Shown here: piece after piece, positions 1 to 40,928 of the stretch
How positions within the stretch are numbered: position 1 is the first letter of the stretch
Layout of the letters: the number at the start of each line of letters is the position of its first letter
Source: Candidatus Competibacteraceae bacterium
GTDB taxonomy: Bacteria > Bacteroidota > Bacteroidia > CAIKAF01
Assembly (NCBI GenBank): GCA_014879445.1
Contig: JACSSC010000031.1
Coordinates: forward strand, 1 to 40,928
Reading direction: 5' to 3'
DNA: 40,928 nucleotides
Position numbers and translations under genes: made by a program
The notes under the pieces: generated by a model
Seen by the model: only the letters and a program-made list of their open reading frames with translations
What the model was told of the DNA's origin: nothing
Databases searched by the model: none

Positions 1-48
1 AAAGTCAAAGATTAAATTAAATGGATAAACAAACAAGATGATGTTATT

Positions 49-56
49 TAGTTTTG
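49..56 (+). promoter_or_regulatory. Candidate -7 promoter box for the XRE-type regulator
   Basis: TAGTTTTG matches the Bacteroidota -7 consensus TAnnTTTG exactly. No TTTG -33 element is seen at the usual 19-20 nt spacing. Transcription starting a few bases downstream would give a leader of about 55 nt that contains the palindrome at 98-111. Confidence 0.4.
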
Positions 57-97
57 TGAAATATTTAATAAAATATCTTGCAAATCAATACATTTAC

Positions 98-111
98 AAC
101 TGTAAACAGTT
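98..111. promoter_or_regulatory. Palindromic operator candidate before the XRE-type regulator
   Basis: The 6-bp arms AACTGT and ACAGTT flank a 2-nt AA spacer and end 6 bp before the ATG at 118. Position and symmetry suit a site for a dimeric helix-turn-helix protein, most simply the adjacent regulator acting on its own gene. The 11-mer TAAACAGTTAA at 103-113 recurs in the sigma-factor promoter repeat near 14943. Confidence 0.5.
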
Positions 112-117
112 AAAAAA

Positions 118-510
118 ATGAGTATTTCTGAACGAATTCAAGCGATAATGGATGGGTTGGGGCTACATGCATCGCAATTTGCAGATCGGCTTTCGATACA
201 AAGAAGCAGTTTGTCGCATTTTTTTACGGGGCGCAACAAACCGGGCTGGGATTTTTTGGAAAAATTATCACAGGCATTCCCTGAAGTTAATATACGTTGG
301 TTGCTAACCGGAAAAGGGAATATGTTTCACGGAGATGCAGAACTACAAATACAGCCCCCACTCCCACCCTATTCATCAACAGTGACAGAATTGCCTTTTC
401 CTGAGGATAAGCAGGCAATAATGCCACATTCGGCTCCTCAAAATCCACAGAGGGTATTAATTCTTTATGAAAATGGAAGATTTGAATTATACGAATCAAC
501 GAGGAAGTGA
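118..510 (+). CDS. XRE-type helix-turn-helix transcriptional regulator
   Basis: A 130-residue cytoplasmic protein with an N-terminal Cro/C1-type helix-turn-helix (about residues 4-66). The segment HASQFADRLSIQRSSLSHFF forms helices 2-3, followed by the tail NIRWLLTGKGNMF that is common in Bacteroidota XRE proteins. Residues 75-100 are a proline-rich linker, and the last ~20 residues form a short hydrophobic strand-like end of unknown role. No ligand or protease domain is recognisable. The ATG at 118 is chosen because the HTH begins at once after it. The palindrome at 98-111 suggests autoregulation. The permease gene follows 37 bp downstream but has its own promoter box, so co-transcription is uncertain. 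The regulon is unknown. Confidence 0.8.
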   Translation: MSISERIQAIMDGLGLHASQFADRLSIQRSSLSHFFTGRNKPGWDFLEKLSQAFPEVNIRWLLTGKGNMFHGDAELQIQPPLPPYSSTVTELPFPEDKQAIMPHSAPQNPQRVLILYENGRFELYESTRK

Positions 511-517
511 TTTTTTT

Positions 518-525
518 TATCTTTG
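518..525 (+). promoter_or_regulatory. Candidate -7 promoter box for the APC permease
   Basis: TATCTTTG is an exact TAnnTTTG match 22 nt before the ATG at 548, the same spacing as other boxes in this window. No convincing -33 TTTG is present. Confidence 0.45.
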
Positions 526-547
526 AATTTTAACCAACAAACCTTAC

Positions 548-1987
548 ATGAAAAAAAAATCAAATCAGACCGGAGGGCATTTAGGTAAATCCTTTGGCCT
601 AAACATGGCTATCGTGCTGGTAGTAAGCAATATCATTGGCTCTGGCGTATTTAAAAAAGTGGCCCCTATGTCCGAGTTGCTGCTTTCCCCTCACTGGGTG
701 GTATTGGCATGGGTACTGGCGGGCGTCATTACGCTGTTCGGCGTATTATCTATAGCTGAATTAGGTACGTTATTTCCCGAGTCGGGAGGTGCATATGCTT
801 GGTTAGAACGCATCTACGGTCGTTCTATTTCATTTTTCTATGGGTGGTCGTGTTTTACCGTTATTCAAACTGCGGCTATTGCCTCCATTGCATATGTTTT
901 TGCTGGAGCTGCCGGCTCATTTATTTCTTTACCACGTCTTTCACCCGAATGGGAAAGTATGGTTGTTTTTGGAAACATTCATCCATTTGAAAATATGGGT
1001 GCCAAAATGGTTGCCGGAATTCTCATCATCATTCTTACCCTGATTAATATACGAGGTGCTGAATTTGGAGGTGCTGTCAGTCAAATTTTTACGTGGATTA
1101 TCGTTTCCTGTATCGTGCTAATTATTGTAGCCGGGCTTTCATCGGCAGCCGGTGCATGGGCGCATTACGATTCTCCATCTCAGCAATACCCGCCTGCATC
1201 ATTTGGTACATCACTTGGCTTGATTGGCGCTTTTGTTATTGCTATGCGTCATGCCTTTTGGGGATATGAGGGTTGGATTAGCTTAGGATATGTTGGAGAG
1301 GAAATTCGCAATCCACAAAAAAACATACCACGTGCTTTGGTTACAGGTATTCTGATAGTTATTGGCTCATATGTTTTGCTTAATTTCACTTATCTTTTTG
1401 TAATGCCAATTGATGAACTCTTGGCCGAAGTGCAAGCGGACGAAAACACCATTGCTGCCGTAGTTGTTACTAACAAAATTTTCGGTCAGAGTGGTGCGCT
1501 GATTATTTCTGCCATGATTTTAGTTTCCACATTGGGTTGCACCAACACCACCATACTTACTGCTTCCAGAATATATTATGCAATGGGGCAACATGGATTG
1601 TTTTTCAAAAAAGCGGGAGCTTGTCATTCACGATATAACACTCCGGCCAACTCGTTGATTATACAGTGCATTTGGGCTTGTATTCTTGTATTTTCGGGGT
1701 CGTTTGACATGCTTACAGACCTTTTGATTTTTGCCGCATTTATTTTCTATGGTTTAGTTGTCGGTGGTGTTATTTGGTTTCGTATTCGCAGAAAAGACCT
1801 TCCTCGCAGCTACAAAACATTGGGTTATCCTTTTTTACCCATCATATTTGTTCTGTTTTGCCTGTTATTGGTTGGCATTTCCATATACGAAATGCCTGAA
1901 CATTCTATGATAGGATTATTACTGATTATCTCTGGTTTGCCTTTTTATCTCTATTGGACTATGCGATCAGGTAAGTCATCTTCATAA
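548..1987 (+). CDS. APC-superfamily amino acid permease
   Basis: A 479-residue inner-membrane transporter with about 12 hydrophobic helices. The first helix carries the unwound signature NIIGSGVFKK (near residues 28-37), typical of the amino acid-polyamine-organocation superfamily, where it contacts the substrate backbone. The run GYVGEEIRNPQKNIPRAL (about 253-270) is the conserved GEE..NP.r.iPrA loop of LAT/SLC7-like members. This family takes up or exchanges amino acids. The substrate cannot be told from sequence alone; neutral or aromatic amino acids are possible. The length is normal and the frame intact. It is convergent with the S9 peptidase gene, with a stem-loop between them. Confidence 0.88.
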   Translation: MKKKSNQTGGHLGKSFGLNMAIVLVVSNIIGSGVFKKVAPMSELLLSPHWVVLAWVLAGVITLFGVLSIAELGTLFPESGGAYAWLERIYGRSISFFYGWSCFTVIQTAAIASIAYVFAGAAGSFISLPRLSPEWESMVVFGNIHPFENMGAKMVAGILIIILTLINIRGAEFGGAVSQIFTWIIVSCIVLIIVAGLSSAAGAWAHYDSPSQQYPPASFGTSLGLIGAFVIAMRHAFWGYEGWISLGYVGEEIRNPQKNIPRALVTGILIVIGSYVLLNFTYLFVMPIDELLAEVQADENTIAAVVVTNKIFGQSGALIISAMILVSTLGCTNTTILTASRIYYAMGQHGLFFKKAGACHSRYNTPANSLIIQCIWACILVFSGSFDMLTDLLIFAAFIFYGLVVGGVIWFRIRRKDLPRSYKTLGYPFLPIIFVLFCLLLVGISIYEMPEHSMIGLLLIISGLPFYLYWTMRSGKSSS

Positions 1988-2062
1988 AATTCATGACCAT
2001 CTGCATCTCAATTCAAGATGAGAATATAGTAATATGTTGCTTGAAAAAGTGTAAATAACTCC

Positions 2063-2103
2063 TTTTAATTCTCCTATTTTAATCTATTAGATGAGAATTA
2101 AAA
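2063..2103. terminator. Stem-loop between convergent permease and peptidase genes
   Basis: TTTTAATTCTC (2063-2073) and GAGAATTAAAA (2093-2103) are perfect 11-bp arms around a 19-nt loop. It lies in the 144-bp gap between two convergent genes, where a bidirectional terminator is expected. The stem is AT-rich and lacks a long trailing T tract, so its termination strength is doubtful. Confidence 0.45.
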
Positions 2104-2131
2104 ACAAAAAAGTTTGGCTAAGCAATATCTG

Positions 2132-4240
2132 TTATTTGGTTATGCCTTCCAGGTCGAGAAGGAATGCGTATTCGAGCGCAACTTCCTTAAGACGTTGAAA
2201 ACGACCCGATTTACCCCCATGTCCGGCTTCCATTTCACAGAAAAAGAGAAGTCGGTTATTATCTGTTTTCAAACTTCGCAGTTTAGCAACCCATTTAGCT
2301 GGTTCAAAATATTGCACTTGTGAATCGTGTAATCCGGTTGTAACCAGCATGTTGGGATATGCCTGAGCCGTCACATTATCATAAGGCGAATAAGAAAGCA
2401 TATAATCATAATATAATTTATCTTTAGGATTTCCCCATTCGTCAAATTCTCCGGTTGTAAGCGGGATAGATTCATCCAGCATAGTTGTTACCACATCCAC
2501 AAAAGGCACTTGAGCCACGGCACCGTTAAACAAATCAGGTCGCATATTCACAACAGCGCCTATCAACAATCCACCGGCACTTCCTCCCATGCAATATAAA
2601 TGCTTAGGTGATGTATAGTTTAGGGCAATAAGATGTTGTGCACAGGCGATAAAATCGGTAAAAGTATTTTTCTTTTTCAGCAATTTACCGTCTTCATACC
2701 ATTGACGTCCCATTTCTTCACCTCCTCTGATATGCGCAATAGCAAAAACAAAACCACGATCAATGAGTGATAAACGAGCCGAACTGAAATAGGGATCCAT
2801 ACTGGCGCCATATGAACCGTAACCGTAAAGCAGTGTTGGGTTTTGCCCATTCAGTTTCAAACCTTTTTTATACACCAAAGATATAGGAATCAATGTGCCA
2901 TCATCGGCTTTGGCAAAATACCTTTTTGATTCATAGAGTCGTCCGTCATATCCTCCCAATACTTCTTGTTGTTTTAGTAAATCCTTATTGCGGGTTCGCA
3001 TATTAAAATCATAGACAGAATTAGGCGAGATCAGTGATGTGTAGCTGTACCTTAGCTTTTCGGTGTCAAAATCTACATTAATTTGAAGTCCAACGGTATA
3101 TGTAGGTTCTGAAAAGTCAATGATATAGTCATGATTGCCATTCCAACTGATTACGCGAAGTCGGGTAAGTCCATTAAATCGTTCTTCCAAAACCAAGTAC
3201 TGTTTAAAAATTTCGAAATATTCCAATTTCACATCATTGCGATGAGGGATGACTTCTGACCAATGATTTTTCCCGACGTTGCTTACAGGGGTTTTCATCA
3301 GCCGGAAATTTTTCGCATTCCAGTTGGTATTGATAAAGAAATGATTTTCGAAATGCTCAACGCTATAAAGCAGGTCACGTTCGCGTGGATGAATAATTTG
3401 GAAAGTTGCATCCGGATTGTCGGCTTTGATATATCTTACTTCTGATGTAAGGGTTGAATAAGATTCGATGAAGATATATTCATCTGATTTGGATTTGAAT
3501 AATGAGCATGAGAATGTTTCGTCTTTTTCTTCAAAAATATCTACATCAGCTTTTGAGGGCGTTCCCATCACATGTTTTCGAATTTTAAATGTACGAAGTG
3601 TTTCTTCATCTTTCACGTCATAAAACAAGGTTTTATTGTCATTAGCCCAAACATAAGCACCATCGGTATTTTGCACGCTTTTCTCAAGCAATTTTCCTGA
3701 AGATAAATCCACTATATGCAAAGCATATTTGCGCCTTCCTACAAAATCCACACCATAAGCCAGTAGATTGTTATCATGACTAACCGTTAGGCCTGCCACA
3801 TCACAAAAAGAATGTTTAGCAGCCAAAACATTCACATCAAGCATAATTTCTTCCTGGCCGTTCATGTTCTCTTTTTTGCGACAATAGATGGGATACTCCT
3901 TCCCTTCTTCATATCGGGTATAATAATAATAACCGCGTAACCTGTATGGTACAGAGAGATCCGTTTGCTTAATCCGCGCCACCATTTCTTTAAACAGCGT
4001 ATCCTGCAAAGGAAGCGTGTGCTTCATTACTGCTTGGGTATATGCGTTTTCGGCTTGAAGATATTTTATCACTTCTTTTTTCTTTCTTTCATTAAGCCAA
4101 TAGTAATTATCAATACGGGTATGTCCGTGAATGGTAAGTTCTTTTGATTTTTTTGCTGCCACAGGTGGCGCGATGAGTTGAGCGTGAATCGCTAAATGGG
4201 TTCCTGCCATAATAATGAGCGTAAAACAGATTTTTTTCAT
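2132..4240 (-). CDS. ptrB: S9 family oligopeptidase (oligopeptidase B-like), secreted
   Basis: A 702-residue serine oligopeptidase of the prolyl oligopeptidase clan (S9A). Residues 1-21 are a signal peptide ending near AIHAQ, so the enzyme is probably periplasmic or outer-membrane facing. A beta-propeller region (about 70-400) gates access, and the C-terminal alpha/beta-hydrolase domain holds the triad: Ser554 in GGSAGG, Asp639 in GLHDSQV and His674 in EAGHGGKSGR. The match to oligopeptidase B (cleavage after basic residues) is good, but cleavage preference is inferred from the family. The start is the ATG at 4240; an in-frame GTG at 4246 lies only two codons upstream. It follows purA by 15 bp and probably ends the spoT-fur-STAS-purA transcript. 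Confidence 0.88.
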   Translation of the reverse strand: MKKICFTLIIMAGTHLAIHAQLIAPPVAAKKSKELTIHGHTRIDNYYWLNERKKKEVIKYLQAENAYTQAVMKHTLPLQDTLFKEMVARIKQTDLSVPYRLRGYYYYTRYEEGKEYPIYCRKKENMNGQEEIMLDVNVLAAKHSFCDVAGLTVSHDNNLLAYGVDFVGRRKYALHIVDLSSGKLLEKSVQNTDGAYVWANDNKTLFYDVKDEETLRTFKIRKHVMGTPSKADVDIFEEKDETFSCSLFKSKSDEYIFIESYSTLTSEVRYIKADNPDATFQIIHPRERDLLYSVEHFENHFFINTNWNAKNFRLMKTPVSNVGKNHWSEVIPHRNDVKLEYFEIFKQYLVLEERFNGLTRLRVISWNGNHDYIIDFSEPTYTVGLQINVDFDTEKLRYSYTSLISPNSVYDFNMRTRNKDLLKQQEVLGGYDGRLYESKRYFAKADDGTLIPISLVYKKGLKLNGQNPTLLYGYGSYGASMDPYFSSARLSLIDRGFVFAIAHIRGGEEMGRQWYEDGKLLKKKNTFTDFIACAQHLIALNYTSPKHLYCMGGSAGGLLIGAVVNMRPDLFNGAVAQVPFVDVVTTMLDESIPLTTGEFDEWGNPKDKLYYDYMLSYSPYDNVTAQAYPNMLVTTGLHDSQVQYFEPAKWVAKLRSLKTDNNRLLFFCEMEAGHGGKSGRFQRLKEVALEYAFLLDLEGITK

Positions 4241-4255
4241 AAACACAAAGTTGGA

Positions 4256-5539
4256 TTAAAGCGCATGACGCATGATGGTTTGTTTACGGTCGGGGCCAAC
4301 AGAAAGTATAAAAATGGGCACACCAACCTGTTGTTCAATGAAATGGACATATTTCAGGAATGCATCAGGAAGTTGTTCTATGTTATTCAGGGCAGTCAGG
4401 TCGGTATTCCATCCATTCATTTCAGTATAAATCGGCTCGATTGTAATATCTTTTGATTCGAATGGGATATGTTCAATCAGCTTGCCATTAATTTTGTAGG
4501 CAGTACAAACCTGAATTTTGTTGAATTGATCGAGGACGTCAGCTTTCATCATAATAAGGCGAGTTACACCATTAATCATGGTAGCATATTTAAGTGCAGG
4601 GATATCGAGCCAACCGCAGCGACGTGGACGTCCGGTAGTTGATCCAAATTCCTTACCTATTTGTCGCATGCGCTCGCCTGTTTCGTCAAAAAGTTCGGTT
4701 GGAAATGGGCCGCTGCCCACACGTGTGCAATATGCTTTGAATATACCATACACTTCGCCAATTCGATTAGGTGCAATGCCAAGCCCTGTGCAAGCGCCGG
4801 CTGCTATAGTATTGGAGGATGTAACAAACGGATAACTGCCAAAATCAATATCCAGCAGCGTACCTTGGGCACCTTCGGCCAGCACATTTTTGTTTTGGCC
4901 TAAGTAACTATTCACCTCATATTCGCTATCGCAACGAGGGATGGATTGAATGGCCTGTATGGCATCGAACCATTCTTTTTCCATATCAGGCAGATTAAAA
5001 TCATCAAACTCATATAAGCGAATCAGTTCAATGTGTTTGTTTCGAAGAAACTCATATCGTGCATAAAAATCATGGGCTTCTGTATCGCCAACACGAAGGC
5101 CGTTTCTTCCGGTCTTATCCATGTATGTAGGGCCAATTCCTTTAAGGGTAGAACCAATTTTAGCATGTCCTTTTGCTGCTTCGGAAGCGGCATCCAACAC
5201 ACGATGTGTGGGCAAAATAAGATGCGCTTTACGAGATATGCTAAGATTATCTTGAACACGAACACCCTTTTCGGCCAATTTTTGAATTTCGCGTGCCAAA
5301 ATGATGGGGTCAATCACAACGCCATTGCCAATAAGATTCATTTTATCGGGATGAAAAATCCCTGACGGAATTGTATGGAGTACATGCTTGACGCCCTCAA
5401 ACTCAAGGGAATGACCAGCATTTGGGCCACCCTGAAAACGAGCAATCAAATCATAGTGAGGCGTAAGTACATCCACAATTTTACCTTTCCCTTCATCGCC
5501 CCATTGCAAACCCAATAACACATCGGCTTTAGTCATCAT
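4256..5539 (-). CDS. purA: Adenylosuccinate synthase
   Basis: A cytosolic enzyme joining IMP and aspartate with GTP hydrolysis, the first committed step from IMP to AMP. It has 427 residues, normal for the family. Visible signatures are the N-terminal loop GLQWGDEGKGK (10-20) with catalytic Asp15, FQGGPNAGH with His43, IGSTLKGIGPTYMDKTGRNG, the AEGAQGTLLDIDFG loop, and the GTTGRPRR-like segment (here GSTTGRPRRCGWLD). Two adjacent ATG codons make the start uncertain by one residue. The gene is 21 bp downstream of the STAS gene in the (p)ppGpp/Fur run. ppGpp is a known inhibitor of adenylosuccinate synthases, which makes the neighbourhood functionally sensible. Confidence 0.97.
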   Translation of the reverse strand: MMTKADVLLGLQWGDEGKGKIVDVLTPHYDLIARFQGGPNAGHSLEFEGVKHVLHTIPSGIFHPDKMNLIGNGVVIDPIILAREIQKLAEKGVRVQDNLSISRKAHLILPTHRVLDAASEAAKGHAKIGSTLKGIGPTYMDKTGRNGLRVGDTEAHDFYARYEFLRNKHIELIRLYEFDDFNLPDMEKEWFDAIQAIQSIPRCDSEYEVNSYLGQNKNVLAEGAQGTLLDIDFGSYPFVTSSNTIAAGACTGLGIAPNRIGEVYGIFKAYCTRVGSGPFPTELFDETGERMRQIGKEFGSTTGRPRRCGWLDIPALKYATMINGVTRLIMMKADVLDQFNKIQVCTAYKINGKLIEHIPFESKDITIEPIYTEMNGWNTDLTALNNIEQLPDAFLKYVHFIEQQVGVPIFILSVGPDRKQTIMRHAL

Positions 5540-5560
5540 AAAAAATCAGTATTTAAAAAA

Positions 5561-5908
5561 TCATTTACCCGCGTAGAATTGTGATGCTTCTGTCAGGTTA
5601 TTTTTAATTGTAAAAATTGAATTGAGTTTTGTTACAATAAACAGTTTTTGAATATCTTCGGAGATATTAATAATAACAGCATCGCCACCTGCATTGCGGG
5701 CTTTAGTGAGTACTTGCAGAAGTATGCCCAGTCCTTCGCTGCTAAGGTGATTGAGCCCTTGAAGGTCGATCACGAATTTTGAAATATTTTTCCGCACTTC
5801 GTGCAGTTCTTCCATAAAAGGTTTTGCTTCAAAGGCGCTTAATAAGGAACCGTGAAATGCGACCACAGCATATTGGCTTTTAATTTCTATTGAATAGGTA
5901 AATGACAC
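5561..5908 (-). CDS. STAS domain protein (anti-anti-sigma factor-like)
   Basis: A 115-residue single-domain STAS protein. The core VIDLQGLNHLSSEGLGILLQV (about 46-66, quoted in part) matches the phosphorylatable Ser loop of SpoIIAA/RsbV-type antagonists; Ser56 or Ser57 would be the modified residue. Such proteins bind a serine kinase/anti-sigma partner and release a sigma factor, or act as regulatory adaptors. No HATPase kinase or PP2C phosphatase partner is encoded in this window, so the partner is unknown. The start codon is GTG at 5908; no earlier ATG fits and the fold begins at once. It lies 50 bp after the Fur-family gene and 21 bp before purA. Confidence 0.8.
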   Translation of the reverse strand: MSFTYSIEIKSQYAVVAFHGSLLSAFEAKPFMEELHEVRKNISKFVIDLQGLNHLSSEGLGILLQVLTKARNAGGDAVIINISEDIQKLFIVTKLNSIFTIKNNLTEASQFYAGK

Positions 5909-5958
5909 GATTAATTAATTAAGAGGTAAAGATAAAAAAAATAGAAAGGAAAGATGAA

Positions 5959-6423
5959 TTATTTTGGTTTATGCTTACAGTCCGGTGTCTTGCATGCCCC
6001 ATAAATAACTAAGGAATGGCTCATCACATCAAAATTGAGCAGTCCGGCTACTCCTTGTTGGATATGATGAATTCGCGGGTCGCAAAATTCAATAATACGC
6101 CCACAATCCATACAAACCAAGTGGTCGTGTTGTTTGTTGCCAAAAGATTTTTCGTATTGGGCTATCGTTCCGGAAAACTGGTGTTTACGTACCAAATCAC
6201 ATTCAAGAAGCAAGTCAAGTGTATTATATACAGTAGCTCGGCTTACACGATAATTCCTATTTTTCATACTATCGTATAATTCTTCAACGTCAAAATGCTC
6301 ATTGCTGGCATAGATTTCTTCCAGGATGGCAAATCGTTCGGTGGTTTTACGGTGACCATTCTTTTCGAGATAGGCCGAAAAGATCTGCTTAACTTTTTCA
6401 AATATATTATCGTTGTTCATCAT
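5959..6423 (-). CDS. Fur-family metal-dependent transcriptional repressor
   Basis: A 154-residue Fur/PerR/Zur-type regulator. The N-terminal winged helix (about 15-85) includes the recognition segment [18 protein letters not shown]. The C-terminal dimerisation domain carries metal ligands in the [10 protein letters not shown] stretch (about 97-106) and a second Cys pair at the end (CKTPDCKHK), giving the structural zinc site. Whether it senses iron, zinc or peroxide cannot be settled by eye. Its ATG overlaps the stop codon of the upstream (p)ppGpp gene (TAATG), so translation is probably coupled. Two consecutive ATGs leave one residue of ambiguity. Confidence 0.92.
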
Positions 6424-8654
6424 TATGCCTCATCTATTCTATCAACAGAAATTACACCCGGAAGTTTTTTAAGTTTTACAATGAGTTCGTTCAAATGGCG
6501 TGTATCTTGAACAAATAAAGTAATTTTTCCTTCAAAAACACCATCATTACTATCAAAACTCAATGAGCGCATATTAACTTTCATTTGATTGGAGATGAGC
6601 TTGGTAATTCGATTCACAATACCCACATCATCAATCCCTTTGACGGTAAGGCCGGTCAAAAATGATAAGGTTTCGCCTCCAGTCCATTTGGCTTTTACAA
6701 TACGATAAGCGTAATTAGAGAGTAGTTGTATGGCATTAGGGCAGTTGATTTTATGAATTTTAATTCCATCGTTGATGGTAACAAAGCCAAACACTTCATC
6801 GCCGGGAATAGGATTGCAGCAAGGCGCCAATGTATAATCAATTTTCTCTGCATTTTCTCCAATTAAAAGCTGTTCTCCTCCCCTATCGTATTTTTTTACG
6901 AGATTTTCAAACGACTCTTTAATTTCGTTATTCTTTGATCCTTTTCGAGTAAGTTTTTTGGCCAAATATGAATACCAACTTTTTTTGCCTTCTTCTTTGT
7001 AGAAATTTTTTATTTGTTGACTAGTTATCAGGCCCTTCCCTACTCTATGGTAAAATTCAAGTTCGTCTTGAAGTTTAAAAAATTTGAGGATAATATTGAT
7101 ATCTTTAGGATTGAAATTATAATTCAATCGGCGAAGTTTTCTTTCAAAAATTTCTTTACCGTCTTCAGCTATACGCTTCTTTTCTTCTTTTAATGCCGCT
7201 TTAATACGGGTACGAGCTTTGCCGGTATTAACGAAATGAAGCCAATCCTCTTTAGGTGATTGTTTTTGAGAAGTAATGATTTCGATTTGGTCGCCACTAT
7301 TGAGTTTATGACTTAGCGGAACAAGTCGGTTATTCACTTTAGCGCCAAGACATTTATCTCCCACATCGCTGTGTATTTCATAGGCAAAGTCAAGCGCTGT
7401 AGCATTGGCTGGTAGGGTTCGCAATTCGCCTTTAGGTGTAAAGACGTAAATTTCGTCTGTATAAAGATTTAGTTTAAAAGCATCTACAAAATCAACGGCC
7501 TCTTCTTCTTTATTTTCGAGAAATTCTCTGATTTTAGTAATCCACTCATCAATGGCTGTTTCTGTATTCGACTCTTTATACTTCCAATGAGCAGCATAAC
7601 CACGTTCGGCCACTTCATCCATGCGTTTAGTGCGGATTTGCACTTCTACCCATTTGCCGGTCGGGCTCATCACTGTAACATGCAACGATTCGTATCCATT
7701 GGCCCGTGGAAAAGATATCCAATCGCGAAGGCGGTCGGGCTTGGGTTGATACAAATCAGTTACAACAGAATAGGTTTTCCAAATTTCTGATTTTTCGGTC
7801 TGTAGCGGAACATCAAGGATAATGCGGATGGCAAAAATATCGTAGATTTCTTCAAACGGAACGCCTTTTTTGTGGATTTTATTCCAAATAGAATAGATCG
7901 ATTTTGTTCGCCCTTTCACTTCGTACGCCAGTTCAGCTTCATCCAATTTCTTTTTAATCGGTTGGGTAAATTGTCGAATGAAGCGCTCCATAACATCCTT
8001 TGATTTTTCGAGTCGCTGGATGATATCCTGGTACTGTTCGGGTTCAAGATATTTGAGACAAAGGTCTTCGAGTTCGGTTTTGATATTATACAATCCGAGT
8101 CGGTGTGCCAACGGGGCATAGAGGAAAAGCGTTTCAGATGCAATTTTGAGTTGCTTATCGCGTGCCATGTGGTCGAGGGTGCGCATATTATGCAAGCGAT
8201 CTGCAATTTTTATCAGAATAACACGAATATCTTCAGAAAGTGTAAGCACAATTTTTCTAAAATTTTCGGCCTGAATAGATTGTGTATTATCAAAAACGCC
8301 TGATATTTTAGTAAGCCCGTCAATGATCTTAGAAACGGAATCGCCGAAGAATTTTTCCATGTCTTCGAGTGTCAATTCAGTATCTTCAACCACATCGTGC
8401 AGAAGTGCACAAATTATAGATGTAGCACCAAGCCCCATTTCCTGCACGACAATTTGAGCAACGGCAATGGGATGATAAATATAGGGTTCGCCTGATTTTC
8501 GACGCATGTGTTTATGTGCATCAACGGCAATTTGAAACGCTTTTTTGATTTGTTTTTTTTCTTCGTTATCCTGAATAATAGGACGTGCATACTTCAACAA
8601 CAGGCGATAACGCTTGAGCAATTCTTTCCTTTCCTTTTCCGGATCTGTTTGCAT
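6423..8654 (-). CDS. Bifunctional (p)ppGpp synthetase/hydrolase (RelA/SpoT family)
   Basis: A 743-residue long Rel/SpoT homolog that makes and degrades (p)ppGpp in the stringent response. The order is: HD hydrolase domain (about 40-150) with His61, the HD pair His86-Asp87 and the ED pair at 90-91; synthetase domain (about 230-360) with [13 protein letters not shown] and the RANGYESLH and EVQIRT segments; TGS domain (about 395-455, [20 protein letters not shown]); a helical/zinc-finger-like stretch with [12 protein letters not shown]; and a C-terminal ACT domain (about 660-740). The intact HD motif supports an active hydrolase, so this is probably the main alarmone enzyme of the cell. It heads a five-gene run. 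A weak -7-like box (TAATTTAG) sits 18 nt before the ATG. Confidence 0.96.
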
Positions 8655-8717
8655 GCAAATAATAGATTTGCGCTAAATTACAAAAGAATAGAAATAAATG
8701 TTGAAAGTGTGATTATT

Positions 8718-9989
8718 TCAGATAGACGGCAAAACAGTAGATTTGCACAAACCAAAACCTACCCTCTTTGAACCTATTTGAGCAAAGGCATGCATAATGA
8801 CGGTATCACCATCATGTATAAACTTACGTTTACTGCCATCAGCTAAAATGAGAGGGCGTTCTCCTCTCCATGTCAATTCGAGCATGCTACCAAAAGCATC
8901 AGGTGTTGGCCCTGAGATAGTACCTGATGCACACATATCTCCAATTTTCATATTACAGCCATTAATGGTATGATGTGCTAACTGCTGGGCAATGCTCCAA
9001 TATAAATATTTATGATTGGTGGTAGAAACAAGTGTAGGTTTAGAATCTTTAGGTTTGATAAATGTTTGTATTTCGATATCAAAACTTTTTTCGCCTTCAT
9101 CATGCAGATAAGGTAATACTTGGGTCTCTTTCAAAGGAGATTCACAGCGGAAGGGTTCAAGCGCATCCAAGGTTACAATCCATGGAGAGATTGTTGAAAT
9201 AAAATTCTTACTCAAAAAAGGTCCGAGTGGTACATACTCCCATTTTTGTATATCGCGAGCCGACCAGTCGTTAAATACAACCATTCCGAAAATATGATTT
9301 TCGGCCTCTGCCGTTGAGATAGCTGTACCATGAGCGTTTTCACGCCCTATCACAAAAGCCATCTCGACTTCAAAATCGAGTTGTTGTGTTGATTTCAGTA
9401 CCGGTGTTAATGCCCCTTCCGGCATCAATTGACCTTTGGGACGATGAAAATGCACCCCCGATGCCATAATGGATGAAGCCCTGCCATGGTATGCAACGGG
9501 TATGTGTTTCCAATTGGGCAAAAGCGGTTCGCCGTCGGGTCTGAACATTTTTCCAACATTATAGGCATGTTCGCGGCTGCTGTAAAAATCGGTATAGTTT
9601 CCAATATGAAGTGGCAAATGCATCTGCACTTTTTGTACCGGTATCAAAATTAAAGCGATATCTTCATTTTTGTCACGTAATTCCGGATTTTTCTCATCCA
9701 ACAGTTCAAACAAACGCTTTCGTGTTGCATTCCAAGCCGGCCTGCCTAATGCAATAAAACGATTGAGTGTTCTTGATTTAAAAACATTTTCATTCATGAA
9801 AAGTATCTCAAGAAAACCCCTTTTAAACAGATAAGACATATCAATTACATGATTGCCTATAGCCACACCTACTCTTGGTTTTTTTCCGTCATAACTAAAT
9901 ATTCCATAAGGCAAATTATGCAAAGGAAAGTCACTTCCTGGAGGCACATCAACCCATGTTGAAGAAGGGGGGTGTATTTTAGATATCAT
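8718..9989 (-). CDS. fahA: Fumarylacetoacetase
   Basis: A 423-residue enzyme that hydrolyses fumarylacetoacetate to fumarate and acetoacetate, the last step of tyrosine/homogentisate breakdown. An N-terminal beta-roll domain (about 15-115) precedes the FAH catalytic domain. The metal and catalytic residues of the mammalian enzyme are all recognisable: NYTDFYSSREHA with Asp134 and His141, DFEVE with Glu207 and Glu209, and FNDWSARDIQ with Asp241. The start is the ATG at 9989, which gives the family's usual N-terminus; the longer frame would need a TTG at 10022. No homogentisate dioxygenase or maleylacetoacetate isomerase is nearby. The gene is probably its own unit, 63 bp upstream of the (p)ppGpp gene. 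Confidence 0.95.
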   Translation of the reverse strand: MISKIHPPSSTWVDVPPGSDFPLHNLPYGIFSYDGKKPRVGVAIGNHVIDMSYLFKRGFLEILFMNENVFKSRTLNRFIALGRPAWNATRKRLFELLDEKNPELRDKNEDIALILIPVQKVQMHLPLHIGNYTDFYSSREHAYNVGKMFRPDGEPLLPNWKHIPVAYHGRASSIMASGVHFHRPKGQLMPEGALTPVLKSTQQLDFEVEMAFVIGRENAHGTAISTAEAENHIFGMVVFNDWSARDIQKWEYVPLGPFLSKNFISTISPWIVTLDALEPFRCESPLKETQVLPYLHDEGEKSFDIEIQTFIKPKDSKPTLVSTTNHKYLYWSIAQQLAHHTINGCNMKIGDMCASGTISGPTPDAFGSMLELTWRGERPLILADGSKRKFIHDGDTVIMHAFAQIGSKRVGFGLCKSTVLPSI

Positions 9990-10080
9990 GATAAAATCCG
10001 TTTTGTAATGATTAATGTGCAATAATAATCAAAATGAATAACAAGCATATTTGAGTTTTGTTTGGTTAGATTAGCGCCAG

Positions 10081-10974
10081 CTATGTTTTCCGAAACTTGG
10101 TTAGGCGAATAGTATGACGACAGGCCGAATAATGAAAATCCGATGCGCCAAAACCTTTATAAAAACGTGCAACTGAAGGCAGATTTGAACCACCAAAATC
10201 TACATAATTTACAGTTCCGTGTTCGGCCATAAGCGTTTCATGAATGAGCCGGTGCATAGCGCCGGTTTTTTTCCCTTCCGGGCTGGCTGCGCCCTTCAAA
10301 TAAAGCAAAATACGTGCATGTCGAATAAAAAAACCTGAAGCAATACAAACGTCATTATTATACACATGTGCAGCAAAACCCGATGCTCGACTAAGTGTTG
10401 CCTGCATAATGTTCGACAATGTTTGCATGTCCTTTCTTTTTAGATTATCAATTTCGTGCAGTTTATTTTGCTCAAACATGGCTAAAACAGTTTGATAATC
10501 ATGATTAAAAAGAACAGAATGACCAGAATGCACACTTTTTTTAATATTTCGCTTCGTGTTTTCGTTATATCCATTTGTGATTTGTTGTTGATTTTTAGAC
10601 ATCGCAAGCCATTGGCAAGATCGGTCGTTACAAGTAAAACCCTGTATGGGATCAAATGTATAGAGATGTATCAATCGAGCTGCTGAGGAAAGAATACGGG
10701 CAAATTCTATTCTGAGTGGATCAGGAAGTGGAGATGATGAGAAAATACCACATTCTCGAACAAACAAAGGATTGTATGCATAAGCAATTCTCATTTTTTT
10801 TCGAAGAGGGAAAATAATACCTGCCTTATAATCATCATACACAAAAGCCGACCATCCCGGGAAAGCTGCATCTAAATACCACGAATATCCAAACAAAGAA
10901 GGGTTATTAGCGTTATACACCAAGGCATCCCATTTCTCTTTGTTGATATCAGTCGAGTGAATCAGCTGTATCAT
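10081..10974 (-). CDS. FemAB/GNAT-like acyltransferase
   Basis: A 298-residue cytoplasmic protein resembling the GNAT-fold FemAB/BioF2-like acyltransferases. The C-terminal half shows GAASPEGKKTGAMHRLIHE (acyl-CoA or aminoacyl-binding turn) and then VDFGGSNLPSVARFYKGFGA, the pattern that closes this fold in Bacteroidota proteins. Relatives transfer acyl or aminoacyl groups to cell-envelope precursors; the donor and acceptor here are unknown. The ATG at 10974 is preferred because it falls one base after the stop of the upstream deacetylase gene. An extended frame to 11082 would overlap that gene by 107 bp. It is the last gene of a three-gene unit with a deacetylase and an AAC(3)-like acetyltransferase. 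Confidence 0.7.
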   Translation of the reverse strand: MIQLIHSTDINKEKWDALVYNANNPSLFGYSWYLDAAFPGWSAFVYDDYKAGIIFPLRKKMRIAYAYNPLFVRECGIFSSSPLPDPLRIEFARILSSAARLIHLYTFDPIQGFTCNDRSCQWLAMSKNQQQITNGYNENTKRNIKKSVHSGHSVLFNHDYQTVLAMFEQNKLHEIDNLKRKDMQTLSNIMQATLSRASGFAAHVYNNDVCIASGFFIRHARILLYLKGAASPEGKKTGAMHRLIHETLMAEHGTVNYVDFGGSNLPSVARFYKGFGASDFHYSACRHTIRLTKFRKT

Positions 10975-10975
10975 G

Positions 10976-12286
10976 CTATCCAAGAATTGACTTAATAAAT
11001 TTCTGATAAACGCTTCTCCATCTATTAGGTTTTGGGGTTTGCGAAAAAGTACGGTCATGAAAAATGGTAATAAGCATACCATTCACCATTTTAACCTCAT
11101 CGGCTATGCGCTTCATGTGTTTAAGTGCATCCTGTGGATTTAGTTTTAGATAATCAATATAACTTGTGTCAATTATTTGAAAAGGGCGAATAAAAAGTCG
11201 TTTAATCTTTTCATCTGTCAGATCATAAAACAAATAAGGTTCAGCAATACCCGCCCTAAAACCGGGCATGGTGGGAAACCCCATTGAATAATCGCACCGA
11301 ATACCGGATTTTATCAATTGACGGTATGTTTGCGGAAAATCAAGTCGGATAAAATGTTGACGACTTTCTGTAATTTTTTTACCATATATTTTTTCCAAGG
11401 TCTTGATTTCTGATTCAATAATACTGATTGATTGGTTTGAAAAATAAGAGGGATGAATTCCAATTTTAGAGAACTTTCTAATTCTTTTCACCAAATCTTT
11501 GAATGCATTATTATAAGGTGGCAAGTTATGGTCGTATGATGAGGGCTGTCCCGACAAGATAAAATATCGCAGCGGAATTTTATATTTCGTTTTAATTTTT
11601 TTATGAAGAGTATATTGATCGTAAGGGTCTTTTTGTAAGCCGAGTACAACCTGAATTCGTTGTGTAGCCAAGCCAATATCACCTTTGATAACATCACGGA
11701 TAGCAGCGCCCATCATTTTTAGTACATTTTTCCCCTTAAATGCATATCCATTATCTACATCAATGGTTGAAATAAATCTAAATTTCTTTTTAGGGAAAGA
11801 AAATGATGGATAACGCAACATCAGACGGTCTTTGAGCTCTTCCACCCAGTAATGAACAACCGGTTTGTCTAAGAAATTGTTTTTAAAGGCCAATGAATGT
11901 TCGGGTTGAAAGCGACCATGTTTATCCCTTTCGAAAGGCAAGTACTCTTCATAGCGACTTACCATATAAAAGACTGCAGCAAAAAGGTCGTACGTGAAAT
12001 CATTGCTACCATCAACAGGGAACAAAGCTTTACCAAAAGCCCCATGACAAATTCCAGGAAAAACAGGTTTAACACCCGTTTGAAATAAAAAGCCAGAACA
12101 GGGAATGTGTATAGAATCCTTTACAGGATAGAGCGAATAATTAATTTTTTTTCCATCAAACTGCAAAAACTCTTCCATCTCTTGAGTAAACATCACAGGG
12201 ATTTTAAGTTTCAGCACACGCTTAAAAATCACGTCGGCTGTATATTTCAGACGAGGTGACATTTGTATGGAATATATAAGAATCAT
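10976..12286 (-). CDS. Polysaccharide deacetylase family protein (DUF7033-like N-terminus)
   Basis: A 436-residue protein of the Bacteroidota type that joins an N-terminal domain (about 1-160, containing FYMVSRYEEY) to an NodB/CE4-like deacetylase barrel. STIDVDN (173-179) stands where CE4 enzymes have their first Asp motif, and GIHPSYFSN (His278) resembles the second metal-binding motif. TIFHDRTF near the C-terminus fits the last motif. The predicted chemistry is removal of N- or O-acetyl groups from a sugar polymer; the substrate is unknown. There is no obvious signal peptide, so it may act on an intracellular or lipid-linked precursor. The ATG overlaps the upstream stop codon (TAATG), and the next gene starts one base after its own stop. 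Confidence 0.78.
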   Translation of the reverse strand: MILIYSIQMSPRLKYTADVIFKRVLKLKIPVMFTQEMEEFLQFDGKKINYSLYPVKDSIHIPCSGFLFQTGVKPVFPGICHGAFGKALFPVDGSNDFTYDLFAAVFYMVSRYEEYLPFERDKHGRFQPEHSLAFKNNFLDKPVVHYWVEELKDRLMLRYPSFSFPKKKFRFISTIDVDNGYAFKGKNVLKMMGAAIRDVIKGDIGLATQRIQVVLGLQKDPYDQYTLHKKIKTKYKIPLRYFILSGQPSSYDHNLPPYNNAFKDLVKRIRKFSKIGIHPSYFSNQSISIIESEIKTLEKIYGKKITESRQHFIRLDFPQTYRQLIKSGIRCDYSMGFPTMPGFRAGIAEPYLFYDLTDEKIKRLFIRPFQIIDTSYIDYLKLNPQDALKHMKRIADEVKMVNGMLITIFHDRTFSQTPKPNRWRSVYQKFIKSILG

Positions 12287-13092
12287 TATTTAATATATCT
12301 TTTAATCCAATCTTTACACCATTGACGACGGTCAAATGTAACCAAATTCTTACCCTGATGCCTGAGGATATCTTCTTCAATCACATGAAAAGCAGCATGC
12401 AAATCCACCCAAGCACATGAAATGCCTTTATGATGGTGAATCATACAAGCATTATTGGCAATCAATAAATCTTTGATTGGATAGAGTGAAAGTTGATATC
12501 CCGGTTTTTTTTCAAAGTATCTAACTGTATGTTGCGAAATTATGCCATCTTTCATTATTGGAATATGATAATTGCGATAAGTTCGATAAGGAACCTGCAA
12601 CATTTCTTCTACAAAATGGGCAAAAGTAAAGCTGTGTTGGAAATCCACATCCCAAAGCAGCATAACAGCATTATTGCGGTATAAAAGTTCGAAAATCGAA
12701 TTGCTGCCAAATGTACTATCACTTTGAGCTGATAAAAACAAATTGGCGTGAATGCCTTTAATCAGAAAAGAATGAAAAGGATCATTGCTACGTTCAAAAT
12801 CTGAAGATTTCATTGCCCACTTCGATAAACTACCGGTTGTGGGCAAAGTATCAATGAGATTAAAAATCTGATTTCGTTTGTATGATTGAACAAAGGCCGG
12901 AATAAGAAGAGTGCCTGGATTAATGCGTTTTATTAGATCATCGACCAACAACTGTGGCGAGAATCGTTTTTTGTTTATGGCAAAATAGGCGGCAATACGC
13001 GATAAATCAGCTGTAAGCCATAGTGTATCACCTGGTTTTAATGGAAAAGATGACAGCCATTCGTCCCAATCAGTATGCGATTCCTCTTGCAT
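12286..13092 (-). CDS. AAC(3)-fold N-acetyltransferase family protein
   Basis: A 268-residue protein resembling the AAC(3)/YokD antibiotic acetyltransferase fold. Recognisable features are the opening GDTLWLTADLSRI, TLLIPAFVQS, the family signature RSNDPFHSF (residues 101-109), FGSNSIFELL, and TFAHFVEEML, which keeps a His159-x-x-Glu162 pair like the family's H..E active-site segment. The sequence is divergent, and its neighbours (polysaccharide deacetylase, FemAB-like transferase) point to acetylation of an amino sugar or amine in a glycan rather than to aminoglycoside resistance. It is first in the unit. A -7 box lies only 9 nt before the ATG, and no later Met gives a full fold, so the mRNA is predicted to have a very short leader. 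Confidence 0.7.
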   Translation of the reverse strand: MQEESHTDWDEWLSSFPLKPGDTLWLTADLSRIAAYFAINKKRFSPQLLVDDLIKRINPGTLLIPAFVQSYKRNQIFNLIDTLPTTGSLSKWAMKSSDFERSNDPFHSFLIKGIHANLFLSAQSDSTFGSNSIFELLYRNNAVMLLWDVDFQHSFTFAHFVEEMLQVPYRTYRNYHIPIMKDGIISQHTVRYFEKKPGYQLSLYPIKDLLIANNACMIHHHKGISCAWVDLHAAFHVIEEDILRHQGKNLVTFDRRQWCKDWIKRYIK

Positions 13093-13101
13093 GGATTATA
13101 G

Positions 13102-13109
13102 CAAAGGTA
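13102..13109 (-). promoter_or_regulatory. Candidate -7 promoter box for the AAC(3)-like gene
   Basis: On the minus strand TACCTTTG matches TAnnTTTG exactly, with its final G 10 bases before the A of the ATG at 13092. This implies a leader of only a few nucleotides. No good -33 element was found. Confidence 0.4.
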
Positions 13110-13207
13110 TAAATCCGATTTAATAACGTTAGGTTTTATACACTGAAAACTATTATGAATATCGAAGCAATATTGTAGATTTATGCCCAATTAACGCAAA
13201 AAATATT

Positions 13208-14380
13208 ATGTCTAGAATATTAGTAATCGACGATCAGCTAAGTATCCGAAAAACCCTGAGAGAAATTTTAGAATACGAAAATTTTGAGATTGATGAAGCC
13301 GAAGACGGCCAAAAAGGGCTTGAATTGGCTTTAAAAAACAGCTATGATCTTATACTTAGCGATATCAAGATGCCCAAAGTGGACGGTATAGAATTTTTGG
13401 ATAAAATAATGACTTCAGGCAGCGATGTGCCAATCATTATGATATCAGGGCATGGCAATATAGATACAGCTGTAGATGCCATCAAAAAAGGAGCTTATGA
13501 CTACATTGCCAAGCCCATTGATTTAAATCGTTTATTGGTTACTGTTCGCAATGCATTAGAAAAAAAATCGCTGGTTGTAGAAACCAAGCAACTCAAAAAG
13601 AAAGTAAACAAGACCAAAACACGCGAAATCATTGGCAATTCAGATCCCATACAAAAGATTAAGGAATTGATAGAACGCGTTGCGCCAACAGATGCACGTG
13701 TTATGATTACAGGAAGCAACGGAACAGGGAAAGAGTTGGTAGCCCGATGGATTCATGAGCTTAGCAATAGAGCTTCAGGACCTTTGGTTGAAGTAAACTG
13801 TGCTGCAATACCTTCCGAACTCATCGAAAGCGAACTCTTCGGACATGAAAAAGGCGCATTTACAACAGCCATCAAGCAGCGTCAAGGAAAATTTGAGTTA
13901 GCTAATGGAGGCACACTGTTTTTGGATGAAATTGGCGACATGAGTTTGAGCGCACAAGCCAAAGTACTCCGTGCATTACAGGAAAATAAAATTACTCGTG
14001 TGGGCGGTGATAAAGAAATTAGCGTAAATGTTAGGGTTGTGGCAGCTACCAACAAAAATCTTAGTGAAGAAATCAGCAAAGGTAACTTTAGAGAAGATTT
14101 ATTTCACCGTTTAAATGTCATCCCCATTCATGTACCCGACTTAAACGACCGAAAAGAAGACATCCCACTCTTAGCACAACATTTTCTCGAACAAATCATC
14201 GAGGAACAAGGAATCCCAGCCAAAACCTTTACAGCTGATGCCTTAGAAGAGTTAAAGCTAATAAACTGGACAGGTAACATTCGAGAATTGCGAAATGTAA
14301 TTGAACGACTGATTATACTTTGTGATCAGAAAATTACAGGCAACGATGTGAATATTTTTGCACAACCCAATAAAGGATAG
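13208..14380 (+). CDS. Sigma-54 activator-type response regulator lacking a DNA-binding domain
   Basis: A 390-residue NtrC-family protein. The receiver domain (1-115) has the acidic pair Asp8/Asp9, phospho-acceptor Asp52 and Lys102. The AAA+ domain (about 140-375) has Walker A GSNGTGKE (169-176), Walker B LFLDE (237-241), and arginine-rich NVRVVAATN and FREDLFHRL segments. The sigma-54 contact loop reads GAFTTA (216-221) instead of GAFTGA. The protein ends about 15 residues after the NIRELRNVIERLI helix, so the usual C-terminal Fis-type helix-turn-helix is absent. To my recollection both traits occur in a conserved Bacteroidota subfamily, so this is not obviously a truncation. Its sensor kinase is not in the window. 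A weak box TAGATTTA sits at 13176-13183. Confidence 0.9.
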   Translation: MSRILVIDDQLSIRKTLREILEYENFEIDEAEDGQKGLELALKNSYDLILSDIKMPKVDGIEFLDKIMTSGSDVPIIMISGHGNIDTAVDAIKKGAYDYIAKPIDLNRLLVTVRNALEKKSLVVETKQLKKKVNKTKTREIIGNSDPIQKIKELIERVAPTDARVMITGSNGTGKELVARWIHELSNRASGPLVEVNCAAIPSELIESELFGHEKGAFTTAIKQRQGKFELANGGTLFLDEIGDMSLSAQAKVLRALQENKITRVGGDKEISVNVRVVAATNKNLSEEISKGNFREDLFHRLNVIPIHVPDLNDRKEDIPLLAQHFLEQIIEEQGIPAKTFTADALEELKLINWTGNIRELRNVIERLIILCDQKITGNDVNIFAQPNKG

Positions 14381-14381
14381 T

Positions 14382-14882
14382 TTACGCTTCCACTTTCTCC
14401 ATCATCTGACGTCGAGCTAAGAAAATGCGACTTTTTACTGTGCCGATAGGCAATTTCATCTCATCGGCAATCTCCTTGTATTTATAACCCTCGACATACA
14501 TACTGAGCGGAACACGATATTCCTCACCAAGAGAATGCATCATATGATTTATTTCCTTAAAGTTTAATCTTGAATCGGGATCAAAATTCTTTTTCCCTTC
14601 CGGAATATTAAGATAAAACAAATCCTTACTGCCATCAAATATGGTTTTTACCTTAGCTTGTTTACGATAATTATTGATAAAAATGTTTTTCATAATAGTA
14701 AAAAGCCATGCCTTAAGATTGGTATTTTCCTCAAACTTATCTTTATAAGTAAATGCCTTAAGGAGGGTTTCCTGTAATAAATCCTCAGCATCTTCGGTGT
14801 GGTGTGTTAAACTTAAAGCAAAATAGCGCAATGAATCGTTGTAGGTTAGCACTTCGGAGGTAAATACATTATTAGTTGTCAT
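14382..14882 (-). CDS. ECF-type RNA polymerase sigma factor
   Basis: A 166-residue sigma-70 family protein of the extracytoplasmic-function type. Region 2 (about 10-80) includes DLLQETLLKAF and AWLFTIMKNIFINNYRKQ, and region 4 (about 110-163) includes the helix-turn-helix YKEIADEMKLPIGTVKSRIF. It should direct RNA polymerase to a small set of promoters. No anti-sigma gene is adjacent; the next gene in the same direction is far away, so control may be transcriptional. Its promoter is the best in the window (exact -33 and -7 at 19-nt spacing) and is covered by a 12-bp inverted repeat. It is convergent with the sigma-54-type regulator, leaving one base between the stop codons. Confidence 0.93.
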   Translation of the reverse strand: MTTNNVFTSEVLTYNDSLRYFALSLTHHTEDAEDLLQETLLKAFTYKDKFEENTNLKAWLFTIMKNIFINNYRKQAKVKTIFDGSKDLFYLNIPEGKKNFDPDSRLNFKEINHMMHSLGEEYRVPLSMYVEGYKYKEIADEMKLPIGTVKSRIFLARRQMMEKVEA

Positions 14883-14907
14883 AGTTATTGCGTTTTTAAA
14901 TTTAGAA

Positions 14908-14938
14908 CAAATCTAAACTGTTTAATCGAATCCGCAAA
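14908..14938 (-). promoter_or_regulatory. Sigma-factor gene promoter (-33 and -7)
   Basis: On the minus strand TTTG (14938-14935) and TAGATTTG (14915-14908) match both Bacteroidota promoter elements exactly with a 19-nt spacer. The -7 box ends 25 nt before the ATG at 14882. The spacer contains one whole arm of the inverted repeat at 14916-14951. Confidence 0.7.
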
Positions 14939-14951
14939 AGATTAAACAGTT
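14916..14951. promoter_or_regulatory. 12-bp inverted repeat overlapping the sigma-factor promoter
   Basis: AACTGTTTAATC (14916-14927) and GATTAAACAGTT (14940-14951) are perfect 12-bp arms separated by 12 nt. One arm fills the -33/-7 spacer and the -33 element sits in the loop, so a bound protein would block the promoter. This placement is typical of a repressor operator. A transcribed hairpin is less likely because the repeat lies upstream of the predicted start site. Confidence 0.6.
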
Positions 14952-15126
14952 AATTGAAAAATCTTTAACATTTATTTCAGCAACAAGACATCAACAAATC
15001 TCCATCTAACTGTTTTTGTGCATCTTAATTGGATTAACATAAATCACACAGGTTAAACAAACTGTATAGCGTTTTTATGCATAATACAAACTCTGTTTAA
15101 TGTTTCGCCGATAACCTACGGAATAT

Positions 15127-15134
15127 TACATTTG
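15127..15134 (+). promoter_or_regulatory. Candidate promoter for dihydroorotase
   Basis: TACATTTG is an exact -7 match 19 nt before the ATG at 15154. A TTTC at 15103-15106, 20 nt upstream, may be a one-mismatch -33 element. Confidence 0.5.
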
Positions 15135-15153
15135 TACTATAATAAGCTAAAAA

Positions 15154-16503
15154 ATGAATTATCTGATAAAGAATGCTACTGTAATTAACGAAAATCAGCA
15201 GATAAGGAAAGACGTATATATTAAAGACGGTATGATTGCAGGAATTACAGAGCCGGGTAGTCATCCGTTACATATTACAGAAAACGGTTACACAGAAATA
15301 GATGCCACAGGACAGTGGCTTTTGCCAGGCATCATTGATGATCAAGTACATTTTCGTGAACCGGGGCTGACACATAAAGGCGACATATATTCCGAATCAC
15401 GTGCGGCCATAGCCGGTGGCATAACATCATACATGGAAATGCCCAACACCATACCAGGCGCCACAACCAACGCATTGTTGGAACAAAAATACGAAATAGC
15501 TTCAGCGCAATCGTGGGCCAATTATTCCTTTTATATTGGCGCCACTAACGACAACATTTCAGAATTAGAAAAAACAGACCCGCAAAAAGTATGCGGGGCC
15601 AAGGTATTTATGGGCTCATCAACCGGCACTTTATTGGTGGATAATAAAAAAGCGCTGGAAGAAATCTTCAAACATGTTAAGCTACTCATTGCCACACATT
15701 GCGAAGACGACCATCTCATCAAAAAAAACAGTGATTACTATCGAGAAGCCATAGGAGATGACCTTACAACTGCCTACCATCCACTCATTCGCAATGCAGA
15801 GGCCTGTTATGCATCATCGTCGCTTGCTGTGGAAATAGCCACCCGATACAATACACGCTTACACATATTGCATCTGAGCACCGAGAAAGAAATGTCGCTT
15901 TTTACCCGGCAAATTCCTTTATCGGAGAAGCGTATCACGGCTGAAGTTTGTGTACACCACTTGTGGTTTTATGATGCTGATTATAACAGATTAGGCAACT
16001 TTATTAAATGGAATCCGGCCATTAAATCAAAGCGAGATCAGGAGGCATTGTTTGCAGCCCTGTTGGACGGACGAATAGATGTTGTAGCCACCGACCATGC
16101 CCCACATACATTAGAAGAGAAGTCAAAATCCTATTTGTTAGCGCCATCCGGAGGTCCACTGGTGCAACATGCCTTGCAAGCTATGCTTGAATTTTGTCAT
16201 CAGGGGCGCATCTCAATCGAAAAAGTGGTTCAGTTGATGTGTCATAACGTAGCCGACATGTTTAGTATTGACAGAAGAGGATATATTCGTCAGGGCTATC
16301 ATGCCGACTTGGTATTGGTAGATCCTCGGCAGTCCTATACGGTTAGCAAAGAAAACATATTGTATAAGTGTGGTTGGAGTCCATTTGAGAACACTACTTT
16401 TCAAAGCAGCATTACCCATACTTTTGTGAATGGGCAACTCATGTATAAATATGGCCAATTCGATGAATTTAGGCCTGGTGCACGACTGTTATTTAAACGC
16501 TAG
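15154..16503 (+). CDS. pyrC: Dihydroorotase
   Basis: A 449-residue amidohydrolase of the class I dihydroorotase type, closing carbamoyl-aspartate to dihydroorotate in pyrimidine synthesis. Landmarks are IIDDQVHFREPG (60-71), GAKVFMGSSTG with the likely carboxylated Lys150, ATHCED with His182, LHILHLST with His240, and VATDHAPHT with Asp314. The first metal-ligand motif is Gln64-Val-His66 where most class I enzymes have His-x-His. I recall this DQVHFR form from other Bacteroidota dihydroorotases, so it is probably a lineage trait, although the metal site must differ. The gene is single, convergent with the repeat-protein gene 7 bp away. No other pyr gene is adjacent, but pyrG lies about 20 kb to the right. 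Confidence 0.92.
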   Translation: MNYLIKNATVINENQQIRKDVYIKDGMIAGITEPGSHPLHITENGYTEIDATGQWLLPGIIDDQVHFREPGLTHKGDIYSESRAAIAGGITSYMEMPNTIPGATTNALLEQKYEIASAQSWANYSFYIGATNDNISELEKTDPQKVCGAKVFMGSSTGTLLVDNKKALEEIFKHVKLLIATHCEDDHLIKKNSDYYREAIGDDLTTAYHPLIRNAEACYASSSLAVEIATRYNTRLHILHLSTEKEMSLFTRQIPLSEKRITAEVCVHHLWFYDADYNRLGNFIKWNPAIKSKRDQEALFAALLDGRIDVVATDHAPHTLEEKSKSYLLAPSGGPLVQHALQAMLEFCHQGRISIEKVVQLMCHNVADMFSIDRRGYIRQGYHADLVLVDPRQSYTVSKENILYKCGWSPFENTTFQSSITHTFVNGQLMYKYGQFDEFRPGARLLFKR

Positions 16504-16510
16504 AGGATAA

Positions 16511-16849
16511 TTAATACATTAAACTCTTTTTAGAGGTATTACGCCACCCGGCCTGGCTTTCATAATCAACAAAATAAATTTTCAGGTCGGCCTGGCTTTC
16601 ATAATCCACAAAGAATACTTTCTTTTTGGCTTGGCTGCTATAGCTTGTAAAAAACCATTTACCATCGTTGTCGCCGGCCTGGCTTTCGTATTTCACCTTG
16701 TACACCTTCAAGTCGGCTTGACTTTCGTATTTTACAACAAAAACTTTCACATCCGCCTGACTTGAATAATCAACAGAGTAAACCTTTTGAGCTTGCATGA
16801 AAGCTACAGAGCAAAAAACAAATCCAAAAAACAAAACAATTTTTTTCAT
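16511..16849 (-). CDS. Secreted YxSQA-repeat protein (DUF6150-like)
   Basis: A 112-residue small exported protein. Residues 1-20 form a signal peptide (cleavage likely after MQA). The rest is built from six copies of Y(E/S)SQA at residues 28, 41, 54, 70, 83 and 96, spaced 13-13-16-13-13 and separated by short V/K/Y-rich strands (for example DLKVYKVK). This suggests a small repetitive beta structure. I believe it belongs to the DUF6150 group common in Bacteroidota; no function is established to my knowledge. A one-mismatch -7 box (TAATATTG, minus strand, 16879-16872) lies 22 nt upstream. It is divergent from the beta-helix gene. Confidence 0.8.
   Translation of the reverse strand: MKKIVLFFGFVFCSVAFMQAQKVYSVDYSSQADVKVFVVKYESQADLKVYKVKYESQAGDNDGKWFFTSYSSQAKKKVFFVDYESQADLKIYFVDYESQAGWRNTSKKSLMY
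16550..16768 (-). repeat. In-frame repeats encoding six Y(E/S)SQA units
   Basis: Six related units, mostly 39 bp apart with one 48-bp step, lie inside the small secreted-protein gene. The plus strand shows recurring GCCTGGCTTTC or close variants. Codons differ between copies, so the repeat is old or maintained by protein selection rather than newly expanded. Confidence 0.75.
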
Positions 16850-16939
16850 GAGTGAATAATTTAATAAACTCCAATATTACATTTTTTTTTCATAGCAGAT
16901 ATGATTTTATCTTTAATTTTACAAACAGAAACGATTGTC

Positions 16940-17791
16940 ATGAGGTATTTTTCTTTATTTATATTATTGGTATGCTCGCAAGCTTTATTTGCGCAGCTAA
17001 GCATTACAGTGCGTACTGCCGCTGAGTTTTTGAATGCGCTTGGGCCTAATCGTACCATCTGGGTTGAGCCGGGCGATTATGTATTAAGTCAAGCGGCTTT
17101 CACACCTAATGATTATATTGAGTGGTTTCAGGCGTACGACGGGCCTGAAGCTACGCTCAAAGGAGTAAAAAACCTGACCATTAAAGGAAAGGGCAATCCG
17201 CGTATTCTTACTGAGCCACGATATGCATGGGTGTTGGCTTTTCGCGAATCCGGCAATTTACATTTCGAAGGTATTACTTTTGGGCATACTGAGGCAGGAT
17301 ATTGCGAAGGAGGCGTATTGCTTTTTGATAAATGTCATAATATTACTATCAAAAACTGTAATCTATACGGAAGTGGTACGGTTGGTTTAACCTTAAATGA
17401 AGTAAAGCAATTCAGTTTTTTGAAAAGCCATATTTATGAATGCACTTATGCCATTATGTCGTTGAATCTTTCGTCCAATTTAATTTTTTCTGGGGCTTCA
17501 TTCACTAAAACAGGTAGTTTTGATTTGGTTGAAATTGTTGAATGCAATCAAGTAAGTTTTGAGAAGTGTAAATTCTCCGACAACTTTAATGACCCTTTTG
17601 CGCCCTGGTTTTTTCGTATTGACAGTAGTTGGCTGACAGAATTTAATAATATCAAACCCGGCAATAGCAGACAGATCATCATCAAATCATGTCTTTTTGA
17701 AAACAACAATGTGCATAAATTTTGTAATGAAATAGAAAAACTAACCTTAGAAAAAAATTCGTTTAAAAACAATTTATTCATCAAACCATGA
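16940..17791 (+). CDS. Secreted right-handed beta-helix (pectin lyase-like) protein
   Basis: A 283-residue exported protein. The signal peptide MRYFSLFILLVCSQALFAQ (1-19) sets the start at 16940; an in-frame ATG at 16901 would put 13 extra residues before it. The mature part shows the irregular N/V/I-rich coils of parallel beta-helix proteins, for example NLTIKGKGN, HNITIKNCNLYG, and the repeated 'sFlkShiyeC' and 'fekCkFsdN' rungs. Polysaccharide-binding or lyase activity occurs in this fold, but no catalytic set can be assigned, so function is unknown. Its stop overlaps the start of the Crp/Fnr gene (ATGA). A one-mismatch box TATCTTTA lies at 16908-16915. Confidence 0.75.
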   Translation: MRYFSLFILLVCSQALFAQLSITVRTAAEFLNALGPNRTIWVEPGDYVLSQAAFTPNDYIEWFQAYDGPEATLKGVKNLTIKGKGNPRILTEPRYAWVLAFRESGNLHFEGITFGHTEAGYCEGGVLLFDKCHNITIKNCNLYGSGTVGLTLNEVKQFSFLKSHIYECTYAIMSLNLSSNLIFSGASFTKTGSFDLVEIVECNQVSFEKCKFSDNFNDPFAPWFFRIDSSWLTEFNNIKPGNSRQIIIKSCLFENNNVHKFCNEIEKLTLEKNSFKNNLFIKP

Positions 17792-18441
17792 CGCAGGCAG
17801 TACGTATTGGAGCAGATTATATCAAACGATTGATACCGGATGCCGAACCTGGTTTAACAGATGAATTGATAGCTTATGGATCGGTAAAGGAGTATGCAGC
17901 AGGAGAAATGATTATTGATGTTGGACAATTCATTCGGTCAACAGCCGTACTAAGCAAAGGAATACTAAAAGTATATCGAGAAAGCGGAGAAGGAGATGAA
18001 TTTTTGATGTATTTTTTAGAGCCCGGGGATGCCTGCGCACTTACTGTATTATGTGAAGTTAGAAACGAGAGAAGCTCAATTGCTGTAAAAGCCGACGATG
18101 ATGCAGAAATTATTTTTATTCCGTTAGAAAAATCTGAGCTATGGCAAATCCGATTTCCTTCGTGGCACAGATTTATTATTGGCAATTATCGTCGTCGTTT
18201 TGAAGAGTTATTAACTACGCTTGATAGCGTTGTATTTAAGGCCTTAGATGAGCGATTGGAGTTTTATCTCAAACGTCAGGCCAAGCTCAATGGCCGTTTG
18301 ATATCCTTATCGCATCAACAGATTGCAGACGATTTGAATAGTACACGTGAGGTTATTTCGCGATTATTGAAAAAATTGGAACAAACAGGCAAAGTCAAGC
18401 TCAGCAGAAATTCGCTTGAAATATTGACGTTGATAAATTAA
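17788..18441 (+). CDS. Crp/Fnr-family transcriptional regulator
   Basis: A 217-residue regulator. An N-terminal cyclic-nucleotide-binding-like beta-roll (about 20-135: GQFIRSTAVLSKGILKVYRE, then FLEPGDACALTVLC) is followed by a dimer helix and a C-terminal winged helix (about 150-215) with SHQQIADDLNSTREVISRLLKKLE as the HTH. The canonical cAMP contact residues are not clearly preserved, and no Fnr-type iron-sulfur cysteine cluster is seen, so its signal is unknown. It overlaps the upstream secreted beta-helix gene by four bases and ends immediately before the convergent tatA stop codon. Confidence 0.9.
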   Translation: MTQAVRIGADYIKRLIPDAEPGLTDELIAYGSVKEYAAGEMIIDVGQFIRSTAVLSKGILKVYRESGEGDEFLMYFLEPGDACALTVLCEVRNERSSIAVKADDDAEIIFIPLEKSELWQIRFPSWHRFIIGNYRRRFEELLTTLDSVVFKALDERLEFYLKRQAKLNGRLISLSHQQIADDLNSTREVISRLLKKLEQTGKVKLSRNSLEILTLIN

Positions 18442-18756
18442 TTAAGAATTGTCTTGTGAGGATTGATGGATATCGGTTTCCACTTTTCTTATTTCTTTCT
18501 CGAAAGATTCAATATGTTGATCGAGAGGATTGGTGATTTGAGCATCTAATGGGTTAGAAATTTGGTTCTGCATTTTTTCAGCACTTTCTCTTATTTCGCG
18601 CTGAATATTACCGGTTGCATTTTTAAACTCACGTATTCCTTTACCCAGCCCTTTCATCAATTCGGGAATATTTTTGGAGCCAAAAAATATCAGTGCAAAA
18701 AGAATTACAACAATAATTTCACCACCACTGATATCAAAAAGCAATAACGTAAACAT
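18442..18756 (-). CDS. tatA: Twin-arginine translocase subunit TatA/TatE
   Basis: A 104-residue component of the Tat pathway that exports folded proteins across the inner membrane. The single N-terminal helix (about 10-25, GEIIVVILFALIFFGSK) is followed by the FGSKNIPELMKGLGKGIREFK amphipathic helix hallmark (quoted across the junction). The tail is polar and helical. TatC is not in the window. The start is the ATG at 18756. The gene is convergent with the Crp/Fnr gene, with no spacer, and separated from the beta-oxidation operon upstream by an intrinsic terminator. Confidence 0.93.
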   Translation of the reverse strand: MFTLLLFDISGGEIIVVILFALIFFGSKNIPELMKGLGKGIREFKNATGNIQREIRESAEKMQNQISNPLDAQITNPLDQHIESFEKEIRKVETDIHQSSQDNS

Positions 18757-18821
18757 AACCTTTATAAATCTTTGACAAAGGTATGCAATCTCATCCTCTA
18801 TTCAAAATCGGGCAAAAATAA

Positions 18822-18852
18822 AAAAGGGCTGCAAAACAATCACAGCCCTTTT
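18822..18852 (-). terminator. Intrinsic terminator of the beta-oxidation operon
   Basis: AAAAGGGCTG (18822-18831) and CAGCCCTTTT (18843-18852) form a perfect 10-bp stem with an 11-nt loop. On the minus strand it is followed by a long T-rich run (TTTTTTATTTTTG overlapping the arm). It lies 20 bp after the acyl-CoA dehydrogenase stop codon. Confidence 0.85.
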
Positions 18853-18871
18853 ACCTATACACACTTTAATT

Positions 18872-20671
18872 TCAGAAGCAATATCTATTTTCTTCAATTA
18901 GTTTTTGAGCGATACGCTGACGCGCCTCTTTGGTGTTAACGGGTTCGAATTTGGTAAATCTTTTCAACCCGATAATCATCATTTTTTGCTCATCGCCTTC
19001 GGCAAATGAGTTGATGGCGTTTTTGCCAGACACCCAAAGTTTATCAGCCACATCATTAAACGTAACACGCATGATGTCTATATAAATTTGAGCAGCGGCC
19101 TCACCACGCAGTGCAACCAACTTTTCGGCACGAAGCATAACCGATTCGGCGATATAGGTTTTGATGGCCATGTCGGCAATGTTCATGAGCACTTCCTGCT
19201 CTTTTGCCAACTGCATCATTAGTTTTTGAACAGCAGCACCGGCTACCAGCAATATGGCTTTTTTGAATTGGGTAATGGCTTTTTTCTCAGCAGCAAACAA
19301 CTCGTTAGATTCATCGCCAAAATCGGGAATTGCCATCAGTTCATTTACAACGGCCTGAGCAGGCCCCATTAAGTCAATTTCGCCTTTCATGGCACGTTTC
19401 AGAATCATATCTACGGTAAGCATACGATTAATTTCATTTGTGCCTTCAAAGATGCGATTGATACGTGCATCGCGATATGCACGATCCATTGGAGCTTCAG
19501 CCGAATATCCCATTCCGCCATACACTTGTACGCCCTCGTCAACCACAAAATCTAATACTTCAGACCCTTCCACCTTCATCATAGCGCATTCAATGGCAAA
19601 CTGCTCAACCCCTTTCAGCTCGGCCTGTGCTGCATCCATACCTTCTGTGCTATATGCATGAATACGATCTTCAATATTTTGGCTGGCACGATAGGTTGCC
19701 GATTCGGCACCAAAAATGCGAATAGCCATTTCTGCTAATTTATGACGGATAGCGCCATACTTAGAAATAGAACGGCCAAACTGAATACGCTCATTTGAAT
19801 AATTAATAGCGACAGATGCTACTTTTTTTGATGCACCAACTGCGGCAGCAGATAGTTTAATACGGCCAATATTGAGAATATTAACGGCAATTTTAAACCC
19901 ATTTCCTCTGGTTGAGAGCATATTTTCGGCAGGTACTTTGCAATCTTCAAAAAACACCTGTCGGGTTGAAGAACCTTTTATCCCCATTTTCTTTTCTTCG
20001 GCATTAAGACGAACACCGCCAAATGATTTTTCAACAATAAAAGCGGAGAGATTCTCATCATCTTCCACTTTGGCGAATACGATAAAAATATCGGCGAAGC
20101 CGGCATTGGTAATCCACATCTTTTGCCCATTGATGATATAATGCTTGCCGTCGGAAGTAGGCATGGCCTTTGTTTTTCCTGAATTTGCATCAGACCCAGA
20201 GCCGGGTTCGGTAAGGCAATAACTTGCTTTCCATTCGCCTGTAGCTAATTTAGGCAAGTACTTGGCTTTTTGTTCGTCATTTCCATACAGCACAATAGGT
20301 AAGGTTCCGATACCTGTATGTGCCGAGATGGCAACAGCGTAGGAATGACCGGCACCCAACACTTCGGTAGCCAGCATACCTGTGATAAAATCCTTTCCAA
20401 ATCCGCCGTATTGCTCTGGAATATTCAAGCCCAGCAATCCCAATTCTCCAGATTTGTCGAGTAAAGAAGGCATAAGCTCGGGTTCTTGCATACTATCAAG
20501 ACGTTCAACAAGCGGATAAACTTCATTTTGAAGAAAATCGTTACAAGTTTGAGCAATCATACGTTGCTCTTCATCAAACTCTTCAGGAATAAAAACATCC
20601 TGATAAGACGTTTCTTTTATAAGCCACTCTCCGCCTTTTAGGGCTGTTTTTTTAGCTTCCATAGTATCCAT
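18872..20671 (-). CDS. Acyl-CoA dehydrogenase
   Basis: A 599-residue FAD enzyme for the first step of fatty-acid beta-oxidation. Its length and C-terminal extension resemble the VLCAD/ACAD9-like branch rather than the ~380-residue short-chain type. Signatures are CLTEPGSGSDANSGKT and MWITNAGFADIFIVFAKV for flavin binding, RIKLSAAAVGASKKV, QVYGGMGYSAEAPMDRAYRD, and IFEGTNEINRM with the expected catalytic base Glu409. It lies 75 bp after the thiolase gene as the last member of the beta-oxidation operon. Electron-transfer flavoprotein genes are not in the window. Chain-length preference is inferred only. Confidence 0.93.
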   Translation of the reverse strand: MDTMEAKKTALKGGEWLIKETSYQDVFIPEEFDEEQRMIAQTCNDFLQNEVYPLVERLDSMQEPELMPSLLDKSGELGLLGLNIPEQYGGFGKDFITGMLATEVLGAGHSYAVAISAHTGIGTLPIVLYGNDEQKAKYLPKLATGEWKASYCLTEPGSGSDANSGKTKAMPTSDGKHYIINGQKMWITNAGFADIFIVFAKVEDDENLSAFIVEKSFGGVRLNAEEKKMGIKGSSTRQVFFEDCKVPAENMLSTRGNGFKIAVNILNIGRIKLSAAAVGASKKVASVAINYSNERIQFGRSISKYGAIRHKLAEMAIRIFGAESATYRASQNIEDRIHAYSTEGMDAAQAELKGVEQFAIECAMMKVEGSEVLDFVVDEGVQVYGGMGYSAEAPMDRAYRDARINRIFEGTNEINRMLTVDMILKRAMKGEIDLMGPAQAVVNELMAIPDFGDESNELFAAEKKAITQFKKAILLVAGAAVQKLMMQLAKEQEVLMNIADMAIKTYIAESVMLRAEKLVALRGEAAAQIYIDIMRVTFNDVADKLWVSGKNAINSFAEGDEQKMMIIGLKRFTKFEPVNTKEARQRIAQKLIEENRYCF

Positions 20672-20746
20672 ACATTTAATTATTTAATTTTTGAATTTGA
20701 GATATCAGATTATGAATATTTAATATGTTATAGGTTAGAATATATT

Positions 20747-21928
20747 TTAATTCAACAATTCAAATATACCGGCAGCGCCTTGCCCCGTTCCTACACACAT
20801 GGTTACCATTCCATATTTCTTTTTGCGTCTGCGTAGTTCGTTTAATACCTGAACGGTAAGTTTGCTACCTGTGCAGCCCAAAGGATGTCCCAACGCAATA
20901 GCACCACCGTTCACATTCAGCACCTCTGGATTAATTCCTAATTCGCGTTGAATGGCAATAGATTGAGAAGCAAATGCCTCATTGAGTTCGATTACATCTA
21001 TATCCTGAAGTGAAAGTCCGGCACGCTTTAATGCATTGGGGATAGCATAGATGGGGCCTACGCCCATAATTGCAGGTTCAAGTCCATTTACACCATAAGA
21101 AACTAAACGGGCTATGGGTTGAATGTTTAAATCTTTAACCATGCGTTCAGACATGACCAAAACAAATGCAGCGCCATCTGAAGTTTGCGATGCATTTCCG
21201 GCAGTAACGGATCCCTTTGCATCAAAAACGGGCTTAAGACGAGCCAACGCTTCAACCGTAGTATCGGCACGTGGGCCTTCGTCGGTATCAAACATATATT
21301 CGCGGGTTTGTTTTATTCCTGCCGGATCTAAATAATTTTCTTTTACGGTTATTGGAGCAATATCGTCTTTAAACTTGCCTTCTTTAATTGCCGCAACAGC
21401 TTTACGATGTGAGTCAAATGAATAAGTGTCTTGATCTTCACGTGAAATGTTGTACCTTCTTGCTACCTCTTCGGCTGTTAAACCCATTCCCCAATAATAG
21501 GAAGGATTGGATTTTGCCAAATCAGAATTGGGTACTATGCGCCATCCACCAAAAGGAATAGGGCTCATGCTTTCTGCCCCACCTGCTATGATACAATCGG
21601 CCATTCCACTTTGAATTTTTGACGAAGCGATAGCAATGGTTTCAAGACCTGATGCGCAATAGCGGTTGATTGTCATGCCGGGAACCGACTCTATTTCCAA
21701 ACCAATCAACGATATCATTCTTCCCATATTCAGCCCTTGTTCTGCTTCGGGGGTAGCATTTCCAACAATCACATCATCTATTCTTGTTTTATCGAGTTGA
21801 GGAAACTGAGCCATCAAGTGTTTGATCACATCAGCAGCATTTTCGTCAGGCCTTCTGAATCGAAGTTTCCCTCTGGGTGCTTTTGCTACTGCTGTTCTGT
21901 ATCCTGCTACAATATATGCTGTTTGCAT
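20747..21928 (-). CDS. Acetyl-CoA C-acyltransferase (thiolase)
   Basis: A 393-residue thiolase that cleaves 3-ketoacyl-CoA in the last step of beta-oxidation. The nucleophile Cys91 is in [10 protein letters not shown], the second-domain signature is [16 protein letters not shown], and the C-terminal active-site Cys is in [11 protein letters not shown]. Length and motifs are typical of FadA-type enzymes. It sits 39 bp downstream of the HAD/enoyl-CoA hydratase fusion, consistent with the two products forming a trifunctional complex. A biosynthetic acetoacetyl-CoA thiolase is the alternative, but context favours degradation. Confidence 0.94.
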
Positions 21929-21967
21929 AAAAATTATTTTAATAGTTAATGAATAATATGTTTAAAA

Positions 21968-24433
21968 TCAGTTTCTGAGCGGTTTGCCATTTTTCAACAT
22001 AAACTGTATTCGTTCAAGGGTTTTGCGTGTACCGAGTAAGCTCAGGAATGCTTCACGTTCGAGATCGAGCAAATATTTTTCACTCACTTGTGTGCGTTCA
22101 GAGAGGTCGCCTCCACAAAGCACATAGCCCAGCTTTTCGCTGATAAGCGCATCATGCTCTGAGATGTAATGACCTGACAGCATAGCATTGGCGCCGGCAT
22201 ATACAATGCCCATTCCTTCTTTTCCCATCACAGTAATATCAGTACGGGGCACAGGTTGTGTGTATCCGGCTTCAAACATGTCAATAACTTTGCGTTTGGC
22301 TTCAGCAATTTGACGAGAACGGCTCACGACAGTTTTATCAAAACCAGGGCGGAAAATGCCTAAATCAAAAGCTTCCCAACCCGAGGTTGCCACTTTGGCC
22401 ATACCAACAGTAAGGAAGCGTTCACGCAAGCGATTGATGCGCACATCGCCATCTTTAAGTTCGTCGGATAATCGAACGGCAAACTCTTTGGTACCACCAC
22501 CTCCGGGTATAACACCTACACCTACCTCAACCAGTCCGATATAGGTTTCGGTAGAAGCCACAACGGCATCGGCATGCAGGCACATTTCGCAACCACCACC
22601 AAGCGTAAGCCCGTGTGGGGCAACAACAACCGGAATAGAAGAATAGCGCAAACGCATCGTCATATTTTGAAATGCCTTAACTGCAAAATTCAATTCATCC
22701 CATTCCTGCTCAATAGCCAACATCATTATCATCGCCAGATTGGCGCCTGCTGAAAAGTTTTCACCCTCGTTGGCAATTACCAATCCCTTCCATCCCTGCG
22801 ATTCAGCAATATCAATAGCTTTATTAACACCAGCAATTATTTCAGAACCAATCGAGTTCATTTTGGTGTGAAATTCAAGGTTTAATACACCATCACCAAT
22901 ATCAATTAATGTTGTACCACTATTGCCCCATACTTTTTTATCTGACTTGATATTTTGGAGAATGATAAATGCATCCTGACCGGGTATAGCTTGATGAGAT
23001 TTGGAAGACGTATCGTAAAACATGCGTTTACCGGCATTCATTTGATAAAATGAAGATACCCCTGACGAAATCATATCATACACCCATTGGGCAGGCGGTG
23101 TGCCATTTTCTTCCATCCCTTTTACAGCATTAGCAACGCCAAGTGAGTCCCAAACTTTAAAAGGCCCCATAGCCCATCCAAATCCGGCGCTCATGGCATC
23201 ATCAACGCGGTAAATCTCATTACTTATCTCTGGTATGCGATGAGATACATATTGAAATAAAGTATAAAAATATTTGCGATAAAAATTTCCGGCAGCATCT
23301 TTTCCGTTAAGCAAAACAGGAAATCTATCAGCCAACTTGTCAATAGTTTTAGTGGCTTCGAGAGTCGCAAATTTAACTTTCTTCTGCGATACATATTCCA
23401 AGGTTTTGAAGTCGAGAGAAAGAATCTCTGACGCTCCGTCGCTATGTGTAACTTTTTTGAAAAAACCTTGCTTGGTTTTTTGTCCTAACCATTTGTTTTC
23501 AATCATTTTTTCGAGAAAACTTGGCAACACAAATTTCTCTTTGGCCTCATCGTTGGGCAGATTGGCCTGTAAACCTTTGGCTACATTCACTAATGTATCA
23601 AGACCAACAACATCTGCTGTTCTGAATGTTGCCGACTTGGCGCCTCCAATCACAGGGCCGGTAAGTTTGTCTATTTCTTCTGGAGTCAGACCTAATTCAT
23701 CCACCATATGAAATAAAGCCATAATGCTGAATACACCTATACGGTTTGCAATAAATGCAGGCGTATCTTTACACAATACTGTGGTTTTTCCTAAAAACTT
23801 CTCCCCGTATTCCATAAAAAATGTCACAACATCAGGATGGGTTTTGGATGATGGAATCACCTCAAGAAGTTTGAGATAACGCGGAGGGTTGAAGAAATGT
23901 GTTCCGCAGAAATACTGTTGAAAATCATCAGACCTGCCCTGAATTAGCATCTCCATTGGAATACCCGAAGTATTGGAGGTTATTAAAGTACCGGGCTTAC
24001 GGTATTTTTCTACCTTCTCAAAAACCTGTTGTTTGATGTCTAATCTTTCAACAACGACTTCAATAATCCAATCTGCTTCGGCAATGCGCTGCATATCATC
24101 ATCAAAATTTCCCAGACGTATGCGATTAGCAAAACTTTTATGATACAAAGGATTGGGGCTAAGCTTCAACGCTTGCTGATACGCACTGGTAACAATGCGG
24201 TTTCTCACTTGTTTAGTTTCCATCGTCATGCCTTTGGCTTTTTCGTCGTCGGTAAGCTCAAAAGGAACGATATCTAACAAATCCACTTCCAATCCGATAT
24301 TGGCAAAGTGCATGGCTATTTGCGATCCCATTACTCCGGAGCCCAACACCGCGGCACGTTTGATTTTTCGATGCAGGATGGACTCCTGTTTGCCAGTACT
24401 TGTGTTTATTGTTGGCTTGGCCATTGTTTCCAT
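21968..24433 (-). CDS. 3-hydroxyacyl-CoA dehydrogenase/enoyl-CoA hydratase fusion
   Basis: An 821-residue multifunctional beta-oxidation enzyme with the dehydrogenase first and the hydratase last, opposite to E. coli FadB. Residues 26-50 hold the NAD-binding Rossmann loop VLGSGVMGSQIA; CGTHFFNPPRYLKLLEV carries the catalytic His and Glu region. A C-terminal dehydrogenase domain follows, then a crotonase domain (about 530-740) with NFSAGANL, LGGGCEM and EVGVGVIPGGGG, which include the oxyanion hole and both catalytic Glu positions. The start is set at the ATG at 24433 (14 bp after the MarR stop); MAK at 24424 is also possible. A longer frame to 24475 would overlap the MarR gene. Confidence 0.93.
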   Translation of the reverse strand: METMAKPTINTSTGKQESILHRKIKRAAVLGSGVMGSQIAMHFANIGLEVDLLDIVPFELTDDEKAKGMTMETKQVRNRIVTSAYQQALKLSPNPLYHKSFANRIRLGNFDDDMQRIAEADWIIEVVVERLDIKQQVFEKVEKYRKPGTLITSNTSGIPMEMLIQGRSDDFQQYFCGTHFFNPPRYLKLLEVIPSSKTHPDVVTFFMEYGEKFLGKTTVLCKDTPAFIANRIGVFSIMALFHMVDELGLTPEEIDKLTGPVIGGAKSATFRTADVVGLDTLVNVAKGLQANLPNDEAKEKFVLPSFLEKMIENKWLGQKTKQGFFKKVTHSDGASEILSLDFKTLEYVSQKKVKFATLEATKTIDKLADRFPVLLNGKDAAGNFYRKYFYTLFQYVSHRIPEISNEIYRVDDAMSAGFGWAMGPFKVWDSLGVANAVKGMEENGTPPAQWVYDMISSGVSSFYQMNAGKRMFYDTSSKSHQAIPGQDAFIILQNIKSDKKVWGNSGTTLIDIGDGVLNLEFHTKMNSIGSEIIAGVNKAIDIAESQGWKGLVIANEGENFSAGANLAMIMMLAIEQEWDELNFAVKAFQNMTMRLRYSSIPVVVAPHGLTLGGGCEMCLHADAVVASTETYIGLVEVGVGVIPGGGGTKEFAVRLSDELKDGDVRINRLRERFLTVGMAKVATSGWEAFDLGIFRPGFDKTVVSRSRQIAEAKRKVIDMFEAGYTQPVPRTDITVMGKEGMGIVYAGANAMLSGHYISEHDALISEKLGYVLCGGDLSERTQVSEKYLLDLEREAFLSLLGTRKTLERIQFMLKNGKPLRN

Positions 24434-24446
24434 CTTTCTTTTTATT

Positions 24447-24899
24447 TTATGAGTTAAATACCTGATTTTTTTCAATGATTCTTTGCAAATCAGCGATTAC
24501 ATCGAAAAACACACCTAATCTTTCGGTTGATATTTCACGCTGAACCACCTGATTAAACTGCTTAACCGTTCGCTTGGCAATCTCTTTCTTTTCCTTACCC
24601 GTTTCGGTTAAAAATATCTTTACTAATCGTTTATCTTTTAAATCCGACTTGCGATAAATCAATTCTTTTTCTTCTAATACCTTTAGCATGCGACTCAAAC
24701 TTCGTGGCTCCATTCCCAACAATGGGGCAATCTTCGTTGCCGGAGTCCCATTTTTTGAATCAATATTCAACAATACAAATCCAATCGAGGTAGTCAAATC
24801 ATATTCTATGCCTCGCTGGTTGTACATACGATTAATACTATGCCAAACGTGCTTAATCTGAAAATCTACCGTTTGCTCACGAGGAATGGACTGATGCAT
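24447..24899 (-). CDS. MarR-family transcriptional regulator of beta-oxidation
   Basis: About 150 residues with a MarR winged helix: KNGTPATKIAPLLGMEPRSL (helix-turn-helix) followed by RMLKVLEEKELIYRKSDLKD and the wing RLVKIFLTETGKE. It heads the beta-oxidation operon and probably represses it, with an acyl-CoA or fatty acid as the likely inducer (inference from context). Start choice: the ATG at 24914 lies only five bases beyond the -7 box, whereas Met at 24899 gives the usual ~20-nt spacing, so 24899 is preferred. A perfect 18-bp palindrome lies just upstream of the promoter box. Confidence 0.88.
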   Translation of the reverse strand: MHQSIPREQTVDFQIKHVWHSINRMYNQRGIEYDLTTSIGFVLLNIDSKNGTPATKIAPLLGMEPRSLSRMLKVLEEKELIYRKSDLKDKRLVKIFLTETGKEKKEIAKRTVKQFNQVVQREISTERLGVFFDVIADLQRIIEKNQVFNS

Positions 24900-24918
24900 T
24901 TCTTTTACTTTCACATTT

Positions 24919-24926
24919 CAAAAGTA
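24919..24926 (-). promoter_or_regulatory. Candidate -7 box of the beta-oxidation operon
   Basis: On the minus strand TACTTTTG matches TAnnTTTG exactly and ends 20 bases before the preferred ATG at 24899. The region where a -33 element would lie is covered by the palindrome at 24934-24951. Confidence 0.5.
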
Positions 24927-24933
24927 CAAAAAT

Positions 24934-24951
24934 TGTTATGCATGCATAACA
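24934..24951. promoter_or_regulatory. Perfect 18-bp palindrome, probable MarR operator
   Basis: TGTTATGCATGCATAACA reads the same on both strands. It begins 8 bp upstream of the -7 box and covers the spacer and -33 zone. MarR proteins bind 16-20-bp palindromes as dimers, often at their own promoters, so an autoregulatory operator is the best explanation. Confidence 0.7.
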
Positions 24952-25111
24952 TACGATGTTTAAATTTCAAAAATATTTCTTACAAAACACGTTTTCAGTT
25001 AGATAGATTTTTGTGTAAATACACATTACTGTTGATGATATCAAAAGCAGCGTATAGAGAAAAAAACAAAAAGGGCGTAATCTTTGTACATTCGTAGCGT
25101 TTTTTTTCGAA

Positions 25112-27556
25112 GTGAAACAAATACAGATATATTTTTCCATAGGCATATTGATTGCTGTTTTGGGTTTGTTTTCGTGTAGTCCAACAAGGCGTTTACATGA
25201 AAATGAATATTTACTTACCCGCAACATCATCATTCAGGAAGGAGAAAACAAGAAAGAAAAAGACGAGATTGGCGAATACGTTCAACAAAAACCCAATACT
25301 AAAGTTTTTGGTCTGTTTCGCTTCCATTTGCAGGTTTACAACATACCGAATCCCTCTCGATTAACTACACGCAAGGAAAGACAAAGAGAAAAAATTGCCT
25401 TAAAAAATGATTCCATTCAGGCATATAACGACCGATTGCCGGAAGGGGCCAAGCTGAAAAAATTAAAAAAAGACAAGGTGCTTTTTGGCGAATGGCTGCA
25501 AAAAATTGGAGAACAGCCGGTTATTCTCGATTCATTTAAAACAGAGAAATCCATTCACCAATTAGAATTATATGCCAAAACCAAAGGATTTTTAAGGGCA
25601 GAGGTCAGAGATTCGGTGGTCGTAAAGAAAAAAAAAGCCAAAGTTTATTATATTATAAACAGAGGTCCCGCCTATCAAATTGATTCAATTACTTATGATA
25701 TCCCCAACCCGTCGCTTGATTATTATCACGAAAGGAGCAAATCGCTGCTGAAGAAAGGCATGAGATATGACATGGAAATATTAGATAAGGAGCGCGATCG
25801 CCTGACTCAAATATATAAAGACAAGGGATATTACCTCTTCAAAAAAGAATTTATACGATACGAAGCCGACACGCTTCAACATCCGTTGCGAGCCACAATC
25901 AAGCTTCAAGTACTTGACCCCAACATTTCATACAAAGACGGGGATAGCATACGAACCATTACTGAACACAGGCGATTTCGTATCAGCGATATTCATGTTA
26001 TTACCAATTATCAGTTTGGGAAAACCGCTGACCAACAGCAAACAATCACTCCTGTTAAAAGCGATTACACTTTTCATTATGGCGAAAAATTACGTTATAA
26101 TCACAAGATTCTTTCAAGGTGCATTCATTTCTCTCGTGGCGGGATGTATAACCTCAAAGATGAAGAAAAAACAGAACGTGCATTTTTTGATTTACGCAAC
26201 TTCAAATATATTAATATCAGGTATGTTCCGAGAATTGACAACAAATCCGAAAACGACTGGCTCGACTGCTACATAGAGCTTACACCAACTGCCCGTCAAA
26301 GTTTTGGTGTAGATCTGCAAGGTACCAATACAGAAGGCAACTTGGGCGTATCAATTGGAACCAGCTATCAAAACAAAAATATTTTTAAAGGTGCAGAGAT
26401 ACTTGATTTCCGTATCAATGCCGGTTTGGAAATACAGGTCATTCAGGGTGATTCAACCATTATCAAAGACAGTAAAAACCCATTCAACACCATTGAAATA
26501 GGTGCACAGCTTTCTTTGCTAATGCCTCGATTTCTGCTACCCATACGCATATCCAGCGTACCAAAATGGGCTAAGCCCAAAACCCGTATCACATTTTCAT
26601 TCAACTACCAACAACGCCCTGACTATAGCCGCTTTATCAGTAGTTTTATTTTCGGATACGAGTGGAATCAATCCATTAACCGAACAGATGTATTAATAAG
26701 ACATGGATATAATCCTATCGAATTAAGTTTGATTTCCATCAATCCTGACTCTTCTTTCAGTAAGTATATAGATAAAATTCAAGACCAATTTGTAAGAAAC
26801 AGTTTTCGCAATCACTTTATTCTTGCAGGATCTTATACCTTTTTGTTTAACAATCAACAAGTAAGCAAGTTTAAGGACTTCATTTTTTTCAGGTTTAATG
26901 CACAGCTGGGAGGTAATTTACTCAATCTCATTTCTCTGGTTGGAAAAGACGTGCCCATTGATGATTATCATACCGTTTTTGGCATTCGATACGCACAATT
27001 TGTGAGAGGAGAAGCCGATTTTAGATATTATAAAATTTTTAATATCCGGCATACTCTTGCATTTCGCTTCTTTGCTGGCGTTGGTTTGCCATTTGGCAAT
27101 TCAAAAGTATTGCCTTTTGAAAAAAGCTTTTTTATTGGTGGGGCCAACGACCTAAGAGCTTGGTTGCCACGAACGCTGGGTCCAGGATCTTTCTCTGGTT
27201 TAGACAGTGGCCGAGTAGATCAGGTTGGTGACATCAAACTATTAACCAACATCGAATACCGTTTTAAAATTTGGCGTTTTTTGGAAGCTGCTGTATTTGC
27301 TGATGCCGGGAATATTTGGCTGATCAGAGCTGATAATGACCGTCCGAATGGAGAATTTCGCTTCGACCGCTTTTATGAAGAATTTGCTTTGGGTGCAGGA
27401 GCTGGAATCCGACTTAATCTTGGCTTCTTTATTTTTAGGTTAGATTTAGCCATCCCACTTCGCGATCCAACCAAACCCATTGGTGAAAGATGGGTCGTTA
27501 GTAAATTAAAGTCCGACCAGCTTAGAATCAACATTGGAATAGGATATCCATTCTAA
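25112..27556 (+). CDS. BamA/TamA-family outer-membrane protein (lipoprotein-type signal)
   Basis: An 814-residue Omp85-superfamily protein. The start is a GTG at 25112. The N-terminus is a lipoprotein-like signal with a lipobox ending in FSCSPTR (Cys near 22), unusual for BamA but seen in Bacteroidota TamA/TamL-like proteins. POTRA-like segments occupy about 40-400 (for example KAKVYYIINRGPAYQIDSI and YNLKDEEKTERAFFDLRNFKYINI), followed by a C-terminal 16-strand barrel with PFEKSFFIGGANDLRAWLPR (Omp85 core motif) and a terminal strand ending in INIGIGYPF. It probably takes part in outer-membrane protein insertion or translocation. A -7-like box with a 3-nt gap (TAATCTTTG, 25078-25086) precedes it. 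Confidence 0.85.
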   Translation: MKQIQIYFSIGILIAVLGLFSCSPTRRLHENEYLLTRNIIIQEGENKKEKDEIGEYVQQKPNTKVFGLFRFHLQVYNIPNPSRLTTRKERQREKIALKNDSIQAYNDRLPEGAKLKKLKKDKVLFGEWLQKIGEQPVILDSFKTEKSIHQLELYAKTKGFLRAEVRDSVVVKKKKAKVYYIINRGPAYQIDSITYDIPNPSLDYYHERSKSLLKKGMRYDMEILDKERDRLTQIYKDKGYYLFKKEFIRYEADTLQHPLRATIKLQVLDPNISYKDGDSIRTITEHRRFRISDIHVITNYQFGKTADQQQTITPVKSDYTFHYGEKLRYNHKILSRCIHFSRGGMYNLKDEEKTERAFFDLRNFKYINIRYVPRIDNKSENDWLDCYIELTPTARQSFGVDLQGTNTEGNLGVSIGTSYQNKNIFKGAEILDFRINAGLEIQVIQGDSTIIKDSKNPFNTIEIGAQLSLLMPRFLLPIRISSVPKWAKPKTRITFSFNYQQRPDYSRFISSFIFGYEWNQSINRTDVLIRHGYNPIELSLISINPDSSFSKYIDKIQDQFVRNSFRNHFILAGSYTFLFNNQQVSKFKDFIFFRFNAQLGGNLLNLISLVGKDVPIDDYHTVFGIRYAQFVRGEADFRYYKIFNIRHTLAFRFFAGVGLPFGNSKVLPFEKSFFIGGANDLRAWLPRTLGPGSFSGLDSGRVDQVGDIKLLTNIEYRFKIWRFLEAAVFADAGNIWLIRADNDRPNGEFRFDRFYEEFALGAGAGIRLNLGFFIFRLDLAIPLRDPTKPIGERWVVSKLKSDQLRINIGIGYPF

Positions 27557-27595
27557 TACCCGTCATTTAACTGGACGGCAAATCAAAAAAATGTG

Positions 27596-27603
27596 TAGTT
27601 TTG
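27596..27603 (+). promoter_or_regulatory. Candidate -7 box of the aldolase gene; decides its start
   Basis: TAGTTTTG matches TAnnTTTG exactly and lies 21 nt before the ATG at 27625. The alternative in-frame TTG start at 27601 falls inside this box and so is ruled out if the promoter is real. Confidence 0.55.
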
Positions 27604-27624
27604 CCTTCTCTAAATCAAATTGTC

Positions 27625-28683
27625 ATGTCAATAGATCACATTACATCCCTTTTGGGCGACCAGGCCAATTATTTACTCAATCACATATCACAATCCATAC
27701 CCAAAGCATCATTACAACTCACCTCCCCTGACTTTATCAGCCAACAATTTGGCTTATCAAATCGCAATCCCCAAGTTCTTCGAAACTTACAATCCATATA
27801 TGGCAATGGCAGGTTAGCCCATACCGGCTATGTATCCATTCTGCCTGTTGACCAAGGTATTGAGCATTCTGCCGGTGCATCGTTTGCTCCCAACCCGATT
27901 TATTTCAATCCCGACAAGATTATAGAACTGGCCATCGAAGGTGGCTGTAACGCCGTTGCGTCCACATTTGGAGTATTGGCTTCTAGTGCTCGAAAATATG
28001 CTCACAAAATTCCTTTTATTGTAAAAATCAATCACAACGAATTTATTTCATATCCTAACCGTTTTGATCAAATCATGTTTGGCACCGTTAAAGATGCTTG
28101 GAATTTAGGTGCAGCCGCAGTTGGCGCCACCATATACTTCGGCTCTGATGAATCTTCACGGCAAATTGTTGAAGTGGCTGAAGCTTTTGAAGAAGCCCAC
28201 GCTTTAGGCATGGCAACTATTCTTTGGTGCTATCTGCGTAATCCCGGATTCAAAAAAGATGGTACAGATTATCATATAGCAGCTGACCTTACAGGGCAAG
28301 CCAATCATCTGGGTGTAACCATACAAGCCGACATCATCAAACAAAAACTCCCCGGCAATAATGGCGGATACAAGGCCTTATCTTTTGGAAAAACACATGA
28401 AAAAGTTTACTCAGCCCTCAGCTCTGACCATCCGATTGACTTATGCCGCTATCAAGTTGCCAACTGTTATATGGGCAAAATCGGGTTGATTAACTCAGGA
28501 GGGGAATCAAAAGGCGAATCTGACATGAGCGAAGCCGTTGCAACAGCTATAATCAATAAGCGAGCCGGCGGTCACGGATTGATATCCGGCAGAAAAGCAT
28601 TCCAAAAACCCATGACCGATGGAATCGAATTATTACACAATATTCAGGATGTATATCTTTCAAAAGAGATAACTATTGCCTAA
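27625..28683 (+). CDS. fbaB: Class I fructose-bisphosphate aldolase (FbaB/DhnA type)
   Basis: A 352-residue glycolytic/gluconeogenic enzyme interconverting fructose-1,6-bisphosphate and triose phosphates through a Schiff base. It closely resembles E. coli FbaB through its whole length: [19 protein letters not shown] (74-92), [28 protein letters not shown], the Schiff-base Lys239 in ADIIKQK, and [12 protein letters not shown] near the C-terminus. The start is the ATG at 27625 because the upstream TTG lies within the promoter box. The gene has its own promoter and is followed 24 bp later by accD, which also has its own box. Confidence 0.94.
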
Positions 28684-28688
28684 ATTTG
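28681..28688 (+). promoter_or_regulatory. Candidate accD promoter overlapping the fbaB stop codon
   Basis: TAAATTTG matches the -7 consensus exactly, and its first three bases are the fbaB stop codon. TTTC at 28658-28661 gives a one-mismatch -33 element at a 19-nt spacing. The ATG of accD follows 19 nt after the box. Confidence 0.5.
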
Positions 28689-28707
28689 AAATTAAATTGG
28701 TTGGATT

Positions 28708-29565
28708 ATGTGGTTTAAGCGAAACAAAGATGGTATCCTGACCTCTACAGCAGAAAAAAAAGAAACGCCTGAAGGGTTATGGTACAAATGCCCGGCCTGC
28801 AAGGAAATTATGCCGGCAGAAGACCACTTAGAAAATTTGTGGGTATGTAAATCCTGCCAATACCATGAACGGATTGGATCAGAAGAATATTTTCATGTGC
28901 TTTTTGACAACAACAAATACAAAAAATTAGATGAAAAAATAAAACCAGTTGATTTTTTGAATTTTAAAGACACCAAGCCCTATGCAAACCGCTTAAAAGA
29001 TGCTACTGAAAACACAAATCTGCTGGATGCCCTACAAACGGCTGTCGGGAAAATCAATGGCATGGAGATGGTCGTAGCTTGTATGGATTTTAGTTTTATT
29101 GGTGGTTCCATGGGTACTGTCGTGGGTGAAAAAATTTCAAGGGCTATTGACTACTGTATCAAATACAAAAAACCATTCATCATCATTTCAAAATCGGGCG
29201 GTGCCCGAATGATGGAAAGTGCATTTTCTTTAATGCAAATGGCCAAAACATCTGCCAAACTTACCCTATTGTCTGAAGCGGAATTGCCTTATATATCCGT
29301 ATGTACCGACCCTACAACCGGGGGTGTTACCGCTTCATTTGCCATGCTTGGCGATTTAAATATTGCTGAGCCCAATGCTCTCATCGGATTTGCCGGCCCT
29401 CGTGTGGTCAAAGAAACCATTAAAACTGATTTACCAGACGGATTTCAACGCTCAGAATTTCTTCTTGAAAAAGGATTCCTTGATTTTATCGTCGAACGCA
29501 AACAGTTAAAGGATAAAATTGCCGCCGTTGTGGATATGATGTATTATAGCCGAAAGAAAAAATAA
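28708..29565 (+). CDS. accD: Acetyl-CoA carboxylase carboxyltransferase subunit beta
   Basis: A 285-residue subunit of the carboxyltransferase that moves carboxyl from biotin to acetyl-CoA, the first committed step of fatty-acid synthesis. The N-terminal zinc ribbon has Cys28, Cys31, Cys47 and Cys50; the crotonase-fold body contains [35 protein letters not shown] and IGFAGPRVV. Length and order are standard. The next gene begins at its stop codon (TAATG). AccA is not in the window. Confidence 0.96.
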
Positions 29566-29930
29566 TGAGCAAATACACTTTGGTTGTAGGCGCCAGCGTA
29601 AACCCTACCCGCTATTCATACAAAGCTACAGAAATGCTCCTTAAACATGGGCATCCTGTATTTTTGTTTGGAAGAAATGAAGGTGAAATTTTGGAGCAAA
29701 TCATTCATACTTCTTTGCCCGACATCGTTCCTATGCTACATACCATTACCATATACATCAATCCGGCTCAACAAGAACAAATCGCAAACGAACTGATTGC
29801 GTTGCGCCCCAAACGTATAATTTTCAATCCGGGCACCGAAAACCCTGAATTGGAAAAATTAGCAACTCAGCATGGAATTGAAGTAATACATGCATGTACG
29901 CTTGTTTTGCTCAGTACCGAAATATATTAA
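29565..29930 (+). CDS. CoA-binding domain protein (YccU-like)
   Basis: A 121-residue Rossmann-like protein starting with the nucleotide-binding turn VVGASVNPTRYSYKATEML and continuing with PVFLFGRNEGEI and IIFNPGTENPELEKLA, the pattern of small CoA-binding proteins (succinyl-CoA ligase alpha-like fold). The catalytic histidine region of the ligase is absent, so it is not itself a ligase. Its ATG overlaps the accD stop, suggesting translational coupling. The biological role is unknown; a link to acyl-CoA metabolism is suggested only by position. Confidence 0.85.
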   Translation: MSKYTLVVGASVNPTRYSYKATEMLLKHGHPVFLFGRNEGEILEQIIHTSLPDIVPMLHTITIYINPAQQEQIANELIALRPKRIIFNPGTENPELEKLATQHGIEVIHACTLVLLSTEIY

Positions 29931-29962
29931 ATTTTGTTTCAAACTTCTAAGTTCGCAGCGTA

Positions 29963-30484
29963 TTATTTTAGCTGAAGTTTCATTAACCAATCCGTTTGTC
30001 TGTCATCGCCCAACACAAACTCATGTTTATCGAATATGATAAATCCATTCTTCAAATAAAAATCTATGGCTTGCTTATTTTTCTCCCATACACCCAACCA
30101 AATATATTCCTTCTGATTTTGCTTTGCTATTTGCATGGCATAATGAAGTAATTGTTGCCCCACTTGATTTCCCTGCGCTTCTTTCAATACATATATTCTT
30201 TCAATTTCCATAGAATTTTCATCACAAATCTCGGTTTGAGCATCTGATATATTAAGTTTCATATATCCAATAATCCGATTAAGATGGGTTGCAAAGAAAA
30301 ATTTGGAATTCAATTGACGCCATTCATCGCTTAACTTCTCTACTGAAAAATGCTTCGCTGCATATAACCGCATATTTTCAGAAGAATTAAATGCAGCAAA
30401 TGTTTCAGCAAAGGTTTTTTGACTTATCGCTTGCAGCCGCTCCATATCCTCAAGATGCACACTGCTAATCTCAACAATCATCAT
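29963..30484 (-). CDS. GNAT-family N-acetyltransferase
   Basis: A 173-residue acetyltransferase. The acetyl-CoA-binding core is visible as MEIERIYVLKEAQGNQVGQQ (motif A, Q/R-x-x-G-x-G/A-like QGNQVG) followed by ALHYAM-like helix LLHYAMQIA and WLGVWEKNKQAIDFYLKNGF (motif B). This resembles PaiA/RimI-like small-molecule or protein acetyltransferases; the substrate is unknown. It starts 19 bp after the mltG stop, so the two are probably co-transcribed. It is convergent with the CoA-binding gene. Confidence 0.88.
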   Translation of the reverse strand: MMIVEISSVHLEDMERLQAISQKTFAETFAAFNSSENMRLYAAKHFSVEKLSDEWRQLNSKFFFATHLNRIIGYMKLNISDAQTEICDENSMEIERIYVLKEAQGNQVGQQLLHYAMQIAKQNQKEYIWLGVWEKNKQAIDFYLKNGFIIFDKHEFVLGDDRQTDWLMKLQLK

Positions 30485-30503
30485 AGATAAACACTTATGG
30501 ATA

Positions 30504-31547
30504 TCAGTAAATCCGATTTCTATTTAGAGCACGTTGGTATTTTTCAGCATTGCGATTATGCTCGGTAAGCGTTACTGCAAAATTATGATAACCAGAAAAA
30601 TCTTCACGGGCACACATATAAATATAATTGTGATGTTCATAATTCAGAACTGCATCAATAGCTGCCGGTTCAGGCAACACGATTGGGCCTGGCGGCAATC
30701 CCGCATATTTATATGTATTGTAGGGCGAATCTATCTCTAAATGGCGCAACAAAACACGTTTTAAACCAAAGTCGCCATGTGCATATACAACCGTTGGATC
30801 TGACTGAAGCAGCATGCCTTTTTCAATACGGTTCATGTACAAGCCGGCGATACGTGGCCATTCGTCTTGTTTTTGCGACTGCTCCGCCTGAACAATTGAT
30901 GCCAGCACACCCACTTCGGAAGGCGACAATCTCATACTTTCTGCTTTACTTCTGCGCTCCTCATTCCAAAACTTTCGATATTCATCCCCCATTCGTTTCA
31001 CAAACTGCTCTCCATTAGTATTCCAATAAAACTCATAGGTGTTGGGAATAAAAAGCAATAATGCGGTTAAAGAATCTGCTCCAAACGACTGATACCAATC
31101 TGAATTTAGCATGGCGCTCAGCACTTCGGTTGAATCGGCCTCAATTTTAGCAGCCACCTTGCCGGCTAATTGCTCAAGCGTGCGAACATAATGGAAACTA
31201 ACTTTAACAGGTGATTGACGTCCTGATCGTAACAAATTTACCAATTCCGTATTGGTCATACCATTTTGAATCTTATAACGTCCCGGTTTTACTTGCTTGT
31301 TGTAATTCTTTTTTTCAGCTACCCATCTAAAACCTTCTGTTTGAATCAAAATACTTTTTTCTTCCAACAACCTAAGTACGTCATCGTATGTACTACCTGT
31401 TGGTATTTCGATATAGACAGATTCTCCGTCAGGTGTGCTTACATTTTTATCATACAAATAGCCATACCATTGACATCCAGTTGCGAAAAATGCAAAATAG
31501 AGTATCATGCCGAACTGAACACGTAAAAGCTGTATAGATTTAACCAT
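30504..31547 (-). CDS. mltG: Endolytic transglycosylase MltG
   Basis: A 347-residue inner-membrane enzyme that cuts nascent peptidoglycan and is thought to set glycan length. One N-terminal hydrophobic segment (about 9-24) precedes a LysM-like region (about 45-110) and the YceG domain with FIPNTYEFYWNT and VLASIVQAEQSQKQDEWPRIAG, where Glu222 is the likely catalytic residue. LQSDPTVVYA and the Tyr/Asn-rich C-terminus (FAVTLTEHNRNAEKYQ) also fit. The usual EKE reads QAE (Gln220-Ala-Glu222). The ATG at 31547 is preferred because the minus-strand promoter box at 31594-31587 would place transcription after the alternative upstream start (31589). The membrane segment ends in FFATGC, a weak lipobox-like string. 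Confidence 0.92.
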   Translation of the reverse strand: MVKSIQLLRVQFGMILYFAFFATGCQWYGYLYDKNVSTPDGESVYIEIPTGSTYDDVLRLLEEKSILIQTEGFRWVAEKKNYNKQVKPGRYKIQNGMTNTELVNLLRSGRQSPVKVSFHYVRTLEQLAGKVAAKIEADSTEVLSAMLNSDWYQSFGADSLTALLLFIPNTYEFYWNTNGEQFVKRMGDEYRKFWNEERRSKAESMRLSPSEVGVLASIVQAEQSQKQDEWPRIAGLYMNRIEKGMLLQSDPTVVYAHGDFGLKRVLLRHLEIDSPYNTYKYAGLPPGPIVLPEPAAIDAVLNYEHHNYIYMCAREDFSGYHNFAVTLTEHNRNAEKYQRALNRNRIY

Positions 31548-31552
31548 TTTGA

Positions 31553-31584
31553 TTTGCCTGATTAAAGAAAGCTTGTTATATTTG
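31553..31584 (+). promoter_or_regulatory. Promoter of the T9SS cargo gene (-33 and -7)
   Basis: TTTG (31553-31556) and TATATTTG (31577-31584) match both consensus elements exactly with a 20-nt spacer. The ATG at 31590 is only six bases after the -7 box, so the transcript is predicted to be leaderless or nearly so. Confidence 0.6.
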
Positions 31585-31586
31585 AA

Positions 31587-31594
31587 CAAATGTA
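31587..31594 (-). promoter_or_regulatory. Candidate -7 box of mltG
   Basis: On the minus strand TACATTTG matches TAnnTTTG exactly. It overlaps the start codon of the divergent T9SS cargo gene and faces its -7 box across three bases, so the two promoters probably compete. Confidence 0.45.
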
Positions 31595-33194
31595 CAAAAA
31601 GCTATTCTTCATAGCCATATTTGCGTGCATGCTTGTATTTTGTCAAGCACAAGGCAACCTCATTAATAGTGGCCAATTACATATTGATGCCGGTACTGAA
31701 GTATTGTTTAAAGGCAATCTTATCAATAATCGTCCCATCTCTGGCACTGGTTATTTAACATATAACGGTGCATCTGTATCTCATGCCAGGGGAGATTCAC
31801 TACATGCCGGATCTTTTCGAATGAATGCTTCCGGAATACTCATTTTAGATACATCCTTGCATATTTTTGCGAATGTTGATTTTGTTCAAGGAAATTTGAT
31901 TCAACAAACAAACAACATTACCATTCATCAAATCAATGCCTTTTCGGGAGGCAACAGCAATTCTTATATCGAATCGCAAAACGGCGGATGGGTTATTCTC
32001 CCCATCGATAATCAATCCATCCTCATCCCTCTTGGCCATAATGGGCATTATCTTCCTGTAACCCTGCAACAAGCCGGCATGACGGATACTTTTGCAATCA
32101 AATTATGGCCACATCTTACCACTAATGGTTTATCTTCTGGGCCACCACTTCTCAGCCATGTGGGCCTATTTGGTATTGAACTCATTGACAATCCCATCAT
32201 CCCAAACATGATTACTATGGGTATTTCCTGGCCTGATGCATCTCTTTCAGGCAATTTTGAAGAAATGTATTCAACCCTAATTCATTACGACACGAGCGGC
32301 TACAAAAATCTTCTGCCCTGCCCTACCGACTTATCGGTAACCAATCCAAATACACTGATGATTACTGGTATCGCTCAAACCGGATTATTTGGTGTAGGCG
32401 ATTCTGTATTTCTTCAATTAGTGCCACAACCCACCATTTTTCTTTCAGGTGCGCCTGCATTTTGTCAAGGCGATAGTATCTTGTTGTACTCTACAGATAC
32501 ATCATACGTGCATAGTTGGAATACCGGTGCAAACTCTACTTCAATCTTTGTATCTCAATCCGGATTGTATGAACTCACACTAACAGATAGCAATGGCTGT
32601 TCTTCTACCTCATGGCCTCAATCCATACAAATGCTTTCACATTCATTTGATACAATTTATGAAAACCAATGTGATAGTTTTTACTGGAATATAAATGCTC
32701 AGACCTATCAATTTAGTGGAGTGTATTCGCATACCATTGCTAACCACTTGGGTTGTGACAGCACAATATCACTCCAATTAACCATTGATACAACCTGGCA
32801 CGGATCTCAATCAATCAGCATTTGCCCGGGCGATAGCATTATTATTGGCAACAATACGTATTATACTCCGGGCACTTATACCGAAATATTGCAAAGTGTA
32901 AGCGGTTGCGATAGCATTGTAAGCATTGTATTAAGTTTGGCCAACTGTGTTTCCGTAGCAGCAAACAATGAGGTAATATGGAATGTATTCCCTAATCCTT
33001 CAGAAGGCATGATATCCATACAAACCAACCTGCATAACCCAACAGGCAACATTGAAATACTTAATCTCACAGGTCAGGTAATTACTCGTGTTCAACTCAA
33101 CTCGTCTCTGATGTTTATTGATATTAGTCATCTACCTGCCGGCACATACATCATTAAAATATCAGAAACCCACATACCGCTTATCAAACTTTGA
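31590..33194 (+). CDS. T9SS type A sorting-domain secreted protein
   Basis: A 534-residue exported protein. A signal peptide (1-21, ending FCQAQG) is followed by a repetitive beta-rich region (about 22-200, NLINSGQLHIDAGTEVLFKG, NANVDF-like rungs), a probable Ig/PKD-like domain (about 280-345, WNTGANSTSIFVSQSGLYEL), and two Cys-containing units with GCDS (about 361-452). The C-terminus (about 461-534) has the type IX sorting pattern: VFPNPSEG, then IEILNLTGQV and LPAGTYIIKI. It is therefore probably carried across the outer membrane and surface-attached or released. The ligand is unknown; such modular proteins are often adhesins. Confidence 0.87.
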   Translation: MYKKLFFIAIFACMLVFCQAQGNLINSGQLHIDAGTEVLFKGNLINNRPISGTGYLTYNGASVSHARGDSLHAGSFRMNASGILILDTSLHIFANVDFVQGNLIQQTNNITIHQINAFSGGNSNSYIESQNGGWVILPIDNQSILIPLGHNGHYLPVTLQQAGMTDTFAIKLWPHLTTNGLSSGPPLLSHVGLFGIELIDNPIIPNMITMGISWPDASLSGNFEEMYSTLIHYDTSGYKNLLPCPTDLSVTNPNTLMITGIAQTGLFGVGDSVFLQLVPQPTIFLSGAPAFCQGDSILLYSTDTSYVHSWNTGANSTSIFVSQSGLYELTLTDSNGCSSTSWPQSIQMLSHSFDTIYENQCDSFYWNINAQTYQFSGVYSHTIANHLGCDSTISLQLTIDTTWHGSQSISICPGDSIIIGNNTYYTPGTYTEILQSVSGCDSIVSIVLSLANCVSVAANNEVIWNVFPNPSEGMISIQTNLHNPTGNIEILNLTGQVITRVQLNSSLMFIDISHLPAGTYIIKISETHIPLIKL

Positions 33195-33228
33195 TAATAA
33201 AGCAGAAAGATATATTGTCGGAAAGTGT

Positions 33229-33236
33229 ACATTTGA
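33229..33236 (+). promoter_or_regulatory. Candidate -7 box of the transsulfuration-type gene
   Basis: TACATTTG matches TAnnTTTG exactly, 14 nt before the ATG at 33251. No -33 TTTG at suitable spacing. Confidence 0.4.
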
Positions 33237-33250
33237 AGAAAAATTGAAAT

Positions 33251-34552
33251 ATGAAAGGACGTTTTCCATGGTGGCCTGATTGGCAAAGAAAAAAAATGGC
33301 CTATGCCTTCTCATCACAAAAGCAAATGGATATTGACCGCTTCAATGCCATTTGTGCAGGCACCGGATTGCCCAACATTCATCAAAAATCAACATTCAAG
33401 TTTAAAGATGTAGCAGATGGTGCTGCACGATTTCTTGGACATTCGCCATCAGGCGAAAAGCCCTATGCCCGTATATACACACGCTTAGGCAATCCCAATA
33501 CTGAATATTTGGAGAAAGTTCTGTTTCAGCTCGAATGTGACCATATCATAGATAAAGCTTTAGAAGCCGATGAAAAACAACCCAGTATCGCATCATTGGT
33601 TTTTGCTTCGGGCATGGCAGCCATCACAATGGTTTTGATGGGTTTTGTAAAACCGGGAGATTGTATTGTTGTTGGAAATGTATATGGATGTACAGATTCT
33701 TTTATGCGATTTTTACAAAACCGTTTTGGGGTGAAGATTGTATTTATTGATGCTACCAAAACGGAAGAAGTTGAACAAGCTATTCGCAAGAATCCCGACA
33801 CTGTAGCTGTATTCATCGAATCGCCCGATAACCCCACACTGCAACTCTGCGACATTGAAGGCATTTCGGCTATTACCACGCCCGAAGAAATTATGTTGAT
33901 TGTTGATAATACTTTCTGCTCACCTTATCTTCAACAACCTTTCAGATTAGGCGCGGATGTTGTAGTACATTCTTTAACCAAATTCGTGAACGGACATTCT
34001 ACTTCGATTGCAGGAGCAGCTCTTGGTCCTTTCGAGTTTTTTAGTCAGTATGTTTACCCTGTTTATAAAGATTTTGGTCCTACCCCTTCGCCTTTTGACA
34101 GTTGGCTGAACAGCTTAACCATTCAGGAAATGGGCATACGGATGGAACATCAATGCAAAACAGCACAACGCTTGGCCGAGTTTTTAGAAAAACACCCCAA
34201 AGTAAAACGCGTTTGGTATCCCGGCTTACAAAGTCATCCTCATCATGCATTAGCTATGCAACAGATGCGTAACGGCGGTGCTGTTATTTCTTTTGAACTC
34301 AATGGCGGTTTTGATGCAGGCGTTTCTTTGATGAATTTCTTTGCCCGAACCGACACGCCTATGGAACTTGCTGTGAGTTTGGGCTCTGTTATCAGTTATA
34401 TTGAACATCCTGCAAGTATGACACATGCCGTTGTGCCAGAAGCCGACCGATTAGAGCGTGGTATCACTGATTCACTTGTTCGTCTTTCTGTCGGAGTTGA
34501 AGGTTTCAGCACGTTGGCCCATGCATTAGACAATGGTCTTCAATTGTCGTGA
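33251..34552 (+). CDS. Cystathionine gamma-synthase/methionine gamma-lyase family PLP enzyme
   Basis: A 433-residue cytosolic PLP enzyme of the Cys/Met metabolism family. Signatures are ARIYTRLGNPNTEYLE (tetramer-contact Tyr and Arg), FASGMAAITMVLMGFVKPGD, VDNTFCSPYLQQPFRLGADVVVHS followed by LTKFVNGHS with the PLP-binding Lys, and the C-terminal RLSVGVEGFSTL. It may make cystathionine, transfer sulfur, or split methionine or cystathionine; motifs alone do not separate these. The length is about 40 residues more than the classic enzymes, mostly at the N-terminus. Its last 13 bp overlap the 3' end of the convergent glycosyltransferase gene. Confidence 0.88.
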   Translation: MKGRFPWWPDWQRKKMAYAFSSQKQMDIDRFNAICAGTGLPNIHQKSTFKFKDVADGAARFLGHSPSGEKPYARIYTRLGNPNTEYLEKVLFQLECDHIIDKALEADEKQPSIASLVFASGMAAITMVLMGFVKPGDCIVVGNVYGCTDSFMRFLQNRFGVKIVFIDATKTEEVEQAIRKNPDTVAVFIESPDNPTLQLCDIEGISAITTPEEIMLIVDNTFCSPYLQQPFRLGADVVVHSLTKFVNGHSTSIAGAALGPFEFFSQYVYPVYKDFGPTPSPFDSWLNSLTIQEMGIRMEHQCKTAQRLAEFLEKHPKVKRVWYPGLQSHPHHALAMQQMRNGGAVISFELNGGFDAGVSLMNFFARTDTPMELAVSLGSVISYIEHPASMTHAVVPEADRLERGITDSLVRLSVGVEGFSTLAHALDNGLQLS

Positions 34553-35916
34553 TGCCTCTGATACAATTCAAAATATCGCAATCCAATAGCTACTTTTTTC
34601 CATCCTGACTCGGGTGGATTATGCCTTGAAATATAATATTCCATTTCGCCTACATCAGAAATCGTAAATTGTCCGTATCGTGCAAAATAAGCCACAGTTG
34701 GCCAATGTACCGCTGTAATAGAATCACATCCTATCAAACTTCGGTGTGGAACCTTTTCGGATATTCGAATTACATCATGCTGAATATCTGCATCACGATT
34801 ATAAGCAGGCAAACAACAAATCATCCATCCCTTGCTCAATACCAAACCCATCAGCACTACAAACCACATTTTTTTTGAATGCGCTTTATAAATAAGCAAC
34901 ATGCTGTTTTGCAAAAATATGGATGCAATAATTGCCCAGCTCAACGCAAAAAATGTAAGCGATGGCATGAGATAAAATGCACGCTGTTTGCCGCTTATCA
35001 ATAATGGTAGAGATGCTGAAAGCCCAACAAAAGTCAAAAACAATATCCTGGAAGTAGGTAAAGTTGTTCCTTTTCTTCGGGCTAATACCCATAATGCTAC
35101 ACCCGTAATCAACAAAGGAAGTAATTCCAATACTACTTTTCTAAAAATAGATAATCTGCCATCAGTACCCGATAATGAACCCAGAATTTGTTGGTGAAAA
35201 TATTGATTAAAAAAAGAATGAGAATCAGGCCAAACAATCCAAACAAAACCCAACATGGCAGCCGGAATTATCAACAATAAGAATGAATGATAAAACGTGC
35301 GCCATGAAAATAAATGCATGCTGATATCATACAAAAGAAAAAAAGACAACGGAAACAACGCCACCGGTCCTTTAGTAAACATTCCCAGTCCTATACAAAA
35401 ACCGGCAGGCATTATCCAATATATGCTCCGCTTTCGAGCAAGCATTAAAAAACATAATGCAGAAAGCGAAAAAACCAATACCGTATTCTCCATCATAGTT
35501 GATCGAAACGACCAAGCCCAAATCGGCAATGCAGCCAATCCTATAAGCACAAATCCAAAGCGATTGCGGTATTCAGGAAAAACCATGCGAAACAATGCGA
35601 TAGATAGAGAGATGGATGCTACAAAAGTTAACGCATTATATAGATTTTCAACCCACCAGTAATTACCTAAAGTTCGAAAAAGTGAGCCTAGCATCATATA
35701 CAAAAGTGGAGGATGCGCATAGAATGGGTAATCACGGTTATGATAATGTGGTTGCCAGGTTGAACCCAGGCCTTCAGACCAATGTTGTGAAACGGCTGCA
35801 TAAGTTACGCCATCGAAAAACATGCCACGTGAAAAAAAATACCGGATGACTGTATGCAAAAAAACAAGTAAAGCAACAAGTATCAACAGTCGGTTTAGCC
35901 GAATCTCATCTTTCAT
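34540..35916 (-). CDS. GT39/ArnT-like membrane glycosyltransferase
   Basis: A 458-residue polytopic membrane protein with about 10-12 hydrophobic helices. Near the N-terminus, FFSRGMFFDGVTYAAVSQHW provides the acidic first-loop motif of GT-C fold enzymes, and HPPLLYMMLGSLFRTLG the next periplasmic loop. This matches the dolichyl/undecaprenyl-phosphate-sugar mannosyltransferase (PMT/ArnT) class, which moves a sugar from a lipid carrier to lipid or protein. The acceptor is unknown. The start is the ATG at 35916 (M-K-D-E-I); a longer frame to 35925 would need a TTG that lies inside the -7 box. It stands alone on its strand. Confidence 0.8.
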   Translation of the reverse strand: MKDEIRLNRLLILVALLVFLHTVIRYFFSRGMFFDGVTYAAVSQHWSEGLGSTWQPHYHNRDYPFYAHPPLLYMMLGSLFRTLGNYWWVENLYNALTFVASISLSIALFRMVFPEYRNRFGFVLIGLAALPIWAWSFRSTMMENTVLVFSLSALCFLMLARKRSIYWIMPAGFCIGLGMFTKGPVALFPLSFFLLYDISMHLFSWRTFYHSFLLLIIPAAMLGFVWIVWPDSHSFFNQYFHQQILGSLSGTDGRLSIFRKVVLELLPLLITGVALWVLARRKGTTLPTSRILFLTFVGLSASLPLLISGKQRAFYLMPSLTFFALSWAIIASIFLQNSMLLIYKAHSKKMWFVVLMGLVLSKGWMICCLPAYNRDADIQHDVIRISEKVPHRSLIGCDSITAVHWPTVAYFARYGQFTISDVGEMEYYISRHNPPESGWKKVAIGLRYFELYQRHHDN

Positions 35917-35922
35917 ACGAAA

Positions 35923-35930
35923 CAAATATA
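35923..35930 (-). promoter_or_regulatory. Candidate -7 box of the GT39-like gene
   Basis: On the minus strand TATATTTG matches the consensus exactly, with only six bases between it and the ATG at 35916. A very short leader is implied. The box shares three bases with the left arm of the inverted repeat at 35928-35958. Confidence 0.45.
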
Positions 35931-35958
35931 GCCGAATAATTCATGCGTGAACGGCTAT
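35928..35958. promoter_or_regulatory. Nested inverted repeat at the GT39/pyrG divergent region
   Basis: ATAGCCG (35928-35934) and CGGCTAT (35952-35958) are perfect 7-bp arms. Inside them TTCA and TGAA (35940-35951) form a second, smaller repeat around TGCG. The left arm overlaps the GT39 -7 box, so operator function is plausible. Confidence 0.4.
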
Positions 35959-36027
35959 TTCTTCGTATAAGAAAAAATAAATATCAGAAAATAACTGTAT
36001 AAAACATAAATGGATGAAATCTTATTG

Positions 36028-38035
<2,008 letters not shown>

Positions 38036-38056
38036 CTCCTCTAACAATTTTATTTC

Positions 38057-39499
38057 ATGAACGATCTGTTTTTTGCCGACATCCATATGCACCCTAATCT
38101 CAAATCATGCAACTCCGGATATCCAACCCCTCGACGAAATATGTGGGAATATATTGATCATCCCGTGCCATCCGGGAAAGCAGCCCGCTATGCTTTTGAC
38201 CATTCTCCCAATGTTGCCAAATATTCGCAAACCAACCTATATGATTTGGCTAAAGGAAAAGTTAGAATGCCTGTGATTTCCCTTTACCCCATCGAAAAAG
38301 GATTTCTTGATATCAGAAACTTGCCCAAACTGCTTACGAATGCAAAAAGCCGAAAAGAAATGATGCAGGTTGTTACCGGATATGAAATTGACAGCATTCA
38401 ATACCTTAGTCAATCTAAATCATATTTCGATATCCTACAATATGAATATCAATATGTATGCAATAACCAAGGCAAATCTCCTGATGGAAATCATCATTTT
38501 CAACTCGTAAAAAACTTTCAACAACTCAGTTCACATCTTGCCATACCCCGAACCATTGCAGGTATCCTCAGTATTGAAGGCGGACACTCTCTTTTCGACA
38601 AAGAAATGCTGAGTGGCAAACTCAGCCCAACTGAAATGAAAAAAAAAATAACCCAAAATATTCAAACCATCAAATCATGGGATATTCCGCCTTTCAGCAT
38701 CAACCTCTGTCATCATTTTTATAATCATCTTGCCGGACACAGTCGCAGCTTCTGGGGATTGGTTCGAAAAGGTTTTCTAAACCAAAACGAAGGATTAAAT
38801 CGCGGACTGAACGGACTTGGCATTAAAGCAATGAAAGAACTGCTAAGCAAAAACAACGGCCCTAGAATACTGATTGACATTAAACACATGAGCGTAAAAT
38901 CCAGAAAAGAATTATACAACTGGATACGTAGCTATAACTACATATCGGCTTCCGATAAAATTCCAATCCTTGCTAGCCATGCAGGTGTAAATGGTTTCAA
39001 ATCCATGAATGCCAGTATAAGCACCCCTGACCATGAACGCAAAAGCAAACAACATCGCTTTAACCGATGGGGTATCAATCTTAGCGATGAAGAAATTCGT
39101 ATCATTCACGAAACCGGCGGATTAATCGGGCTCATGCTCGATAAACACAAACTGGGTGGTGGAAAATTTCATGATCTGATTGCTCGAATCTCAGATAAAA
39201 ATCAACTTCGTAATGAATATCTGAAACTCTTTCTCGATAATGTTTTTCAAATTGTACAGGCCATCAACCTCCCTTCTGCATGGGATACGATATGCATCGG
39301 ATCTGACCTAGATGGCGGTATCGAACATTTTGAATTTTATGATAAAGCTTCTACATTCCCTGATCTATACAATGATTTAATTGATTTTCTTACAACCGAA
39401 CAATATCAAAAAAAATTATGGTTTGGATTAAACCCCGAACGAATAGTTAGAAAAATTATGCAGGAGAATGTATTCCTTTTTTACCAAAAACATTTCTGA
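38057..39499 (+). CDS. M19 family membrane dipeptidase-like metallopeptidase
   Basis: A 480-residue amidohydrolase-fold protein resembling renal dipeptidase (peptidase M19). Metal-binding motifs are FADIHMHPN with His10 and His12, LSIEGGHSLF with the bridging Glu, ILASHAGVNG, and GSDLDGGIEHF with the catalytic Asp region. No signal peptide is visible, so it may be cytoplasmic; it is longer than the classic ~360-410 residue enzymes because of extra segments around residues 70-150 and 215-260. The substrate is probably a dipeptide, possibly one with a D-residue, but this is not shown. It lies 6 bp before hutI. Confidence 0.82.
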   Translation: MNDLFFADIHMHPNLKSCNSGYPTPRRNMWEYIDHPVPSGKAARYAFDHSPNVAKYSQTNLYDLAKGKVRMPVISLYPIEKGFLDIRNLPKLLTNAKSRKEMMQVVTGYEIDSIQYLSQSKSYFDILQYEYQYVCNNQGKSPDGNHHFQLVKNFQQLSSHLAIPRTIAGILSIEGGHSLFDKEMLSGKLSPTEMKKKITQNIQTIKSWDIPPFSINLCHHFYNHLAGHSRSFWGLVRKGFLNQNEGLNRGLNGLGIKAMKELLSKNNGPRILIDIKHMSVKSRKELYNWIRSYNYISASDKIPILASHAGVNGFKSMNASISTPDHERKSKQHRFNRWGINLSDEEIRIIHETGGLIGLMLDKHKLGGGKFHDLIARISDKNQLRNEYLKLFLDNVFQIVQAINLPSAWDTICIGSDLDGGIEHFEFYDKASTFPDLYNDLIDFLTTEQYQKKLWFGLNPERIVRKIMQENVFLFYQKHF

Positions 39500-39505
39500 T
39501 ACTTC

Positions 39506-40759
39506 ATGAAACTTTTTACCCACATCAAACAATTAATCCTGGCGGAAAAAAACCCTTCAGGTTTGCGACGTGGGAAAGCTTTAGGCGAAATAAATGCAAT
39601 ACAGGATGCATGGATGCTTACCGATGATGATCTTATCAAAGATTTTGGCTTGATGAATACTTTACCTGACTACATTACCAAGGCATCTATTTCGAATTAT
39701 CAAGAAGTGGATTGCAGCGATAAGTTGATTATGCCTTGCTTTGCCGATAGCCATACGCATCTAGTGTTTGACGCCCCCAGAGAACAAGAATTTGTTGATA
39801 AAATCAACGGTTTGTCCTATGATCAAATTGCTGAACGTGGCGGTGGTATTCTTCAATCTGCCGACAAACTCAACCAAGCATCCGAACAAGACCTATACAA
39901 TAAAGCCATTACTCGCATTCGCGAAATCATGCTAACCGGAACAGGCGCCGTTGAAATAAAAAGTGGATACGGTTTATGTGTTGAAGGTGAACTCAAAATG
40001 CTCAGAGTTATTCAGCAACTAAAACAAAATATCGCTATCCCCATTCGTTCTACCTTTTTGGGCGCTCACGCTATCCCAGCTATATACAAACATAACAAAG
40101 AAGGATACCTGAATCTCATTCTCAACGAAATGCTACCCAATATTGCCGCTGAAGGATTGGCTGATTTTATGGATGTATTTTGCGAAACAAATTATTTCAC
40201 GCCATCAGAAACTGAAATACTCTTGGAAGCCGGTTATAAGTATGGGCTTAAACCCAAAATCCATGTCAATCAATTTACAAGCATTGGCGGTATTGATTCT
40301 GCCGTTAAGCACAATGCCCTCTCTGTCGATCATTTAGAAGTGATGAGAAAAGAAGATTTTTTTCAACTCGCCAATTCTGATGTAATTGCCACACTCTTGC
40401 CCGGCTGCAGCTTATTCCTCAATATTCCGTTTGCGCCTGCTCGACAAATGATTGAGAATAACATCGGCATTGCACTGGCCTCCGACTTCAATCCAGGTAG
40501 TGCGCCATCCGGCAATATGCAACTCGTCGTTGCCTTAGCTTGCATGCGAATGAAAATGCTGCCCGAAGAAGCCATCGTTGCCGCAAGCATCAACGGGGCT
40601 TGTGCTATGCAATTAGAAAACACAACAGGAACCATCACCCCCGGAAAAAAAGCCAACTTTATCATTTCTCGCCCTGTTTCGTCTTTGGCCTTTTTACCCT
40701 ATGCTTTTGGCTCTAACCATGTCGAGCAATTATTTATAAACGGAGTGGCGCAACTCTAA
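39506..40759 (+). CDS. hutI: Imidazolonepropionase
   Basis: A 417-residue enzyme that opens imidazolone propionate to formiminoglutamate, step three of histidine degradation. Signatures are CFADSHTHLVFDAPRE with metal ligands His83 and His85, IAERGGGILQSA, FLGAHAIP, KIHVNQF, SVDHLE and ALASDFNPGSAPSGNM. Length and motif order are typical. The gene is the last full gene of the pyrG-lipoprotein-dipeptidase-hutI series. The other hut genes (hutH, hutU, hutG) are not in the window, so the pathway is split or continues elsewhere. Confidence 0.95.
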   Translation: MKLFTHIKQLILAEKNPSGLRRGKALGEINAIQDAWMLTDDDLIKDFGLMNTLPDYITKASISNYQEVDCSDKLIMPCFADSHTHLVFDAPREQEFVDKINGLSYDQIAERGGGILQSADKLNQASEQDLYNKAITRIREIMLTGTGAVEIKSGYGLCVEGELKMLRVIQQLKQNIAIPIRSTFLGAHAIPAIYKHNKEGYLNLILNEMLPNIAAEGLADFMDVFCETNYFTPSETEILLEAGYKYGLKPKIHVNQFTSIGGIDSAVKHNALSVDHLEVMRKEDFFQLANSDVIATLLPGCSLFLNIPFAPARQMIENNIGIALASDFNPGSAPSGNMQLVVALACMRMKMLPEEAIVAASINGACAMQLENTTGTITPGKKANFIISRPVSSLAFLPYAFGSNHVEQLFINGVAQL

Positions 40760-40763
40760 CACA

Positions 40764-40886
40764 TTATTCTAATTTCCGACGATTCGCCAACCAGTTTAAT
40801 AAGCCACCATCAAGCTCATATACCGTTTTAAATCCCATTTCAAGCAATACATGTACCGCCAGTTCGTCTAATAACCTATATTTTTG
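40764..40886 (-). pseudogene. 3' remnant of a rhodanese-domain gene
   Basis: Forty codons are open before the stop at 40766-40764. From about 40868 they encode a text-book rhodanese C-terminus: AVHVLLEMGFKTVYELDGG, then LLNWLANRRKLE. Upstream in frame, a TAA at 40889-40887 closes the frame, and no start codon or active-site Cys loop is present. The clear similarity stops at the left arm of the inverted repeat (40867-40875). The gene therefore looks cut by an insertion, deletion or sequence-end artefact. Confidence 0.6.
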
Positions 40887-40894
40887 TTATTAGA
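40867..40894. repeat. 9-bp inverted repeat at the rhodanese breakpoint
   Basis: TCTAATAAC (40867-40875) and GTTATTAGA (40886-40894) are perfect arms around a 10-nt AT-rich loop. The similarity to rhodanese ends at the first arm. The 34 bases from here to the window end are AT-rich and show nothing recognisable. Confidence 0.5.
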
Positions 40895-40928
40895 TTTTCA
40901 AAAATAGATAAATATTTCCATTTTAAGA

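Follow-up and report, generated by a model that had tools for sequence, protein, structure and literature searches.

A Bacteroidia operon joining a VimE-like deacetylase and a FemAB-like transferase to an AAC(3)-fold acyltransferase, with a possible role in building a T9SS cargo-linking sugar

Organization of the Three-Gene Locus

The window, by which we mean the entire stretch of 40,928 nucleotides that was analysed, carries three genes on its minus strand that overlap or nearly touch; an ORF check confirmed their coordinates (Table 1). They are translated in the order AAC(3)-fold protein, deacetylase, FemAB-like protein. The first junction is a TAATG overlap and the second a 1-bp gap, with the start of the FemAB-like gene placed at 10974. 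The mechanical ORF start of this gene is 11082; the ATG at 10974 is preferred and is most likely the real start, because it fits the homologues and leaves the 1-bp gap. A candidate -7 promoter box, TACCTTTG, precedes the AAC(3)-fold gene and matches TAnnTTTG, which we take to be the Bacteroidota -7 consensus. A regular promoter scan gave no signal above that of shuffled sequences.

The genes on either side are unrelated to the three-gene set, namely a fumarylacetoacetase downstream and a divergently oriented sigma-54 response regulator upstream. A PADLOC search returned no match, leaving a defence system reading of the three genes unsupported, and this reading was rejected. PF18962, the T9SS C-terminal sorting domain, matches one protein elsewhere in the window with 43.7 bits; the window itself therefore encodes a probable T9SS cargo.

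Table 1. Features of the window, and related genes in the window genome (G000) and its relatives.
Feature	Position	Strand	Remarks
AAC(3)/Antibiotic_NAT-fold acyltransferase	12286..13092	-	268 aa; class 1; PF02522
CE4-fold VimE-like N-deacetylase with DUF7033 N-terminal part	10976..12286	-	436 aa
FemAB/GNAT-like (VimA-like) transferase, probable amino-acid transferase	10081..10974	-	297 aa
Candidate -7 promoter box, TACCTTTG	13102..13109	-	10 bases before the ATG of the AAC(3)-fold gene; read directly
Protein with T9SS C-terminal sorting domain	31590-33194	+	PF18962
ACP/FkbH pair of the window genome	G000:C14 (L184 7577-9552)		genes overlap by 4 bp
Class-1 AAC run	G066:C7		toroid, ACP, FkbH, glyoxalase-family (VOC) protein, AAC, deacetylase, FemAB
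Class-1 AAC run	G044:C21		adenylation enzyme, ACP, GNAT, AAC, deacetylase; without FemAB
Class-1 AAC run	G061:C10		adenylation enzyme, ACP, GNAT, AAC
Toroid protein copies	L159 8007-9209 (G000:C34); L187 7145-8365; L089 3113-4315; L090 3728-4939		beside wecB or in AAC cassette

Identity of the AAC(3)-Fold Protein

The product of the first gene scored 64 bits against PF02522 (Antibiotic_NAT; cut-off, 25), which places it in that family, and 28 bits against the aminoglycoside AAC(3) equivalog NF033082 (cut-off, 270), which places it outside the equivalog. Its structural model, built from a three-sequence alignment, was of moderate confidence (pLDDT, 76.5). Foldseek returned YokD (2nyg, E = 2.2e-15) and FrbF (3sma, 3.0e-15) as the best matches to this model, followed by BA2930 and AAC(3)-III, so the protein shares the fold of these enzymes. 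The catalytic motif of the AAC(3) family is TxPhiHPhiAE (PMC8956665), and the stretch TFAHFVE (T156-F-A-H159-F-V-E162) fits it with Val in place of Ala; the catalytic Thr156, His159, and Glu162 are all kept. The initial annotation had described the family as mostly aminoglycoside-modifying, which is too narrow a view, as FrbF, YokD, and BA2930 have the same fold and are inactive on aminoglycosides (PMC8956665).

A tree of the PF02522 proteins from relatives split them, with full support, into two AAC classes. Class 2 retains a [VL]HS[SA] stretch. Class 1, to which the window protein belongs, has lost it, with AD or SD, for example, in place of HS. From this loss we would expect the donor or acceptor site of the class-1 enzymes to be altered. 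The window protein thus resembles the Antibiotic_NAT/AAC(3) family (YokD, FrbF, BA2930, AAC(3)-III) in fold and catalytic Thr-His-Glu, and differs from it in the missing stretch and in its position within a glycan operon; class-1 genes, moreover, sometimes adjoin a carrier-protein gene.

The Deacetylase and the FemAB-Like Transferase

None of the Pfam CE4 families matches the window deacetylase. It matches PF23019 (DUF7033) with 116 bits, and among named families VimE (NF053580) fits best, at 146 bits, below the cut-off of 440 for that equivalog. The model (pLDDT, 90.6) has a predicted CE4 fold, and the best Foldseek matches were the polysaccharide deacetylases 3rxz and 3qbu and ArnD (8t0j), consistent with a CE4/NodB fold, at modest TM-scores of about 0.4 (query) and 0.6 (target). 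Residues Asp-176, Asp-178, His-278, Arg-309, His-311, and His-410 (D176, D178, H278, R309, H311, H410) are retained together in 58 of 62 homologues, making them candidate catalytic or metal residues. Most of the catalytic Asp and His residues are gone from the homologues at L005, L008, L009, and L010 (about 8001-9300), which come from flavobacterial and other Bacteroidia assemblies and have no FemAB-like neighbour; these are possible pseudo-deacetylases with another role.

The FemAB-like protein scored 19.6 bits against PF13480 (Acetyltransf_6), just below the cut-off of 22, and the window copy itself matches no FemAB model, including TIGR03019 (pepcterm_femAB). This last model is matched by 10 of 23 relatives of the protein (best, 1.9e-7), and it is the one that Veith et al. 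(2020) reported for VimA (PMC7468200). No relative of the protein was found among solved structures. Taken together, the ORFs, the PF02522 match, the CE4 fold, and the TIGR03019 matches of relatives confirm the reading of the initial annotation, namely three overlapping or near-touching genes for an AAC(3)-like, a CE4-like, and a FemAB/GNAT-like enzyme; judged from their sequences, the deacetylase and the AAC(3)-fold protein also appear to have their catalytic residues in place.

Conservation of the Genes in Bacteroidia

The comparison covered 100 Bacteroidia genomes that are related to each other, so the co-occurrence p-values given here are optimistic. The deacetylase was present in 93 of these genomes and the FemAB-like gene in 81. 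In 53 genomes the two lie at most 8 kb apart, with the FemAB-like gene always downstream on the same strand and most often separated from the deacetylase by some tens of bases. A chance neighbourhood was rejected, since so many pairs in the same order and on the same strand are far beyond chance. The usual neighbourhood comprises RadC, a wecB-type 2-epimerase, the deacetylase, the FemAB-like protein, a UPRT-family protein, a 159-aa protein, and a YjjG-type phosphatase. RadC, the UPRT-family protein, the 159-aa protein, and the phosphatase are kept around the pair in many Bacteroidia (e.g., L099, L100, L102), and we know of no obvious link between them and sugar chemistry.

The 100 genomes contain 19 copies of PF02522, spread over 17 of them. 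Twelve copies, from six families, adjoin the deacetylase. Depending on the family, the AAC gene stands upstream or downstream of it, with the order AAC-deacetylase-FemAB in f1 and f6 and deacetylase-AAC-c12-FemAB in f21, f29, and f31. The genes are therefore found together in relatives, as the initial annotation would have it, with the full three-gene set confined to a minority. The deacetylase/FemAB pair is an old, common core of Bacteroidia, and the AAC(3) gene is an optional part.

The c12 protein (331 aa; family of about 330 aa) carries the motifs HIHPHWED and GHPKA. It matched no named family in Pfam or NCBIfam, the only hit being a weak one to Polysacc_deac_1 (E = 0.07), and it is apparently a second, diverged CE4-type deacetylase. 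Genes for c12 adjoin AAC(3)-fold genes at L092, L095, L096, L097, L142, and L161, the last of these without the first deacetylase. A similar c12-like protein is encoded in L162 (7115-13508; G066:C1), where it is followed consecutively by AAC, SDR, AMP-ligase, and LuxE acyl-protein synthetase genes, apparently a further gene cluster for acyl activation and transfer that includes an AAC(3)-fold enzyme.

Carrier Proteins, FkbH, and the Toroid Protein

Three class-1 AAC loci have a carrier protein and a loading enzyme alongside (Table 1). The complete toroid-ACP-FkbH-AAC-deacetylase-FemAB run occurs in one genome only (G066), and G044 has a separate deacetylase/FemAB cassette at C45. In the window genome, the ACP/FkbH pair lies at another locus, not adjoining the AAC gene; its FkbH scored 258 bits (cut-off, 147) and is accompanied by a carrier protein, as in an FkbH module. 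FkbH and class-1 AAC occur together in seven genomes (p = 4e-5), an association that is weak at the family level (p = 0.017). The FkbH encoded in the window genome is of a type with a DLDDT motif, which was found with AAC only in f1 and f6. FkbH was not found in the fragmented assembly of G002. An adenylation enzyme as donor maker was not found in the window genome and was rejected as the donor source there.

FkbH loads 1,3-bisphosphoglycerate as a glyceryl group onto a carrier protein (PMC8949500, PMC3679948). The pair in the window genome resembles this glyceryl-loading module of polyketide/NRPS pathways in its FkbH score and DLDDT motif, in the LDS site of its carrier protein, and in its overlapping genes. 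Unlike that module, it is associated with no polyketide or peptide cluster and is tied to a sugar cassette. A search of open-access papers found no work connecting FkbH to T9SS or to AAC(3).

A strongly conserved alpha/alpha-toroid protein of 400 aa adjoins wecB in the window genome, and in G006 the order wecB-toroid-ACP-FkbH forms a single run. Of the 100 genomes, 12 gave strong matches to the toroid protein. Class-1 AAC is present in ten, and nine genomes have both (p = 1e-9); counted by family, four are shared (p = 2e-4). The toroid gene is directly upstream of the deacetylase in G067 and G023. A tentative assignment as a uronic acid C5-epimerase (37-bit match) was dropped because several unrelated toroid families also match.

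Relation to T9SS and the Wbp/Vim Pathway

The T9SS sortase PorU is present in the window genome (NF033707, 1138 bits; cut-off, 420), at G000:C34, as is a wecB-type 2-epimerase. At G000:C35 are clustered a dehydrogenase, an oxidoreductase, an aminotransferase, and a hexapeptide acetyltransferase, all assigned to general families only; this clustering suggests a Wbp-like set. Among the 100 related genomes, the presence of the deacetylase tracks that of PorU (Fisher p = 4e-5), with four of the five genomes without PorU also lacking the deacetylase, compared with 3 of 95 PorU genomes in which none was detected.

The Wbp/Vim pathway is the source of the sugar that links T9SS cargo to LPS, and a swap of acetyl for aminoacyl by VimE and VimA has been described by Veith et al. 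(2020); in T. forsythia, an epimerase is predicted in the pathway alongside these two enzymes (PMC7468200). The similarities to this system (WbpA/B/E/D, VimE, and VimA of Porphyromonas gingivalis and Tannerella forsythia; PMC7468200) lie in the CE4-type deacetylase and the FemAB/GNAT-like transferase, and the window genome also has candidate Wbp-like genes, a 2-epimerase, and the T9SS sortase. The 2-epimerase-deacetylase-FemAB core of relatives likewise resembles the predicted T. forsythia epimerase, VimE, and VimA. In contrast, the window deacetylase scores well short of the VimE cut-off, the operon includes an additional AAC(3)-fold enzyme, and an ACP/FkbH pair and the alpha/alpha-toroid protein are linked to the cassette in relatives. 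Veith et al. also proposed that the FemAB and deacetylase of the XrtA/PEP-CTERM system yield an aminoacyl sugar that a sortase-like step would use. Those genes (TIGR03019) share the adjoining FemAB-like and deacetylase arrangement; the system here is T9SS rather than exosortase, and the window FemAB copy is without a TIGR03019 match.

Discussion

We propose, with moderate confidence, that the three genes form an operon that remodels N-acyl groups on a nucleotide-linked amino sugar. This sugar would most likely be the one that links T9SS cargo, and the AAC(3)-fold enzyme would move an acyl group bound to a carrier protein. What was observed comprises the gene order and its conservation, the folds, the catalytic residues, the statistical link between AAC and deacetylase, and, encoded elsewhere in the window genome, the sortase PorU, a Wbp-like cluster, an epimerase of the wecB type, and the ACP/FkbH pair. 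From these we infer the substrate, the donors, the amine used by each enzyme, the acceptor position, and the role in T9SS. The suggestion of the initial annotation that the genes act as one functional unit, probably removing an N-acetyl from a sugar amine and adding other groups, is supported; the possible links to T9SS, the carrier protein, and FkbH go beyond it.

In the proposed mechanism, the Wbp-like enzymes and the 2-epimerase would produce a UDP-2,3-diamino uronic acid, from which the CE4-fold VimE-like deacetylase would free one amine by removal of its N-acetyl group. The VimA-like FemAB enzyme would add an amino acid to the freed amine, presumably from an aminoacyl-tRNA, and this amino acid would later be joined to the C-terminus of the cargo, as in P. 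gingivalis. The AAC(3)-fold enzyme would transfer an acyl group, in the window genome perhaps a glyceryl made by FkbH, from a phosphopantetheine carrier protein to an amine of the same sugar. If the sortase step requires the alpha-amine of the amino acid to be free, the AAC enzyme would more likely act on the other sugar amine. The G044 run, with AAC and deacetylase and without FemAB, suggests that AAC can take the place of FemAB. More tentatively, AAC(3)-fold enzymes of this class could be acyltransferases that depend on a carrier protein. They would take an ACP-borne glyceryl (via FkbH) or aminoacyl group (via an adenylation enzyme) and attach it to the amino sugar once this is deacetylated; the product would be a T9SS linking sugar of a new kind, and in some genomes the step would replace the tRNA-dependent FemAB.

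The same sugar operon could instead employ the AAC(3)-fold enzyme as a plain acetyl-CoA N-acetyltransferase, for example at C-3 in place of WbpD, with the ACP/FkbH pair serving something else. Enzymes of the AAC(3) family use acetyl-CoA as a rule (PMC8956665), and both the separate locus of ACP/FkbH and the absence of an adenylation enzyme in the window genome agree with this. We nevertheless regard it as somewhat unlikely, given that the window-type AAC is without the [VL]HS[SA] stretch, that AAC stands beside a carrier protein and a loading enzyme in three other families, and that a WbpD-like enzyme is already part of the Wbp-like cluster. It seems unlikely to us that the operon acts on an O-antigen sugar or a surface polysaccharide and has nothing to do with T9SS anchoring. 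Such a role would account for the PorU genomes, at least three, without a detected deacetylase, and homologues of the deacetylase, FemAB, and FkbH do belong to other polysaccharide pathways as well. The linking sugar of P. intermedia, moreover, is produced without VimA/VimE (PMC11969387). The tracking of PorU by the deacetylase argues against this explanation, as do VimE being the nearest named family and a 2-epimerase-deacetylase-FemAB order like that of the Wbp/Vim enzymes.

It is very improbable that the AAC(3)-fold gene confers resistance to aminoglycosides and lies beside a glycan operon by chance. The name of the Pfam family and the retained Thr-His-Glu motif would fit such a gene; it is translationally coupled to the operon, most members of the family adjoin the same deacetylase (12 of 19, in six families), and the equivalog score is a fraction of its cut-off (28 against 270). 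We rejected aminoglycoside resistance on this genomic context and score, and the enzyme probably serves sugar building here rather than drug resistance.

The claim that the operon represents a new biosynthetic role stands in part. The AAC(3)-fold gene is unusual, but the deacetylase/FemAB half is common, VimE/VimA-like, and known in kind, the swap itself having been described (PMC7468200); what would be new is the AAC(3)-fold and carrier-protein part. The sugar that links T9SS cargo is known in three species, and several biosynthetic routes to such sugars are expected across the phylum (PMC11969387). The locus points to a deacetylase/FemAB core that is widespread in Bacteroidia and to a variant of it that includes a carrier protein and an acyltransferase of the AAC(3) fold. 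If this is true, AAC(3)-fold proteins, which are usually annotated as resistance genes, would gain a biosynthetic role, and this would matter for the annotation of resistance genes.
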